The notes beneath the pieces are model-generated. The model had not been told where the DNA came from, made no database searches, and was given only the letters and a program-made list of their open reading frames with translations. From Streptomyces specialis (GTDB lineage: Bacteria; Actinomycetota; Actinomycetes; Streptomycetales; Streptomycetaceae), in assembly GCF_001493375.1 (NCBI RefSeq), contig NZ_LN929759.1:1-64000 (forward strand): 64,000 nucleotides of DNA, written 5' to 3'. Positions 1-64,000 of the stretch are shown here, piece by piece (positions within the stretch are counted from its first letter, which is position 1; each line of letters begins with the position of its first letter). The position numbers were made by a program, and so were the translations under genes.

Positions 1-113
1 CACGCTGGATCTCTCGGCGTGGTGGAGTCGCATGTTCTTCTAAGGACCGCCCAACACCCCAGTCCTCCAGCGAGCGTCAGAGGTGTAGGGTGAGAGGTGT
101 ATAAGAGACGGCC
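1..113. other. Library-adapter debris at contig edge
   Basis: No gene is visible. Positions 73-110 carry two degraded copies of the right half of the Nextera read-1 adapter: a GCGTCAGA-like piece at about 74-82 and GTGTATAAGAGAC at 98-109, close to the Tn5 mosaic end AGATGTGTATAAGAGACAG. The stretch near 9-35 weakly resembles the complement of the P5 primer. I read this as sequencing-library sequence that survived assembly, not as genomic DNA or a natural transposon end. Confidence 0.75.
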
Positions 114-187
114 GCAGCACGGAACGCCCCCCGCCCCCGCCGGCCCGGGGGGCGGACCGGCGGGGGAGGGGGGCGTTCCGTGCTGCG
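113..187. repeat. 31-bp near-perfect inverted repeat next to adapter
   Basis: The arms 113-143 and 157-187 are complementary at 30 of 31 positions and flank a 13-base GC loop. The right arm contains the GTG start of the AraC gene. A stem this long directly beside adapter sequence fits a fold-back of the end of a library fragment. The right arm is probably genomic and the left arm its artefactual copy. A genuine hairpin over the start codon cannot be excluded. Confidence 0.7.
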
Positions 188-1196
188 CGAGGTGTTCGAC
201 ACCGATCGGCTGGCACCGGACGAACGCTGGGACGCCTGGTACGAGTTGACGCGCGGCGTCGTCATGCCCACCGTGCTGTCCTGCGAGCGGAGGGACAGGT
301 TCAGGGCGTCGGCGCGGGTCCTCGAACTCGGCTCGGCGAACGTCAACCGCATGAGCTACGCCTCGCTGCGGGCGGAGCGCACCCCGGCCACGATCCGCCG
401 TTCCGACCCCGAGCTGTTCGTCGTGGGCCTGATGCTGCGCGGACGGCACACCGTCGCCCAGTCCGGCCGCGAAGCCACGTTGTGGCCCTACGACTTGACG
501 CTGCTGTCCTCGTCCCGGCCGTACGACACCCGGATCTCGTCCGACGGCGGCCAGGCCGCCACCGTGTCGGCCCATGTGCCGCGGTCCGCCCTGCCGCTGT
601 CCGCGCGGGCGGCGGAACGGCTGGTCGCGACGCGGCTGTCCGGCCGCGAGGGCATCGGCGCGCTGCTCGCCCAGTTCCTCACCGGGCTGGCGACCGACCC
701 GCGCCCGTGCCGGCCCGCCGACGCGCTGCGGCTGGGCACGGTGCTGACCGATCTGGTCGGCGCGTGGCTGGCCCACCACGCGGAGGCGCACACCTCCCTG
801 CCGGCCGAGTCCCGGCAGCGCGTGCTGTTCCTGCGCGTCCAGGGGTTCGTCCGCCGGCACTTGAGCGACCCCGGGCTGTCGCCCGCCGTGATCGCCGCCG
901 CCCACCACATCTCCGTCCGTTACCTGCACCGGCTCTTCCAGCAGCATCAGCTCAGCGTGCAGGCGTGGATCCGCGGCCAGCGCCTCGACGGCAGCCGCCG
1001 CGACCTGGCCGACCCCGCCCTCGCGGCGGTCCGGGTCGGCGAGATCGCGCGGCGCTGGGGCTTCAGCGACGCCTCCGCGTTCAGCCGCGCGTTCCGCGCC
1101 GCCTACGGCGTTCCGCCGGGCGAGTACCGCGGATCCGTTCAGATGTCGGTGCCGCCGCCGGGCAGCAGGTCGTCCTCGGTGATGTACGAGCAGTAG
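180..1196 (+). CDS. AraC-family transcriptional regulator
   Basis: A 338-residue DNA-binding regulator. Residues about 20-190 resemble the AraC-binding-like N-terminal domain found in many actinobacterial members. Residues about 235-320 hold the paired helix-turn-helix of the family, with the hallmark second-helix stretch IARRWGFSDASAFSRAFR and the closing GVPPGEYR. The GTG start lies in the right arm of the 113-187 inverted repeat, with a purine-rich GGAGGGGGG stretch upstream. Because adapter sequence begins just before it, the true start could lie upstream and be lost. The 3' end overlaps the convergent gene by 58 bases. The ligand is unknown and no target gene is visible on the left. Confidence 0.85.
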   Translation: MLREVFDTDRLAPDERWDAWYELTRGVVMPTVLSCERRDRFRASARVLELGSANVNRMSYASLRAERTPATIRRSDPELFVVGLMLRGRHTVAQSGREATLWPYDLTLLSSSRPYDTRISSDGGQAATVSAHVPRSALPLSARAAERLVATRLSGREGIGALLAQFLTGLATDPRPCRPADALRLGTVLTDLVGAWLAHHAEAHTSLPAESRQRVLFLRVQGFVRRHLSDPGLSPAVIAAAHHISVRYLHRLFQQHQLSVQAWIRGQRLDGSRRDLADPALAAVRVGEIARRWGFSDASAFSRAFRAAYGVPPGEYRGSVQMSVPPPGSRSSSVMYEQ

Positions 1197-2689
1197 GTGT
1201 AGATGTAGTCGGGCTCGAACGTGTCGGCCTCGACCAGCGGGCTGGTCGCCTGCCCGGGGGACTGGTGGAGGAACCAGTAGTCACCGACCGGGAGTTCGAG
1301 CGTGGTGCTCGGGTAGTCGATGCCGCTGTCCGCGCACGCGCTGTCGCCGGGGTCGGCCGGGTAGAGGGAGCAGCCGTCGCACGCCCCGACCCGTTCCGAG
1401 CCGGTGCGCGGGCCGGTGTAGAGCAACTCCAGCTCGTACGGGGAGTCGTTGAACACCTCGACCGTGATCGTCGGGCCGCTCGCCGAGCCGGGGTCCGGGG
1501 GCAGCTCGGCCCCGGCGGCGGGCATGTGCTCCGCGATGCGGGCGGCGATCAGGATGTCCCCGGCCCGGTCCACGCGTTGGTGGCCGGGGTGTTCGTCGAC
1601 GAGTTCGGTCAGCGTCTCCCCGGCGTCGGTGAAGGCGCCCGCCAGGAAGCGGTCGGTGCCGCACTGGTACAGCCCCTCGGGCACGGGCTCCTGGCCCTCG
1701 GCGGCCATCCGCGAGAACGCCTCGCCCGGCAGCGCGCCGAGCAGCTCGTTGAGTGACCGCAGCCGCTCCAGCGCCTCGCAGGGCGCCTCCTCCGCCAGCG
1801 CCCCGATCGCGGCGCGCTGCCGTTCGCCCAGCTCGTCCGGCAGCCCGGTCGCGTACGCCGAGTCCGCGTGGTCCGCGAGCAGTTCGGTCAGCGGCGCCTC
1901 GGCCGCCGCCACCCCGGACCCGTCGGCGCGCAGCAGCCCGCAGCCGTGCAGCGGCTCGGGCAGCGCCTCGACGGCGCGCTCCGCCAGCCGGTCGGCCTCG
2001 CTGTCGTCGAACTCGCCGGGCAACTCCCGGAAGAACCGCAGCGGATCGAGCACGGCACACGGGTCGTCCGCCGAACCTCCGCCGGTGGCCCGCCGGTAGA
2101 GGTCGTCCACGTGGTCCGGCACCGTGCCGGCCGCGTCGGTCTCCGGATGGTCGGCCCGCACGGCGAGGTACTCGGTGAGCGCCGAGCGGTAGGAGTCCTC
2201 GGCCACCGTGAACGGCTCCCCGGCCGCCCGCCCCACCAACGCGTCGGCGGCGACGAGGCGTTCGGTGAGGTCGTCCTCCAGCGCCTGCTCGCGGGCGCGG
2301 CCGAAGAACACGCCGGCCGTGGCGGGCCCCGCCAGCAGCAGCACCCCGGCGGTCAGCGGCAGCCACGGCCCCCGCCCCGCGACGGGGGCGGGCCCAGCCA
2401 GCCGCCACCCGTCCAGCGCGGTCAGCACCAGCCACCCCGCGTACAGCACGGGCCAGAGCCCGGGTATGCCGTCGGCCTCGACGGGCAGCGCGGCCCGCAG
2501 CAGCGCCCCGGTGGCGATCCAGCTCGGGATCGCCCGCCGCCACCGCCGCAGGTACAGGTAACCGGCGCCCACGCCACTGAGGTTGAGCAGCGCGGCGGTC
2601 GCCGCGACCCGCGGGTCGCGCGGCAGGCCGGCGGTCGGCGGACGCGTGGGCGGCGGCGGGATCGGTCTGCCGAAACCGGGGACGGTCAC
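1139..2689 (-). CDS. Membrane protein of unknown function
   Basis: A 516-residue protein that I do not recognise as a named family. The N-terminal half has a Pro-rich cytosolic start, a stretch GVGAGYLYLRRWRRA that recalls small TM2-type modules, and about three to four hydrophobic segments within residues 30-135. The remaining 380 residues are acidic and probably extracytoplasmic. They hold several Cys pairs, including a CDGC motif near the C terminus, which suggests disulfides. I chose the GTG at 2689 because GGAGA lies seven bases upstream; an in-frame start at 2767 would add an unlikely Pro/Arg-rich leader. It ends inside the convergent AraC gene. Confidence 0.75.
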   Translation of the reverse strand: MTVPGFGRPIPPPPTRPPTAGLPRDPRVAATAALLNLSGVGAGYLYLRRWRRAIPSWIATGALLRAALPVEADGIPGLWPVLYAGWLVLTALDGWRLAGPAPVAGRGPWLPLTAGVLLLAGPATAGVFFGRAREQALEDDLTERLVAADALVGRAAGEPFTVAEDSYRSALTEYLAVRADHPETDAAGTVPDHVDDLYRRATGGGSADDPCAVLDPLRFFRELPGEFDDSEADRLAERAVEALPEPLHGCGLLRADGSGVAAAEAPLTELLADHADSAYATGLPDELGERQRAAIGALAEEAPCEALERLRSLNELLGALPGEAFSRMAAEGQEPVPEGLYQCGTDRFLAGAFTDAGETLTELVDEHPGHQRVDRAGDILIAARIAEHMPAAGAELPPDPGSASGPTITVEVFNDSPYELELLYTGPRTGSERVGACDGCSLYPADPGDSACADSGIDYPSTTLELPVGDYWFLHQSPGQATSPLVEADTFEPDYIYTYCSYITEDDLLPGGGTDI

Positions 2690-2761
2690 GTCGGGTCTCC
2701 TCGCGGGCGGGAAGGCGAAGCGGGAAGGCGGAGACGGGAAAGGCGGGAGCGCGCACCGGCC

Positions 2762-2778
2762 GTCCACATCCTGTGGAC
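2762..2778. promoter_or_regulatory. Candidate operator upstream of the membrane protein
   Basis: The inverted repeat GTCCACA-TCC-TGTGGAC is perfect over 7-bp arms. It lies 73 bases upstream of the chosen start of the leftward membrane-protein gene, in the right place for a promoter operator. No cognate regulator is identified. Confidence 0.35.
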
Positions 2779-2812
2779 AGTAGTCTTCCCCGCCGCGCCC
2801 CCGCCCGTCACC

Positions 2813-2832
2813 CCTTCCCGGGCCCGGGAAGG
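2813..2832. terminator. Palindromic terminator of the siderophore operon
   Basis: CCTTCCCGGGCCCGGGAAGG is a perfect 20-base palindrome eight bases past the stop of the leftward substrate-binding protein gene. It would form a strong GC hairpin without a U tract, as is common in Streptomyces. It separates the iron operon from the promoter of the next leftward gene. Confidence 0.55.
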
Positions 2833-2839
2833 AGCCGCC

Positions 2840-3805
2840 TCACTCGGCGGCCAGGTAGCCCTCCAGCTCGTCGAGGATCTGCTCGGCGGCCGTGTAGCCG
2901 ATGCCGAGGAACCAGAGCTGGTCGTCCACGTGGAAGGCGCGGTCGTTCTGGACGGCCGTCAGGTCGTCCCACAGGGGGCCGCCGACCGCTTCCTGCTCGC
3001 CGGACGCGTCGGCGGCGCCGTAGGAGGTGTAGAAGATGACGTCACCGTCGGCCTGGTCGACCTGCTCGGGGCTGACCTCGACCGCGAAGCCGTCCTCGGC
3101 CTCGTCCGCGATGGCGGGACGGCCGAGGCCGACGTCCTCCAGGATGGTGCCGATGTAGTTCTCGCGGCCGTAGAGCCGGGTGTTGCCGCCCTCGATGAAG
3201 CGCAGCATGCTCACCTCGGTGTCCGCCGCGACCTCCGCGCCGCCGATGGCCTCGGTCACCTCGGCGACGTGCGCCTCGTACTCGGCGACGACGGCCTCGG
3301 CCTCCTCCGTCTTGTTCAGCGCGTCGGCGTGCACCAGGAAGTTCTCCTTCCAGGGCGCGCCCACGGTCTCGGTGAAGACGGTCGGGGCGATCGCGGACAG
3401 CTCGTCGTAGCGCTGCTCGTCGCGGACCTTGCTGCCGATGATGAGGTCGGGGTCCAGCTCGTTGATCGCCTCCAGGTTGGGGGCGGCGATCTGGCCGACG
3501 TTCTCGATGCCGGCCAACTGGTCCTCGGGCAGGTAGGTGAGGAACTCGGCGTTGACGTCCGCCTGGACGGCGCCGACCGGGGTGACGCCCAGCGTGATCA
3601 GGCTGTCCAGCTCCGCCGTGTCCAGGACCACGACGCGCTGCGGGTTCTCGGGCACCTCGACCGGGCCCATCGCCGTCTCGACGGTTCTGGTGCCTCCGTC
3701 GCCGGATCCGTCGTTGGCGTCGGAGGAGTCGTCGCTGCTGCAGGCGCCGAGGCCGAGGGTGGTGGCCAGCGCGACGGCGATGGCGGCGGTGATGCGGCGG
3801 TTCAT
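2840..3805 (-). CDS. Iron-siderophore ABC transporter substrate-binding lipoprotein
   Basis: A 321-residue FecB/FepB-type (cluster A-II) periplasmic-binding-fold protein. It starts with a type II signal peptide ending in the lipobox LGAC (Cys at about residue 21), so it is lipid-anchored outside the membrane. A low-complexity Ser/Asp linker follows, then the family core with [19 protein letters not shown] and LDPDLIIG. It is the last gene of a leftward uptake operon. Its ATG overlaps the stop of the ATPase gene (ATGA). The order permease-permease-ATPase-binding protein is that of ferric-siderophore (cch-like) uptake systems. The siderophore itself cannot be told from sequence. Confidence 0.93.
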
Positions 3806-4647
3806 GTGATGGGTGCCTTTCTCATGTGCGAGGTGCCCGCGGAACGCGGGCCGGGGACAGGTGCGCCGGGGACGACGAGCGGGGAGCCGGTGACCGGGTC
3901 GGGGATGACGATCGCCTCCAGGCCGAACACCTCGTGGACCAGTTCGGCGGTGACGACGTCGTCGGGTCGTCCGGCGGCGACGATGCGGCCGGCCTTCATG
4001 GCGACCAAGTAGTCGGCGTACCGCGCGGCTTGGTTCAAGTCGTGCAGCACGGTGACGACGGTCCGCTCCAACTGGCGGACCAGGTTCAGGACTTCGACCT
4101 GATGGGCGATGTCGAGGAACGTGGTGGGCTCGTCCAGCAGCAGCAGGTCCGTGTCCTGTGCCAGCGCCATCGCGATCCACACCCGCTGCCGCTGGCCGCC
4201 CGACAGCGCGTCGACCGGCCGGTCCGCCAGCGCGGTGACGTCTGTCAGCGCCATCGCCCCGGTCACCGCCCGTTCGTCGGCCTCGGACCACTGCTGCCAC
4301 CACCGTTGGTGCGGCTGCCGCCCGCGCGAGACCAGATCGGTGACGGTGATCGCCTCGGGCGCCACCGGCGACTGCGGCAGCAGCCCGAGCGTCTGCGCGA
4401 TCCGCCGGGTCGGCACCCGCGACAGCTCCTGCCCGTCGAGCAGCACCGCGCCGCCGCGCGGCTTCAGCAGCCGGCCCATGGCGCGCAACGTGGTCGACTT
4501 GCCGCAGGCGTTGGGCCCGACGATGACGGTCACCTCGCCGTCCGGGATGTCCAGGTTCAGCCCCTCGACGACGGCGGCGCGGGACTCGTCGTAACCCAGC
4601 GTCAGATCGCGGGCGCTGAGCCGGTGATGCTGCCGTTGGTCGTTCAC
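3802..4647 (-). CDS. Iron-siderophore ABC transporter ATP-binding protein
   Basis: A 281-residue FepC-type ATPase that energises siderophore import. Walker A is GPNACGKST (near residue 40), with Ala in place of the more usual Gly. The Q-loop lies in LGLLPQSP, the signature is LSGGQRQR, Walker B is LLLLDEPT, and the H-loop is in VLHDLNQA. The GTG start overlaps the upstream permease stop by four bases (GTGA), and its stop overlaps the next ATG, so the operon is tightly coupled in translation. Confidence 0.95.
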
Positions 4648-5717
4648 GCGCGGCCTCCACTGCGGGTGTTGACGATGAGCCAGAGCAGGTACGGAGCGCC
4701 GATCGCCGCCGTGACGACGCCGACGGGCAGCTCGGTGGGGGAGAACAGCACCCGCGCCGGCACATCGGCCAGAACGGTGATGAGCGCGCCCGCGAGCGCC
4801 GAGCAGAGCAGCGGGATCTGCGCGGTACGGGTCAGGCGGCGGGCGATCTGCGGCGCCAGCAGCGCCACGAAGTCCACGGGCCCGGCGGCGCCGGTCGCCA
4901 GCGCGGCGAGCAGCACGCCGAGGGTGGCCAGCGCCAGCCGGACCGGCCCGAGCCGGACACCGAGCGCGGTGGCCGTGTCGTCGTCCAGCACGACGGTCCG
5001 CTGCGCGCGGGCGGCCCAGAGCACGGCGGGCAGCAGGAGCAGCAGCGCCCAGGCGAGCGGCTCGGCCTCCTGGTAGCCGCGCCCGTTGAGCGAGCCGGTC
5101 ATCCACACGGCGGCCTGCTGGGCGACCTGGAAGTCGGCCTTGGTGATGAACAGTTGGGTCAGGGAGCGGAGCGCGACGGCGAAGCCGATGCCGATCAGCA
5201 CGAACCGCACCGCGTGCAACCCGCCGCGCCACGCGAAGAGATACACCAGCCCGGCGGCCAACAGCCCGCCCCCGACCGACCAGTACGGCAGAACGGTCGC
5301 GGACCCGACGCCGTACGTCAGCGCGCCGACCGTCAGCGCCGAGGCGCCGTGGGTGACGCCGATGACGTCGGGGCTGGCGAGCGGGTTGCGGGCGACCGTC
5401 TGGATCAGCGCCCCGGCGACGCCCAGCGCGGCCCCGACGAGCAGCCCGACCGTCAGGCGCGGCAGCCGCAGCGTGCCGACGACGAACTCGTCGGTGGACG
5501 ACAGCCCGAACACCACGCGCACCGCCTGCTCCGGCGCGACGGTGGACTCGCCGAGGCAGAGCGCCGCCAGGCATGCCCCGGCGAGCCCGATCAGCAGCAG
5601 GCACGCGACGACGGCGGCCCGCCGGTGGACGAGGAACGACGCGGAACGCCCCCGCGCCACGGCGTACCCGGCGGGCGACTGCGCCGTCCCCGAAGGAGGA
5701 GGAGTGGTGACGGTCAC
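4644..5717 (-). CDS. Iron-siderophore ABC transporter permease (FecCD family)
   Basis: A 357-residue inner-membrane permease with the typical nine to ten hydrophobic segments of the FecCD/BtuC family. The conserved stretch [20 protein letters not shown] (residues about 97-116) and the C-terminal [21 protein letters not shown] are hallmarks. It pairs with the adjacent permease to form the heterodimeric channel. The GTG start overlaps the stop of the preceding permease (GTGA), and its own stop overlaps the ATPase start. Confidence 0.95.
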
Positions 5718-6736
5718 TGCGCGCCTCCTGTCCGGCGGACCAGATAGACCAGGAAGGGGACCCCGACCAGGGCCGTCGTCACGCCCGCCGGGACCTCGGA
5801 GGGCGGGAAGATGATCCGGCCGGCCACGTCGGACAGCAGCAGCACCACCGGGCCCAGCAGCGCCGACATCGGCAGCAGCCAGCGGTGCGAACCGCCCACC
5901 AGGGCACGCGCGATGTGCGGGACGGCCAGCCCCACGAACGCGATCGGCCCGGCCGCCGCGACGCCCACCCCGGTGAGCACCGCCGCGCCCAGGCCGCCGG
6001 TGATCCGGACCAGCGCCACGTTCTGCCCGAGGCCGCGCGCCACGTCGTCACCGAGCGCCAGCGCGTCCAGGCCCCGGGCCGCCGCGGCGACCAGGACCGT
6101 ACCGGCCAGCAGGAACGGCCAGATCTGCGCGGCGATCTCCGCGTCCCGGCCCGAGAGCGAGCCGATCTGCCAGAACCTGAACTCGTCCAGCGTCGACGCC
6201 TGCGTCGTCAGCACCCCCGCGACGACCGAGGCGAGCAGCGCGTTGATCGCGGCGCCCGCCAGGGCCAGCTTCACCGGCGTCGCGCCCTCCCGGCCGCGCG
6301 CCGAGACCGCGTACACGGCGACGGCCGCGATCCCGGCCCCGGCGAAGGCGTACCAGACGTAGCCGGCCAGGGTGTGGACCCCGGCGTAGGCGATGGCGAG
6401 GACCACGGCGACCGACGCGCCCTGGCTGACGCCGAGGATGCCGGGCTCCGCGATCGGGTTGCGGGTCAGGCCCTGCATCACCGCGCCCGCCATCCCGAGC
6501 GCCGCGCCGACCATCAGCCCGATCAGCGTGCGCGGCAGCCGCAGTTCGGTCACGACCTCCGCGTCCGGCCCGGCGCTGTCGCCGAACAGCGCCCGCCACA
6601 CCTCGTCCGGCGCGACGGAACGGCTGCCCACGGCCAGGCTCAGCAGCACGGCCAGGCCCACGCCCAACGCCGTGGCGGTCACCGGACCGATCCGCGAACG
6701 GGCGCGCGGGCGCGGCGGAGTCTCAACTGCTTGCAT
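5714..6736 (-). CDS. Iron-siderophore ABC transporter permease (FecCD family)
   Basis: First gene of the siderophore uptake operon and partner of the downstream permease. Family marks include [20 protein letters not shown] and, near the C terminus, [22 protein letters not shown]. The ATG at 6736 gives 340 residues, the usual length, starting just before an Arg/Pro-rich cytosolic tail. A TTG at 6778 in the same frame would add 14 residues and cannot be excluded. The start follows a near-consensus iron box at 6791-6809. Confidence 0.93.
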
Positions 6737-6790
6737 CCTGCGGGTCCCCGAGGTCGAGCGGGCATGGACGGGCGACAACTGACGGCCGAG

Positions 6791-6809
6791 TTAGGTTAGG
6801 CGATCCTAA
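6791..6809. promoter_or_regulatory. Iron box (DtxR/IdeR/DmdR1 operator)
   Basis: TTAGGTTAGGCGATCCTAA matches 17 of 19 positions of the known IdeR/DmdR consensus TTAGGTTAGGCTAACCTAA. It lies 55 bases before the first permease gene on the left and 33 bases before the HAD gene on the right, so it could affect both. A DmdR1-type regulator is encoded at 37768-38460. The expected behaviour is repression of siderophore uptake when ferrous iron is plentiful. Confidence 0.85.
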
Positions 6810-6841
6810 CCAGACGGATGTGCTGGAGGCACAATAGCGGC

Positions 6842-7489
6842 ATGCCGCCTTCTCCGCAGACCCTTCCGCGAACGCCCGCCCCCACCGTGGGATTCGACCT
6901 CGACATGACCCTCATCGACTCACGGCCCGGCATCAAGGCGGCCTACGAGGCGCTCTCCGCGGAGACCGGGGTCCACGTGGACGCCGACCTGGCCATCACC
7001 CGCCTCGGGCCGCCGCTGGAGGAGGAACTCGCCCACTGGTTCCCCGCCGCCGACATCCCGGCGGCCGGCGACCGGTACCGCGCGCTGTACGTGACCCACG
7101 CCGTCCGCGCCATCGAGGCCATGCCCGGCGCGGCCGACGCCATCGACGCCGTGCGCCGCCGAGGCGGCCGGGCCATCGTCGTGACCGCCAAGTACGAGCA
7201 GAACGCCAAGCTGCACGTCGAACACCTCGGCCTCGCGCCGGACGCCGTCATCGGCTCGCTGTGGGCCGAGGCCAAGGCCGAGGCGCTGCGCGCCCACGAC
7301 GCGGCCGTCTACGTCGGGGACCACACCGGCGACGTGCGCGGCGCGCGGGCCGCCGGCGCGCTGTCGGTCGCCGTGCCGACCGGCCCGTGCTCCGAGGCGG
7401 AGCTGCGCGACGCGGGCGCCGATGTGGTGCTGCCCGACCTCACCGGTTTCCCGGCCTGGTTCGACGGCTACCTGGCCGAACGCGCCTGA
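6842..7489 (+). CDS. HAD-superfamily hydrolase (phosphatase-like)
   Basis: A 215-residue HAD phosphohydrolase resembling phosphoglycolate-phosphatase types. Motif I is DLDMTLID with both Asp residues and the Thr. Motif II lies in VVTAK, followed by a conserved Lys region, and motif IV is GDHTGD. A helical cap sits between motifs I and II (residues about 25-85). I took the ATG at 6842 because the protein then begins a short distance before the HAD core; an ATG at 6818 is possible. The substrate is unknown. It is divergent from the iron operon across the iron box. Confidence 0.85.
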   Translation: MPPSPQTLPRTPAPTVGFDLDMTLIDSRPGIKAAYEALSAETGVHVDADLAITRLGPPLEEELAHWFPAADIPAAGDRYRALYVTHAVRAIEAMPGAADAIDAVRRRGGRAIVVTAKYEQNAKLHVEHLGLAPDAVIGSLWAEAKAEALRAHDAAVYVGDHTGDVRGARAAGALSVAVPTGPCSEAELRDAGADVVLPDLTGFPAWFDGYLAERA

Positions 7490-7719
7490 GCCGCCCGGTC
7501 GGCCCGCCGCTGGTGCCCGATCGACCGGACCAGCCCGGCACCGGCGATCAGGAACCCGACACCCATCAGCATCGACACCACGTACGCCGCCGTCGGCAGC
7601 GGGTCCGCCCCGATGAACAGCGGGATCACCGTGATCAGCGTCGCGACCGCGCCGACGGCGAAGACGACGCCACCCACGCGCACCAGCACGTCTCCCGGCC
7701 TGCTTCCGTTTCCACTCAC
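7468..7719 (-). CDS. Small two-helix membrane protein
   Basis: An 83-residue protein with two hydrophobic helices (about residues 13-35 and 42-64) followed by an Arg-rich tail, so probably an inner-membrane protein with a cytosolic C terminus. I chose the GTG at 7719, which gives an N terminus leading directly into the first helix; an ATG at 7743 is also possible. It resembles a conserved actinobacterial hypothetical protein but has no known function. Its end overlaps the convergent HAD gene by 22 bases. Confidence 0.7.
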   Translation of the reverse strand: MSGNGSRPGDVLVRVGGVVFAVGAVATLITVIPLFIGADPLPTAAYVVSMLMGVGFLIAGAGLVRSIGHQRRADRAAQARSAR

Positions 7720-7886
7720 CCGTCCAGGGTCGCACCCGCGCATACTCGCCGTGACCCGGGGGCAGTGATCCTCCGAAACGGCCCGGCGGCATCTTGTCAC
7801 CGGGCCGGGGGCGATTAGCCTGGGAGGTGGCGGGTCCGGCTGCGGCCCGCCCCATTGTTGTGGAACGAGTGCGAGGACGAGGACAC

Positions 7887-8270
7887 GTGCCTACCGGCAA
7901 GGTCAAGTGGTTCAACAGCGAGAAGGGCTTCGGCTTCCTCTCCCGCGACGACGGCGGCGATGTCTTCGTGCACTCCTCCGCGTTGCCCAGCGGCGTGGAC
8001 GTCCTGAAGCCCGGTCAGCGCGTCGAGTTCGGCGTCGTCGCCGGCCAGCGCGGGGACCAGGCCCTGTCGGTCACGCTGCTGGACCCCGTGCCCTCCGTCG
8101 CCGCCGCGCAGCGGCGCAAGCCGGACGAGCTGGCCTCCATCGTCCAGGACCTCACCACGCTTCTGGACGGCGTCTCCCAGCAGCTCGAACGCGGCCGGTA
8201 CCCCGACCGGCAGAACGGCCGGAAGATCGCCGGCATGCTCCGCGCCGTCGCGGACCAGCTAGACGTCTGA
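7887..8270 (+). CDS. Cold-shock domain protein with C-terminal extension
   Basis: A 127-residue protein. Residues 1-65 form a cold-shock OB-fold domain that binds single-stranded RNA or DNA: the N terminus [15 protein letters not shown] contains RNP1 and VFVHSS is RNP2. Unlike the usual 67-residue Csp, it carries a helical tail of about 60 residues ([21 protein letters not shown]) of unknown role. Start is GTG with a GAGGAC stretch just upstream. From memory it corresponds to the SCO4325-type protein found beside mqnD in streptomycetes. It ends in a 12-base convergent overlap with mqnD. Confidence 0.92.
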
Positions 8271-9161
8271 CGGCCGCAGCCGTTCCTCCGGCACGCGCGG
8301 CACCAGTCCCTCGTCGGCCGCGCGGGTCAGCAGCTCCCGCACCGCCGCGTAGCCGGCCTCGCCCAGCTCGGCGGTGAACTCGTTGACGTACAGCCCGATA
8401 TGGGCGTCCGCCACCGCCGGGTCCATCTCCTGCGCGTGCCGCAGCACGTAGTCCTGGCTCGCCGCCGGATCGGCCCACGCGTGGCGCACCGACGCCCTGA
8501 TGGCGGCGGTCACCTGCCGCAGCCGCTCCGCCCCCAGCGACCGCTTGGCGATGATCGCGCCCAGCGGGATGGGGTGCCCGGTCGTCTCCTCCCAGAACTC
8601 CCCCATGTCCGCGAGCTGATGGAGCCCGAAGCGCGGGTAGGTGAACCGCGCCTCGTGGATCACCAGGCCCGCGTCCACCCGCCCGTCGCGCACGGCGGGC
8701 ATGATCTCGTGGAACGGCATCACCCGCACCTCGCCGATCCCGCCCGGCACCCGGGCCGCCGCCCACAGCCTGAACAGCAGGTAGGCGGTGGACCGTTCAC
8801 CGGGGACCGCGACGCTCTTGCCCGCCAGCGAGGCCGGCTCCATCGGGCCCGGCGCCAGCACCAGCGGCCCGCAGCCGCGCCCGAGCGCCCCGCCGCAGGG
8901 CAGCAGCGTGTACGTGTCGAGGACCCACGGCAGCACCGCGTAGGACACCTTGAGGAGGTCGCCCTCGCCGCGCTCGGCCAGCCCGTTGGTGATGTCGATG
9001 TCCGCGAACGTCACCTCCGGGGCGGGCGCGTCCGGCACCAGGCCGTGGGCCCAGGCGTGGAAGACGAACGTGTCGTTGGGGCAGGGCGAGTACGCGATGC
9101 TCAGGGGCGGCCCGGACTCCCGCCGCGCGTCGCGTCCCTCACGGTCTCCTGCGTCGGCCAC
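8259..9161 (-). CDS. mqnD: 1,4-dihydroxy-6-naphthoate synthase
   Basis: A 300-residue enzyme of the futalosine menaquinone pathway. It converts cyclic de-hypoxanthine futalosine to 1,4-dihydroxy-6-naphthoate. It has a periplasmic-binding-protein-like fold, with the hallmark [17 protein letters not shown] near the N terminus and the conserved [17 protein letters not shown]. The GTG start at 9161 lies 61 bases inside mqnB, so the two are translated from one leftward message. From memory this pair matches SCO4326/SCO4327. mqnA and mqnC are not in the window. Confidence 0.95.
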
Positions 9162-9895
9162 GGTCCCTCACGGTCCTTCCAGGTGTCGAGTACCGGCCAC
9201 AGCGCCGCGCACGCGTCCGTCAGCGCGCGCAGCGCCTCCGGGACGCGCCAGGCGGCGCGGTCACGCGGGCCCACGGCGTTGGAGACGGAACGGATCTCCA
9301 GCACCGGGACGCCGTGCAGCGAGGCGGCCGTCGCCACCCCGAACCCCTCCATCGCCTCGGCCACCGCGCCCTCGTGCCGCGCCGCCAGCTCGGTGGCGCG
9401 GTCGGCGGTGCCGGTGACCGTCGAGACGGTCAGCACCGGTCCGTACACGGCGCCCAGCGCGGCGGCGGCCGACTCCGCGAGCGCGGCGGGCGGCCCGTGG
9501 GCGACGACGCCGAAGCCGAGTTCGGCCATGTCGGAGAAGCCGCCGGTCGTCCGCACACCGAGATCGGCCGCCAGGACGGCGGACGCCACCACCGTGGCCC
9601 CGACGGCGGCATAAGGGGCGAACCCGCCCGCGATGCCCGCCGAGACCACCAGATCGTACGGTTCGCCGCGGCCGGGCCCCAGCGCCAGCGACGTCGCGGT
9701 GCCCGCGGCGGCGGCGGCCGGGCCCGCCCCGGCGGCGACCGCGTCCACCACGACCCGGGTGCGCGCCGGGCACACCCGCAGCACCTCGGGCCGCACGCCC
9801 GGCAGCGGCACGCCGCCCCGGGCGACGGAACGCGTCACCGCGTCGCGCTCGGCGGGGACGGCGGTGACGACCAGTACGCGCGTCAGGCCCGTCAT
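9101..9895 (-). CDS. mqnB: Futalosine hydrolase
   Basis: A 264-residue enzyme of the nucleoside-phosphorylase (MTA/SAH nucleosidase) fold that splits futalosine into hypoxanthine and de-hypoxanthine futalosine. Visible family marks are LVVSAGIAGGF (residues about 82-92), the acidic AEAMEGFGVATAA substrate-binding region, and EIRSVSNAVGPRD near the C terminus with the catalytic Asp. It overlaps mqnD downstream. The pair gives the host the alternative menaquinone route typical of Streptomyces. Confidence 0.93.
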   Translation of the reverse strand: MTGLTRVLVVTAVPAERDAVTRSVARGGVPLPGVRPEVLRVCPARTRVVVDAVAAGAGPAAAAAGTATSLALGPGRGEPYDLVVSAGIAGGFAPYAAVGATVVASAVLAADLGVRTTGGFSDMAELGFGVVAHGPPAALAESAAAALGAVYGPVLTVSTVTGTADRATELAARHEGAVAEAMEGFGVATAASLHGVPVLEIRSVSNAVGPRDRAAWRVPEALRALTDACAALWPVLDTWKDREGPWPTQETVRDATRGGSPGRP

Positions 9896-9911
9896 ACGCG
9901 TCGGGCCGCCG

Positions 9912-10502
9912 TCAGTCCTGGGGTTCCAGTTCGAGGTTCCACACGCCCTCGAAGGAGCCGAACAGCTTCTCCTGGTACTCCTCCTGCGACGCGGACGACC
10001 AGATGGCCTCCATGTCGTAGTCCTCGCTCACCTGCGCCACGACGATCCGCAGCGGCCCGCGCTCGGGCACCTGGCCCGGCGACTGCTGCCGCATGACCTG
10101 GTACAGGTCGTCCACGGAGAACGTCTCGTAGGTCGTGGTGTAGGGCTCCGCCTCGTACGGCTGGCCCTCGTAGAAGATCAGCCAGCCGGTCTCGGCGATC
10201 TCCGGGTCCACGCCGACACGGAACGTGTCGCCGGTCTCCACGGAGATCACCGGCACGCCCTCCTCGCTCTCCACGCAGGACTGCGCCTGCTCCGCGCCCA
10301 GCGCCTCGCCGTCCTCCCAGCAGCCGTCGGCGGCCTCGTGCGACTCGGTGCTCGTCCCGACGGTGAAGCTCGCGTGGGGCGACGGCTTGTCGCAGGCGGA
10401 GAGCGCGACCAGACCCAGCGAGACGGCGCCGAGGGCGAGGGAGGTACGGGCGGCCCGGCGGCCCCCCAGCCGTCGGGTGCACTTCGTGGCGTACGCAGTC
10501 AT
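9912..10502 (-). CDS. Secreted lipoprotein, DUF2771-like
   Basis: A 196-residue exported protein. A basic N region with an Arg pair (RRAARTSL) and a hydrophobic core lead to the lipobox LSAC (Cys near residue 37), so it is probably a lipid-anchored surface protein. The mature part is acidic, has two further Cys likely to form a disulfide, and is rich in Tyr/Trp at its end. Position next to mqnB and general features recall the DUF2771 proteins of streptomycetes, but I am not certain of the family. Function unknown. Confidence 0.75.
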   Translation of the reverse strand: MTAYATKCTRRLGGRRAARTSLALGAVSLGLVALSACDKPSPHASFTVGTSTESHEAADGCWEDGEALGAEQAQSCVESEEGVPVISVETGDTFRVGVDPEIAETGWLIFYEGQPYEAEPYTTTYETFSVDDLYQVMRQQSPGQVPERGPLRIVVAQVSEDYDMEAIWSSASQEEYQEKLFGSFEGVWNLELEPQD

Positions 10503-10529
10503 GCGGGCAGGTTAACCCGCGCGCGAGGG

Positions 10530-11942
10530 TCACCTGACGCGGGGGTGCGGCGTGCCGCGCCGCGCGGCCCTCACCAGGCTTCTGATCGTCACGACCGTGC
10601 CGGCGCCCACCAGCCCGGCGCCGACCGCCATGCCGATCCTGCCGTCCAGCGGCAGGCTGATCCCGATCGCGCCGCCCGCCACCCACGACAACTGGAGCGT
10701 CGTCTCGGAACGGGCGAACGCCGAGATCCGCACGACCTCCGGCACGTCCCGCTGGATGATCGCGTCCAGCGACAGCTTGCCCAGCGCCTGGCAGATCCCG
10801 GCCGCCGCGCAGACGGCGACGACCGTCGCGGCCGTGTAGTTCACCGCCGCCGTGACCGTGCAGGACAGCCCGAGGAGCAGCACCATCAGCAGGATCAGCT
10901 CGGGGGCGCGATCGCGCAGCCAGTTCCCCAGCACGTTGCCCAGCGCGTTGCCGGTACCGGCCGCGACGCCGACGACGCCGAGGGAGAACGCGGCGGTGAG
11001 GCCCGGCAGCGGCTCGTTCCGCAGCAGGAACGCCATGTAGAACAGCAGGAAGCCGGAGAGCGCCCGCATCCCGGCGTTCGCCAGCAGCGCCTTGAACACC
11101 GGCGAGTCCAGGCCGCGCAGCACCCCGCCCGACCGGCCCTCCTCCACGTCGCGCGCCATCCCGGCCCGGGTCTCGGCCAGTTCCGCCACGTGCACCTTGC
11201 GCTCGTCCCGGGCCAGGTCCACCCGGCGCGGCAGGCGGAAGGAGAGGATCGCGCCGATCACGGTGAACGCGCACGCGCCGTACAGCGGCCACTGCTGGCC
11301 GATGGCGTTCAGGCCCAGGCCGATGGGCGCGGCGGCGCCCGCCGCGATGAGGCCGGTGAGCGTGATCCTGGCGTTCGCCTTGACCAGCGAGATCCGGGCC
11401 GGCAGCAGACGCGGCACCGCGACGGACCGGACGATGTTGTACGCCTTCGAGCAGACCATCACGCCCAGGGCCGCCGGGTACAGCTCGATCCCGCCGTCGG
11501 CGACGGCGCCGGCGATCACCAGCGCCAGCGTGCCGCGCGCCAGCAGCGCGCCCGCCATCGCGGCGCGGCGGCCGTGCGGGAGGCGGTCGAGCAGCGGGCC
11601 GATCACGGGCGCGAGGAGCACGAACGGGGCCATGGTGACGGCGAGATACAGCGCGACCCGGCCGCGCGCCTCGTCGGTGGGCACCGAGAAGAAGATGGTC
11701 GAGGCCAGCGCCATCGTGACGAGCATGTCTCCGGCGGAGTGCACGGCGTGCAGCTCGATCAGCTTCCCCAGCCCGGATTCGCCGGCGCCGTGGGCGTGCG
11801 TGAGACGGCGCACGCGGCGGCCGAGCGCGATCGGCGCGCCGGGAATGGCGCGGCCGGTCGCCCGCACGACCCGGAACAGCCCGGAGCCGGTCCGGGTCTT
11901 CAGCCCGGAGGAAAGCTCGGAGGAACCGCCAGCAGCAGCCAC
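10530..11942 (-). CDS. MFS transporter
   Basis: A 470-residue protein with about twelve hydrophobic segments and a 50-residue cytosolic N-terminal extension. The loop between helices 2 and 3 reads GPLLDRLPHGRRAAM, a form of the MFS motif A. A long charged central loop (about residues 225-270) separates the two halves, as is usual. The substrate is unknown. Start is GTG. It is transcribed towards the lipoprotein gene, 27 bases away, and probably forms one leftward unit with it, mqnB and mqnD. Confidence 0.85.
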   Translation of the reverse strand: MAAAGGSSELSSGLKTRTGSGLFRVVRATGRAIPGAPIALGRRVRRLTHAHGAGESGLGKLIELHAVHSAGDMLVTMALASTIFFSVPTDEARGRVALYLAVTMAPFVLLAPVIGPLLDRLPHGRRAAMAGALLARGTLALVIAGAVADGGIELYPAALGVMVCSKAYNIVRSVAVPRLLPARISLVKANARITLTGLIAAGAAAPIGLGLNAIGQQWPLYGACAFTVIGAILSFRLPRRVDLARDERKVHVAELAETRAGMARDVEEGRSGGVLRGLDSPVFKALLANAGMRALSGFLLFYMAFLLRNEPLPGLTAAFSLGVVGVAAGTGNALGNVLGNWLRDRAPELILLMVLLLGLSCTVTAAVNYTAATVVAVCAAAGICQALGKLSLDAIIQRDVPEVVRISAFARSETTLQLSWVAGGAIGISLPLDGRIGMAVGAGLVGAGTVVTIRSLVRAARRGTPHPRVR

Positions 11943-11980
11943 GGCCCCAGCGTAAGGGCAGGAAAGGGGGCCGGTTCCTC

Positions 11981-12015
11981 CTTCTCACCACCCCTTTACA
12001 GGGGTTTACGAGAAG
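11981..12015. promoter_or_regulatory. Hairpin in the divergent promoter region
   Basis: CTTCTC-N4-CCCC-TTTACA-GGGG-N5-GAGAAG forms a two-step interrupted stem in the 265-base region between the leftward MFS gene and the rightward DUF3027 gene. It could be an operator or an mRNA leader structure. I see no strong -10/-35 pair nearby. Confidence 0.3.
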
Positions 12016-12207
12016 ATCGCTGTTTCGCGGTCCGTGCACGGCCCCCCGGCCCGTGCGGTAGCGTGGGCGAACGGTGCGCCTTGCCTCGTTCAGCCCGACG
12101 TCGCAGCGGTCCCAGCGTCCGCTCCGTCGGCCCGTTCTCCCCGGGCATCGCCCGGGGGTATCCCCAAGGCGCCCGCACGCGACAATGGCGGCGTAGGAGA
12201 GATTTTT

Positions 12208-12416
12208 GTGAGCGACGCTCGAGCGGCTGCCGGGCCGCAGGCATCACTGGAGGCCGCGCTGTGCCGCGCGAGCGGAGAAGCGATCGGGGGCATGCTGTGA
12301 GCGACGCTCGAGCGGCTGCCGGGCCGCAGGCATCACTGGAGGCCGCGCTGTGCCGCGCGAGCGGAGAAGCGATCGGGGGCATGCTGTGAGCGACGCTCGA
12401 GCGGCTGCCGGGCCGC
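12208..12416 (+). repeat. 89-bp direct tandem repeat (2.35 copies) at a gene start
   Basis: Units start at 12208, 12297 and 12386. The first two are identical over 89 bases and the third matches for 31 bases, then runs into the DUF3027 reading frame. Each full unit begins with GTG and encodes a 30-residue ORF (MSDARAAAGP...SGEAIGGML) whose TGA overlaps the GTG of the next unit (GTGA). The chain is therefore coupled: a GGAG site before 12208, then ORF, ORF, DUF3027. Because 89 is not a multiple of three, the copies cannot be read as one protein. Confidence 0.85.
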
Positions 12417-13189
12417 GTGGTCAGGTTCCTGACCGGTTGTGCGCGGAGGCGGTCGAGCTGGCGCGGGATGCCGCGGCGCAGGCCGCGCATCCGCATCCGC
12501 TGGGGGAGTACCTGGGGGCCGTCGCCGAGGGCGACCGGCTCGTCACCCACTTCTTCGCCGGTGAGGAGCCGGGCTATCCGGGCTGGCGCTGGGGCGTCAC
12601 CGTGGCCCGCGCCGCGCGGGCGCGTTATGTGACGGTCGACGAGGTGGCGTTGCTGCCGGGTCCCGACGCGCTGCTGGCCCCGGAGTGGGTGCCGTGGAGC
12701 GAGCGGCTGCGGCCCGGTGACCTCGGTCCCGGGGACCTGCTGCCGGCCGAGGGCGACGACCCGCGTCTGGAGCCGGGGTTCGTGCCCCCGCCGGGCGAGG
12801 AGATCGTGGAGGAGGACGCCGAGGAGGCCGGGCTGATCCGGCGCGGCGGCGTCGCGGACATCGCGGGGGAGCTGGGTCTCGGCCGGCGGCGGGTGCTGTC
12901 GTGGTACGGGCTCCAGGACGCCGCGGACCGCTGGGAGGAGGAGTTCGGGCCGGAGACGCCGATGGCGCAGGCCGCCCCGGCGAGCTGTCTGAGCTGCGGG
13001 TTCCTGATGCCGATGGCGGGCGCGCTGCGGCAGGCGTTCGGCGTGTGCGCCAACGAGTTCTCCCCGGCGGACGGGCGTGTCGTCTCGCTCGCGTACGGCT
13101 GCGGCGCGCACTCGGAGGCGGCGGTCACCCCGAAGGCCGCCCAGCCGGCGCCCCCGGTGATCGACCACCTCGCGGCCGACCCCCTGTAG
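12386..13189 (+). CDS. DUF3027 family protein
   Basis: A 267-residue conserved actinobacterial protein of unknown function. Recognisable family stretches are PDRLCAEAVELARDAA at the N terminus, LLAPEWVPWSERLRPGDLGP in the middle, and the C-terminal CLSCGFLMPMAGALRQAFGV with a CxxC pair. It probably binds a metal. I place the start at the GTG at 12386, in the third partial copy of the 89-bp repeat, which gives MSDARAAAGPRGQVPDRL; longer frames run through the repeat and are not credible. It follows two small coupled ORFs and precedes the sacsin-like gene by 52 bases. Confidence 0.9.
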   Translation: MSDARAAAGPRGQVPDRLCAEAVELARDAAAQAAHPHPLGEYLGAVAEGDRLVTHFFAGEEPGYPGWRWGVTVARAARARYVTVDEVALLPGPDALLAPEWVPWSERLRPGDLGPGDLLPAEGDDPRLEPGFVPPPGEEIVEEDAEEAGLIRRGGVADIAGELGLGRRRVLSWYGLQDAADRWEEEFGPETPMAQAAPASCLSCGFLMPMAGALRQAFGVCANEFSPADGRVVSLAYGCGAHSEAAVTPKAAQPAPPVIDHLAADPL

Positions 13190-13241
13190 CCCGGGAGCCG
13201 CTCGTGCGAGCGGCCCTGTACCAACCGGTACTGTCGCACCC

Positions 13242-16200
13242 GTGACCACCGACGACCTGTTCGATCCGTTCGGCACCGGGCGGCTGCGGCGTGCCGTGCT
13301 GAGCGCGTGGACCGATTCCCCGGCCCGGTTCCGGGAGGACGCCAACGCGGAGGAGGACCTGGCCCGGGGCGGTTACCGCGACCGGCTGGTCATCGAGCTG
13401 GCGCAGAACGCCGCCGACGCCGCCGCCCGCGCCGGGCAGCGTGGGCGGCTGCGGCTCGCGCTGCGTGACGGGGTGCTCGTCGCCGCCAACACCGGCTCGC
13501 CGCTGGACGCGGCGGGCGTGGAGTCGCTGTCCACGCTGCGGGCGTCCGCGAAGCGCGGCACGGCGGTGGGTGTGGGCCGGTTCGGCGTCGGCTTCGCGGC
13601 CGTGCTCGCCGTCACCGACGCCCCGGCCATCGCGAGCGCGGCGGGCGGCGTGCGCTGGTCCCTGGCGGAGGCGTCGGAGCTGGCGCGCGAGGCGGCCGGG
13701 GGGAACGAACGGCTGCTGGCCGAGCTGGACCGCAGGGCGGGCCAGCGGCACGCCGTTCCGCTGCTGCGGCTGCCGTTCCCCTCGACGGCCCACGCCGAGG
13801 TGCCCGAGGGGTACGACACGGCGGTCACGCTGCCGCTGCGCGACGTGGCGGCGGAGGATCTGGCGACGCGGCTGCTCGACGCGGGGGGCGACACGCTGCT
13901 GTTGACGCTGCCGGGTCTGGACGGGGTCACCGTCGAGACGGCGGGGGGCGCGCGGACGCTGACGCGGCGCCAGTTCGGCCCGTACACGCAGATCACCGAG
14001 GAGCCGGGACCGGCGGGCAGCGCGGTTCGTTCCCCCCGCGGGCGGGTCGTCACCGACAGCGGCGAGGCGGGTGCGGAGCTGTTCGCGGACCGGCCGCTGG
14101 AGGAGCGGGAGCGCCGTCACTGGTCGGTGACCTGGGCCGTTCCGGGGGATGCGGAGGGTGCTCCGGCGCCGCCGCCGAGCCCGCCGGTGGTGCACGCGCC
14201 GACCCCGACCGACGACCCGCTGGGGCTGCCCGCGCTGCTGATCGCGAGTTTCCCGCTGGAGCCGACCCGCCGCCATGTGGCGCCGGGGCCGCTGACGGAC
14301 TTCCTGACCGGCCGCGCGGCCGACGCGTACGCGGCGCTGCTGGCGGACTGGCGGCCGGTCACCCCGGGCACGCTGAGTCTGGTGCCGGGGCCGCTGGGCC
14401 GGGGCGAACTCGACGGCGCGCTGCGGCGGTCGCTGCTGGGGAAGCTGCCGTCCACGGCGTTCCTGCCGAGCGCGGCGGCGGCCGGGGCGACCGAGGCGGC
14501 CGTGACCGAGAGCGGGGACGAGATCCCCGTCGCGCTGCGCCCGGTCGAGGCCGAGCTGGTCGAACGGGCCGGTGCCGAGACCGTGGCGGTGCTCGCCGAG
14601 CTGTTCCCCGTGCTGCTGCCCGCCGGGCTGGAACGGCGGGCCGAGCTGCGGGTGCTGGAGGTCGCGCGGGTTCCGCTCGGCGAGATCATCGACCGGCTGG
14701 CGGGCGTCGAGCGCCCGCCCTCCTGGTGGTGGCGGCTGTACGAGTCGCTGGCGGGCGTCGATCCCGAGCTGCTGCACGGTCTGCCGGTGCCGCTGGCGGA
14801 CGGGCGCACGACGATCGGGCCGCGCCGCGTGCTGCTGCCGGTCGCCGGGACGGAGCCGGCCGGGCTGGGCCGCCTGGGGCTGAAGGTCGCCCACCCGGAC
14901 GCGGCGCACCCGCTGCTGGAGAAGCTGGGCGCGAGCCCGGCGACGCCCCGCGCGGTGCTGGACACCCCGCAGGTACGGGCCGCCGTCGCCGCGTCGGCGG
15001 ACCTGGACGTGTGGGACGAGGACGCCGTGCCGGCCGCCGAGTTGGCGGAGACGGTCCTCGGCCTGGTGCGGGACGCGGACCTCGCGCCGGGCGAACTGCC
15101 CTGGCTGGCCGCGCTGGCGCTGCCCGACGAGGACGGCGAGCTGACCCCGGCCGGTGAACTGGTCTACCCGGACAGCCTGTTCCAGCAGGTCATCCGCGAC
15201 GGTGAACTCGCCGCGTGCGACGCCGAGCTGGCCGCCCGCTGGGGCGAACAGCCGCTGACGGCCGTCGGGGTGCAGGCGGACTTCGCGTTGATACGGGCGA
15301 CCGACGTCGTTCTGGACCCGGACGAACTGGAGCCGCGCGACGCCGGGTTCGCCGAACCCGACGACGTGGGCCTGCTGGACGCGGTGGACGTGTGGTGCGA
15401 GGACACTCTCGACGCGCTCGGCGACAGCCCGTTGCCGCCGGTCGCCGCCGAGGTGGTGGCCGTGCGGGATCTGGAGCTGGTGGACGACGGGCAGTGGCCG
15501 CGTGTGCTGTCGCTGCTGTCCCGGCCGCCGTTCCGCGAGGCGCTGACCACGCCGTTGCGGGTGCGGATGCCGGACGGCGGTGTGGAGCGGGCCCGTTCGT
15601 ACACCGCGTGGTGGCTGCGGGGCGCGCCGGTGCTGGACGGCCGCCGCCCGGCGGGGCCGCGGTCGGCGGGCGGGGGCCCGCTGCTGGGGGGGCTGTACGA
15701 GGGCGCGGGCACGGCGGACGCCGACGCGGAGGTGCTGCACGCCCTGGGGGTGCGCACCACGGCCCGCGCGCTGCTGGCCGAACCGGGCGGCGCGGCCGAC
15801 CTGCTGGCCCGCCTCGCCGACCCGGACGTGTCCGTGACGGCTTCCCAACTCCACGGCCTGTACGCGCTGCTGGCCGATCTGGACCCGGAGGAGGTGACGC
15901 TGCCGGACGAGTTGCGCGCCGTGGTGGACGGCACGCCGCGCGTCGTGGACGCCGCCGGGGCCCTGGTCGCGGACGCCCCCGACCTGCTGCCGCTGGCCGC
16001 CGGACGGCCGCTGCTGCCGGTGCCGCCCGCACGCGCCGCCGACCTGGCCGCCGTGCTGGACGTGCGCCCGCTGAGCGCCGCCGTCCCGGCCGGGCCGCCC
16101 GCCGGGGGCGGCACGCCGCGCGACGTGCCCGCCGAGGCCCGCGCCATCCTGGGCCCGGCGACGCCCGCGACGTACGTGGAGCACGAGGAGCTGGTGATCG

Positions 16201-16382
16201 ACGGCACCGAGCTGGACTGGCGCCTGCCCCCGGACGGGACGCTGCACGCGGCGACGTTCGAGGGCCTGGCGGCGGGCCTGGCCTGGGCCACCGGCCAGTG
16301 GCCGCGCCGCTTCGAGCTGGCCGCCCTGCTGGAGGACCCGGCCCGCGCCGAGGAGTTGCGGACGGCCCGGTGGTTCGACTGA
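13242..16382 (+). CDS. Sacsin/Hsp90-type ATPase-domain protein
   Basis: A 1046-residue protein. Residues about 40-150 form a GHKL ATPase domain like that of sacsin and Hsp90: LVIELAQNAADAAARAG is the N-box with Glu and Asn, and VGVGRFGVGFAAVLAVTD carries the G-rich ATP lid. The remaining 900 residues have no motif I recognise. Such genes are conserved in streptomycetes and are annotated as ATP-binding or Hsp90-like; the client or partner is unknown. GTG start. It overlaps the GH114-type gene downstream by 13 bases. Confidence 0.88.
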   Translation: MTTDDLFDPFGTGRLRRAVLSAWTDSPARFREDANAEEDLARGGYRDRLVIELAQNAADAAARAGQRGRLRLALRDGVLVAANTGSPLDAAGVESLSTLRASAKRGTAVGVGRFGVGFAAVLAVTDAPAIASAAGGVRWSLAEASELAREAAGGNERLLAELDRRAGQRHAVPLLRLPFPSTAHAEVPEGYDTAVTLPLRDVAAEDLATRLLDAGGDTLLLTLPGLDGVTVETAGGARTLTRRQFGPYTQITEEPGPAGSAVRSPRGRVVTDSGEAGAELFADRPLEERERRHWSVTWAVPGDAEGAPAPPPSPPVVHAPTPTDDPLGLPALLIASFPLEPTRRHVAPGPLTDFLTGRAADAYAALLADWRPVTPGTLSLVPGPLGRGELDGALRRSLLGKLPSTAFLPSAAAAGATEAAVTESGDEIPVALRPVEAELVERAGAETVAVLAELFPVLLPAGLERRAELRVLEVARVPLGEIIDRLAGVERPPSWWWRLYESLAGVDPELLHGLPVPLADGRTTIGPRRVLLPVAGTEPAGLGRLGLKVAHPDAAHPLLEKLGASPATPRAVLDTPQVRAAVAASADLDVWDEDAVPAAELAETVLGLVRDADLAPGELPWLAALALPDEDGELTPAGELVYPDSLFQQVIRDGELAACDAELAARWGEQPLTAVGVQADFALIRATDVVLDPDELEPRDAGFAEPDDVGLLDAVDVWCEDTLDALGDSPLPPVAAEVVAVRDLELVDDGQWPRVLSLLSRPPFREALTTPLRVRMPDGGVERARSYTAWWLRGAPVLDGRRPAGPRSAGGGPLLGGLYEGAGTADADAEVLHALGVRTTARALLAEPGGAADLLARLADPDVSVTASQLHGLYALLADLDPEEVTLPDELRAVVDGTPRVVDAAGALVADAPDLLPLAAGRPLLPVPPARAADLAAVLDVRPLSAAVPAGPPAGGGTPRDVPAEARAILGPATPATYVEHEELVIDGTELDWRLPPDGTLHAATFEGLAAGLAWATGQWPRRFELAALLEDPARAEELRTARWFD

Positions 16383-17167
16383 GGGTCCGGCGTGCCGCCG
16401 CCCCGGCCGCCGCGCTGCTCCTGACGGCCGCGTGCGCCTCCGGCACGCCGGACTCCGCACGCGAGGAGGCCCGTTGGCGGCCCGAGCCGGGAACGGAGTG
16501 GCAGTGGCAGCTCTCGGGCCGGCTCGACCTGACGGTGGACGTCCCGGTGTACGACATCGACGGCTTCGAGTCCACCGCCTCGGACGTGGCGGCGCTGCAC
16601 GACCGGGACGTACGGGTGATCTGCTACGTCAACGCGGGCGCCTGGGAGGACTTCCGCCCCGACGCCGGTGACTTCCCGCCGGAGCTGCTGGGTGAGGGCA
16701 ACGGCTGGGAGGGCGAACGCTGGCTGGACATCCGGCGGATCGACGTCCTGCGCCCGCTGATGGCCGAACGGTTCGACATGTGCCGGGACAAGGGCTTCGA
16801 CGCGGTCGAACCCGACCTCCTCGACGGCTACCTCAACGAGACCGGCTTCCCCCTGACCGCCGCCGACCAGCTCGCCTACAACCGCGTGATCGCGGAACTG
16901 GCCCACGAACGCGGCCTGTCGGTCGGCCTGAAGAACGACCTGCCCCAGATCCCGGAGCTGGTGGACGACTTCGACTTCGCCGTCAACGAGGAGTGCGCGG
17001 AGTTCGGCGAGTGCGCCGCCCTGACCCCGTTCATCGACGCGGGCAAGGCGGTCCTCCACGTCGAATACGCCCTGCCGCCCGCCGAGTTCTGCCCCGAGAC
17101 CATCTCTCTCGGCCTCAGCTCGATGGCCAAACACCTCGACCTGGACGCCTGGCGCGACCCCTGCTGA
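16370..17167 (+). CDS. Endo-alpha-1,4-polygalactosaminidase-like lipoprotein (GH114)
   Basis: A 265-residue exported protein with a short signal peptide and the lipobox TAAC (Cys near residue 22). The mature part has the GH114 TIM-barrel marks: YDIDGFES early on, VICYVNAGAWEDFRPD, and FDAVEPDLLDGY with the probable catalytic acids, followed by LSVGLKNDLPQ. The family includes enzymes that cleave galactosaminogalactan, so it probably acts on a surface or environmental polysaccharide. I chose GTG 16370, the start nearest the signal peptide, which overlaps the end of the preceding gene by 13 bases. Confidence 0.87.
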   Translation: MVRLRVRRAAAPAAALLLTAACASGTPDSAREEARWRPEPGTEWQWQLSGRLDLTVDVPVYDIDGFESTASDVAALHDRDVRVICYVNAGAWEDFRPDAGDFPPELLGEGNGWEGERWLDIRRIDVLRPLMAERFDMCRDKGFDAVEPDLLDGYLNETGFPLTAADQLAYNRVIAELAHERGLSVGLKNDLPQIPELVDDFDFAVNEECAEFGECAALTPFIDAGKAVLHVEYALPPAEFCPETISLGLSSMAKHLDLDAWRDPC

Positions 17168-17179
17168 CGGGCCGGCCCG

Positions 17180-17455
17180 TCACTCCCGATCGCGGCGGCG
17201 GCGGTCGGCCGCGGAGCGGATCGCGGTTTCGCGGCGGCGGGCGTACCACAGGCCGAAGAGGCCGAGGCCCACGCCGACGAGGCAGGTCCAGATCCACCAC
17301 TCGTGGCCGCGGTCCGCGTACCAGCCGTAGAACGGCACCTGCGCCACGAAGAGGGCGGCCCACACCAGGGTGCCGACGAGAACGGTGGCGACCACGTTGC
17401 CCTCCAGGGGCTCGGGCGCCTCTTTCTTGCCGTTGGTCGGATCACCCCAGCGCAT
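17180..17455 (-). CDS. DUF2530 family membrane protein
   Basis: A 91-residue protein with the family mark APEPLEGNVVAT at residues 13-24, two transmembrane helices separated by FYGWYADRGHEWWIWT, and an Arg-rich cytosolic tail. DUF2530 proteins are typical of actinobacteria and often stand beside a MarR gene, as here. No function is known. It is divergent from marR, sharing the short promoter region at 17456-17532. Confidence 0.88.
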   Translation of the reverse strand: MRWGDPTNGKKEAPEPLEGNVVATVLVGTLVWAALFVAQVPFYGWYADRGHEWWIWTCLVGVGLGLFGLWYARRRETAIRSAADRRRRDRE

Positions 17456-17510
17456 GCCTCACCTTAACCCGCGCCCGGGAATGTACAGCGGCGTATCATC
17501 GTCATATATT

Positions 17511-17529
17511 TTGTTAGGAAAGCTAACGA
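17511..17529. promoter_or_regulatory. Candidate MarR operator
   Basis: TTGTTAGGAAAGCTAACGA is an inverted repeat (GTTAG-N5-CTAAC at its core) placed four bases before the marR start codon, in an unusually AT-rich stretch. Such a site over the start region suggests autoregulation of MarR and of the exporter downstream. Confidence 0.6.
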
Positions 17530-17532
17530 GCT

Positions 17533-17988
17533 ATGGCGGTGCACATGCCCAACGCGAAGCTGGACGGCCCCGGGGACGCCGAGGCGGTGAACACGCTCAG
17601 GGTCGGCGTCCAGCGGCTGTCCCGCCGCATGCGCCACCTCGCCGTGGACCGCACCCTCAGCCTCGCCGAGCTGTCCGCGCTCGGCACCCTCGTCCGCTGC
17701 GGCGCCATGACCCCGGGCGAGCTGGCCCGCAAGGAGCACGTCCAGCCGCCGTCCATGACCCGCATCATCACCCTGCTCGTCAACCGGGGGCTGGTCCGCA
17801 TGGAGCCGCGCGCCGAGGACCGCCGGCAGAAGCTCGTGGCCGTCACCGACCAGGCCGAGGCCATGATCGAGAGCAGCCGCGCCGAGCGGAACGCCTGGCT
17901 GGCCAGGCTCGCCGTCGAGCTGGACGAGGAGGAGTGGGCCGCCCTCCGCGCGGCGGCCCCGGTCCTGCACAAGCTCGCCCACCTCTGA
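17533..17988 (+). CDS. MarR-family transcriptional regulator
   Basis: A 151-residue winged-helix repressor. The recognition region LARKEHVQPPSMTRIITLLVNRGLVRMEPRAEDRRQKLV (read in parts: LARKEHVQPPSMT, then NRGLVRMEP, then EDRRQKLVAVT) gives helix 3, helix 4 and the wing. It probably senses a small lipophilic molecule and controls the MFS exporter that begins 46 bases downstream. The gap to that gene carries four copies of a CCGACA hexamer (17997-18020). Confidence 0.9.
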   Translation: MAVHMPNAKLDGPGDAEAVNTLRVGVQRLSRRMRHLAVDRTLSLAELSALGTLVRCGAMTPGELARKEHVQPPSMTRIITLLVNRGLVRMEPRAEDRRQKLVAVTDQAEAMIESSRAERNAWLARLAVELDEEEWAALRAAAPVLHKLAHL

Positions 17989-18034
17989 CGCCCGCCCCGA
18001 CACCGACACCGACACCGACAAGGAGAGTGCCCCC

Positions 18035-19369
18035 TTGAGTCCGGGACCCGGAGCAGACTCCGCACCCGCATCCCTGACCTCGACCGCGAAGATATCCACC
18101 TTCAGCTCCCTGCGGGTCCGCAACTACCGGATCCATTTCCTGGGCTCGGCGATATCGAACGTCGGGACCTGGATGCAGCGCATCGCCCAGGACTGGCTGG
18201 TCCACACCCTCACCGGCTCGGCCGCCGCGGTCGGCGTCACGACCGCCCTTCAGTTCCTCCCGATGCTGCTGTTCGGCCTCTACGGCGGCGTGCTCGCCGA
18301 CCGCTTCGACAAGCGCAAGCTGCTGTTCGGCACGCAGGCCGCCCTCGGGCTGACCGGCCTGACCCTGGCCGCGCTGACGCTCGGCGGCGTGGTGAACGTC
18401 TGGCACGTCTACGTCCTGGCCGTCGTCATGGGCCTGGCGACCGTCGTGGACAACCCGGCCCGCCACGCGTTCGTCTCCGAGATGGTCGAGCCCCACCTGC
18501 TGCGCAACGCCGTCTCGCTGAACTCCGCGAACTTCCAGTCCGCCCGGCTCGTCGGCCCCGCCGTCGCCGGTGTGGTCATCACCACGGTGGGCGGCGGCTG
18601 GGCGTTCCTCTACAACGGCCTGTCGTTCCTCGCGCCCATCGCCGGTCTGCTGCTGATGCGCACCGCCGAGATGTTCCCGGCCCGCCGCGCGCCGCGCGCC
18701 AAGGGCCAGTTGCGGGAGGGCCTGGCCTACGTCGGTGCCCGCCCCGCGCTGCTGTGGCCGATCGTGCTGATCGGCTTCGTCGGCACCTTCGGCTACAACT
18801 TCCCGATCTGGCTCGTCGCCTTCACCGACCGCGTCTTCGACGCCGGGGCCGGCACCTACGGCCTGCTGAACTCCCTGATCGCCGCCGGCTCGGTGGCCGG
18901 CGCGCTGCTGGCGGCCCGGCGCGGCAGCCGCCGGATGCGGTTCACGGTGGCCGCCGCCGCGCTCTTGGGCGTGCTGCTGATGGTCGCCGCCGCGGCTCCG
19001 GCGTTCGTGGTGTTCGCCGCGCTGATGCCGCTGGTCGGGCTGGTCGCCATGACGTTCCAGGTGACGGTGAACGCGAGCGTCCAGCTCGCCAGCGACCCCG
19101 CGATGCGGGGCCGGGTGATCAGCCTGATGATGATGGTCTTCGTCGGCGGCACCCCGTTCGGCGCCCCGCTGATGGGCTGGCTGACGGACGAGTTCGGCGC
19201 CCGGATCGGCCTGCTGGCGGGCGGCGCGGTCTGCGCGGCCTCGGCCGTCGCGGTCGGCCTGGTCCTGGCCAGGATCGGCGGGCTGCGCCTGCGCGTCAGC
19301 CTCCGCCCGGGCGACCGGGGCGTCACCCTGGTCCCCCGCGACCCCGGGGAACTGACGCCCACGGCCTGA
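18035..19369 (+). CDS. MFS exporter
   Basis: A 444-residue major-facilitator protein of the EntS/TetV-like subgroup with about twelve helices. Marks are NVGTWMQRIAQDWLV in helix 1, YGGVLADRFDKRKLL (motif A) between helices 2 and 3, and NPARHAFVSEMV. Start is TTG, with AAGGAGA about 9 bases upstream, since no ATG or GTG is near. Cotranscribed with marR, so probably an efflux pump for the compound MarR senses. Confidence 0.9.
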   Translation: MSPGPGADSAPASLTSTAKISTFSSLRVRNYRIHFLGSAISNVGTWMQRIAQDWLVHTLTGSAAAVGVTTALQFLPMLLFGLYGGVLADRFDKRKLLFGTQAALGLTGLTLAALTLGGVVNVWHVYVLAVVMGLATVVDNPARHAFVSEMVEPHLLRNAVSLNSANFQSARLVGPAVAGVVITTVGGGWAFLYNGLSFLAPIAGLLLMRTAEMFPARRAPRAKGQLREGLAYVGARPALLWPIVLIGFVGTFGYNFPIWLVAFTDRVFDAGAGTYGLLNSLIAAGSVAGALLAARRGSRRMRFTVAAAALLGVLLMVAAAAPAFVVFAALMPLVGLVAMTFQVTVNASVQLASDPAMRGRVISLMMMVFVGGTPFGAPLMGWLTDEFGARIGLLAGGAVCAASAVAVGLVLARIGGLRLRVSLRPGDRGVTLVPRDPGELTPTA

Positions 19370-19463
19370 GCGTCACGCCGGAACCGCCGCTTTGGGACCC
19401 GCCCCGCCTCCCCGGCCGGGCGGCCGATGCGCGATGCTGAGAGGGCTGGTGGAGGGAGACCCG

Positions 19464-20024
19464 ATGAGACTGTTCGCCGCGCTGGTGCCGCCCGTTGACG
19501 CGCTCGCCGAAGTCGGCGTCGCCGCACGGGCGTTGCGGGACGTGCCCGATGCGGAGGCGCTGCGCTGGAACGATCCGGTGGGCTGGCACGTCACGCTGGC
19601 GTTCTACGGGGAGACGGCCGACGCGCTGCTGCCCGTGCTGCGCGACCGGCTCGCCGCCGTGGCGCGTGCCCACACGGCGTTCACGCTGCGGCTGGCGGGC
19701 GGCGGCTCGTTCGGCGACCGGGCGCTGTGGGCCGGGGTCGCGGGCGACACCGACGCGCTCGCCGCGCTGGCGGCGGCCACGGACGCGGCGGGCCGCGTCA
19801 CCGGCGTGCCCGGCGGCCGGCACCACGAGGCGTACCGCCCGCGCCTGACGCTGGCGGGCGGCCCGAAGGGCGCGGACAGCGTCCCGCTGATCCCGTTCGT
19901 CACGGCCCTGGCCGCGTTCTCCGGCATGCCCTGGCCCGCCGACCGGATCACGCTGCTCAGCAGCGACGAGTACCACCGGTACACGCCCCAGGGCGAGTGG
20001 CCCCTCGCGCCGGGCGTACGGTAG
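19464..20024 (+). CDS. thpR: ThpR-like 2H phosphoesterase with altered second motif
   Basis: A 186-residue protein of the RNA 2',3'-cyclic phosphodiesterase (2'-5' RNA ligase-like) family. The first HxT motif, WHVTLAFYG, is intact near residue 35. The second, expected as PHLTLA, reads PRLTLAGG near residue 133, so the second catalytic His is Arg (CGC where CAC is expected). Activity is therefore doubtful, or the substrate has changed. ATG start with GGGAGA just upstream. It is followed after five bases by a 28-residue membrane ORF. Confidence 0.85.
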   Translation: MRLFAALVPPVDALAEVGVAARALRDVPDAEALRWNDPVGWHVTLAFYGETADALLPVLRDRLAAVARAHTAFTLRLAGGGSFGDRALWAGVAGDTDALAALAAATDAAGRVTGVPGGRHHEAYRPRLTLAGGPKGADSVPLIPFVTALAAFSGMPWPADRITLLSSDEYHRYTPQGEWPLAPGVR

Positions 20025-20029
20025 GCGGC

Positions 20030-20116
20030 GTGAACGCGAAGACACGGACACGGATCGTGACGGCCGCCCTCGTTCTGCTGCTGGCCGTCGTGGTCCTGGC
20101 GGCGGCCCTCGGCTGA
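20030..20116 (+). CDS. 28-residue single-helix membrane peptide
   Basis: GTG start five bases after the thpR-like stop. The basic head (NAKTRTRIV) is followed by one hydrophobic helix (TAALVLLLAVVVLAAALG) to the end. Coding is supported by close coupling to the upstream gene and by a terminator hairpin that overlaps its stop. I recall similar tiny proteins in streptomycetes. Function unknown. Confidence 0.6.
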   Translation: MNAKTRTRIVTAALVLLLAVVVLAAALG

Positions 20117-20125
20117 ACGAGGGCC
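20104..20125. terminator. Hairpin terminator after the small membrane ORF
   Basis: GGCCCTCG-N6-CGAGGGCC, a perfect 8-bp stem, spans the TGA of the 28-residue ORF and lies between convergent genes, so it can serve both directions. Confidence 0.55.
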
Positions 20126-20152
20126 GCGGGCCGCCGCCGGGACCGGCCGGTC

Positions 20153-21148
20153 TCACCAGGCGAACGCCTCCGGCGACGCGCCGGGCCCGGGGAAGATCTC
20201 GTCGAGCGCCGTCAGGACGTCCTGGCTCAGCTCCAGGTCCACCGCCCGCACCGCCGAGTCGAGCTGCTCCGGCACCCGGGGGCCGACGATCGGGCCGGTG
20301 ACGCCGGGGCGGGTCAGCAGCCACGCCAGGGCCAGCTCGCCCGGCGCCAGCCCGTGCTTCTCCGCGAGGTCCTCGTACGCCTGGACCTTCTCACGCAGGG
20401 CGCTGTTGGCCAGCGCGTCGGCCGACCGGCCGCCGCCGGAGCGGGTGCCGCCGCCCTCGCGCTCCTTGCGGATCGCGCCGCCCAGCAGCCCGCCGTGCAG
20501 CGGCGACCAGGGGATGACGCCCAGGCCGTAGCCCTCGGCGGCCGGGATGACCTCCATCTCGGCGCGGCGCTCGGCCAGGTTGTACAGGCACTGCTCGCTC
20601 ACCAGGCCCAGCGCGTTCCGCCGGGCCGCGGCCTCGTTGGCGCGGGCGATGTGCCAGCCGGCGAAGTTGCTCGACCCGGCGTAGACGATCTTGCCCTGGG
20701 TGACCAGGACGTCGATGGCCTGCCAGATCTCCTCCCACGGCGTGCGGCGGTCCACGTGGTGGAACTGGTACAGGTCGATGTGGTCGGTCCGCAGCCGCGT
20801 GAGGCTGGCCTCCACCGCGCGCCGGATGTTGACGGCGGACAGGCGGTCGAAGTTCGGCCAGAACTCCCCGTCGGGGGTCATGGGCGCGTACACCTTGGTG
20901 GCCAGCACGACCTTCTCGCGCCGCCCGCCGCCCTTGGCGAACCAGGAGCCGATGATCTCCTCGGTGCGGCCCTTGTTCGCGCCCCAGCCGTAGGCGTTCG
21001 CCGTGTCGAAGAAGTTGACGCCCGCCGCCAGCGCGGCGTCCATCAGGGCGTGGCTGTCCGCCTCGTCGGTGAACGGTCCGAAGTTCATGGTCCCCAGGAC
21101 CAGACGGCTGACCTTGAGACCCGTGCGTCCGAGTTGTGTGTACTTCAT
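20153..21148 (-). CDS. Aldo/keto reductase
   Basis: A 331-residue NADPH-dependent oxidoreductase of the AKR superfamily (YghZ/AKR12-14-like). Catalytic tetrad: Asp and Tyr in FFDTANAYGWG, Lys in LATKVYAP, His in YQFHHVD. The cofactor-binding end of the barrel includes GVTGPIVGPRVPEQL. ATG at 21148 starts MKYTQLGRTGLKVSRLVLG, the classic AKR N terminus. Physiological substrate unknown. It faces the thpR-like gene tail to tail. Confidence 0.93.
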   Translation of the reverse strand: MKYTQLGRTGLKVSRLVLGTMNFGPFTDEADSHALMDAALAAGVNFFDTANAYGWGANKGRTEEIIGSWFAKGGGRREKVVLATKVYAPMTPDGEFWPNFDRLSAVNIRRAVEASLTRLRTDHIDLYQFHHVDRRTPWEEIWQAIDVLVTQGKIVYAGSSNFAGWHIARANEAAARRNALGLVSEQCLYNLAERRAEMEVIPAAEGYGLGVIPWSPLHGGLLGGAIRKEREGGGTRSGGGRSADALANSALREKVQAYEDLAEKHGLAPGELALAWLLTRPGVTGPIVGPRVPEQLDSAVRAVDLELSQDVLTALDEIFPGPGASPEAFAW

Positions 21149-21216
21149 GGGGCCAGCCAACGCCGTGGAGCGTGCTCCATGCAAGGACTCAAGGCCCAAG
21201 TGGCAGGCTTGTGGCC

Positions 21217-22305
21217 ATGCCCACTTGGACGCCCACCTGGATCAGGCCGCGCCGCGCCGCGGTGGCCGCCGCGCTGCTGCTGCCGCTGGCGGCCGGTTCG
21301 CCCGCCGCCGCGGCCGACGAGCCCGCCGTCTTCACGCTCGACGACCCCCGCATCGTCGAGTCGAGCGGGCTCCAGGCCAGCGACCGCCACCCCGGCGTCT
21401 ACTGGACGCACAACGACAGCGCGGACGCCGCCGCGATCTACGCCGTGGACAGCGCCACGGGCCAGACGGTGGCCACCATCACCCTCGACGGCATCACGGC
21501 CCGTGACATCGAGGGCATCTCGCTGGGCCCGGACGGCGATCTGTGGATCGGCGACATCGGGGACAACTTCGACGGCGGCTGGTCCGAGGTCTGGCTCTAC
21601 CGGATACCCGAGCCGGAGCGGCTCGCCGACGCGTCGGTGACGCCCACGGTGTACACCGTCCAGTACGACGACGGCCCCCGGGACGCCGAGGCGCTGATGG
21701 TCCACCCGGTCACCGGCCGGGTCTACATCGCCAGCAAGAAGCAGGACGGCACCGGCGCGCTCTACGCGGGCCCCGAGGAGATGTCCGACAGCGGGACGAA
21801 CGTCTTCGCGCGCGTCGCGGACACGGATGTCTGGGTGACGGACGGCGCGTTCTCGCCGGACGGCACGCGGCTGCTGCTGCGGGGCTACTTCTCGGCCCGG
21901 ATGTACGCCTGGCGCGACGGCGCGCCGGTCGAGCTGGACCGCAGCGTGATCCCGCCGAGCCAGATGCAGGGCGAGTCGGTGACGTTCACTCGCGACGGCC
22001 GCTATCTGATGTTCGGCTCGGAGGGGCCGGGCAGCGAGGTGGAGCCGGTGGACCTGCACGGCGAACTCCTCCCGGAAAACGCGGCAGAGGACGCGGAGGA
22101 CGAGCCGGAGGAGGGGGCGGACGAACCGTCGCCGTCCACCGCGCCGGAGGGGGAGCCGGACGGCGAACCCGGCACGGACGACGGTTCCGGCGACTCAGGT
22201 GGCTCCGGGGACGACGGCATCTCGCTCTCCCTCCCCGTGGCCGGCGTCCTCGTGGTGGCGGCCGTGGCCGTGTTCGGCTTCCGCCGCCTGCGCGCGGGCT
22301 CGTGA
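21217..22305 (+). CDS. Exported, membrane-anchored beta-propeller-like protein
   Basis: A 362-residue surface protein. It has an N-terminal signal peptide (Arg-rich, then AAALLLPLAAGSPAAAADE). The middle of about 240 residues carries repeated blade-like motifs (GLQASDRHPGVYWTHNDS, ISLGPDGDLWIGDIGDN, GAFSPDGTRLLLRGYF). A 65-residue acidic Pro/Gly/Ser linker follows, then a C-terminal transmembrane helix and an RRLRAGS tail. It is probably displayed outside the membrane. The function is unknown; the fold hints at carbohydrate or ester binding. Confidence 0.82.
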   Translation: MPTWTPTWIRPRRAAVAAALLLPLAAGSPAAAADEPAVFTLDDPRIVESSGLQASDRHPGVYWTHNDSADAAAIYAVDSATGQTVATITLDGITARDIEGISLGPDGDLWIGDIGDNFDGGWSEVWLYRIPEPERLADASVTPTVYTVQYDDGPRDAEALMVHPVTGRVYIASKKQDGTGALYAGPEEMSDSGTNVFARVADTDVWVTDGAFSPDGTRLLLRGYFSARMYAWRDGAPVELDRSVIPPSQMQGESVTFTRDGRYLMFGSEGPGSEVEPVDLHGELLPENAAEDAEDEPEEGADEPSPSTAPEGEPDGEPGTDDGSGDSGGSGDDGISLSLPVAGVLVVAAVAVFGFRRLRAGS

Positions 22306-22351
22306 GACCCGGACCGTGAGACCCGGACCGTGAGCCCAGGCGGACACGCGA

Positions 22352-22389
22352 CGGCCCCGGCCGGTCCCCGCAAGGACCGGCCGGGGCCG
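22352..22389. terminator. Strong bidirectional terminator
   Basis: CGGCCCCGGCCGGTCC-CCGCAA-GGACCGGCCGGGGCCG forms a perfect 16-bp stem between the convergent exported-protein and serC genes. Confidence 0.85.
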
Positions 22390-22399
22390 GGCGCCGCGC

Positions 22400-23587
<1,188 letters not shown>

Positions 23588-24835
23588 TCACGGCCCGAGA
23601 GGGGTTGTCGGGGTGAACCGGACCGGCAGCGCGGCCAGGCCCCGCAGGAACGGCGACCGCCGCCGGACGAGGGCGGCGGGCGGCACCGCCAGGTCGATGT
23701 CCGGCAGCCGGTCGAGCAGCACCTCGACGCCGGTGCGGGCGATGATCTCGGCGATCTCCTGGGCCGGGAAGGGGCAGCGGAACTCGCCGTGGCTGAAGGA
23801 GAAGTGCGCTTTGTGGCCGCCGGAGTGCGGGGTGCCGCCGTACCGCACCTGCGGGTCGCCGTGGGCGCCCTGGAGGCCGAGCAGCAGCATGTCCCCGGCC
23901 AGCAGCCGCTGCCCGCCCAGGTACGTGTCACGGGCCGCCCAGCGCCCGGCGAGGATCTGGGTGGGGGTGTCCTCCCACAGCACCAGGTTCATCGCGTCGC
24001 CGACGCTGCCCCGCCCGCCCGCGAGGGACGCGGCGAACCGGTCGTCGGTGAGCACCGCGGCGAGCGTGTTCCCGATCCAGTCGGCCGTGGGCTGGTGCCC
24101 GGCGGCGAGGACGGCGGCGAGGTCGAGGACGTACTCCTCCTCGGTGAAGCCGCCGGGGTGGGTCAGCATCCGGGACGTCACGTCGGCGCCCGGCATGGCG
24201 CGCTTGGCGGTGACCAGGCGCTGCATGGCGGAGCTGAGGTACTGGTGGCCCGCGACGGCGTCGTCGCCGCCGGCGGCCAGCGCGTTGAGGGCCCCGGCCA
24301 GTGGCGGGCACTCGGCGTCGGGGACGCCGAGCGCGCGGCCCAGGACGTGGATGGGCAGCAGCTTGGCGTACCCGTCGATCAGCTCGGCCTCGCCCTGTCC
24401 GCAGAACGTGTCCACCAGGGCGTCCGCGACCGTTTCGGCGTGCCGGCGCAACTGGTAGGTGTCCTCGGCCTCCAGCGCGGGGACCACCATGTCCACGTGC
24501 CGCTTGTGCTCCGCGCCGGTCGTGTAGTGGATCGACGGCTGGCGGCGGTTGACCATGGCCATCAGCGGCCAGTCGCGCGGGACGCGCGGCCACTGGTTCC
24601 ACAGCGCCGGGTCGCGCGGGAAGAACGTGGCGTCGCCGATGATGTGGTGCAGCTCGCGGTAGCCGATCACCAGCCAGGCCGGGATCTCGCCGGGCAGCGC
24701 GACGGGCACGACCGGGCCGTGCCGCTGCCGCAGCTCCCGGTACAGCGCGGCCGGTTCGGTGTGGAACCGGGGGTTGTCGATCGGCACGGCGCCGGGCGCG
24801 AGTCCCGGGATCGGCGGCCGGGGACTGGTGCTCAC
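23588..24835 (-). CDS. cvnE: Conservon cytochrome P450 (CvnE)
   Basis: A 415-residue P450 and last gene of the conservon. The I-helix oxygen-activation motif is AGHQPT (near residue 240), and the haem-thiolate Cys lies in FSHGEFRCPFPAQ, a variant of FGxGxHxCxG usual for conservon P450s. The N terminus PIPGLAPGAVPIDNPRFHTEP is characteristic. The GTG start overlaps the cvnD stop (GTGA). Conservon P450s have no well-established substrate; they are thought to act with the CvnA-D membrane-associated signalling complex. Confidence 0.92.
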   Translation of the reverse strand: MSTSPRPPIPGLAPGAVPIDNPRFHTEPAALYRELRQRHGPVVPVALPGEIPAWLVIGYRELHHIIGDATFFPRDPALWNQWPRVPRDWPLMAMVNRRQPSIHYTTGAEHKRHVDMVVPALEAEDTYQLRRHAETVADALVDTFCGQGEAELIDGYAKLLPIHVLGRALGVPDAECPPLAGALNALAAGGDDAVAGHQYLSSAMQRLVTAKRAMPGADVTSRMLTHPGGFTEEEYVLDLAAVLAAGHQPTADWIGNTLAAVLTDDRFAASLAGGRGSVGDAMNLVLWEDTPTQILAGRWAARDTYLGGQRLLAGDMLLLGLQGAHGDPQVRYGGTPHSGGHKAHFSFSHGEFRCPFPAQEIAEIIARTGVEVLLDRLPDIDLAVPPAALVRRRSPFLRGLAALPVRFTPTTPLGP

Positions 24836-25452
24836 GGGGTCGCCTCCGGGTTCTGCTGGGCGGCGGCGATCCCGTAGAGGTACTTGACGAGGGTCAGCAG
24901 GACCGCCTTGCACGACGAACGGGAGCGCGCGTCGCAGTCGACGAGCGGCACGTGGCCGGGCAGGTCGAGTGCCTCGCGGACCTGCTCCAGGGTGTGGGCC
25001 GGGCCCTCGAAGCGGTTGCGGGCGACGATGAACGGGGTGCCGTGCTGCTCCAGCCGGTCGATGGCGTACCAGGAGTCCGCCAGCCGCCGGGTGTCCACGA
25101 GCACGACGGCGCCCAGGGTGCCGATGAACAGCCGCTCCCACAGGAACCAGAAACGTTCCTGGCCGGGGGCGCCGAAGAGGTAGAGGACGGTCCGCTCGTT
25201 GAGGGTGATCCGGCCGAAGTCGAACGCGACGGTGGTCGAGGTCTTGTCGCGCACGGCGGATATGTCGTCCACGCCCTCGCCGGCGCGGGTCATGATCTCC
25301 TCGGTGTTGAGCGGGCGGATGTCGCTGACCGCGCGCACGAGGGTGGTCTTGCCGACGCCGAAGCCGCCGGTGATGACGATCTTGAGGCCGTTCTCCGCGC
25401 TTCTGCCCAGCGGGGTGCGTTCGGTCCGGCGGTCAGAGCTTGCGGAGTCCAA
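24832..25452 (-). CDS. cvnD: Conservon GTP-binding protein (CvnD)
   Basis: A 206-residue Ras-like/MglA-type GTPase. P-loop GGFGVGKTT near residue 30, switch II in GAPGQERFWFLWERL, and an NRFE-type G4 motif. It is thought to bind the CvnB/CvnC partners and be recruited by CvnA. TTG at 25452 gives MDSASSDRRTERTPL, close to known CvnD N termini; another TTG at 25467 is possible. The start lies inside cvnC (20-base overlap) and the stop overlaps cvnE. Confidence 0.93.
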   Translation of the reverse strand: MDSASSDRRTERTPLGRSAENGLKIVITGGFGVGKTTLVRAVSDIRPLNTEEIMTRAGEGVDDISAVRDKTSTTVAFDFGRITLNERTVLYLFGAPGQERFWFLWERLFIGTLGAVVLVDTRRLADSWYAIDRLEQHGTPFIVARNRFEGPAHTLEQVREALDLPGHVPLVDCDARSRSSCKAVLLTLVKYLYGIAAAQQNPEATP

Positions 25453-25792
25453 CGAGAACCTGCTCAAGGAGTCGGGGGTCGGGGGGCGACACGTCGGGCG
25501 TGGCGAGGGTGGAGGGGTGCCGGGCGCTGACCCGGCCGGTGGCGAGGAGGTCGCCCAGGAGGATCTTGACGATCGTCACGGGCAGCCGCAGCTCGGCCGC
25601 GATCTCCACGACGGCGGTCGGGTTGCGGCACATGCGGAGGATTCTGGCGTGCTCGGACTGCATGCCCGCCGTCGGCTCCGCCTCGCTCACCACCAGCGTG
25701 ACCAGGTCGAAGGAGTGCGAACCCACCCGGCTGCGGCCCCCGGTGAGGGTGTACAGCCGGTCGGGGTCGTCGTCCCGGCCGGGGCGGATCAT
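25433..25792 (-). CDS. cvnC: Conservon DUF742 protein (CvnC)
   Basis: A 119-residue DUF742 protein with a predicted winged-helix core. Typical stretches are RLYTLTGGRS at the N terminus, the middle EHARILRMCRNPTAVVEIAAEL, and the C-terminal DPRLLEQVLVGLRKL. It is a standard partner of CvnB and CvnD. Its ATG overlaps the cvnB stop (ATGA). Confidence 0.94.
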   Translation of the reverse strand: MIRPGRDDDPDRLYTLTGGRSRVGSHSFDLVTLVVSEAEPTAGMQSEHARILRMCRNPTAVVEIAAELRLPVTIVKILLGDLLATGRVSARHPSTLATPDVSPPDPRLLEQVLVGLRKL

Positions 25793-26226
25793 GCCGTTCC
25801 GCCGCCTCTGGCGAACGTCCTGGGCGGTGCGATGAGGTGGTCGCCGAGCTGTTCCACCAGCTCGCTCATGTTGTGCCCGACCAGTCCGGCGTCGGCGGTC
25901 TCCTCCGCGACGATCGCCAGGTGGGCGCCCTGCCCGGCCTCCACGATGAACAGCAGGCCGCCGTAGAACTCGGTCATCGACTGCCGGACGCCGCCGGTCC
26001 CGTCGCCGAACTCGATCGAGGCGCCGTGCGACAGGCTCTGGATGCCGGCCGCGATCGCCGCGAGCTGGTCGGCCTGGTCGGGCGTCAGGCCGGGGGTGCG
26101 GCACAGCTTCAGCCCGTCCCGCGAGAGCAGCAGCGCGTGGCGCGCGCCGGGGGTGCGGGTCAGGAGGCTTTCGAGCAGCCAGTCGAGTCTGTCTCCTGTG
26201 GTGCCGGTGGCCGGCGGTGCTGTCAT
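25789..26226 (-). CDS. cvnB: Conservon roadblock/LC7 protein (CvnB)
   Basis: A 145-residue roadblock/LC7-domain protein, a likely GTPase-activating or scaffold partner of CvnD, as MglB is for MglA. Family marks are LDWLLESLLTRTPGARHALLLSRDGL at the start (split: LDWLLESLLTRTPGA, HALLLSRDGL) and the later MTEFYGGLLFIVEAGQGAHL. The ATG overlaps the tail of cvnA (ATGA), which also proves the reading frame of that otherwise broken gene. Confidence 0.94.
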   Translation of the reverse strand: MTAPPATGTTGDRLDWLLESLLTRTPGARHALLLSRDGLKLCRTPGLTPDQADQLAAIAAGIQSLSHGASIEFGDGTGGVRQSMTEFYGGLLFIVEAGQGAHLAIVAEETADAGLVGHNMSELVEQLGDHLIAPPRTFARGGGTA

Positions 26227-26554
26227 GGGGTGTCGTCCTCCGGATGCGGTGAGGGAGTCGAGGAGGACGAGGGGGCCGGGGACGCGGGACCGGAGTCGTA
26301 GGCGCCGGGGTCGTCGCCCTGTCCCTGCTCGCGGCCCTGCACGGCGCGGCGGAACGCGCCGAAGCGGGCGGCGGTCTCGGCCGGGGTGTGGGCGGCGGGC
26401 CCCCGCGGGCGCTCACGGACGGGCAGGGCCTGGCCGTGGGCCGCGGCGAGCGCCTGTCCTCGGCGCCGCCTGGGCAGCTCGGCGGCCCGGCCGAACTCGG
26501 TGGTGTCGTCGTCGGCGGCGGGGGAGTGGTCGTCGGTGGCGCGCGGCAGCGCGG
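26223..26554 (-). CDS. cvnA: cvnA, C-terminal fragment (split by adapter)
   Basis: About 110 residues in the frame that ends in the ATGA overlap with cvnB. The fragment is low in complexity and charged (AELPRRRRGQALAAA, then a Pro/Ser/Asp-rich end), which is the usual disordered tail of CvnA proteins. There is no start codon of its own; the adapter sequence at 26555-26729 separates it from the rest of the gene. It should be joined to 26730-27881, with possible loss of some codons. Confidence 0.8.
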
Positions 26555-26729
26555 CTGTCTCTTTATACACATCTCCGAGCCCACGAGACAGGCAGAAAAC
26601 TCGTATGCCGTCTTCTGCTTGAAACAAAAACGGGCGGGTCCGGAAATCGAGGTCTGCGGGCAACCGCGTTTACGATAGCGCTCTACACCTCCAACCGTCA
26701 AGGCGGCGTCAGATGTGTGTGAGGGCCAG
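26555..26729. other. Complete Nextera adapter inserted in assembly
   Basis: The left end reads CTGTCTCTTTATACACATCT (reverse mosaic end with one extra T), then CCGAGCCCACGAGAC, the 8-base index AGGCAGAA, and CTCGTATGCCGTCTTCTGCTTG in pieces. This is the i7 side of an Illumina Nextera library molecule. The right end approaches the i5/read-1 side (GGCGGCGTCAGATGTGTGTGAGG) with errors. The region is a sequencing artefact and not a mobile element. It breaks cvnA. Confidence 0.97.
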
Positions 26730-27881
26730 CCCGGGGGCGGGTCCCGCGACCTGCGCGGCGGGCGGCGGGGCCTGGGCCGGGAGGGGCTTCGGACGGCTGA
26801 TCAGCTCCTGCGGGATCATCATCAGCGCGCCGGTGCCGCCGCGGGCGGAGGGCCGGAAGGACACCTTCAGCCCGTGCTTGCGGGCGAGGCAGCCGACGAC
26901 GGCCAGCCCGAGCCGGGTCCCGGAGAGGGTGGTCAGGTCCAACGCCTCGGCGGAGACGGCCCGTTCGGCGCGGCGCAGCGCCACGTCGCTCATGACCAGG
27001 CCGCTGTCCTCGACGGTCAGGATGACCCCGACCGGCACTTCCTCGGCGTAGACGTGGATCTCGGCGGTGGGCGGCGAGAAGTTCGCGGCGTTGTCGAGGA
27101 GTTCGGCCAGGGCGTGCATGACGCCCTCGGCGGCGTGGCCCGCGATGGCGACGTCGAGCGTGGAGTGCAGCCTGACCCTCTGGTAGCCGCCGATGCGGCC
27201 CATGGCGCCGCGCAGGATGCTCTCCATCACGATCGGCTTGGCCCAGCGCCGTCCCGAGCGGGCGCCCGTCAGCACGGCGATGCTGTCGGCCAGCCGGCCC
27301 GCCTGGGCCGTGCGGTGGTCGAGGTGCAGCAGGTCGCCCAGGACGTTCTCGTCGCCGTGCCGGTGCTCCATCTCCCGCAGGTCGGCGAGCATGCCGGTCG
27401 TCAGGGCCTGCATCCGCCCGGCCGCGTTGGCGCAGGCGGCCATGGCGGCGGCCTTGCTCGTCTCGCCGTGGCCGATCTCGGTGGCCAGCGTCCGCAGGAC
27501 CTGGGCGGTGGCCTCGTCCTCCGGCGCCGGCACGGCCGCCAGCACGGCGTCGGCCGAGGCGCCGGAGCGCAGCCGCCGCACCACGTCGGGAACGGTCTCG
27601 TCGGTGAACCGCCGCACCGAGGCGTCCCGCGCCTCCACGCTCCGCCGCAGCCACCGGTACCGGGTGAAGCCCCACGTCGCGGTCGTCACGGCCGCGCACA
27701 CCACGACGGCCGCCGCGCCCGCGCCCCACGCGACGGGGATCCGGAACGACTCGGGCGCCGCGTACACCCCGGCGAGCCAGCCCGCGCCGGTCGTGGCCAG
27801 GGAGATGAGGAGAGCCAGCAGGGCCTGCCGCACGGGCGGGCGTTCCGTCCTTCGGCGCGCCGGCGGGGTGTGCGCTGTCAT
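26709..27881 (-). CDS. cvnA: Conservon sensor-kinase-like protein CvnA, N-terminal part
   Basis: Residues 1-384 of a histidine-kinase-like membrane protein; the last seven or so codons and the stop come from adapter sequence. Two N-terminal transmembrane helices (about 22-42 and 50-70) are followed by a dimerisation region with GDLLHLDHRTAQAGRLADS, then the GHKL ATPase domain: N-box LAELLDNAANFSP, a degenerate G1 box, and GTRLGLAVVGCLARKHG. It resembles CvnA, which organises CvnB-E at the membrane. First gene of the leftward conservon. ATG start with GAGG upstream. Confidence 0.9.
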   Translation of the reverse strand: MTAHTPPARRRTERPPVRQALLALLISLATTGAGWLAGVYAAPESFRIPVAWGAGAAAVVVCAAVTTATWGFTRYRWLRRSVEARDASVRRFTDETVPDVVRRLRSGASADAVLAAVPAPEDEATAQVLRTLATEIGHGETSKAAAMAACANAAGRMQALTTGMLADLREMEHRHGDENVLGDLLHLDHRTAQAGRLADSIAVLTGARSGRRWAKPIVMESILRGAMGRIGGYQRVRLHSTLDVAIAGHAAEGVMHALAELLDNAANFSPPTAEIHVYAEEVPVGVILTVEDSGLVMSDVALRRAERAVSAEALDLTTLSGTRLGLAVVGCLARKHGLKVSFRPSARGGTGALMMIPQELISRPKPLPAQAPPPAAQVAGPAPGLALTHI

Positions 27882-28068
27882 CGTCGAGGACCTCGCGGAC
27901 GGGAGGAGAGTGCTGTCAATCCCGCAACACTATAGGTGAGTTCCCGAACGCGCAGGCAAAGCCTGTTATAGGGATGAGTGTTCCTTCTGTGCATCTTCGT
28001 GCATGAGTGATCAGTGTGACGGGTGGTCCGTGAGGTGTTCTCACCGCGCGGAATGGCAGGCTGAGAGG

Positions 28069-30969
28069 ATGGTCGTGGACGGGGTCGAGACGGGCGGAAA
28101 CACCGCGGAACAGGCCGCTGAGCAGGCTCGGGACCGAGCACGGGAGCAGGCTCGGGAGCAGGCCGCCGAGCTGGCGGCCGACCTGGCCGCCGAGGTGCGC
28201 GGCGAGGTCGCGTTCGACGCCGGGAGCCGGGCGCTGGTCACCATGGACGCGTCCAACTACCGGCGGGTCCCGCTCGGCGTCGTCTCCCCGCGCGACGCGG
28301 ACGACGTGGCGGCGGCGCTCGCCGTCTGCCGCGCGCACGGCGTGCCCGTCGTCCCGCGCGGTGGCGGCACCAGCATCGCCGGGCAGGCCACCGGCACCGG
28401 CGTCGTCCTGGACTTCACCCGCCACATGAACCGCGTGCTGGCCCTCGACCCCGACGCCCGCACCGCCGTCGTCCAGCCCGGCGTGGTCTGCGACGCGCTG
28501 CGGGCCGCCGCCGCGCCGCACGGCCTGACGTTCGGCCCCGACCCCTCCACCCACGGCCGCTGCACGCTCGGCGGGATGATCGGCAACAACTCCTGCGGCT
28601 CCCACTCCGTGGCCTGGGGCACCACCGCCGACAACGTGCGGGACCTCGACGTCCTCACCTACCGCGGCGAACGGGCCCGCCTGGGCCGCGGCACCGACGG
28701 CTGCGGCGGGGTGCCGGCGCCGCTGCGCGCGGCCGTCGAGAACCTTGTCGCGGACCGGCTGGCCCTGCTGCGCACCGGCTTCCCCGACCTGCCGCGCCGC
28801 ATCTCCGGTTACGCGCTGGACGAGTTGCTGCCGGAGCGGGGCCGCGACTGGGCCCGCGCGTTCACCGGCAGCGAGGGAACGCTCGGCGTGCTGACGAGCG
28901 CCACGGTCCGGCTCGTCCGGGCCCCGGCTGCGCGGGTGCTGGCCGTGCTCGGCTACCCGGACGAGAGCGCGGCGGCCGAGGCGGCGCCCGCGCTGCTGGC
29001 GCACGGGCCGCTGACCGTCGAGGGCATGGCCGCCGATCTCGTCGGCGGGGCCGCCGCCGGGGCGCGGCCGCCGGGCGGCGCCTGGCTGTTCGTCGAGGTC
29101 GGCGGCGACAGCGGCGGCGAGGCGGCGGCGCGGGCCGCCGCGCTGTGCCGCGCGGCGGCGGGCGACACCACCGGGCACGCGGTGGTCGCGGACCCGGTGG
29201 CCCAGCGGGCGCTGTGGCGGGTGCGGGAGGACGCCGCCGGGGTCGCGACGCGGCTGCCGGACGGTGGCGAGGCGTGGCCCGGCTGGGAGGACTGCGCGGT
29301 GCCGCCCGCGCGACTCGGCGCGTATCTGCGGGAGTTCCGCGGCCTGATGCGTGACCACGGGCTGCGCGGCGCCCCGTACGGGCATTTCGGGGAGGGCTGC
29401 GTCCACGTCCGGATCGACTTCGACCTCCTGTCGCCGCGAGGGATCGCGCGTTTCCGGGAGTTCGGCCAGGAGCTGGCCGGGCTCGTGGTCGCACACGGCG
29501 GCTCGCTGTCCGGCGAGCACGGCGACGGCATGGCCCGCGCCGAGTTGCTGCCCCGCATGTACGGGGACGAACTCGTCGCCGCCTTCACCCGGTTCAAGGA
29601 CGCGTGGGACCCGGACGGCGGCCTCAACCCCGGCGTGCTGGCCCGCCCCGCCAAGCTGGACGAGAACCTGCGCTTCACCGGCCTGCCCGCCGAGCCCGTG
29701 CCCGTCGCGTTCTCCTACCCGCACGACGGCGGCGACTTCAGGGCCGCCGTCCGCCGCTGCGTCGGCGTCGCCAAGTGCCGGGAGACCACGACCGGTACGC
29801 ATGTGATGTGCCCGTCGTTCCGGGCCACCGGCGAGGAACGCCACTCCACCCGGGGCCGCGCCCGGCTGCTGCACGAGATGCTGACCGGCGAGATCGTCAC
29901 CGACGGGTGGCGGTCGGAGGAGGTGCGCGACGCGCTGGACCTGTGCCTGTCGTGCAAGGGATGCCGGTCGGACTGCCCGGCGGGGGTGGACATGGCCACC
30001 TACAAGGCGGAGTTCCTCCACCACCACTACGCCGGGCGCCGCCGCCCCGCCGCGCACTACGCGATGGGCCGCCTGCCGCGCTGGCTGGAACTGACCGCCG
30101 CGCTGCGCCTGGCGCCCGTCGTCAACGCGGCGACGCGCGTCCCGCCGCTCGCCGCCCTCGCCAAGCGCCTCGGCGGCATCGCGCCGGAACGGACGATCCC
30201 GCCGCTCGCGCGCCGACCGTTCACGCGCTGGTGGCGGGGGCGCGAGGAGCCGGGCGGCGACGGCCGCCCCGTGGTGCTCTTCCCCGACACGTTCACCAAC
30301 TTCCTCTCCCCGGAGGCCGGCCGCGCCGCGGCGACCGTGCTGACCGCCGCCGGGCTACGGCCCGAGGTACCGGCGGAAACCGTCTGCTGCGGCCTGACCT
30401 ACGTCTCCACCGGCCAACTCGACCTGGCCCGCGCGGTGATGACCCGCACCCTGGACCGGCTGCCGCCGGACCTGCCCGTCACCGTCCTCGAACCACCGTG
30501 CGCGGCGGCCCTGCGCACCGACCTCCCCGAGCTGCTCCCCGCCGACCCGCGCGCCCGCGAACTGGCCGCCCGCGTCCGGACGTTCGCGGAAACCCTCCAG
30601 GAGTACGCCCCCGACTGGACACCCCCGCGCCTGAACCGCCCGGTCGCCGGCCAGACGCACTGCCACCAGCACGCGGTCCTCGGCGACGAGGCCGACCGGC
30701 GCCTGCGCGAACGGGCCGGCCTGACCGGCGAGCTGTCCACCGGCTGCTGCGGCCTCGCGGGCAACTTCGGCTTCGAGAAGGGCCACTACGACGTCTCCGT
30801 CGCCTGCGCCGAGGACCAGCTCCTCCCGTCCCTGCGCACCGCGACCCCGGACACGATCGTCCTGGCGGACGGCTACTCCTGCCGCACCCAACTGTCCCAC
30901 CTCCCCGACCACCACCCCCACCACCTGGCCGAAGCCCTGGCAGCGGCCCTGGAACCGGACCCCCGCTGA
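28069..30969 (+). CDS. Fused FAD-linked oxidase / Fe-S oxidoreductase (D-lactate dehydrogenase-like)
   Basis: A 966-residue fusion. Residues about 10-35 are a Gln/Ala/Arg/Glu-rich helical stretch (AREQAREQAAELAADLAAEV). Residues about 50-510 are a PCMH-type FAD domain (VVPRGGGTSIAGQATG, GMIGNNSCGSHS) and an FAD-oxidase C-terminal domain with GEHGDGMARAELL. Residues about 600-640 hold a ferredoxin-like cluster (CLSCKGCRSDCP), and the end carries two CCG-type half-sites (ETVCCGLTY, STGCCGLAGNFGFEKGHY). The family oxidises 2-hydroxyacids and passes electrons to quinone. ATG 28069 is preferred over earlier in-frame starts. Confidence 0.9.
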   Translation: MVVDGVETGGNTAEQAAEQARDRAREQAREQAAELAADLAAEVRGEVAFDAGSRALVTMDASNYRRVPLGVVSPRDADDVAAALAVCRAHGVPVVPRGGGTSIAGQATGTGVVLDFTRHMNRVLALDPDARTAVVQPGVVCDALRAAAAPHGLTFGPDPSTHGRCTLGGMIGNNSCGSHSVAWGTTADNVRDLDVLTYRGERARLGRGTDGCGGVPAPLRAAVENLVADRLALLRTGFPDLPRRISGYALDELLPERGRDWARAFTGSEGTLGVLTSATVRLVRAPAARVLAVLGYPDESAAAEAAPALLAHGPLTVEGMAADLVGGAAAGARPPGGAWLFVEVGGDSGGEAAARAAALCRAAAGDTTGHAVVADPVAQRALWRVREDAAGVATRLPDGGEAWPGWEDCAVPPARLGAYLREFRGLMRDHGLRGAPYGHFGEGCVHVRIDFDLLSPRGIARFREFGQELAGLVVAHGGSLSGEHGDGMARAELLPRMYGDELVAAFTRFKDAWDPDGGLNPGVLARPAKLDENLRFTGLPAEPVPVAFSYPHDGGDFRAAVRRCVGVAKCRETTTGTHVMCPSFRATGEERHSTRGRARLLHEMLTGEIVTDGWRSEEVRDALDLCLSCKGCRSDCPAGVDMATYKAEFLHHHYAGRRRPAAHYAMGRLPRWLELTAALRLAPVVNAATRVPPLAALAKRLGGIAPERTIPPLARRPFTRWWRGREEPGGDGRPVVLFPDTFTNFLSPEAGRAAATVLTAAGLRPEVPAETVCCGLTYVSTGQLDLARAVMTRTLDRLPPDLPVTVLEPPCAAALRTDLPELLPADPRARELAARVRTFAETLQEYAPDWTPPRLNRPVAGQTHCHQHAVLGDEADRRLRERAGLTGELSTGCCGLAGNFGFEKGHYDVSVACAEDQLLPSLRTATPDTIVLADGYSCRTQLSHLPDHHPHHLAEALAAALEPDPR

Positions 30970-30989
30970 CCAGCCGACCCGTCCAGCCC

Positions 30990-31776
30990 ATCACAGCGGC
31001 GAACCGCCCTGCGTGGCCGCCGTCAGGCCCGCCGCGCGGTGACCGGCCCGGAGGTTGGCCGCGCGGCGCCCTGGCCGAGCCATGCGCCCGGCTGCGGCGG
31101 CGAACCACGGCGCTCTCGCGCCTTGGCCGAAGCCCTGGCGTTCCCACTGCGCGGCCGGAGTGCCGGGGATCGGCCGGTCGTCCAGCCTGTCTCACTGGCG
31201 AACCGCCCTGCATGGCCGCCGTCAGGCCCGCCGCGCGGTGACCGTCTCGGAGGTTGGCCGCGCGGCGCCCTGGCCGGGCCATGCGCCCGGCCGCGGCGGC
31301 GAACGACGGCGCTCTCGCGCCCTGACCGAAGCCTTGGCGTTCCCGCTGGTGGCGTACCGCCCTGCGTGGCCGCCCTGAAGCCCGCCGCACGATGCCCTGG
31401 CCGGGCCGTGCCCCCCGCCACAGCGGTGAACGACGGCGTTCCCGCGACCTGGCCGAAGCCCTCCGGGAGTTGGCCGCGCGGTGACCGGCCCGCCCGGTCG
31501 GCCTGCGGTGGCAGCGGACTTCGGCGTTCCCGCCGCGCGGCCTGAGTCCCGGGAACGGGCCGGCCGTTCAGCCCGTCGCGGCGACTGCCCCGGAGTTGGC
31601 CGCAGTGAACCGGCCCGCCCATCCGGGGCTCCCGCGACCCGGCCGAAGCCCTCCGGCAGTTGGCCGCGCGACGCCCCGGCCGGGCCACGCGCCCGGCCGC
31701 GGTGGCGAACGACGGCGTTCCCGCCGCGCGGCCGGAGTACCGGGGAACGGGCCGGTCGTTCAGCCCGTCGTGGTGC
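30990..31776. repeat. Degenerate 0.15-0.2 kb direct-repeat array
   Basis: Between the oxidoreductase and the PPOX gene lie about 0.8 kb with no credible gene. It consists of four imperfect GC-rich units. Unit starts are near 31001, 31200 and 31351 (GNACCGCCCTGCRTGGCCGCC), with a fourth more diverged unit from about 31580. Recurring submodules are GTTGGCCGCGCGG, GCGGCGAACGACGGCG and a closing GTCGTCCAGCCYGTC-like piece seen at about 30977, 31178, 31567 and 31756. The last copy covers the stop of the PPOX gene. Long frames read across it have no conserved features. Confidence 0.7.
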
Positions 31777-32167
31777 TGATGAAGGTGATGACCTTCTCCG
31801 GCCTGACGGTCACGATCAGGCGGGTCTCGTCGTCCAGCGGGAAGGGCGGGTCCTGGCCGAGGTACTTGTGCGAGAGGCGGAGCGGCAGCGCCTTGTCCAG
31901 GTCCTCGGTCAGCTCCGCCCGGCCCCGGATCTCCACCGAGTGGTACGGGTTGTCCTGGTCGAAGACGGTCACGCTGACGCGCGCGTCCTCGCGGAGGTTC
32001 CGCGCCTTGCGGCGGGCGGCGGTCGTGGAGAAGCGGAGGGTGTCGCCGTCCCGCTCGACCCACACCACGGACGTCTGCGGCGCGCCGTCCGGCTGGAGCG
32101 TCGCGACCGTCGCGAAGTTCTTCCCGTCCAGCAGCTCACGCGTCTTCTCGTCGAACGTCACGCTCAT
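31760..32167 (-). CDS. PPOX-class (pyridoxamine-phosphate-oxidase-fold) protein
   Basis: A 135-residue split-barrel flavin-binding protein, probably F420- or FMN-dependent (TIGR03618-like). Typical stretches are FATVATLQPDGAPQTSVVWVERDGD and RRKARNLREDARVSVTVFD (given here as TLQPDGAPQTSVVWV and RKARNLREDARVSV). The ATG at 32167 starts MSVTFDEKTRELLDGKNFAT. Its last codons and stop lie inside the final unit of the repeat array, so the C terminus may have been remodelled. Substrate unknown. Confidence 0.9.
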   Translation of the reverse strand: MSVTFDEKTRELLDGKNFATVATLQPDGAPQTSVVWVERDGDTLRFSTTAARRKARNLREDARVSVTVFDQDNPYHSVEIRGRAELTEDLDKALPLRLSHKYLGQDPPFPLDDETRLIVTVRPEKVITFISTTTG

Positions 32168-32244
32168 GACTCGTCTCCCTCGGGCTCGGGCCGTGTGCTG
32201 ATCCACCCGGCCAACGCGCCCGCCGCCGAGGTTCTTCCCGCCGG

Positions 32245-33111
32245 TCAGGCGTCGGGCACGGTGATCGTGCCGGAGGCGACGATCACCGTGTGCCCGCCGA
32301 CCGAGACCGACGACAGCACGCCGCCCGCCGTGACCGAGGTGGCCTCGATGCGGCTCGCGCGGCCCATCTTCACGCCCTGCTCGACCAGCAGCGTGTGCTC
32401 CCCGTCCGCCGTCCCCGGCAGGCTCGCGACCAGCCCGGCGCAGGCCGAACCCGTCGCCGGGTCCTCCTCGATGCCCGCACCGGGCACGAACGCCCGCGCG
32501 TACACCCGGCCGCCCGGCCGGAAGTCGCCGGCGAACACGTACAGGTCCGCCGCCCAGCCGCCCGCGAGACCGGCCGACCAGGCCGCGCGGTCCAGCGCCG
32601 CCCGGTCCACCGCCGCGGCGTCCCGCAGCCGCGCGTAGCAGAAGCGCCGCCCGACCCCGCCGTACCAGCAGTCGACGACGTCGTCCCCGGTCAGCGACAG
32701 CGCGCCCGCCACGGCGGCCGTCGCGGGGGAGTGGCCGGGCCGCTCGTACGGCGCGGTCAGCGTCAGCCGGGCGTGCGTGCCCGCCACGTCCACCGTGACG
32801 ACGCCGACGCCCTCCTCCAGCAGCAGCCGCGGCCCCAGGCCCGGCTCGGTCGCGGCGAGCACGGCGGCCGTGCCGACCGTCGGGTGCCCGGCGAACGGCA
32901 GCTCCGTCGTCGGCGTGAAGATCCGCACGTGCCGCGTGTGGCCGCGGGTCCGGGGCGGGAGGACAAAGGCGGTCTCGGAGAAGTTGAACTCCCGGGCCAG
33001 GGCCTGCATCCGGTCCGCCGACAGGCCCCGGGCGTCGGGCAGCACGGCGAGCTGGTTGCCGCCGAAGGGCCGGTCGGTGAAGACGTCGGCGAGGTAGAAG
33101 GTATGGTCCAC
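32245..33111 (-). CDS. PhzF-family isomerase
   Basis: A 288-residue protein of the PhzF/DapF-like fold with two related halves. N terminus [20 protein letters not shown] is classic; NFSETAFV carries the catalytic Glu (about residue 46), followed by [17 protein letters not shown], and the C-terminal half has the matching [11 protein letters not shown]. Members isomerise small acids, for example in phenazine synthesis, but no phenazine genes are near, so the substrate is unknown. GTG start. It probably forms a leftward group with the PPOX gene. Confidence 0.93.
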
Positions 33112-33130
33112 GCCACCTCACCCTACGCGT

Positions 33131-34222
33131 TCACTCCGCGTAGCCCTCCACGTCGCGCGGGTCGCGCGGGGCGGGCCCCACGTACCGGGCCGAGGGGCGG
33201 ATCAGCCGCCCGGTGCGCTTCTGCTCCAGGATGTGCGCCGACCACCCGGCCGTCCGGGCACAGGTGAACATCGCGGTGAACATGTGCGCCGGGACCTCCG
33301 CGAAGTCCAGCATGATCGCGGCCCAGAACTCCACGTTCGTCGCCAGCACCCGGTCAGGACGGCGCGCGCCCAGCTCCGCCAGCGCGGCCCGTTCCAGCGC
33401 CTCCGCCACCTCGAAGCGCGGCGCGCCCAGCTCCTTCGCGGTGCGCCGCAGCACCCGGGCCCGGGGGTCCTCGGCGCGGTAGACGCGGTGCCCGAAGCCC
33501 ATCAGCCGCTCGCCCGCGTCCAGCTTCCGCCGCACATAGCCCTCGGCGTCGCCGGTCCGCTCGATCTCCTCGATCATGTGCAGCACGCGCGAGGGCGCGC
33601 CGCCGTGCAGCGGCCCGGACATGGCGCCGACCGCGCCCGACAGCGCCGCCGCCACATCGGCCCCGGTGGAGGCGATGACGCGGGCGGTGAACGTCGAGGC
33701 GTTCATGCCGTGCTCGGCGGCCGACGTCCAGTACGCGTCGAGCGCCGCGACGTGCTTGGGGTCGGGCTCGCCGCGCCAGCGGCGCAGGAACCGCTCCGTG
33801 ACGGATGTCGCTTTGTCGATCTCCCGCTGCGGCACCATCGGCAGGCCGGGTCCGCGCGCCGACTGGGCGACGAAGCTGAGCGCGAGCACGGCGGCGCGCG
33901 CCAGGTCCTCACGGGCCTGGGCGGCGTCGATGTCGAGGAGCGGTTTCAGCCCCCACACCGGCGCCAGCATGGCCAGCGCCGCCTGCACGTCCACCCGCAC
34001 GTCGCCCGACCGGATCGGGATCGGGAACGGCTCGGCGGGCGGCAGCCCCGGCGTGAAGGCCCCGTCCACCAGCAGGCCCCAGACCTTGCCGAACGAGACG
34101 TGGCCCACCAGATCCTCGATGTCCACGCCCCGGTATCTGAGGGCGCCGCCTTCACGGTCGGGTTCGGCGATCTCCGTCTCGAAGGCGACGACTCCTTCGA
34201 GCCCGGGGGAGAACTCGGACAT
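33131..34222 (-). CDS. citA: Citrate synthase
   Basis: A 363-residue type I-like citrate synthase (acetyl-CoA + oxaloacetate to citrate), of the short actinobacterial citrate synthase 2 group. The active-site His residues are in GPLHGGAPSRV and MGFGHRVYRAEDPRA, and the C-terminal Arg region is present (RTAGWSAHILEQKRTGRLIRP split here). At the position of the catalytic Asp (usual NVDF) it has Glu: TNVEFWAAIML. From memory this matches SCO4388 beside pdxH. It is divergent from pdxH across 142 bases that hold a GGTAA-N9-TTACC inverted repeat. Confidence 0.93.
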   Translation of the reverse strand: MSEFSPGLEGVVAFETEIAEPDREGGALRYRGVDIEDLVGHVSFGKVWGLLVDGAFTPGLPPAEPFPIPIRSGDVRVDVQAALAMLAPVWGLKPLLDIDAAQAREDLARAAVLALSFVAQSARGPGLPMVPQREIDKATSVTERFLRRWRGEPDPKHVAALDAYWTSAAEHGMNASTFTARVIASTGADVAAALSGAVGAMSGPLHGGAPSRVLHMIEEIERTGDAEGYVRRKLDAGERLMGFGHRVYRAEDPRARVLRRTAKELGAPRFEVAEALERAALAELGARRPDRVLATNVEFWAAIMLDFAEVPAHMFTAMFTCARTAGWSAHILEQKRTGRLIRPSARYVGPAPRDPRDVEGYAE

Positions 34223-34364
34223 CTGGCTGCTCCTTATGCCTTATGCACGGTAAGCGCGGTAAGTCTGGCCGTTACCTTAACTACGAGTGTCCGCCGCCCA
34301 CAGAGCGCGGGTCGGAAGTCCGGTGCGTCCGCCACTGTCAGCCGCATGTTGCAAGATATGGGCC

Positions 34365-35045
34365 GTGTCCCACGCCGAGAACTCCGATAACCTCCCCAGC
34401 TCCCCACTCGATCCCGCCGCGATGCGCGCCAGGTACCGCGAGGCCGGGCTCGACGAGAAGTTCCTCGCCGCCGACCCCTTCGAGCAGTTCGAGCAGTGGT
34501 CCGCACACGCCGCGGAAAGCGGCCTCCACGAGCCGAACGCGATGGTGCTCTCCACCGCCGACCCCACCGCCCGGCCCAGCTCCCGCACGGTTCTGCTCAA
34601 GCAGTTCGACCGGCGGGGCTTTGTCTTCTTCACCAATTACGGCTCCCGCAAGGGCCGCGAGATCGACGCGAACCCCTACGTGTCGCTGCTCTTCCCGTGG
34701 CACGGCATCGCCCGCCAGGTCATCGTCTCGGGCAGCGCCCGCCGCACCGGGCGGGCCGAGACCGCCGCCTACTTCAGGACCAGGCCGCACGGCTCGCAGC
34801 TCGGCGCGTGGGCGAGCGAGCAGTCCTCCAAGGTGGCCTCCCGCGCCCAGCTCGACCAGCTCTACGCGGAGCTGGCGGAGCGGTATCCGGAAGGGGAGGA
34901 CGTGCCGGCGCCGCCGCAGTGGGGCGGGTACCGGGTGGAGCCGGAGACCGTCGAGTTCTGGCAGGGCCGGGAGAACCGGCTGCACGACCGGCTGCGGTAT
35001 GTCCGCCAGGGCAAGGGCTGGATCGTGGAGCGCCTCTGCCCGTAG
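34365..35045 (+). CDS. pdxH: Pyridoxamine 5'-phosphate oxidase
   Basis: A 226-residue FMN enzyme that oxidises pyridoxamine or pyridoxine 5'-phosphate to pyridoxal phosphate. It is complete: FMN-binding [20 protein letters not shown] and [11 protein letters not shown], then [15 protein letters not shown], and the C-terminal [24 protein letters not shown] (in parts), which binds PLP and FMN. GTG 34365 gives an N terminus of normal length. It is divergently arranged with citA. Confidence 0.96.
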
Positions 35046-35370
35046 GTCCAGGGCCGCGGGCGACCGGGCCAGGGGGCCCGGAAAAGGGCGATCCGCGGGC
35101 CTGTGGTCCCCGGAAGGCGCTGACCGCGCCCGCCGGGGAGCCGGCCGGACTTACCGGCGGCCCGCGGATCGGGTGACTGCTGGAGATTGGCCGGCGGCGC
35201 CGGCACAACGTCTTGTGAGACGACGACCGCTAGGCCGCAGTCACCTCACGCGTCCGGTTGTCATACATTCGCCGAACCACCTCCTCTCTCGTGTACCCCG
35301 CACGGTAGGCGCCTCCCCGCACGCACCACAACCACATTTCGGTGCGGCAACGAGATTCACCGAAACCCTA
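35046..35370. other. Non-coding stretch after pdxH
   Basis: 325 bases with no credible gene. It contains G/C-rich short repeats just after pdxH (GGGCCGGAAAAGGGCGATCCGC region) that may terminate the transcript, then an AT-richer run that leads into the Crp-type site and promoter of the PAS gene. Nothing else is recognised. Confidence 0.6.
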
Positions 35371-35386
35371 TGTGACCGACGTCACC
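35371..35386. promoter_or_regulatory. Crp-type binding site
   Basis: TGTGACCGACGTCACC fits the Streptomyces Crp consensus GTG-N6-GNCAC exactly (GTG-ACCGAC-GTCAC at 35372-35385). It lies 63 bases upstream of the PAS/GAF gene start, a normal position for promoter control. I infer cAMP-Crp influence on this sensor gene. Confidence 0.65.
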
Positions 35387-35448
35387 ATGGAGTTGAATGG
35401 GAGCGGCGCAAGCGACCGGCGCTCTCTCTCCTGTGCAGGGGGTATCAG

Positions 35449-36840
35449 GTGACCTCACATCCCGACATCCAGTCCGAGGACCGTGTCTCGGACAGCCGTT
35501 TACTGTCGGCTCTGCTCGACGGCATGGACTCCGCCCTGTTCGCCGTCGACGCCGGAGGCCGTGTCCCCCACTGGAACCGCCAGGCCGAGCGGCTGCTCGG
35601 CTGGTCCGCCGAGGAGGCCGTCGGCCGCCCCGGGCTGGGTGGCTGGGCCGTGCGGGACGCCGACGCGGCGGATGTGCGGAATCGTCTCCTCGCCACGCTG
35701 ACCCCGGACAAAAGCGCCGGCCCGGCCCAGGCCCAGGCCCTGGATCACGAGTTCGCGCTGCTGCGGCGCGACGGCGGCCGGGTGCTCGTACGGGCGCGGC
35801 TCTCGGCGATCCGCGACGGCGACGGCCGGGCGACGGGCGTCTCCTGCGCGTTCGGCGACGTGCACGCCCGCCTGGACCTGGAGCGGAATCTCGCGCTGAG
35901 CCGCGCCCTGCTGACGGACTCGTCCTGGGCGATGGTGATCGTGGACGCCGACATGCGCACGGTCGCGGTCAACGACCGGGCCGCGCGGGCGCTGGCCGTC
36001 ACCCCGGTGGACATGCTCGGGGAGCCGCTGGCGGAGTTCTTCGGTGCCGGTCTTGAGGAGCTGGAGGGGGCTCTGGAGCAGACGCAGGTCGCGCAGGGTC
36101 CGAGCAGCCCGGTCGAGATGTGGATCACGCTGCTGGACGACGGCTCGCGGGAGGACCCGCTCGGTGACCAGCGCGGCGGCCTGCCGGGCGGGCCGCGCCG
36201 CTGCCTGCTCAGCGGCTTCCTGCGGCTGGGCCCGCAGCCCGCCGCCGACTCCGGGTCGGCGCCCGCGCCGCTCGGCGTGGCCTGGATCTTCCAGGACGTC
36301 ACCGAGTGCCGCCACGTCGCCCGCGACAAGGCGCGGCGTTCGTTCCGCGACGGCCAGCTCGCCCGCGCGACGCGGGCCGCCGCCGAGTGCGAGGACCCGC
36401 GGGAGGCCGCGCAGCTCCACCTGCACTACGCGCTGGCCGGTTTCGCGGAGTACGCGCTGCTGGACCTCGTGGGGAACGTGGGGCTGGTGCGCATGGCCGA
36501 GAGCCCCGGCGCGTTCTGCGGCACGCCGGCCACCCACGGGGTCACCGTCCGCTACCGCCCCGGCCACCCCGCGCTCCAGGCGCTGGAGCGCTGCGTCCCG
36601 ATCCGCGCGACCGGCGGCCTGACCCGCCCCGGCTGGGGGGTGGAGCACCGCTGGCCGGAGGACGCGGGCCACGCCCTGTGCGTGGTGCTGCGCAGCCGGG
36701 GGCGGAGCCTGGGCGTCCTGACGTTCCTCCGCGGCACGGGCCGCCGCCCGTTCGACCGCGCGGACGTGTCCTACGGCGAGGACGTGGCGCTCCGCGTGGC
36801 CGCCGCGATCGACCTGTCCGCCCTGGTCCCCGGCCCCTGA
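35449..36840 (+). CDS. PAS/GAF-domain signalling protein
   Basis: A 463-residue cytosolic sensor. A first PAS domain spans about residues 15-130 (GMDSALFAVDAGGRVPHWNRQAERLLGWSAEEAVGR, given in parts), a second PAS about 150-285 (SSWAMVIVDADMRTVAVNDRAA...WIFQDVTE), and the last 160 residues look like a GAF domain. There is no kinase, phosphatase or DNA-binding domain, so it must act through a partner. GTG start with AGGGGG upstream. A Crp-type site lies in its promoter. From memory similar genes stand beside pdxH in streptomycetes. Confidence 0.85.
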   Translation: MTSHPDIQSEDRVSDSRLLSALLDGMDSALFAVDAGGRVPHWNRQAERLLGWSAEEAVGRPGLGGWAVRDADAADVRNRLLATLTPDKSAGPAQAQALDHEFALLRRDGGRVLVRARLSAIRDGDGRATGVSCAFGDVHARLDLERNLALSRALLTDSSWAMVIVDADMRTVAVNDRAARALAVTPVDMLGEPLAEFFGAGLEELEGALEQTQVAQGPSSPVEMWITLLDDGSREDPLGDQRGGLPGGPRRCLLSGFLRLGPQPAADSGSAPAPLGVAWIFQDVTECRHVARDKARRSFRDGQLARATRAAAECEDPREAAQLHLHYALAGFAEYALLDLVGNVGLVRMAESPGAFCGTPATHGVTVRYRPGHPALQALERCVPIRATGGLTRPGWGVEHRWPEDAGHALCVVLRSRGRSLGVLTFLRGTGRRPFDRADVSYGEDVALRVAAAIDLSALVPGP

Positions 36841-36847
36841 CCGCCCG

Positions 36848-36872
36848 CCCCCGGCGGCCGGCCGGCCGGGGG
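36848..36872. terminator. GC hairpin between convergent genes
   Basis: CCCCCGGC-N9-GCCGGGGG gives an 8-bp stem in the 41-base space between the PAS gene and the convergent SIS gene. Confidence 0.55.
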
Positions 36873-36881
36873 TGGCCCGGC

Positions 36882-37637
36882 CTACCTGTGCCAGAGGATG
36901 CGGTCGGCGTGGGTGGCGACGACCCGCTCGTTCCACTCCGCGCCGCCGTCCACGTTGGCCGAGCGCAGCAGGGGCGGCTCGGTGCCCCGGGCCGCCAGCA
37001 GGCAGGCCGTCTCCGCGATCACGGCCTGGAGCAGCGCGCAGGCGACGATGGTGGACGCCGGGGCGAACGGGGCGCCGATGCCCTCCGCGGTGAGCGTCGC
37101 GTCCCCGACCGGGACGCCGCTGTCGAGGACCACGTCGCAGTGGTCCTTCAGGAACGTGCCGGAGGGGTGGCGCGAGACGGTCCGGCCCGCGTAGGCCACG
37201 GACGTCACGCCGATGACCGCAAGCCCGCGCGACCTGGCGTGCGAGGCCATCTCGACGGGCAGCGCGTTCCGCCCGGAGACCGAGACGGCGATGAGCAGGT
37301 CCCCGGCGGTGGCCGGGCTGCTGGCGAGGGCGGCCGGGGCGAGGCCCGGGACATGTTCGAGCGCGCTGCCGAGGGTGGCGGGGGAGACGTCCACACCGGT
37401 CGTGCCGGGCACGGTCAGCAGGTTCACCAGGGCCAGGCCGCCCGCCCGGTAGACGAGGTCCTGCGCGGGGAGCGCGGAGTGGCCCGCGCCGTGGGCGAAG
37501 AGCTTGCCGCCCGCCGCCACGGTGTCCGCGATCAGGGCGGCGGCCTCCGCGATACGCGGCGCCTGACGGTCCCGGGCCGTCCGCAGCAGGCCGATGGCCG
37601 CGTCGAAGAAGCGGTCGGCGGGCGTGGTCTCGGTCAT
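36882..37637 (-). CDS. SIS-domain sugar-phosphate protein (NagS-like)
   Basis: A 251-residue SIS (sugar isomerase) domain protein of the UPF0309 type. Marks are LFAHGAGHSALPAQDLVYRAGG, the phosphate-binding LLIAVSVSGRNALPVEMASHA (in parts), and GVPVGDATL. From memory the S. coelicolor protein at this position (SCO4393, NagS) acts on N-acetylglucosamine-6-phosphate in aminosugar metabolism; I infer a similar role. The DasR-type operator 12 bases before the start supports the link to GlcNAc. ATG 37637 chosen over GTG 37643. Confidence 0.87.
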   Translation of the reverse strand: MTETTPADRFFDAAIGLLRTARDRQAPRIAEAAALIADTVAAGGKLFAHGAGHSALPAQDLVYRAGGLALVNLLTVPGTTGVDVSPATLGSALEHVPGLAPAALASSPATAGDLLIAVSVSGRNALPVEMASHARSRGLAVIGVTSVAYAGRTVSRHPSGTFLKDHCDVVLDSGVPVGDATLTAEGIGAPFAPASTIVACALLQAVIAETACLLAARGTEPPLLRSANVDGGAEWNERVVATHADRILWHR

Positions 37638-37648
37638 GGCCACACCGT

Positions 37649-37664
37649 AGTGGTCTGGACCACT
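37649..37664. promoter_or_regulatory. DasR-type operator (dre-like)
   Basis: AGTGGTCTGGACCACT is a perfect inverted repeat (AGTGGTC-TG-GACCACT) that differs from the dre consensus ACTGGTCTAGACCAGT at three positions, with symmetry kept. It lies 12 bases before the SIS-gene start and 104 before dmdR1. DasR is a GntR-type GlcNAc-responsive regulator not encoded here. Confidence 0.7.
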
Positions 37665-37767
37665 GCGGTGTCAATACCGGCCACCGTTACACGGAGCGGA
37701 ATCAGTTGTCACCGCCGTGCGTCAGAATTGGTGGCAGGGCCACCGCACGAGATATCGAGGGGCACTT

Positions 37768-38460
37768 ATGTCCGGACTCATCGACACCACCGAGATGTAC
37801 CTCCGCACCATCCTGGAGCTGGAGGAGGAGGGGGTGGTTCCGATGCGTGCCCGGATCGCCGAGCGTCTGGAGCAGAGCGGACCGACCGTCAGCCAGACCG
37901 TCGCGAGAATGGAACGGGACGGGCTGCTGAGCATCGCGGGGGACCGGCACCTGGAGCTGACCGATGAAGGCCGCAGGCTGGCACAGCGGGTGATGCGCAA
38001 GCACCGCCTCGCGGAGTGTCTGCTCGTGGACGTGATCGGCCTGGAGTGGGAGCACGTGCACGCGGAGGCGTGCCGGTGGGAGCACGTGATGAGCGACGCG
38101 GTCGAGCGCCGCGTGCTGGAGCTGCTGAACCACCCGACCGAGTCGCCCTACGGGAACCCGATCCCGGGTCTGGCCGAGCTGGGCGAGACCGCCGAGGCCG
38201 ATCCGTACATCGGGGAGGGCATGGTCGCGCTCACCGACCTGGACACCAACGGCGGCAAGACGGTCGTCGTCCGCCGCATCGGGGAGCCCATCCAGACGGA
38301 CTCGCAGGTGATGCACACGCTGCGCCGGGCGGGTGTGCAGCCGGGGGCGTCGGTCAGCGTCACCACCGGCGCGGGCGGCGGCGTGCAGGTCGGAAGCGGT
38401 GGTGAGGCGGCCGAGCTGGCGCACCACATCGCGATGCACGTGTTCGTCGCGAAGGGCTGA
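37768..38460 (+). CDS. dmdR1: DtxR-family iron-dependent repressor (DmdR1-like)
   Basis: A 230-residue metal-dependent repressor, the iron master regulator of streptomycetes. The winged helix with QSGPTVSQTVARMERDGLL sits at residues about 25-60. The metal-binding and dimer domain has MRKHRLAECLLVDVIGLEW, then HAEACRWEHVMSDAVERRV (His, Cys, Glu and His ligands) and HPTESPYGNPIP. The C-terminal SH3-like domain completes it. ATG start with GAGGGG upstream. The iron box at 6791-6809 in this window is a likely target. Confidence 0.94.
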   Translation: MSGLIDTTEMYLRTILELEEEGVVPMRARIAERLEQSGPTVSQTVARMERDGLLSIAGDRHLELTDEGRRLAQRVMRKHRLAECLLVDVIGLEWEHVHAEACRWEHVMSDAVERRVLELLNHPTESPYGNPIPGLAELGETAEADPYIGEGMVALTDLDTNGGKTVVVRRIGEPIQTDSQVMHTLRRAGVQPGASVSVTTGAGGGVQVGSGGEAAELAHHIAMHVFVAKG

Positions 38461-38677
38461 CGGACCGGCCGGCCGGGGGCCGGAGGGCCGGGCAGCGATC
38501 CGGGAGGGCCGGCCGCCGTGGCGGCCGACCCACACCCACCCCGCAGACCGACGCGGAGCCCCGAGCTCCCCAGGTCGGTCTCCCTCCCTTGTCACAGATT
38601 TTCCCTGTGCGACAGCAGGCGACTCCTGGTAAGGGATCACTCAAACGGGCGTTCTTGGGCAGCAATCGCACGGTGTT

Positions 38678-38691
38678 CGAATATGCATTCG
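38678..38691. promoter_or_regulatory. Inverted repeat resembling an SOS box
   Basis: CGAAT-ATGC-ATTCG is perfect over 5-bp arms in an AT-rich island within the 294-base gap before the alpha/beta hydrolase gene. It has the geometry of the actinobacterial LexA box CGAAC-N4-GTTCG, with one symmetric base change in each arm. Function uncertain. The rest of the gap (38461-38754) shows no gene. Confidence 0.35.
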
Positions 38692-38754
38692 ATATCGTGG
38701 TCTCTGGTAGGGGCGGGGGCCGTGACCGGAGCCGGAGAAAGGGGGACGAAGCGC

Positions 38755-39639
38755 ATGATGCGTCGCGTCCGCGTTGTCGGGCAGGGGGGAGTGCGGTTGG
38801 CCGCCTGGGAGTTCGGCGAGCCACCGCGTGCGGCGGCGGCGGCGGGGGGGCCGGCCGGGGGCGAGCCCGCGCCGCCGGGCGTTCTGCTGTTGCACGGGCT
38901 GCTGGGCCGCGCCTCGCACTGGGCGGACACCGCCCGCTGGCTGGCGCGCGGCCGTCGCGCGGTCGCGCTGGATCAGCGCGGCCATGGGCGGAGCGACAAG
39001 CCGGCGGCGGGCCCGTTCGACCGGGACGCGTTCGTGGCGGACGCGGAGGCCGCCGTGGAGCAGCTCGGCCTGGGTCCGGCCGTGCTGATCGGGCACGCGA
39101 TGGGTGCCCTGACGGCCTGGCAGCTCGCCGCCCGGCGCCCCGATCTGGTGGCGGCGGTGGTGATATGCGACATGCGGGCGGCGGCGCTGGGCGTCCGCTC
39201 GCGGCAGGGGTGGAGCGCGTGGCTGGCGTCCTGGCCGGTGCCGTTCGCCACGCTGGCGGACGTCCGGCGCTGGTTCGGCGAGGAGGACCCGACGCTGGAC
39301 CGCCCGCGCCCGGCCCGGGGTGACTTCTTCGCCGAGGTCATGGCCGAGCGTGCCGACGGCTGGCGGCCCGGCTTCTCGCGCCCGCAGATGCTGGCGGCGC
39401 GGGAGAGCTGGGTCCGCGACGCGCACTGGGACGAGCTGGCGCTCGTCCGCTGCCCGGCCCTGGTCGTGCGCGGTCTCGACGGCGAGCTGGGCCGCGCCGA
39501 GGCGCAGGAGATGGTCCGGGTGCTGCCGAGGGGCCGCTATGCCGACATCCCCGACGCGGGCCACCTGGTCCACCTGGAGCGGCCCGCGGAGTGGCGGGAG
39601 ACCGTCCAGCGGTTCCTCACCGAGGAGGGCCTCTGGTAG
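38755..39639 (+). CDS. Alpha/beta hydrolase lacking the nucleophile serine
   Basis: A 294-residue alpha/beta-hydrolase fold protein. HG oxyanion motif LLLHGLLGRASHW is at about 42-54, and the acid and His are at VVRGLDGELGRAE and DAGHLVH. At the nucleophile elbow the expected GHSMG reads GHAMGALTAW (Ala near residue 121; GCG where TCG would be Ser). Catalysis by the usual mechanism is unlikely unless the residue is compensated. From memory related genes stand next to dmdR1. ATG start (38755 or 38758), GGGGGAC upstream. Confidence 0.87.
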   Translation: MMRRVRVVGQGGVRLAAWEFGEPPRAAAAAGGPAGGEPAPPGVLLLHGLLGRASHWADTARWLARGRRAVALDQRGHGRSDKPAAGPFDRDAFVADAEAAVEQLGLGPAVLIGHAMGALTAWQLAARRPDLVAAVVICDMRAAALGVRSRQGWSAWLASWPVPFATLADVRRWFGEEDPTLDRPRPARGDFFAEVMAERADGWRPGFSRPQMLAARESWVRDAHWDELALVRCPALVVRGLDGELGRAEAQEMVRVLPRGRYADIPDAGHLVHLERPAEWRETVQRFLTEEGLW

Positions 39640-39673
39640 CCACCCTTACGGTCGGCCGACCGGCCGGCCGGCC

Positions 39674-40519
39674 TCAGCCGGGCAGGTCCAGGCGCTGGGT
39701 GCCGATCACCGTCAGCAGCCGCAGGGCCTCGTCCGACGGCGAGCCGGGGTCGGCCGTGTAGATCACGACCCGCTGGTCCCGGTCGGTGATGTCGAGGACG
39801 TCGCAGTTGACCGTGACGGCGCCCACCAGCGGATGGTGGACGGTCTTGCGCAGGGTGTTCTCGGCGTGCACGTCGTGGGCGGCCCAGAGCCGGGCGAAGT
39901 GTTCGCTGCCGGAGAGGAGTTCGCTGACCAGGCCGGCCACTTCGGGATCGTCGGGGTAGCGGGCGGCGGCGGCCCGCAGGTGCCGGGCCGCGGCGTGGGC
40001 GAACGTGTCGGTGTCCGCCCGGTCCAGCGGCCACCGTTCCGGCTCCCGCAGGAAGGCGCGGCGCACCAGGTTGCGGTCGCGGCGGGGCAGCGCGGAGAAG
40101 TCCTCCAGGAGGGCGGCGGCCAGGTCGTTCCAGGCGATCACCTCGTAGGTCGCGGAGAGCACGATCGCGGCGGCCCGCGGCAGCCGCCGCAGCAGGTCGA
40201 GGATGCTGCGCGGCACGTCGCGCGAGGGTCCGGGCGGCGGTCCTGGCGGGGAGCCGGCGAGGTGGTGGAGGTGGTCGCGCTCGGCGTCGGACAGGCGCAG
40301 GGCCCGGGCCAGGCCGCCGAGCACCTCGGGCGACGGGCGCGGGGCGCGGGCCTGTTCCAGCCGTGTGTAGTACTCGGTCGAGATGAAGGCGAGGTGCGCC
40401 ACCTCCTCGCGGCGCAGCCCCGGGGTGCGGCGGCGCTGCCCGGCGGGCAGCCCGACGTCGGCGGGGGTGATCCGTTCCCGCCTGCCGCGCAGGAAGCCGG
40501 CCAGCTCGTGTCTGTCCAC
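39674..40519 (-). CDS. XRE-family regulator with MmyB-like ligand domain
   Basis: A 281-residue regulator. Residues about 5-75 form the XRE helix-turn-helix (TPGLRREEVAHLAFISTEYYTRLEQAR in parts: LRREEVAHLAFISTEYYTRL), and the rest is the MmyB-like PAS-fold domain (AIVLSATYEVIAWNDLAAALL; HPLVGAVTVNCDVL). GTG 40519. Such regulators usually control the divergent neighbour, here an SDR gene that starts 86 bases away. Confidence 0.9.
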   Translation of the reverse strand: MDRHELAGFLRGRRERITPADVGLPAGQRRRTPGLRREEVAHLAFISTEYYTRLEQARAPRPSPEVLGGLARALRLSDAERDHLHHLAGSPPGPPPGPSRDVPRSILDLLRRLPRAAAIVLSATYEVIAWNDLAAALLEDFSALPRRDRNLVRRAFLREPERWPLDRADTDTFAHAAARHLRAAAARYPDDPEVAGLVSELLSGSEHFARLWAAHDVHAENTLRKTVHHPLVGAVTVNCDVLDITDRDQRVVIYTADPGSPSDEALRLLTVIGTQRLDLPG

Positions 40520-40605
40520 GCCCGCCAGTATCGGCGGGCGCCGCCGCCCCAGCCAGGTACCGCCGGTGCCTGGATGCGTTTCCCGGCTGCCCCCAGGCTC
40601 GCCGT

Positions 40606-41442
40606 ATGGACACCCCACGGAACACCTCGCAGCACACCCCGCCGACCACGCCGCCGGCCACCGGGCCTTCCGCGCCGCCCGGCGCCGGCCTGCTGGCCGG
40701 CAAGGCCGTCCTCGTCACCGGCGCTGGACGCGGCATCGGCGCCGCCGCCGCGCGGCTCTTCGCCCGGGAGGGCGCCCGGGTCGTGCTGGCGGCCCGCACC
40801 GAAGCCGAGTTGCGGGCGGTGACGGACGAGATCCGGGGGGTCGGCGGCACCGCGGACCACGTGCGGTGCGACCTGGCCGACCCGGCAAGCGTCCGCGCCG
40901 CCGTGGACCGGGCCGTGGAGCTGTACGGCCGGCTCGACGCCGCCTTCAACAACGCCGCGACCGTCCAGCGCCCCGGCCCGCTGGACGGGGCGACGGAGGA
41001 CGAGGTGGACCACGTCTACGCCGTCAACTTCAAGGGCCCCTGGCTGGCCATGAGCGCCGAGGTCGCGGCCATCCGCGCCACCGCGGGGAAGGGCGCCATC
41101 GTCAACAACTCCAGCGTCGGCAGCCTGGCGGCCAACCCCGGCCTGCCCCTCTACGGCGCCATGAAGCGCGCGGTCAACAGTCTCACCGAGTCGGCCGCAG
41201 TGACGTACGGCCCGGAAGGCATCCGCGTCAACGCCATCGCGCCCGGCACAACGCTCACCGACATGGTCCGCGCCTGGGAGCAGGCCGTCCCGGGCGTCAT
41301 CGAGGGGCTCAACGCCCGGACGCCGCTGCGCCGGGCCGCCGACCCGGACGAGATCGCGCAGGCCGCCGCCTGGCTGCTCAGCGACCGTTCCTCCTACGTG
41401 ACGGGCACGGTCCTCCCGGTGGACGGCGGCCTGCGGGCCTGA
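40606..41442 (+). CDS. Short-chain dehydrogenase/reductase
   Basis: A 278-residue SDR with a 28-residue Pro/Thr-rich N-terminal leader. Cofactor motif TGAGRGIG, NNAAT, catalytic Ser in VNNSSVGSLA, and YGAMK (Tyr and Lys). The end SSYVTGTVLPVDGGL is typical of classical SDRs. The Arg in AARTEAEL after beta-2 suggests NADP(H). Target substrate unknown. Probably controlled by the divergent XRE/MmyB regulator. Confidence 0.92.
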   Translation: MDTPRNTSQHTPPTTPPATGPSAPPGAGLLAGKAVLVTGAGRGIGAAAARLFAREGARVVLAARTEAELRAVTDEIRGVGGTADHVRCDLADPASVRAAVDRAVELYGRLDAAFNNAATVQRPGPLDGATEDEVDHVYAVNFKGPWLAMSAEVAAIRATAGKGAIVNNSSVGSLAANPGLPLYGAMKRAVNSLTESAAVTYGPEGIRVNAIAPGTTLTDMVRAWEQAVPGVIEGLNARTPLRRAADPDEIAQAAAWLLSDRSSYVTGTVLPVDGGLRA

Positions 41443-41475
41443 ACCCCGGTCCGCCACCGCCGGGCGGGCCGGGCC

Positions 41476-43092
41476 CTACGCGCGGCTGACCGCCGTCAGG
41501 ATCTCCGGGAGGCGGCGGACCGTGACCGGGGCGGCCAGCCGCAGCCCCGCCCACGCCATGAGCACGCCGTACCCGGCACCGAGCGGCAGCGTGGTCCACA
41601 GCCAGCCCGTCGCGTCCGACATGTGCAGCGTGACGACGAGCGCGATCACCGGAGCGCACAGCACCGGCCCGGCCAGCATTCCGCCCAGGATGCTGAACCA
41701 GGCGAGCGCGCCCTGCCCCGGCGCCACGTTCTTCATCGGGCTGTCCTGCGGGATCGAGTACGGGAACCGCGCGCTCGTCACCGCGCCCAGGCCGATCAGC
41801 GCGCCGAGCAGCGCCAGCGCGAGTCCCATCGCGTCCGGCGCCGACGCCCAGTCGTCCGCCAGCCCGGCCGACAGCGCGACCACCGCCGAGGTGAACGGCA
41901 CCGCCACCAGCGCCACCGCCAACGCCCGCCCGTACAGCTCCAGATAGGCGTCCCGCGAGGTGGCGATCGTCTGGGAGACCAGCCAGAAGCCGCTGTAGTC
42001 CTGGCCGAACTGGTTGTACATCAGCAGCCCGAGCAGTGCCGACGCCCAGAACGCGTTGTAGGGGCTGGTCCCGCCCTGCGCCGCCGTCACCACCGGCATC
42101 AGCAGGCCCACGCCGAGCGCCGACGCCCAGCCCATCTTCGTCTTCGGGTCCCGCCAGCCGTAGCGCAGCGTCCGTTGCGCCGCCGCCCCGGCCCGCCCGG
42201 CGGGCAGCCACCGGCTCGGTCCGCTCCCGGACCGCGCGGCACGGGACTTCGCCGTCTCCGGCGCGCCCAGGGTGGACGAGTCGGGTGCGGTCAGCAGCTT
42301 CGTCAGCGTCCGCCGCCACCAGCCGAGCAGCAGCAGCCACACCAGCAGGCTGCCGCCCAGCGCGGCGGCGGCCCGCCCGTACGAGCCGTCGCCCACCGCC
42401 CGCACGCCCTCCACGGCGGCGGCCGGCGGCACCCACCGCAGCACATCCGCGAGCGCCTCCAGCGGCCCGGCGCCGTTCTCCCCGGACAGCTTCGAGACGC
42501 CCAGGTTCAGCGCCTGCACCCCGACCGCGATCAACACCCCGCTCAGCACGGCCAGATCACGCCCGCGCCGGCTGCTGAGCAGCCCCGCGTTCGCCGTCGC
42601 CAGCGCCCGCGCCAGCGTCGTGCACGTCAGCAGCGCCAGCGGAACGGCGACCACCGCCGCCACCACCCCCGCCGCGCCGTCGGCGACCGTCACCGCCGCA
42701 CCCGTCACCAGCAGCAGCGTGAACAGCGGCCCGAGCCCCACCACCGAGGCCACGAGCTGCCCGGTGAGCATGGCGTTCGGCCGCAACGGCAGCATCGCCA
42801 GCCGCGCCGGATCCAGCGTCTCGTCGGCCCCGCCCACGAACAGCGGCATGAACGCCCAGCCCAGCGCCAGCAGCGCCACCAGCACCACCGCCGCCTCGGG
42901 CCCGTGCTCGTGCCCGCGCAACGCGACCATGCCCAGCAACCCGAGCCCGCCGAACAGCAGCGTCACGACCACGGCCCCGACGAACGCGGCGGACCGCCCC
43001 GCCGTCTGCCGCACCCCGTTGCGCACCAGCGCCAGCTTCAACCGCAGAAACGCCCCCGCGACCACCCCGACCGAGGCCCCGGTAACACTCAC
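41476..43092 (-). CDS. ABC transporter permease (exporter type)
   Basis: A 538-residue membrane protein with about twelve to fourteen hydrophobic segments, of the large ABC-2-like permease kind found in streptomycetes. It has no ATPase domain. The conserved cytosolic piece AAQRTLRYGWRDPKTKMGW (residues about 280-300) precedes the second half. GTG 43092 with GAGAGA upstream. The ATPase gene lies 41 bases upstream in the same leftward transcript. Cargo unknown. Confidence 0.87.
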   Translation of the reverse strand: MSVTGASVGVVAGAFLRLKLALVRNGVRQTAGRSAAFVGAVVVTLLFGGLGLLGMVALRGHEHGPEAAVVLVALLALGWAFMPLFVGGADETLDPARLAMLPLRPNAMLTGQLVASVVGLGPLFTLLLVTGAAVTVADGAAGVVAAVVAVPLALLTCTTLARALATANAGLLSSRRGRDLAVLSGVLIAVGVQALNLGVSKLSGENGAGPLEALADVLRWVPPAAAVEGVRAVGDGSYGRAAAALGGSLLVWLLLLGWWRRTLTKLLTAPDSSTLGAPETAKSRAARSGSGPSRWLPAGRAGAAAQRTLRYGWRDPKTKMGWASALGVGLLMPVVTAAQGGTSPYNAFWASALLGLLMYNQFGQDYSGFWLVSQTIATSRDAYLELYGRALAVALVAVPFTSAVVALSAGLADDWASAPDAMGLALALLGALIGLGAVTSARFPYSIPQDSPMKNVAPGQGALAWFSILGGMLAGPVLCAPVIALVVTLHMSDATGWLWTTLPLGAGYGVLMAWAGLRLAAPVTVRRLPEILTAVSRA

Positions 43093-43133
43093 GGCGTCTC
43101 TCTCGTGCGGCCCGCATGCCGCGCGGCCGTCGC

Positions 43134-43961
43134 TCACCGGTTGCCGCCCAGCCAGCTCAAGTCCGGTCCCGCGTCCCCGCGCGCCCCCACCAGTTCCAGG
43201 AACGCGCTCTGCAACGACTCCGCGTCGCCCCGCACTTCGGCGAGCGGCCCGTGCGCCTTGATGCGTCCGGCCGCTAGCACCGCGACCCAGTCGCACAGCG
43301 ACTCCACCAGCTCCATCACATGGCTGGAGAAGACCACCGTCGCGCCCGACGCCGTGTACCGTTCCAGCACGCCCCGGATCGTCTGCGCCGAAACCGGGTC
43401 CACGCCCTCGAACGGCTCGTCCAGGAACAGCACTTCGGGATTGTGCAGCAGCGCCGCCGCCAGCCCGATCTTCTTCCGCATGCCCGTCGAGTAGTCCACG
43501 ACCAGCTTGTGCTGCGCCGCCGACAGGTCGAGAACGTCCAGCAACTGCCCGGTGCGCCGCTCCACTTCGTCCACGGGCAGCCCGCGCAGCCGCCCGAGGT
43601 ACGTCAAGAGCTCCCGCCCCGAGAGCCGTTCGAACAGCCGCAGCCCCTCCGGCAGTACCCCGATGCGGGCCTTCACCGCCACCGGGTCCCGCCATACGTC
43701 GTGCCCGGCGATCTCCACCTGCCCGTCGTCCGGCCGCAGCAGCCCCGTGATCATGGACAACGTCGTGGTCTTGCCCGCGCCGTTCGGCCCGACCAGCCCG
43801 ATGAACCGCCCGGCCGGGAGATCCAGGTCGATCCCCGACACGGCCACCTGCTCACCGAACCGCTTCCACAGCCCCCGGACCCGGACGGCGACCGCCGGCC
43901 CCGCCGCGCCCGCCGCCGTCCCGTCATGCCCCTGCGCGTTCTGGTTCCCCGCCGCTTCCAT
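43134..43961 (-). CDS. ABC transporter ATP-binding protein
   Basis: A 275-residue ATPase that drives the adjacent permease. Walker A GPNGAGKTTT (about residue 60), Q-loop in IGVLPEGLRLFERL, signature YSTGMRKKIGL (a non-canonical LSGGQ form common in this subgroup), Walker B VLFLDEPFEG, H-loop VVFSSHVMELVE. I chose the ATG at 43961 because GAGGGG lies just upstream; GTG 43970 is possible. First gene of the two-gene export operon. Confidence 0.93.
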   Translation of the reverse strand: MEAAGNQNAQGHDGTAAGAAGPAVAVRVRGLWKRFGEQVAVSGIDLDLPAGRFIGLVGPNGAGKTTTLSMITGLLRPDDGQVEIAGHDVWRDPVAVKARIGVLPEGLRLFERLSGRELLTYLGRLRGLPVDEVERRTGQLLDVLDLSAAQHKLVVDYSTGMRKKIGLAAALLHNPEVLFLDEPFEGVDPVSAQTIRGVLERYTASGATVVFSSHVMELVESLCDWVAVLAAGRIKAHGPLAEVRGDAESLQSAFLELVGARGDAGPDLSWLGGNR

Positions 43962-43992
43962 ACCCCTCACCCTAAGAGGGCCGGTACGGCGG

Positions 43993-44018
43993 GCGGGAGG
44001 GTGTGCGGACCCTCCCGC
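43993..44018. terminator. Hairpin terminator of the prim-pol gene
   Basis: GCGGGAGGGT-GTGCGG-ACCCTCCCGC, a perfect 10-bp stem, lies four bases past the stop of the leftward prim-pol gene and upstream of the ABC operon. Confidence 0.75.
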
Positions 44019-44021
44019 TCC

Positions 44022-44690
44022 TCAGCGTTCCTGCGCGCAGGCGTAGGCCAGCGTAGGCAGGAGCTGCTCGGCGTCGGGCAGCCAGCGGTTCGTGGTGGTC
44101 GGCCGCCGCGCCCACTGCACCGAGCCGCGCGTCCCGATCCGCGTCGGCGGCGCCGCCACGAAGTCGCCCTCGCCGCGCGGGATCAGGTCCATCGTGGCCG
44201 GCTGCCAGCCCAGCCGCCGTAGCGTTCCCGGCGCCTTGGCCGCGCCGCCCGGCAGCACGAAGAACTGGAGCCGCCCGGTCGGCGTCCCGGCGACCGGCCC
44301 CAGCTCCGCGCCGGTCCGCTCCATCCGCGCCAGCGCCAGACAGCCCGCCGTCTCCGGCACGTCCAGCACGTCGAACGTCCGCCCGGTCGGCAGCAGGATC
44401 GCCGCACGCGGCTCACGCTCCCACGTGCGACGCGCCTCCACGGCGCTGCCCGTCGCGTGCGTCGGCCAGTCCATGCGCGTCGGGTGCGCGCCCGGCGCGT
44501 AACACGTCTCCACGCCGCAGGAGCAGCGGGCGACGCCCTTGTCGTATTCCAGCCACGTCCCGGCCAGGACGTCCCAGTGCCGTTCCTCGGCGTATCGGAC
44601 GGCGTGGGCGAGGAGCGATTCGTCGGCATGCCGGGGGTTTGTCTGCATGGTCACGGCTGAGGTGACGGCGATGGTCTCTTCCACATCCAT
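44022..44690 (-). CDS. Bifunctional primase/polymerase-domain protein
   Basis: A 222-residue protein resembling the N-terminal prim-pol domain (PF09250-like) of bifunctional DNA primase-polymerases. Visible stretches are AVRYAEERHWDVLAGTW and CSCGVETCYAPGAHPTRMDW (conserved Cys/His, probably metal-binding), then ATWEREP-type Trp/Arg. It lacks the helicase half of phage enzymes. Chromosomal copies of this size are conserved in Streptomyces next to TPR regulator genes, and their role is unknown. ATG start. Confidence 0.8.
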   Translation of the reverse strand: MDVEETIAVTSAVTMQTNPRHADESLLAHAVRYAEERHWDVLAGTWLEYDKGVARCSCGVETCYAPGAHPTRMDWPTHATGSAVEARRTWEREPRAAILLPTGRTFDVLDVPETAGCLALARMERTGAELGPVAGTPTGRLQFFVLPGGAAKAPGTLRRLGWQPATMDLIPRGEGDFVAAPPTRIGTRGSVQWARRPTTTNRWLPDAEQLLPTLAYACAQER

Positions 44691-44861
44691 GACAACTCGA
44701 TTCCTCCGAACGGGTTACGGCCCCGCGCGCCCCGGTGTGCGTGAGAACGCCCGCACGCGGGGCGCATCGGAGCACCGCGAGGGGCGTACGGGATGGACCG
44801 GGGAACGGCCGGGAATTGATCAGCGGGGATCTTCCAGGCCCGTCAGCAAGGGAGCCGCTTG

Positions 44862-46310
44862 ATGACTGCCAGACCACTGATCGCCCGCCAGCCCAACGAG
44901 CGCCTGCTCTCCCTCATCCGTGAGGCGGGTTGCTCGAACGCGGGACTGGCTCGCCGCGTCAACATGTGCGCCGCCGAGCGCGGCTTCGATTTCCGGTACG
45001 ACAAAACGTCCGTCGCGCGCTGGATCCGTGGCCAGCAGCCGCGCGGCCGGGCGCCCGAGGTCATCGCGGAAGCGCTGGGGCGCAAGCTCGGCCGCGCGGT
45101 GTCCGTCGACGAGATCGGCATGGGCACCACGCGCCAGCTCACCTCCTCGGTCGGCCTGCACTTCGCGGCCGGGCTGACCGAGAGCCTGGAGCAGGCGACG
45201 GAGCTGTGGCGTTCCGACGTGTCGCGCCGGGAGAGCGGCGACGGCCAGAACCCGTACGCGCCGGGCGGCTCCAGCGTCGCCCCGGCCGCGCTCGTCGAGC
45301 CCAGCCGTGACTGGCTGATCACCCCGCCCGACGCCGAGGTGTCCCGCGCGTCGGGGCCGCGCGTCGGCAGCGCGGACGTGGAGGCCGTGATCGCGACGAC
45401 GGCGGCGCTGGTCACCCTCGACCGCCGCTGGGGCTCGGGCCATGTGCGCCCGGTCGTCGTCCACTACCTCAACGGCGTCGTCGCCGGTCTGCTCGACGGC
45501 TCCTACCAGGAGGAGGTCGGCCGTCAACTGTTCGGCGCCGCCGCCCGGTTGACCGAGCTGGCCGGGTACATGGCGGTGGACAGCGGCCTGCCCGGCCTGG
45601 CCCAGCGGTACTACATCCAGGCGCTGCGCCTGGCCCAGGCCGCCGGCGACCGGGGCTTCGGCGGCTACGTGCTGGCGGCCGGAATGAGCCACCTGGCCGC
45701 CGAGTTGGGGAACCCGCGCGAGGTCATCCAGCTCGCCCGTGCCGCCCAGGAGGGCTCCCGGGGCCGCGTCACACCCCGCGCGGAAGCGCTCTTCCTGGCC
45801 GCCGAGGCCCGGGGCTACGCCCAACTCGGCGACCAGGAGGGCTGCCGCCGCGCGGCGTCCGCCGCCCTCGCCGCCCTCGACCGCGCCGACCCCGACTCCG
45901 GCGACGACCCGCCGTGGATCACGCACTTCGACGCGGCCTATCTCGCCGACGAGTTGGCGCACTGCCACCGCGACCTCGGCCAGGGCCGGGCGGCGCAGAA
46001 GCGCGCGGAGGAGGCCCTGTCCGGCCACCCGGAGACCCGCGCCCGCCGCCGCGCGATAGGCATGCTCATCCTGGCCACCGGCCAGTTGCAGGAAGGCGAC
46101 CTGGACCAGGCGTGCGACACGGCCTCCCAGGCCGGCACCATCCTGAACGGCCTCCGCTCGGGCCGGGGCAGCGACTACTTCGAAGACTTCCGCACCCGCC
46201 TCACCCCCCACCGCACGCACCCCCCCGTCTCTTATAAACCCCCGCCGCTGCCGACGAAGGGCACACGCAGCCCACCCGTGCGCTCCGAGCCGTATCACGC
46301 CTACAGGTAG
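44862..46310 (+). CDS. HTH/TPR transcriptional regulator, 3' end lost
   Basis: Residues 1 to about 454 of a regulator of the NsdA/large TPR type. N-terminal 75 residues are DNA-binding-like (NERLLSLIREAGCSNAGLARRVNM, DKTSVARWIRGQQPRGRAPEV, in parts). A long region of TPR-like helices follows: GLAQRYYIQALRLAQAAGDRGFGGYVLA (split), LGNPREVIQLARAAQEG, LAHCHRDLGQGRAAQKRAEEAL. After residue about 455 the frame runs into Nextera adapter at 46225, so the last 28 codons and the stop are false. A genuine C-terminal end of perhaps 20-40 residues is missing. ATG start with GGGAG upstream. Confidence 0.85.
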   Translation: MTARPLIARQPNERLLSLIREAGCSNAGLARRVNMCAAERGFDFRYDKTSVARWIRGQQPRGRAPEVIAEALGRKLGRAVSVDEIGMGTTRQLTSSVGLHFAAGLTESLEQATELWRSDVSRRESGDGQNPYAPGGSSVAPAALVEPSRDWLITPPDAEVSRASGPRVGSADVEAVIATTAALVTLDRRWGSGHVRPVVVHYLNGVVAGLLDGSYQEEVGRQLFGAAARLTELAGYMAVDSGLPGLAQRYYIQALRLAQAAGDRGFGGYVLAAGMSHLAAELGNPREVIQLARAAQEGSRGRVTPRAEALFLAAEARGYAQLGDQEGCRRAASAALAALDRADPDSGDDPPWITHFDAAYLADELAHCHRDLGQGRAAQKRAEEALSGHPETRARRRAIGMLILATGQLQEGDLDQACDTASQAGTILNGLRSGRGSDYFEDFRTRLTPHRTHPPVSYKPPPLPTKGTRSPPVRSEPYHAYR

Positions 46311-46357
46311 CACGTCTCGGCTGTTCGCCCGCAGCGTCGGATGTGTATAAGAGCCAC
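46225..46357. other. Corrupted Nextera adapter at an assembly joint
   Basis: The left end (CCGTCTCTTATAAA then CCGCTGCCGACGA) is the reverse read-1 adapter; the right end (CAGCGTCGGATGTGTATAAGAG) is its forward copy. Between them are 60 bases without genomic features. I treat the join between the regulator on the left and the radical-SAM block on the right as unproved. Confidence 0.9.
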
Positions 46358-46507
46358 CACCCCCCCCCGCCCGTCCCCCCAGGCCCGAGACTTCACCACC
46401 CGCTGGCCCGCCCACCACTGAGCGCGACTTGCCAGCCGCCTCGTCGTAATCCCCCTGGATTTCCTTTCCGTCACTCTTCAAGTCGCGATACGGAAGAAGG
46501 AAGGGAC

Positions 46508-47395
46508 GTGCGTGTGTCCACGATCTCGAATGTCTCGACGGCCGACTCCTCGGCAGAGCGGTCCATGCCGCGATTCCTGTGGCTCGATCTCACCCGCAAG
46601 TGCCAACTTGCCTGCGTCCACTGCTACAACGCATCTGGACCGGACGGCACCCACGGCACCATGACCCGCCAGGACTGGATCAACCTCCTCGACCAAGCCG
46701 CTGCTTCGGGCGTCCGCAGCGTGCAGTTGATCGGCGGCGAACCCACCATGCATCCGGACTTCACGGACCTCGTGGAGCATGCGCTGAGCCTTCGACTGAA
46801 GGTCGAAGTCTTCAGCAACATGGTCCGTCTCATGGACACCTGGTGGGAGCTGTTCCAGCGCGAGGGGGTCAGTTTGGCGACCTCCTACTATTCCGACCAG
46901 TCCGGGCAACACAACGCGATGACCGGTCGGCCGAGCCACGGCCGTACCCGGACGAACATCGCCAAGGCGGTCCAACTCGGCATCCCGCTGCGCGTCGGCA
47001 TCATCGTCGGCAGCGACCAGCAGCGTGCCGTGCAGGCTCGACGGGAGCTTGAGGCTCTGGGAGTGCGCAACGTTCACATCGATCGCGTCCGACCGTTCGG
47101 ACGGGGTGCGCAGGGCAGTGACCAGGATGCCGGGAACCTCTGCGGTCAGTGCGGCACCGGCAAGGCCGCCATCGGTCCCACGGGCGAGGTGTCCCCGTGC
47201 GTCTTCTCCGGATGGCTGGGAGTCGGCAATGTCCGGGACACTCCGCTGGCAGCTATCCTCAGCGGCATCGCCATGGCCCGGGCCAACGACACGATCCGTG
47301 GCGCGACCAAGTCCGGTCAGTGTGACCCCGGCTGCGAACCTAACGCGGAGTGCGACCCCGGGTACCCGCTCAGTGATTGCAGCCCGAGAACTTGA
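46508..47395 (+). CDS. Radical SAM/SPASM-like enzyme
   Basis: A 295-residue radical-SAM protein. The cluster motif is CQLACVHCY (CxxxCxxC, near residue 31). The SAM-binding GGEP is at about 81-84 (LIGGEPTMHPDFTDL). A shortened SPASM-like C terminus has CGQCGTGKAAIGPTGEVSPC, and a Cys-rich tail (CDPGCEPNAECDPGYPLSDC) holds further cluster or metal ligands. GTG 46508 with AAGGAAGG upstream. It precedes a kinase-fold gene by seven bases. The substrate is unknown: a peptide or small molecule is possible, but no precursor peptide is visible in the 150 bases upstream, part of which may be lost. Confidence 0.88.
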   Translation: MRVSTISNVSTADSSAERSMPRFLWLDLTRKCQLACVHCYNASGPDGTHGTMTRQDWINLLDQAAASGVRSVQLIGGEPTMHPDFTDLVEHALSLRLKVEVFSNMVRLMDTWWELFQREGVSLATSYYSDQSGQHNAMTGRPSHGRTRTNIAKAVQLGIPLRVGIIVGSDQQRAVQARRELEALGVRNVHIDRVRPFGRGAQGSDQDAGNLCGQCGTGKAAIGPTGEVSPCVFSGWLGVGNVRDTPLAAILSGIAMARANDTIRGATKSGQCDPGCEPNAECDPGYPLSDCSPRT

Positions 47396-47402
47396 AGGAA
47401 CC

Positions 47403-48206
47403 ATGCGGCGCGAACTTCCTGGTCCCGAGTTCTGGGAACTGATCCATCCGTATACGGCGGAGGTGGCGACCACGCAACCCACCGTCCGAGGCTTCGGTTC
47501 GGACTTCACGGCCGTGGTCGAGTGCGAGAAGGGGCCGTTCTTCGTCAAGGCGATGCGCAATCGGCCCGGCGGTCGGCGTGACTCCATTCTTCGGGAGGCG
47601 CGGATCAACCCCTTTGTGCGGCCGATCTCCCCGGCTCTTCTCTGGCACGCGGAGGACGAGGAGTGGATCGCTCTCGGGTTCGAGGCCGTGCAGGGCCGGC
47701 GACCGGACTTCGCGCCCGGCTCGCCGGATCTTCCGGCGGTCGTCGAACTCCTCGACCGGATCGGGGAGATCACACTCCCCGACATTGCTCACGACTGGAC
47801 GGAGACCCGTTGGGACCGTTTCGTCGGCGACGAGGGGGAGGTGGAGCTGTTCCGAGGTGACGCGCTGCTCCACATGGACCTGCACCCCAGCAACCTGATC
47901 ATCGGCGGCCGGGACATGTGGGCCGTGGACTGGGCGTGGCCGACGCGGGGAGCCGCGTTCCTCGTCCCGGCGTCGTTCGTCACGCAGCTCGTGGCGTCGG
48001 GGCACGGTGCCGAGGAAGCCGAGTCATGGCCGGCCCGGTGCCGCGTATGGGCGGACGCCGACCCGGCTGCGATCGACGCGTTCGCCGCCGCCACGGTCCG
48101 GATGCGGCGCGCGTTCGCCGAGCGGCGGCCCGAGGAACAGTGGCTCCGCGCCATGGAACAAGCAGCCAAGGCGTGGGCCACCCACCGAGGCGTGACCGAC
48201 GCGTAG
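47403..48206 (+). CDS. Phosphotransferase (aminoglycoside-kinase-fold) protein
   Basis: A 267-residue APH/choline-kinase-fold protein. Brenner-type motif HMDLHPSNLII (about residue 159) and the metal-binding Asp in WAVDWAWP are present; a Lys in GPFFVKAMRN is the likely ATP-binding residue. ATG follows the radical-SAM stop by seven bases, with GAAGGAA upstream, so the two are one operon. It may phosphorylate the radical-SAM substrate or product, but this is inference. The family is also known for resistance kinases. Confidence 0.85.
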   Translation: MRRELPGPEFWELIHPYTAEVATTQPTVRGFGSDFTAVVECEKGPFFVKAMRNRPGGRRDSILREARINPFVRPISPALLWHAEDEEWIALGFEAVQGRRPDFAPGSPDLPAVVELLDRIGEITLPDIAHDWTETRWDRFVGDEGEVELFRGDALLHMDLHPSNLIIGGRDMWAVDWAWPTRGAAFLVPASFVTQLVASGHGAEEAESWPARCRVWADADPAAIDAFAAATVRMRRAFAERRPEEQWLRAMEQAAKAWATHRGVTDA

Positions 48207-48219
48207 AAGCACTTCGGCG

Positions 48220-48726
48220 TCAAACCGGCTGGTACTCCTCGAACGGAATGGCGTGGGCCAGAGCGGTGTCACGGTAGCCGCGGTACTCGGCCACCCTCGA
48301 CTGCGGAAGCTGCTCGGCGCCGATGAAGGCTCCGCTGTCCGCGTAGTGCATGCGGTACACGGCCGAGTCGTCGAAAATCCAGAAGTCGTGGTCCGGAAGG
48401 CCACGTACGTCGCGCTGAGCCAGATCGATGATCCCGATCTTTTCGCCTGCCGCGATATTGCCCGGATAGGCGGCCAGTTCGAAGCGAAGGTAGTCGGTGA
48501 GCGGCGAACGCAGCACGTGCACCCGCGCGACCGACTTGCCGAGGTCGGTCATGGAGCGGACCCACGGGTTGTCCGACCATTCGGGAGGCAGCGGCTTCCC
48601 GGCCAGGAAGTCCTCGAACTCCTTGCGCTCCTCCTCGACATCGTAAACGGCGAGGGTTTCGAGGCGGAAAGCTGTCCGCTCGAACGTCTCGAAAACCCTG
48701 CCGAACTCTTCACCGGTGATCAGCAC
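48220..48726 (-). CDS. DUF6879 family protein
   Basis: A 168-residue protein with the family features: an N-terminal EEFGRVFETFERTAFRLETL, a central WSDNPWVRSMTDLGKSVARVHVL and a Trp/Asp-rich end (DFWIFDDSAVYRMHY, in parts). Such proteins are common in streptomycetes beside XRE/DUF397 genes and have no known role. It is convergent with the kinase-fold gene at 13 bases. ATG start. Confidence 0.87.
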   Translation of the reverse strand: MLITGEEFGRVFETFERTAFRLETLAVYDVEEERKEFEDFLAGKPLPPEWSDNPWVRSMTDLGKSVARVHVLRSPLTDYLRFELAAYPGNIAAGEKIGIIDLAQRDVRGLPDHDFWIFDDSAVYRMHYADSGAFIGAEQLPQSRVAEYRGYRDTALAHAIPFEEYQPV

Positions 48727-48888
48727 GAAGTACCCTTCGCGAGCTTCCCTCCCTTATGAAGGGGGCTCGGCTTGTCAGGCCCGGAAACCTTCCGCAGTGC
48801 AGCTCGAATACGCTGTCCAGTCGAGGCTATCGAGTGCCCCAGTCCTCATACAAGTGGGCTCGGAGCCGCTCTCAACAAGCCGGGCCGC

Positions 48889-50130
48889 TCAGGCTTTTGC
48901 TCTGCTCTGCTCGGCGTCCGGCCAGGTGGGGTGGTGGGTGGTGTGGGACCAGACTGCCAGGGCTGTGCAGGTGGCGAGGATTGCGCCGAGGGGCATGAGG
49001 GTGGAGGGGGAGCTGTGGTCCACGGCGAGGCCGCCTGTCAGGGCGCCGAGGGAGAGGGATGCCTGGAACGAGGCGGTGAACAGGACGGAGGCCGCCTCCG
49101 GTGCGTGCGGGGTCGCTTTGGTGAACCACGTCTGGGACGAGACGGGGACGGCTCCGTAGGCGATGCCCCAGACGATCAGCAGGGCCGCCGCGCCGGTCGT
49201 CCAGCGGCCCAGGATCGGCAACAGCAGGGTGGCAGCCGCGATCAGGCCGGCCGCCAGGCCGAAGGTGGCGTGCGGGTGGCGGGTGACCATCGTGCCGCCC
49301 ACGAAGTTGCCGAGAATCCCCGCGGCGCCGTAGACGAGCAGAAGCACCGTGATCTCCCGCGCACTCGCGTGGGTGACCTGCTCCAGGAACGGGGTCACGT
49401 AGGTGTACGTCCCGAAGTGGGCCAGCACGATGAGGAATGTGAGCAGGAGCGCGAAGCGGGTGTTCGCGCCCCGGACCATGGTGCGCAGAACTCCCGGCCG
49501 CATCGCCTCGGTTGGCGGAAGTTCCGGCACGGTCAGGCGCAGCATGACGAGCACCCCCACGGTCAGCGCGCCCATCAGGGCGAACGAGGTTCGCCAGCCC
49601 GCCACTTCACCGATGAACGTCCCGGCCGGCACACCGAGCACCGAACCCAGCGGAACCGCCGAGAAGATGACCGCCGTCGCGCGGCCGGCCGACGCGGCGG
49701 GGACGAGGCGTTCGGCCAGTCCGGCCCCGATCGACCAGAAGCCGCCGATGGTGACGCCCACCAGGACGCGCGACACCAGCACGAGCCAGTAGCCGGGTGC
49801 GGCGGCGGCCAGGAAGTTGGCCACCGCCAGCAGGAGAACGAAGACGCAGAGCATCAGACGCCGGTCAACTCGCGCGGTGGCCATGGTGACCAGCGGCGCG
49901 GAGATCGCCGCGAGGAAGCCGGGCATCGTCATCATCAGCCCGGCCATCCCGTCCGAGACGGCGAACGTCGACCCGATCGGCGTGAGCAGACCGATCGGCA
50001 GGATCTCCGTCGTGACGATCAGGAAGAGGCCGAGCGTCACCGAGAGGACGGCCGCCCAGCCGGCGCGAGGTGATCGCGCGGGCGGTCCGGTCCCGTCGAG
50101 GTCGTCGTCGGTGAGGGTGGTCGCAACCAT
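48889..50130 (-). CDS. MFS transporter (sugar-efflux / Bcr-like)
   Basis: A 413-residue MFS protein with twelve helices. Typical DHA1 marks: LSVTLGLFLIVTTEILPIGLL in helix 1, ATARVDRRLMLCVF (motif A variant), and LVSRVLVGVTIGGFWSIG in helix 4. It is probably a proton-linked drug or sugar exporter of unknown substrate. ATG start. It precedes two unknown leftward genes upstream. Confidence 0.92.
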   Translation of the reverse strand: MVATTLTDDDLDGTGPPARSPRAGWAAVLSVTLGLFLIVTTEILPIGLLTPIGSTFAVSDGMAGLMMTMPGFLAAISAPLVTMATARVDRRLMLCVFVLLLAVANFLAAAAPGYWLVLVSRVLVGVTIGGFWSIGAGLAERLVPAASAGRATAVIFSAVPLGSVLGVPAGTFIGEVAGWRTSFALMGALTVGVLVMLRLTVPELPPTEAMRPGVLRTMVRGANTRFALLLTFLIVLAHFGTYTYVTPFLEQVTHASAREITVLLLVYGAAGILGNFVGGTMVTRHPHATFGLAAGLIAAATLLLPILGRWTTGAAALLIVWGIAYGAVPVSSQTWFTKATPHAPEAASVLFTASFQASLSLGALTGGLAVDHSSPSTLMPLGAILATCTALAVWSHTTHHPTWPDAEQSRAKA

Positions 50131-50229
50131 GAGTTCCGTCCGGTGAAGGGGGCGTTGTCGCCGATCAGTTCACCGGCCGGAGAAGCCGAGCGCTGGCGGA
50201 ACCGCGACACCACCGTCCCGGCGGTCGAG

Positions 50230-50508
50230 TCATGGGTTGAACGTCTGCAACGGCCGGATCGCCTGCGCGGCTTCGGGCGCGTCGCGTGTTTCGACCCCCC
50301 ATCCCGCGAACCGGCGCCGCAAAGTCGCCTGGGACACCTGGAAGGACTGTGCGATGGAGGCGAGCGATTCGCCTTCCTGATAACGGGCGATGGCGGCGTC
50401 TTTCGGAACGGCCACCCGCCGCGACGGCAGATAGATCTCCGCCTCGCAGAACTTGCAGAATTTGCCGCCCAGGCGTTCCACGAGTTCAGGATGCCTGCAC
50501 CGTGCCAT
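50230..50508 (-). CDS. Small protein with zinc-like Cys motif and HTH
   Basis: A 92-residue protein. N-terminal CRHPELVERLGGKFCKFCEAEI suggests a Cys3His-type metal site (Cys 4, His 6, Cys 18, Cys 21). The second half looks like a helix-turn-helix (ESLASIAQSFQVSQATLRRRFAGWG). It may bind DNA. ATG 50508 lies inside the preceding gene (23-base overlap), so both are read from one leftward transcript. I do not recognise the family. Confidence 0.7.
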   Translation of the reverse strand: MARCRHPELVERLGGKFCKFCEAEIYLPSRRVAVPKDAAIARYQEGESLASIAQSFQVSQATLRRRFAGWGVETRDAPEAAQAIRPLQTFNP

Positions 50509-50908
50509 GCCCTGCCTTCTCCGTCTTCTCCTGTTCGGCATCGGCGATTTCGCTGATGCGTGCGACCCGTAGCCGGTGCGGCTGGGAGAACCATTCGTTC
50601 GGCGTGCGCAGCGACCGCAGCCGCACGCGCGGGCCGACCGCCGACACCACTTCCCCGACGCGGCGTTCGCCGCCGTCCCACACGGCGATTCCCGCCGTGG
50701 GCCACGGCACGATGCCCTTGACCAGCAAATCCGCGATCAGCGAGGCGAGTTCGTCCAAAGGCGCGGTAACGCTGACCACCGACCGCCCGTCGTCGTCCCG
50801 GCTCAGCCGGACCTCGACCTCTCCCGCGCCGACGAGTTCGAGCACATCCCGTATGCGGTCGCGGGCATGGCGGTCCGCCATTGCCTGATTTCCCTGAATC
50901 CCCGTCAT
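50486..50908 (-). CDS. Hypothetical protein, SH3-like
   Basis: A 140-residue protein that starts with a helical part (ARDRIRDVLELVGAGEVEVRLSRD in parts) and continues with beta-rich segments (VWDGGERRVGEVVSAVGPRVRLRSL). The C-terminal half looks like an SH3/KOW-type barrel. ATG 50908 chosen; ATG 50881 is possible. Overlaps the following small HTH gene. It is divergent from the XRE gene across 129 bases that hold an inverted repeat. Function unknown. Confidence 0.65.
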   Translation of the reverse strand: MTGIQGNQAMADRHARDRIRDVLELVGAGEVEVRLSRDDDGRSVVSVTAPLDELASLIADLLVKGIVPWPTAGIAVWDGGERRVGEVVSAVGPRVRLRSLRTPNEWFSQPHRLRVARISEIADAEQEKTEKAGHGTVQAS

Positions 50909-50972
50909 CGTCCGTTCCGCTCCCTTGCCTTTGGCCAACGCTGCCTCTTACACACTGGAGCAACGGGCAGTA

Positions 50973-50997
50973 GTGTCGCCAGAGCAGAGAGCGACAC
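50973..50997. promoter_or_regulatory. Inverted repeat upstream of XRE gene
   Basis: GTGTCGC-N11-GCGACAC, perfect over 7-bp arms, lies 41 bases before the XRE start and 65 before the divergent gene. It suits an operator for the XRE repressor acting on both transcripts. Confidence 0.5.
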
Positions 50998-51037
50998 AAG
51001 CGCGCTGTTGAGGTGCTGCATCACAGGGAGTCAGGCA

Positions 51038-51886
51038 ATGGGCAAGGCAATCCGCAGGAGCGAGTTCGCACAGTTTCGCAACGGCTGGAAGTTTTTCGGG
51101 GCGGAGCTGAAGCGCCGCAGGGAGGCCGCCGGGCTGACGCAGGTGGAGCTGGGACTCCTCGTGTTCTGCTCGTCCGGATACATCGGCATGTTCGAACAGG
51201 GTGTCCGCAGGCCCAGCCTCGACCACGCGAAGCGGTTCGACGCGGCCCTACAAACCGACGGTTTTTTCGAGCGGACGTGGGAGGACCTCATCCGACGACG
51301 GCCGTTCGCCGAATTCTTCAGCGACGCGGCGGAACATGAACTTTTGGCCCTGAGCATCTGCGACTGGGCCCCGCACCTTGTCCCTGGCCTGCTCCAGATT
51401 GAGCCCTACGCCCGTTCGGTCTTCCGCGCGCACAGCCCTTTCCTCCCCGACGAGGAGGTGGCGAGCCGCGTAGCCAACCGACTCGCGCGAGCCGATTCGC
51501 TGAAGCCAACCGATGACAAGACAGCGCCAGTGCTGTGGTCCGTCCTGGACGAGAGCATCCTCCACCGCCCGGTCGGCGGCCAGGCCGCGATGGCCCAGCA
51601 GCTCCGGCACATTGCCCAGATGGTCCGGGAGCGCCGGGCCCTGGTCCAGGTCCTCCCCTACGAGGTCGGCGCCCACTCTCTGATGGAGGGCTTCCTCAAG
51701 CTGATGACCTTCGCAGAGGCCCCGCCGCTTGCCTATGTCGAAGGCCCGCACATCGGCCAGTTGATCGACGATCCGGCGCTGTTCGATCACTATCAGATGT
51801 CCTACGATCTGCTCAGGGCTTCGGCGTTGCCGCACGAGGAGTCCCTATCCCGGATCGAGTTGGCGGCAGAGGACTTCGAGAAATGA
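51038..51886 (+). CDS. XRE-family regulator with DUF5753 domain
   Basis: A 282-residue protein. Helix-turn-helix at residues about 20-75 (FGAELKRRREAAGLTQVELG, FEQGVRRPSL), then the DUF5753 ligand-like domain (LLQIEPYARSVFRAHSP; LREHRALVQVLPYEVGAH-type segment, here RERRALVQVLPYEVGAH). These regulators typically stand with a DUF397 gene, and here the two overlap (ATGA). The pair is thought to be a toxin-antitoxin-like or developmental switch module in Streptomyces. Confidence 0.93.
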   Translation: MGKAIRRSEFAQFRNGWKFFGAELKRRREAAGLTQVELGLLVFCSSGYIGMFEQGVRRPSLDHAKRFDAALQTDGFFERTWEDLIRRRPFAEFFSDAAEHELLALSICDWAPHLVPGLLQIEPYARSVFRAHSPFLPDEEVASRVANRLARADSLKPTDDKTAPVLWSVLDESILHRPVGGQAAMAQQLRHIAQMVRERRALVQVLPYEVGAHSLMEGFLKLMTFAEAPPLAYVEGPHIGQLIDDPALFDHYQMSYDLLRASALPHEESLSRIELAAEDFEK

Positions 51887-52230
51887 CCCCTTACGACCTA
51901 AGTGCGGCCCAATGGCGAAAGAGTAGCTACAGCGGGGGAAGCAACGGGGACTGCGTCGAGGTGGCGGACAACATGCCCGGTGTGGTGCCGGTCCGTGACT
52001 CCAAGGTCCCCGGTGGCCCCGCGCTGGTCGTCCCGGCGGCAAGCTGGTCGTCGTTCATCGCGGCGGGTGCCTGGCGGAAGAGCAGCCACAGCGGCGGAGA
52101 GAACGGAGACTGCGTCGAGGTGGCGGACGGTGTTCCCGGCGTCGTTCCCGTCCGGGACTCCAAGGTGCCGGGCGGCCCGGCACTGGTGGTTCCAGCGGCA
52201 AGCTGGTCGTCGTTCATCGAGACGCTCTAG
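51883..52230 (+). CDS. Tandem DUF397 protein
   Basis: A 115-residue protein made of two DUF397 domains. Each begins WRKSSxSGGxNGDCVEVAD and ends VPVRDSKVPGGPALVVP then AASWSSFI. The two copies (residues about 11-61 and 67-112) are almost identical in protein but differ at many third codon positions, so the duplication is old and under protein-level selection. DUF397 partners with the upstream XRE protein; single-domain forms are the rule. Confidence 0.92.
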   Translation: MTPYDLSAAQWRKSSYSGGSNGDCVEVADNMPGVVPVRDSKVPGGPALVVPAASWSSFIAAGAWRKSSHSGGENGDCVEVADGVPGVVPVRDSKVPGGPALVVPAASWSSFIETL

Positions 52231-52365
52231 CGACCCCCGACTCCGGCCGCCACCGTGACGAGGCGGCCGGAGCAGCCGTTGATCGGCTGATGTGCCTATC
52301 TGATGTACCTCTAACGAGTGCCCCCACCGCTGCATGTCCAGTTTGCGGTGATTTTTCATGCTCAC

Positions 52366-53391
52366 ATGACCGGCATGACTGTAGACCGAGAGCGGAACGC
52401 GCTCACACGGGGGACCACGCCGCGACGGCAACTGATGGCCGCTGCGGCGCTGGCACCGGTGCTGGCCGGGGCGGGAACGGGCATCGCCCGCGCGGACTCC
52501 GGCTCCGCCGGAAGCGGCGGCCAGGGGCTGCTCCAACCGCTGCCCACCGCCGAATCCGACTGGACGGACGTCGCGTCGGAACTGGGCCGTTCGGGCGGCG
52601 TTCGGCGCCGGATGCTTTATCACACGGATTTCACCCGACGAGACCTCGACGTCGTCTCCTACGGCATCAAGATCCAGCCGTCGTTCGCGCTGGGGTCCCA
52701 CGTGGCGTTCGTCCGTTACTCCGACGACAGCTCCCTGCTGATGGGGGACTTGGTGGTCACGGAGGACGAACTCCAGCGGGTCAGCGACGCGTTGGCAGCC
52801 CACGGGGTCGGGCAGACCGCGATCCACAAGCACTTGCTGTCCCAGACGCCGGACATCTGGTGGACGCACGTCCACGCCCACGGCCATGACCCGGTGAGGA
52901 TGGCACGGGGCATCCGCGCGGCCATCGACTGCACCACCACCCCGGGGCCCCGCCCGGAGGGGGAGCCGGAGGAGTCGCCGGTCGATCTCGACACCAAGGG
53001 CATCGACGAGGCGCTCGGCACCCCGGGCGTGGACCACGAGGGCATCTACAAGAGCATCTTCCTGCGCAGCGAGACGATGACGCACGACGGCCGCGTCCTC
53101 CCCCAGGGCCTCGCCGCGACGACCGCCCTCAACTTCCAGCCCCTGGGCGGCGGCAAGGCCGCCATGAACGGCGACATCGCCATGATCGGCTCGGAGGTCC
53201 AGGACGTTCTGGTGGCCCTGCGCAAGAACGGCATCAACCTGGTGACGCTCCACAACCACGGGCTGATGGACGAACCGCGGCTGTTCTTCTTCCACCTGTG
53301 GGCGGTGGGCGACGCGGTGAAGATCGCCAAGGCCCTCCGGCCGGCGGTGGCGGCCACCTTGGTCGAACCGGTCGGCTCGCACCGTAAGTAG
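52366..53391 (+). CDS. Exported DUF1259 (LppY/LpqO-like) protein
   Basis: A 341-residue secreted protein. A twin-arginine-type signal (TPRRQLMAAAALAPVLAGAG) suggests Tat export. Two related halves follow, each with the DUF1259 pattern: LYHTDFTRRDLDVVSYGIKI and MGDLVVTEDELQRV in the first, HNHGLMDEPRLFFFHLWAVGDA in the second. LppY/LpqO are mycobacterial lipoproteins of unknown role. ATG 52366; the next Met, 9 bases downstream, is also possible. A strong terminator follows. Confidence 0.85.
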   Translation: MTGMTVDRERNALTRGTTPRRQLMAAAALAPVLAGAGTGIARADSGSAGSGGQGLLQPLPTAESDWTDVASELGRSGGVRRRMLYHTDFTRRDLDVVSYGIKIQPSFALGSHVAFVRYSDDSSLLMGDLVVTEDELQRVSDALAAHGVGQTAIHKHLLSQTPDIWWTHVHAHGHDPVRMARGIRAAIDCTTTPGPRPEGEPEESPVDLDTKGIDEALGTPGVDHEGIYKSIFLRSETMTHDGRVLPQGLAATTALNFQPLGGGKAAMNGDIAMIGSEVQDVLVALRKNGINLVTLHNHGLMDEPRLFFFHLWAVGDAVKIAKALRPAVAATLVEPVGSHRK

Positions 53392-53403
53392 GAACCGAGG
53401 CGT

Positions 53404-53452
53404 CACCGCTCGGGTCGCGGACACGGCCACGCGCGGCGCGACCCGAGCGGTG
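53404..53452. terminator. Strong hairpin terminator
   Basis: CACCGCTCGGGTCGCG-N17-CGCGACCCGAGCGGTG has a perfect 16-bp stem starting 12 bases after the DUF1259 stop. Confidence 0.85.
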
Positions 53453-53649
53453 AACAGGTGACCAGGGCCAGACAGAAACGAACCACGCCCCACATAGCCC
53501 CCCGAACCCCACCCACCGCTCAAACCGATTCCGGCGCGTCCGAGGGTTGTCCGCGAGAGACGGTTCAGTTACTGTGCGTAGTGACCGGATGTGCCCGGCC
53601 GGAGGGGAGAGGGCGATATGACACGGGGCTGGGAAGCCGACCCGCCGCC

Positions 53650-53886
53650 TTGTTCGTCAGGCGGCTGGGCAAGACGGCTGCCGAGCTTGGTAACTCGAAG
53701 GGGGAAGACGAATGCCCGGACATCTGGGAGCTCGACAACGGCGACATCGCCGTGAGCGGCCGTGACCTCACCACCGCTTATGACACCCGTCTCCCGCCTG
53801 GCGTTTCCCTCGCTGCGGATGAGCGGCTTGTGGTGATCCCCGGGGGCATGCTCAGCGCGGCGAAAGTCGACATCCCCGATGCTTGA
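53650..53886 (+). CDS. Small conserved-type protein, possible 5' frameshift
   Basis: About 78 residues in the frame FVRRLGKTAAELGNSKGEDECPDIWELD with DIAVSGRDLTTAY and a closing MLSAAKVDIPDA, a pattern I recall from short streptomycete hypothetical proteins. The start is unclear: TTG at 53650 has no good ribosome site, while an ATG at 53618 with an excellent GGAGGGGAGAGG site reads MTRGWEADPPP and would join this frame if one base were restored near 53645-53650. Function unknown. Confidence 0.55.
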   Translation: MFVRRLGKTAAELGNSKGEDECPDIWELDNGDIAVSGRDLTTAYDTRLPPGVSLAADERLVVIPGGMLSAAKVDIPDA

Positions 53887-53951
53887 CCTCCCTAGCCTGC
53901 CACTGGATCCCTCGGCGGGGTGCGGCTCGTCCGTGAGGACCGCACGAAGCG

Positions 53952-54416
53952 GTGGAGATCGCGCTGGAGCTCCGCGATCGCGTGTTGGAAGGCTATTGGC
54001 TCATCACCTTGGGCGACGCCCAGCAGGCCCTTGGCCGGTTCGAGGAGGCCCTGACCTCATATCACCGCGCCGCCACGCTGCACCGGCGGCTCGGTGACCG
54101 TAGCCGCGAGGCGCTGGCCTGGCAGGGCACAGGGCAGACATACCGACGGTTGGGACGGGACGCCAAAGCCGCCGCGTTTCACCGCCATGCCGCTGCCGTC
54201 TTCCGCGAGCTGAAGGACGGCCGGCACGAGGCTCTGGCCCTCGACGGGCTCGCGGGGGCGCTGCTCGGCGACGATCCCGGCCAGGCCCGTCGCCTATGGG
54301 CCGACGCGCTCCCGCTGCTCGCAGAGTACCGAGACCTCCGGGCCGTGAGGTTGCGGGATCGGATCGAGCGGCAGGCGGACGGCCGGCTTCCGCCCCCGGG
54401 GCCAGGGTCGGCCTGA
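53952..54416 (+). pseudogene. TPR-protein 3' remnant
   Basis: A 154-residue frame with two to three TPR-like repeats (EGYWLITLGDAQQALGRFEEALTSYHRA, split; LAWQGTGQTYRRLGRDAKAAAFHRHAA). It looks like the end of a large AfsR/SARP-like TPR regulator whose N-terminal domains are absent; the 60 bases upstream hold further frame-broken pieces of coding-like sequence. It is either a relic gene or a fragment left after rearrangement. Confidence 0.6.
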
Positions 54417-54434
54417 CGGTGGGGGCAGGGCGGG

Positions 54435-54467
54435 GCGTCTCTTATTAACAGCCGAAGCTGCCGGCGG
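54435..54467. other. Corrupted Nextera adapter at an assembly joint
   Basis: GCGTCTCTTATTAACA then GCTGCCGGCGGA is close to CTGTCTCTTATACACATCT followed by GACGCTGCCGACGA with several errors. It falls right after the TPR remnant and before a membrane-protein gene that lacks its 5' end. The left and right neighbours may not be adjacent in the genome. Confidence 0.75.
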
Positions 54468-54484
54468 AGGGGAGGGGGGAGGGC

Positions 54485-55378
54485 GTGGACGGGGGAGTGG
54501 GGTTGACAAGGAAAGCAACGCGGGTCATGCCGCCGGTGCCCGGGGGGCGGGGGCGGGATGTGGAGGCGACCACGCGGCTCCGGGCGATCCGGCCGCAGGA
54601 GCCGGCGCCCGGTGCGGGGCCGGGGGCGTTCGACAGCCTGTTCCGGTCCGCCGCCTCCCACACGCCGCAGGACGACCCGCCGCCGCCGTACTACGGCGAG
54701 GACCGCGCGCCGCGCCGGCGGAACCCGGTCGTCGTCGTGCTCGCCGTCGTCGTCGGCTGTGCCGTCGTCGGGCTCGGCGCGGGCGCCGCGCTCAGCGGCG
54801 GGGAGGAGTCCCCGACCTCCCCGGTCGAACAGGAGCAGGACCAGGACCAGCAGCAGGACCAGGAGCCCCCGGCCACCGGGAACAACGACGCCGCCGACCC
54901 CACCGACGCCGCCGACCCCGAGACCGCCGCACAGGCCCGCGAACTGTCGGCGCTCCTCGACGACAGCAACGACAGCCGCGACAGCGTCATCGCCGCCGTC
55001 TCCGACATCCGCGCGTGCGAACGCCTCAACCGCGCCGCCGACGATCTGCGCGCCGCGGCCCAGCAGCGCGAGAGCCTCGTCACGCGGCTCCAGGGCCTCG
55101 ACGTCGGCGCCATTCCGCAGGGCGACGCCCTCGTCCAGGCCCTCACCGAGGCGTGGCAGGCGTCCGCCGAGGCCGACGAGCACTACGCGGCCTGGGCCGA
55201 CCAGGCCCGCCAGGACCGGCAGGTCTGCGACGGCGGCCAGGCCCGGCACACCGACCGCGCCACCCAGGGCGACACGGCCAGCGCGCGGGCCACCCAGGCC
55301 AAGGAACAGGCGGCCGGGCTGTGGAACCCGGTCGCCCGGGAGCAGGGTCTGCCGGAGCGGGCGGCGGAGGAGCTGTGA
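54485..55378 (+). CDS. Single-pass membrane protein, 5' end missing
   Basis: About 297 residues after the GTG at 54485. The first 75 are Pro/Ala/Gly-rich linker with the streptomycete-type repeats ATRVMPPVP and EATTRLRAIRP, then one transmembrane helix (NPVVVVLAVVVGCAVVGLGAG), an acidic Gln/Asp linker, and a helical extracytoplasmic domain with two Cys (about residues 179 and 247). Because adapter lies 18 bases upstream and the linker repeats usually form a longer series, I judge the true N terminus to be lost. Function unknown. Confidence 0.7.
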   Translation: MDGGVGLTRKATRVMPPVPGGRGRDVEATTRLRAIRPQEPAPGAGPGAFDSLFRSAASHTPQDDPPPPYYGEDRAPRRRNPVVVVLAVVVGCAVVGLGAGAALSGGEESPTSPVEQEQDQDQQQDQEPPATGNNDAADPTDAADPETAAQARELSALLDDSNDSRDSVIAAVSDIRACERLNRAADDLRAAAQQRESLVTRLQGLDVGAIPQGDALVQALTEAWQASAEADEHYAAWADQARQDRQVCDGGQARHTDRATQGDTASARATQAKEQAAGLWNPVAREQGLPERAAEEL

Positions 55379-55437
55379 CGGCACAGATGACCGGAACCCC
55401 TTCCCGACAGGCCCGCCGTTCCCGCACCATGGCAGGC

Positions 55438-55875
55438 ATGCCGCTCAACGACATGCCCTGGTGGCGCTGGCGCGTCAGCGTGCGCTCCGCGCTGCACATG
55501 CTTTCCGACACCGCGTTCCAGCAGCAGTGCTGGGTGGCGGGCGCCCCCGGGTACGGGGACGTGACCGACGCCGTGTACCGCCTGGTCGAGGACACCTGGC
55601 TGGACAACTGGTCGGCCGAGAAGTACGTCGGCACGGTCTTCCGCGACAGCCAGGAGGCGGCCCTCGTGGACGTCGCCGTGCTGCGGGTGCTGCGGATCAT
55701 GCATCAGGTCGGCGCCGACGCGCCCGTCACCGCCTACCTCCAGCACCACGCCTGGCCGGAGGCCGTCCGCGCGGCGCGTGAGGCCCACACCCGGCTCGCG
55801 GTCAACGACGGCGACGACCCCGACGCGCCGCCGCGTTCCCTGGACGAGCTGGCCTCGGTGCTGCACACGGTGTAG
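55438..55875 (+). CDS. Conserved streptomycete hypothetical protein
   Basis: A 145-residue soluble protein that starts MPLNDMPWWRWRVSVRSALHML and continues GDVTDAVYRLVEDTWLDNWSAEKYVG with FRDSQEAALVDVAVLRVLRIMH. I recall close relatives upstream of purU in other streptomycetes, without known function. Earlier in-frame starts exist (ATG 55429; GTG 55375, which would overlap the preceding stop as GTGA), so the N terminus is uncertain by up to 21 residues. Confidence 0.8.
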   Translation: MPLNDMPWWRWRVSVRSALHMLSDTAFQQQCWVAGAPGYGDVTDAVYRLVEDTWLDNWSAEKYVGTVFRDSQEAALVDVAVLRVLRIMHQVGADAPVTAYLQHHAWPEAVRAAREAHTRLAVNDGDDPDAPPRSLDELASVLHTV

Positions 55876-55924
55876 CGCCGGTCCGGCGGCGCGATCGCGC
55901 GGGAATGTGCCACCCTAGGGCACC

Positions 55925-56800
55925 ATGACCCCCGACCAGGCCGCCGCCCAGACCGACGACTACGTGCTCACCCTCTCCTGCCCGGACAAGCCCGGCATCG
56001 TGCACGCGGTCTCCAGCTTCCTCTTCATGACCGGCTGCAACATCGTGGACAGCCAGCAGTTCGGCGACCGTGACACCGGACTGTTCTTCATGCGGGTGCA
56101 CTTCTCGGCCGTCGAGCCGGTCACCCTGGAGAAGCTGCGGGCCAGCTTCGCGGCCGTCGGGGACACGTTCCAGATGGACTGGCGGCTCCACCCGGCCGGC
56201 GAGAAGATGCGCGTGCTGCTGCTGGTCAGCAAGTTCGGCCACTGCCTCAACGACCTCCTCTTCCGCACCCGGATCGGCGCCCTGCCGGTCGAGATCGCGG
56301 CCGTCGTCTCCAACCACACCGACTTCGCGGAGCTGTCCGCGTCGTACGGCATCCCGTTCCACCACATCCCGGTGACCGCCGACACCAAGGCGGAGGCCGA
56401 GGCGCGGCTGCTGCGCGTCGTGGAGGACGAGGAGGTCGAGCTGGTGGTGCTCGCCCGCTACATGCAGGTGATCTCCGACGACCTGTGCAAGCGGCTGTCG
56501 GGCCGCATCATCAACATCCACCACTCGTTCCTGCCGAGTTTCAAGGGCGCCCGCCCCTACCACCAGGCGCACGCGCGCGGCGTGAAGGTCATCGGCGCGA
56601 CCGCGCACTACGTGACGGCCGAGCTGGACGAGGGCCCGATCATCGAGCAGGAGGTCGAGCGGGTCGGACACGAGCTGACCCCGCAGCAGTTGGTGGCGGT
56701 CGGCCGTGACGTCGAGTGCCAGGCGCTGGCCCGCGCGGTGAAGTGGCACAGCGAACGGCGGGTGCTGCTCAACGGCAGCCGCACCGTCGTCTTCGCCTGA
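55925..56800 (+). CDS. purU: Formyltetrahydrofolate deformylase
   Basis: A 291-residue enzyme that hydrolyses 10-formyl-tetrahydrofolate to formate and tetrahydrofolate and so balances one-carbon pools for purine synthesis. N-terminal ACT domain (LTLSCPDKPGIVHAVSSFLF) at residues about 14-90, then the formyltransferase fold: VLLLVSKFGHCLNDLL, INIHHSFLPSFKGARPYHQA with the catalytic His, and GATAHYVTAELDEGPIIEQ with the catalytic Asp. ATG start. Confidence 0.96.
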   Translation: MTPDQAAAQTDDYVLTLSCPDKPGIVHAVSSFLFMTGCNIVDSQQFGDRDTGLFFMRVHFSAVEPVTLEKLRASFAAVGDTFQMDWRLHPAGEKMRVLLLVSKFGHCLNDLLFRTRIGALPVEIAAVVSNHTDFAELSASYGIPFHHIPVTADTKAEAEARLLRVVEDEEVELVVLARYMQVISDDLCKRLSGRIINIHHSFLPSFKGARPYHQAHARGVKVIGATAHYVTAELDEGPIIEQEVERVGHELTPQQLVAVGRDVECQALARAVKWHSERRVLLNGSRTVVFA

Positions 56801-56822
56801 CGCCCCGGGGAGCCGTCCGGCG

Positions 56823-58109
56823 TCAGAGCCGGGAGAGCGCCGCCGCGGCGGACAGGACGTCCCGTATCACCGCCGGATCGCCCTCCCCGCCGGAGGCCAC
56901 CTCATCGGGCGTGATCCGCCCGGCGGCGAGCTGGCAGAACACCACGTCGTCCAGCGCCACATGGGCCACCGCGCCGCGCGCCTCGGTGCGGGAGACGGCG
57001 GCGGCGGGGGAGTCGAGCGGTATGTACCAGTGGCCGCCGCCCGCGCCCTCGACCTCCAGGTGGATCGTGCGGCCCGCCGCGCCGGGCGAGGTCGCCAGCC
57101 CGGCGCGGCGGCGCCCGGCGATGCTGCCGGGCAGTTTCCGCGCGGCCAGATCGACCAGCAGCCGCAGATGCGTGCCGTACGGCGGCCCGTACGGGTACTC
57201 CACGGCGTCGGCGATGTCCCCGGCGTGGATCCAGCAGGCGAACGCCCGGTGCAGGTAACCGTCGGGCAGGTCGCCGGCCGGGCGCGGGGCGTCGCCCCGT
57301 TCCGCCGCCGCGCGCACCAGTGCGCGGGTCTGTTCGCGCCACGGCAGCCAGGGGGCGCGCGGTTCGGCGCGCGGTTCGGGCGTTTCGCGCCAGCGGGCCA
57401 GGGTGCGGGCGGCCGGGTCGTCACCGGCGCCGCCGTTCCCGCCCGCGCGGTCGGCGAGGGGATCGGGCAGGCCGACCGCGCGGGCCAACAGGCCGTCCCC
57501 GGACAGCAGATGGTCGACGACCCCGGCCACCGAGGTGCCCAGGACCTGCCGGCGGTCGCCGTCGAACCAGCGCAACGCGACCGGTGTGCGCCATTCGTCC
57601 TCCGCCATGTCGTTGAGCAGTGCGTCGAGTCGGGCGGCCTCCGCGTCCAGCGGCGCGGCCCACGGCGGTACCGGCCACCGGGCGGGGCGGCGGGCGAGGC
57701 AGCCTTCCAGGACGCGCACCCGGAGCCTGGGGTCGAGGTCGAGGCAGTGCTGCGGTTCGAGCAGCGCGACGGCCTCGCGCAGCCGGACCGCCTCGTCGGC
57801 GCACCGGCCGCAGTCGTTGAGATGGGCCTCGACGCGTTCGGCCTCCTCGGGGGAGCAGGCCGCCAGCGCCCAGGCGCCGAGCAGGGACATCAGGTGGTGG
57901 TGGGTGGACATCGGATCGTTCGCCTCCGGAAGCCGGATGGGGATCGTCGCGGCGTCCTCCGCGCCCGGCGGCGGGCCCGCCCGCGTGGACGACCGCACGA
58001 AGTCCGCGGACCCGTCGCGGGGGCGCGGTACCCGCGCCGCGTGGTCCCAAGCCCCGTCCGTCGCCGTCTCGTCGGGCTCCCGCCCGGGGCCGGGCCGAGG
58101 TGTGGTCAC
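56823..58109 (-). CDS. Zinc-finger anti-sigma factor fused to maleylpyruvate-isomerase-like domain
   Basis: A 428-residue protein. After a 66-residue Pro/Asp-rich leader, residues about 67-115 carry a ZAS/zf-HC2 anti-sigma helix bundle with HLNDCGRCADEAVRLR (HxxxCxxC). Residues about 150-330 look like the mycothiol-dependent maleylpyruvate isomerase N-terminal domain (LDALLNDMAEDEW, TSVAGVVDHLLSGDGLLARA). It should sequester the ECF sigma factor encoded just upstream. GTG 58109 overlaps the sigma stop (GTGA); an internal ATG at 57911 with GGAGG before it could give a shorter form. Confidence 0.88.
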   Translation of the reverse strand: MTTPRPGPGREPDETATDGAWDHAARVPRPRDGSADFVRSSTRAGPPPGAEDAATIPIRLPEANDPMSTHHHLMSLLGAWALAACSPEEAERVEAHLNDCGRCADEAVRLREAVALLEPQHCLDLDPRLRVRVLEGCLARRPARWPVPPWAAPLDAEAARLDALLNDMAEDEWRTPVALRWFDGDRRQVLGTSVAGVVDHLLSGDGLLARAVGLPDPLADRAGGNGGAGDDPAARTLARWRETPEPRAEPRAPWLPWREQTRALVRAAAERGDAPRPAGDLPDGYLHRAFACWIHAGDIADAVEYPYGPPYGTHLRLLVDLAARKLPGSIAGRRRAGLATSPGAAGRTIHLEVEGAGGGHWYIPLDSPAAAVSRTEARGAVAHVALDDVVFCQLAAGRITPDEVASGGEGDPAVIRDVLSAAAALSRL

Positions 58110-58651
58110 AGGCCCTCCGCGTCGTACTGGTCGGCGGTGGACAGCAGTTGCAGGCCCAGCCGCAGGCGGCGGCGGGCCTCCGCCTCGGTGATGCCGAGGC
58201 GGTCCGCCATCTGCCGGCAGTCCTGCCGCTGGAAACGGGTGAGTTCGAGCGCCTCGCGCAGGGGCGCGGGCATGGCGGTCACGATGTAGTCCGCCCGGGC
58301 GGCCGTGGACGCCGACCGCACCTGCGCGGCGGCGTCCGCCCGTTCGGCCGCGCTCGCCCGGCCGCCGAGGTCGGCGCGCAGCCGCTGGACGGCCAGCCGG
58401 TGGGCGAGACCGGCGATCCAGGTCCGCATCGGCCCGGCCTCCGGGTCGAACCCCTGCGGCGCTTCCCAGATCAGCGCGAACACCTCGCGGGTCACCCGCG
58501 CCGCGGCGGTCTCGTCACCGAGCACCCGCTGGGCGATGCCGTGGACGAGCGAGGCGAAGCGGTCGTACAGCTCGGCCAGGGCGGCGGCCTCGCCGCGTTC
58601 CAGGCGCTGCCGCATGTCGCGGTCCCAGCGTGGCGGTGTCTCGTGCGCCAT
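58106..58651 (-). CDS. ECF RNA polymerase sigma factor
   Basis: A 181-residue sigma-70 family ECF protein. Region 2: LAELYDRFASLVHGIAQRVLGD (split in reading) and WEAPQGFDPEAGPMRTWIAGLAHRLAVQRLR; region 4: LTRFQRQDCRQMADRLGITEAEARRRLRLGLQLL (in parts), the -35-binding helix-turn-helix. ATG 58651 with GGGGG upstream; a longer frame is not credible. Its stop overlaps the anti-sigma gene, the usual sigma/anti-sigma order. From memory this corresponds to the SCO4409-type region. Divergent from the STAS gene. Confidence 0.9.
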   Translation of the reverse strand: MAHETPPRWDRDMRQRLERGEAAALAELYDRFASLVHGIAQRVLGDETAAARVTREVFALIWEAPQGFDPEAGPMRTWIAGLAHRLAVQRLRADLGGRASAAERADAAAQVRSASTAARADYIVTAMPAPLREALELTRFQRQDCRQMADRLGITEAEARRRLRLGLQLLSTADQYDAEGL

Positions 58652-58981
58652 CAGGCCCCCAATTCCCGGTCCCCGTCCGCCGTGCGACAACCTCCGGCCC
58701 TCCACGTCGCGTCAAATGTAGTGGGCGGGCCGACCGCGCGCGCCCCGCGTGACGATCCGCGCTCCGGGTGCTCCCGGTCGCGGGCCGGGCGTGACCAAAC
58801 ATGACCGGACGTGGAGGACGAGGGGGGAACGCGTGGCGGCGGCGAATGTGGGCAGGCCGCTCGGAGAGAATCGGTTCTCCCGGCGGTGGGGGAGTACACG
58901 GATGGACAGCACGAAGCGCACAGATCGCGCGGATCGCACCGAGCGCGTGGACGGCGAAGACAACAGAAGGGGTCCGGCGGC
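58652..58981. other. Divergent intergenic region with a small leader ORF
   Basis: 330 bases between the sigma and STAS genes. It holds the two promoters, an imperfect inverted repeat GGAGA-N8-TCTCC near 58863-58880, and a 29-codon ORF (58902-58991; MDSTKRTDRADRTERVDGED...) with an excellent GGGGGAG site eight bases before its ATG. Its stop lies ten bases inside the STAS gene, so ribosomes finishing it could start STAS. I cannot show that it is translated. Confidence 0.5.
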
Positions 58982-59356
58982 GTGGCGTTGAGAGTGCACG
59001 GGGAGCAGCGAGGGGAGTGGGCCGTGCTGCGGGTCGTCGGGGAGCTGGATCTGGCGACGTCGCCGACCGTCCGCCACGGGGTGCACGACGCGGTCGCGGA
59101 CGGCCGCCGGCGGGTCGTGCTCGACCTGTCCGAGGTGCTGTTCTGCGACTCCAGCGGGGTCGGGATCCTCATCGCCGCGCGCCGGCTGATGCGTTCGTGC
59201 GCCGGGGAGTTGCGCCTGATCCTGCCCGCGCGCGGCGCGGAGGACGGCTCGCATGTCAACCGGGTGCTGGCCGCGCTGGGGGTGCGGCGGCTGTTCGACT
59301 GCTATCCCGACCTGGAGTCGGCGGTGGACGGGACCGGGACGCCGCTGTCCGCCTGA
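58982..59356 (+). CDS. STAS-domain anti-sigma factor antagonist
   Basis: A 124-residue SpoIIAA/RsbV-like protein. The phosphorylation site region is VLDLSEVLFCDSSGVGILIAARR, with the conserved DSSG (Ser near residue 58). N-terminal strands GEWAVLRVVGELDLATSPTVR are typical. It should bind a serine-kinase anti-sigma such as the ATPase encoded 195 bases downstream. GTG start with AAGGGG upstream, inside a coupled small ORF. Confidence 0.93.
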   Translation: MALRVHGEQRGEWAVLRVVGELDLATSPTVRHGVHDAVADGRRRVVLDLSEVLFCDSSGVGILIAARRLMRSCAGELRLILPARGAEDGSHVNRVLAALGVRRLFDCYPDLESAVDGTGTPLSA

Positions 59357-59551
59357 GCCGCCAAGTGAGCCTTCCCTGAGTAGTGTTCGAGTGGGCGTGG
59401 GAGGGTTCGCACACGTCAGCGGGTGCTTACTCCTTTGCGCCGGAATATTCCTGAAGCACTTGTTGTCCGACTCGCGCGTCGCTCATGCTGGCCCCCACCG
59501 AGATCGCTCGGTGTGAGGGGATTTGTCCGCCCGGTTCGGATGGTGTGAACG

Positions 59552-60037
59552 GTGCAGGAGCTGGAAAAGCAGTTGGATGTCGCCCCCGAGCCCTCGGAGG
59601 TGGGCCGTGCCCGGCGGTGGGTCCGGGCGCAGCTCGGAAGGGGGCAGCCCTGCCCGGCCCGTCCTGACGCGTCGCAGACGGACACGTTGGTGCTGCTCGT
59701 CTCCGAGCTGGTGACGAACGCGGTGGTGCACACCGGCCGTCCGGCCGTGCTGCGCCTGGCCGTGCGCCGCGTGCCCGCCGGGCGGGACGTGCCCGTCCGT
59801 CTGGAGGTGGTGGACGTCAGCAGCCGCGCGCCGAGACCCCGGCACGCGGAGGGCGAGGACACCGGCGGGCGCGGGCTGGAGTTGGTGGAAGTGCTGGCCG
59901 ACCGCTGGGGCTGGCAGCACGAGGGAAAGGGTAAACGGGTCTGGTGCGAGCTGGATTGCTCCCCGGCCGGTTCGCCCGCGGGTGAAGAGGCTTCGGAACC
60001 GTCCGAGCCGGGCAGGAAGGTTCCGGCCGGCTATTGA
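59552..60037 (+). CDS. RsbW/SpoIIAB-like ATP-binding regulator
   Basis: A 161-residue HATPase_c_2 protein. N-box LVSELVTNAVVHTG (Glu and Asn near residue 52), G1 box VVDVSSR in place of the usual DxGxG, and G2 region GGRGLELVEVLADRWGW. Streptomycetes carry many such proteins, which phosphorylate STAS partners or bind sigma factors; the nearby STAS protein is the natural candidate. The last 30 residues are a Ser/Pro/Glu-rich tail. GTG start. Confidence 0.9.
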   Translation: MQELEKQLDVAPEPSEVGRARRWVRAQLGRGQPCPARPDASQTDTLVLLVSELVTNAVVHTGRPAVLRLAVRRVPAGRDVPVRLEVVDVSSRAPRPRHAEGEDTGGRGLELVEVLADRWGWQHEGKGKRVWCELDCSPAGSPAGEEASEPSEPGRKVPAGY

Positions 60038-60191
60038 CGTCCCGTGTCGGCCTGCTCACCCTGAGAAAGGATTCCGTCCAGTCCGTCGGAGGCCGGATCG
60101 GACGGGATGGGGTGATGCGCTGCGAGGGGACGTCGAGGCCCCGCCCGGCGCGGCGGACGCGCCTCGGCGAGTGCGGATCACCCCACCGGGC

Positions 60192-60213
60192 CCCCTCCCC
60201 GCATGGGGAGGGG
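60192..60213. terminator. GC hairpin between convergent genes
   Basis: CCCCTCCCC-GCAT-GGGGAGGGG is a perfect 9-bp stem with a tetraloop, in the 196-base space between the ATPase gene and the convergent monooxygenase gene. The rest of that space has no gene. Confidence 0.75.
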
Positions 60214-60233
60214 TGTCCACTCCGGCGGTCCGT

Positions 60234-61403
60234 TCAGCGCCGCGCGGTCTCCTCGTCGGCCTGCCGCCGGACGATGGCGGCGGCGATCTTGGGGGCGTCG
60301 CGCGCCAGTTCGCGCAGGTTGCCGCTGATGGGGTTCGTGAAGCCGATGAAGTACAGCCCCTCGGCGGCCGGATGGGTCTCCGCGCCGTGCACCAGCGGGC
60401 CGCCGTCGCCGTCGAGAACGCCGAGGTGCCCGACGAGCGGCGCGAGCCCCCGGCGGTAGCCGGTCGCGGCGATCACCGCGTCGGGGGCGATCGTCTCGCC
60501 GTCCGCCAGCACCACCTTGCCCCCGTCGAACGCCTCGACCGCGGCCACCGGCCGCACCAGACCGCGCCGCACCGCGCGCACAAGTCCCGCGTCCACCACG
60601 GGGAACGAGCCCGCCCGCGCCCGTGAGTACAGGCCGGTGGCCGGGCGGGGCAGGCCGTGCCCGGCCAGGCCGGTCAGCAGCCGGCCGACGGGCCGGGGCA
60701 GCCGGTCCGTCACCACCACCGGCAGCCGTCGGCACAGGATCGCCCCGGCCTGTGAGGGCCAGCCCAGCGTGGCGCGGCGCAGGATGTGCGGCGCCGTCCG
60801 CACCGCCAGCCGCACCCGCCCGGCGCCGCCGAACGCCAGGTCCGCGGCTATCTCCGCTCCGCTGTTGCCGGTTCCGACGACCAGCACGTCCCGCCCCTCG
60901 AACGGCGCCGGCGACCGGTACGCGCTGGCGTGCAGCAACTCGCCCGCGTAACCGTCCAGTCCGGGCCAGTCCGGCAGATACGGCGTGTGGTGGTGGCCGG
61001 TTGCCACCACGACGGCCCCGGCGCGCAGCAGGCGCCCCCCGGTGGCGCGCAACACCCAGTCGTCGTCGCCCGGCCGGGGCCGGTCGATGCCGAAGACCTC
61101 GACACCGGCGGCGAGTTCTATCCGGTGGTGCCGGGCGTAGCTCTCCAGGTAGCGCACGAAGTCGTCGCGCCGCACCCAGCGTCCGGCCGAGCGGGGTATC
61201 CGCATCCCCGGCAGCGACGACCAGCGGCGGGTCGTGTGCAGCCGCAGGCGGTCGTAGTGGCCGCGCCAGGAGGCGCCCACGTCGGCGGACTTCTCGACCA
61301 CGACCGTCCGGACTCCCCGGCGCGCGAGCGAGGCCGCGACGGCGAGCCCGGCCGGACCGGCCCCGATGACGTGTACAGGGGACGTAGGCATGTCCATGAG
61401 CAT
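60234..61403 (-). CDS. Flavin-dependent monooxygenase / NAD(P)-binding oxidoreductase
   Basis: A 389-residue class B flavoprotein of the YUC/FMO/Baeyer-Villiger-like kind. FAD Rossmann motif VIGAGPAGLAVAASLARRG (residues about 10-28), second Rossmann motif for NADPH VLVVGTGNSGAEIAADL (about 175), and the conserved VVVATGHHHTPYLPDWPG and VIAATGYRRGL. It transfers oxygen to a small nucleophilic or ketone substrate, unknown here. ATG 61403; ATGs at 61397 and 61391 also fit. Divergence from the STAS cluster and convergent placement suggest independent control. Confidence 0.9.
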   Translation of the reverse strand: MLMDMPTSPVHVIGAGPAGLAVAASLARRGVRTVVVEKSADVGASWRGHYDRLRLHTTRRWSSLPGMRIPRSAGRWVRRDDFVRYLESYARHHRIELAAGVEVFGIDRPRPGDDDWVLRATGGRLLRAGAVVVATGHHHTPYLPDWPGLDGYAGELLHASAYRSPAPFEGRDVLVVGTGNSGAEIAADLAFGGAGRVRLAVRTAPHILRRATLGWPSQAGAILCRRLPVVVTDRLPRPVGRLLTGLAGHGLPRPATGLYSRARAGSFPVVDAGLVRAVRRGLVRPVAAVEAFDGGKVVLADGETIAPDAVIAATGYRRGLAPLVGHLGVLDGDGGPLVHGAETHPAAEGLYFIGFTNPISGNLRELARDAPKIAAAIVRRQADEETARR

Positions 61404-61502
61404 ACGCAGACGACCCGCCGCCCTCACAGAGGGTGGCGGGTCGTGAACACGTCGGAGCGCACGCCGAGCCGGGGACAGGAACCGGGCGCGGCGCCCGTCC
61501 CG

Positions 61503-62153
61503 TTACTTCGACGGCTTGCGGCCGGTGACGCCCAGGTGCAGCAGCAGCGCCAGCGCCGGCTTCAGCTCCGCCTGCTTGGCGCCCAGCGCCTGAAGGCTCT
61601 TCGGCTGCGCCGAGACGGCGGCCAGCATGGTGACCAGGGACCCCGCCAGCGCGGCCGGGGTCGCGACCTGCTCGGCCGACCGGCCCTTGCTCTGGAGGCT
61701 CTCGATGGTCTCGGCCAGCGGCTTGACGACGGCGCCCTGCACCCGCGTCCGCATCCGCACGAACCGCCGGTCGCCCTCGGCCGCGCCGAGGTCGATCACG
61801 CGCAGGATGGCGTCGTGTTTCCGCCAGAACGCGAGGAAGCCGTCGACCAGCTCCTCGGCGGTCTGCCACCCCGCCTTACCGGCCCAGGGCCGCCCGGCGA
61901 CCAGCGCGGACAGCTCGGCGCTCTCCCGGACGGTGTCCTCCGCGATCTCCAGCACGGCGGCTTCCACGTCCGGGAAGTATTGGTAGAACGTCGCAGGTGA
62001 GGTGCCTGCTTTACGGGCCACGTCGATGACTCTGACGTCGCGGTACGGGGAGGTGCCGAGCATCTTTCCGAGGCAGTCGAGCAGTTTCTGCCGCGTGGCC
62101 TGCCCGCGCCGCCCGGCGACCCGGCCGTCGACGGTTGTTACCTGTCCTGTCAT
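61503..62153 (-). CDS. TetR-family transcriptional regulator
   Basis: A 216-residue repressor. N-terminal TetR helix-turn-helix: GQATRQKLLDCLGKMLG and DVARKAGTSPATFYQYFPDVEAAV (in parts; TSPATFYQYFP is the recognition end), followed by an all-helical ligand domain. ATG 62153 gives a normal length. The ligand is unknown. The upstream flavin monooxygenase gene, 99 bases downstream in the same direction, may be in its regulon. Its promoter side faces the kinase gene. Confidence 0.9.
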   Translation of the reverse strand: MTGQVTTVDGRVAGRRGQATRQKLLDCLGKMLGTSPYRDVRVIDVARKAGTSPATFYQYFPDVEAAVLEIAEDTVRESAELSALVAGRPWAGKAGWQTAEELVDGFLAFWRKHDAILRVIDLGAAEGDRRFVRMRTRVQGAVVKPLAETIESLQSKGRSAEQVATPAALAGSLVTMLAAVSAQPKSLQALGAKQAELKPALALLLHLGVTGRKPSK

Positions 62154-62390
62154 GCCAGTCAGCTTATCGACGCGTGATCTAGGCGCGATTTGATCGCATC
62201 CGAACGGATGGCGCTGTGGTAGCAGCTCGGGGCATACGGCGCTTTTCGCTGAATTCTCGCGCAATCCAGACCCCGGGTTCGCCGCTGTCAGTGCCGCGGG
62301 GAAGAATCTTCCTGGAGGTCCGCCGGGCCCTCCGGTGATGAGATGCTGCTCAGGGCGGAGTACAGCGCCCGAACGGGGAGGTGTCAGCAC

Positions 62391-63802
<1,412 letters not shown>

Positions 63803-64000
63803 GTGCTGACACCTCCCCGTTCGGGCGCTGTACTCCGCCCTGAGCAGCATCTCATCACCGGAGGGCCCGGCGGACCTCCAGGAAGATTCTTCCCCGCGGC
63901 ACTGACAGCGGCGAACCCGGGGTCTGGATTGCGCGAGAATTCAGCGAAAAGCGCCGTATGCCCCGAGCTGCTACCACAGCGCCATCCGTTCGGATGCGAT

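Follow-up and report, generated by a model that had tools for sequence, protein, structure and literature searches.

Two facing Nextera adapter tails interrupt the conservon gene cvnA in a Streptomyces specialis assembly

A reading frame for cvnA in the Streptomyces specialis assembly (5,884,160 bases, 143 contigs; rated 98.47% complete and 0.41% contaminated) is interrupted by 175 bases. Their GC content is 0.56, whereas the flanking 100-base stretches have 0.80 and 0.79. The window analyzed here is a 64,000-nucleotide stretch comprising bases 1–64000 of contig 5. Within it, the minus strand carries the N-terminal genomic part of cvnA (26730–27881, 384 codons), with a HATPase_c domain (PF02518, 4.4e-10) and the start of a Pro/Ala linker, and the C-terminal genomic part (26223–26554, 110 codons plus 2 nt, including the stop), with an LPRRRRG motif. 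Profile matches identified cvnB (25789–26226; Robl_LC7, PF03259), cvnC (25433–25795; DUF742, PF05331), and cvnD (24832–25467; small GTPase, Pfam ATP_bind_1, PF03029) in order on the same strand. The protein encoded after cvnD (23588–24835, minus strand) is divergent and cytochrome P450-related, with matches to NCBIfam P450 models that all fall below their cut-offs and no Pfam match at 0.001; we take it to be CvnE, on the assumption that CvnE proteins are P450s. The succession of histidine-kinase-like CvnA, roadblock CvnB, DUF742 CvnC, and small GTPase CvnD agrees with the cvnABCD conservon as described in PMC13343842, and we found no difference from it beyond the artificial break, with a P450-like protein following cvnD. 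Judged from sequence, the insert is placed in the variable Pro/Ala linker of cvnA, the first gene of this predicted cvnA-B-C-D conservon.

The first-pass annotation had described two pieces of a single conservon gene separated by adapter, and had warned that a naive annotation would call two genes or a frameshifted pseudogene. The TGA of cvnA overlaps the ATG of cvnB, and both cvnA pieces lie in one frame straight through the insert (26223–27881, 1,659 nt). A frameshift in cvnA is therefore rejected, and that part of the warning fell away: the break is an in-frame TGA at 26709–26711, inside the adapter. The two-gene part held. Because the list of open reading frames contains 26709–27881 and 26223–26663, a gene caller would probably report two genes here.

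The insert itself (26555–26729) consists of two facing read-through tails of sequencing-kit adapter. The left tail, on the plus strand, begins at the left artefact edge with a reverse Tn5 mosaic end carrying one extra T (26555–26574), followed by an exact Nextera read-2 adapter remainder (CCGAGCCCACGAGAC, 26575–26589), an 8-base i7 index (AGGCAGAA, 26590–26597), and the 24-base P7 primer core with one mismatch (26598–26621). When aligned to a Nextera i7/P7 reference, this tail (26555–26621) matched at 65 of 66 aligned positions, apart from the extra T; within the window, its exact adapter 15-mer is found at this place alone. The index table printed in Appendix B of PMC7589761 lists AGGCAGAA as N703 and TATCCTCT as S503. 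The P7 core is followed by AAACAAAAAC, then by unrelated sequence, and finally by a read-1/P5 end. The intervening segment (26622–26681, not assigned to a strand) is A-rich at its start, with a longest A run of 5; its body (approximately 26622–26680) matched neither adapter nor the rest of the genome among 40 candidates scored, and is consistent with read-end noise. Facing the left tail on the minus strand are a degraded P5/i5 part (26682–26696; TCTACAC, then an unreadable index) and a degraded read-1 adapter with mosaic end (26697–26729), which contains the in-frame TGA. The alignments thus bore out the reading already proposed for this insert, a Nextera adapter with a readable N703 index that runs from the mosaic end through the P7 core to a degraded read-1 adapter, in every element, position, and order. 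This arrangement is that of Nextera and Nextera XT read-through: PMC3906532 describes how reads from short inserts continue into the adapter at the far end and finish in a run of A, and the mosaic end, read-2 remainder, 8-base index, P7 core, and A-rich sequence found here follow that description.

The right tail is the weaker of the two. Its last 33 bases (26697–26729) matched the read-1 adapter at 23 of 33 positions without gaps on the opposite strand, a score reached by none of 5,000 Markov segments of 139 bases (maximum 21). The mosaic end within it matched at 15 of 19 positions, and inclusion of the upstream TCTACAC and the index position (alignment of 26682–26729) gave 37 matches over 48 bases with gaps allowed. 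A readable kit i5 index was not found at the window insert, where the letters are the degraded CTCCAACC, while TATCCTCT is readable in this position at other sites of the genome. By score alone, the right tail is only modestly above background: a match of 22/33 to the read-1 adapter occurs at 3009–3041, in what looks like ordinary genomic DNA, even though the reversed window gave no match at this threshold. The assignment of the right tail is hence carried by its position, its orientation, and its recurrence at other sites, beside the score. Two candidate adapter sites elsewhere in the window (3009–3041 and 60848–60880) were dropped, as both read as genomic.

Adapter sequence is not confined to this locus. 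With the 186-base insert region as a DNA query, 41 matches were returned in the same genome (40 of 160 candidates scored). The 15-base P7 motif occurred at 65 places with at most one mismatch (34 exact), and the 22-base P5 motif at 118 places with at most three mismatches, compared with none for either reversed-pattern control. Among 30 P7 sites fetched from the 34 exact ones, the i7 index was exactly AGGCAGAA at 21 and differed from it by at most two letters at seven; in the remaining two records, which represent one junction (L025 and L026), it differed by at least three. Independent sites of the library thereby share one i7 index. At 17 of these 30 sites, eight or more consecutive A were seen around the end of the P7 core or beyond it. 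A further pattern that spans the i5 index matched at 63 places versus two in its control; some of its three-mismatch rows look genomic, and in the 23 rows with at most one mismatch (counted by hand) the index was exactly TATCCTCT in 18 and off by one or two letters in five. One index pair, AGGCAGAA/TATCCTCT (N703/S503), dominates the adapter debris of the genome. Adapter could be aligned in each of 60 fetched records, which had been chosen for containing a motif, and in none of a reversed-sequence control of 169,855 bases. Recurrence across the genome together with one dominant kit index pair identifies this material as untrimmed library sequence rather than DNA of the organism.

The facing arrangement in cvnA also recurs. 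A second tail facing the first with a score above 26 was present in 20 of the 60 records, including the window site (L014), or in 18 of 56 distinct tails once repeats (L026, L078, L012, and L032) are discounted, compared with two of 124 control segments. Tail-to-tail lengths in records with facing tails ranged from 94 to 280 bases, and junctions of the P7/P5, P7/P7, and P5/P5 types were all found. Such mixed combinations indicate that the tails came from different molecules and were merged. Merging of a single dovetailed read pair was considered and rejected, given that the flanks differ in sequence here and that P7/P7 and P5/P5 junctions exist. No clear second tail was seen in the other 40 records, of which eight stop within 150 bases of the first tail and 32 offer no such explanation.

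These observations lead us to regard the insert, with a probability of about 98%, as an assembly artefact in which untrimmed Nextera adapter tails were joined in a gap within cvnA. A paired-end Nextera library (N703/S503), in which some inserts were shorter than the read length, would have been assembled without adapter trimming. A very GC-rich spot in the cvnA linker may not have been bridged by longer-insert reads, so that reads of two different short fragments would have extended into the gap from opposite sides, running first into adapter and finally into noise. The two tails could then have been fused into a single contig during joining or gap filling. The variety of adapter combinations among facing tails points to an assembler or gap filler that joined read tails across an uncovered stretch, with either tool a candidate for that step.

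The proposal that both halves be aligned to an intact CvnA proved workable. Homologous loci were the best matches of 11 of 40 other genomes searched. In all 11 fetched loci, cvnA forms one unbroken reading frame to which both window pieces align in order, in agreement with a single gene divided by adapter. The N-terminal piece shared 222–267 identities over 361–379 positions with the nine closer homologues; the C-terminal piece aligned weakly (scores 69–132, all 11 loci) around an LP(K/R/Q)RRRG motif. The linker between the conserved anchors is too variable for the length missing from cvnA to be measured from homologues. Assuming exact edges, the two parts of genomic origin amount to 1,152 + 332 nt, which, if the frame is kept, would imply that 1, 4, 7, ... 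bases are missing. The insert probably replaces these bases, that is, an unclosed gap was filled with read tails, as opposed to a clean insertion.

A variant in which the adapter was placed into continuous sequence, with nothing missing, is the most durable alternative, although we consider it unlikely. It draws on the retained linker, which at 72 residues already falls within the range of 71–144 in the nine homologues with the motif. However, the two cvnA parts are one base short of frame when their edges are exact (edge bases may carry read errors), and a second junction, in a gene that we take from its sequence to be carotenoid-oxygenase-like, also appears short. The flanks of that junction adjoin each other in a relative, where 63 nt correspond to the 21 nt retained here; approximately 42 nt thus seem to be missing under a 252-base insert, a value that is approximate since the right edge of the insert is a weak tail (score 30). 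A third junction, in an amidase-like gene, was tried as a length ruler, and its right side gave no sensible alignment.

Loss of bases at the gap could in principle hide a lesion, such that cvnA is truly split or a pseudogene in this strain and the adapter marks the break by coincidence. We regard this as very improbable, because both parts are open and alignable to homologues, the LPRRRRG motif and the overlap with cvnB are intact, and, in at least one further case, an adapter junction of this genome sits in a gene that is whole in a relative. Tn5 mosaic ends do occur as the termini of genuine transposons, which speaks for an actual insertion into the DNA of the organism, such as an engineered or natural Tn5-type element with mosaic ends; we put the probability of such an event well under one in a hundred. 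The insert contains flow-cell primer and kit index letters, its sequence recurs with differing base errors at more than 100 places, and the 9 bases on its two sides differ, hence there is no 9-base target duplication. The distribution of the adapter in other genomes argues in the same direction. The exact 47-base N703 tail was found in 42 stretches of named genome contigs, of which (by hand count) 38 are no more than 20 bases from an end of the stretch, two no more than 200, and two internal. The S. specialis junctions differ from this usual placement at stretch ends, and from ordinary Nextera read-through, in being joined tail to tail inside contigs. Chance resemblance is negligible: although 15-base adapter pieces with three mismatches are about as frequent in the window as chance predicts (8 against 9.8 expected), the match to the P7 reference is nearly complete, the reversed-pattern and reversed-sequence controls were empty, and the i5 pattern control was far below the pattern itself.

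The insert is an ordinary artefact and not a feature of the organism, and nothing about it is biologically novel. It does carry a warning about quality, in that a well-rated assembly contains more than 100 adapter tails, many of them inside contigs, where they can give rise to spurious gene splits, stops, and open reading frames. There is perhaps an even chance that, in a genome so rich in GC, the adapter junctions map sites covered by short tagmentation fragments only, and that any annotation of this assembly would report many gene breaks that are false. Debris of the same kind is not limited to this assembly: other public genomes contain it, as do phage records and viral contigs. The P7 tail was detected at E 0.001 in 16 of 199 genomes of the genus (this one included), and adapter matches were found in 50 phage records, in three of 5,426 Escherichia coli genomes, and, with any index, in at least 120 viral stretches. 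Among the papers listed by literature searches on adapter contamination in assemblies, none was a dedicated survey, though such surveys may exist.

Several further occurrences were noted along the way. In the window, the contig starts in a degraded adapter tail (1–111) whose mosaic end, at 93–111, has two mismatches. A P5 tail faces another P5 tail at 46225–46357, in a second tail-to-tail junction of approximately 131–133 bases where a long open frame ends. A lone P5-type tail at 54435–54473 lies shortly after a TGA and continues into G-rich sequence, and no tail clearly faces it. Beyond this genome, both internal N703 copies (L088 and L116) belong to a single 7.16 Mb record, NZ_LR732544.1 of Streptomyces mexicanus Marseille-Q0842, and another genome of the genus (G012, one contig of 9.0 Mb) repeatedly matched the queries in their adapter part. 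In Escherichia phage vB_EcoM_G4507 (MK327946.1), an adapter-like match at 76685–76759 lies under an annotated baseplate hub/tail lysozyme gene.
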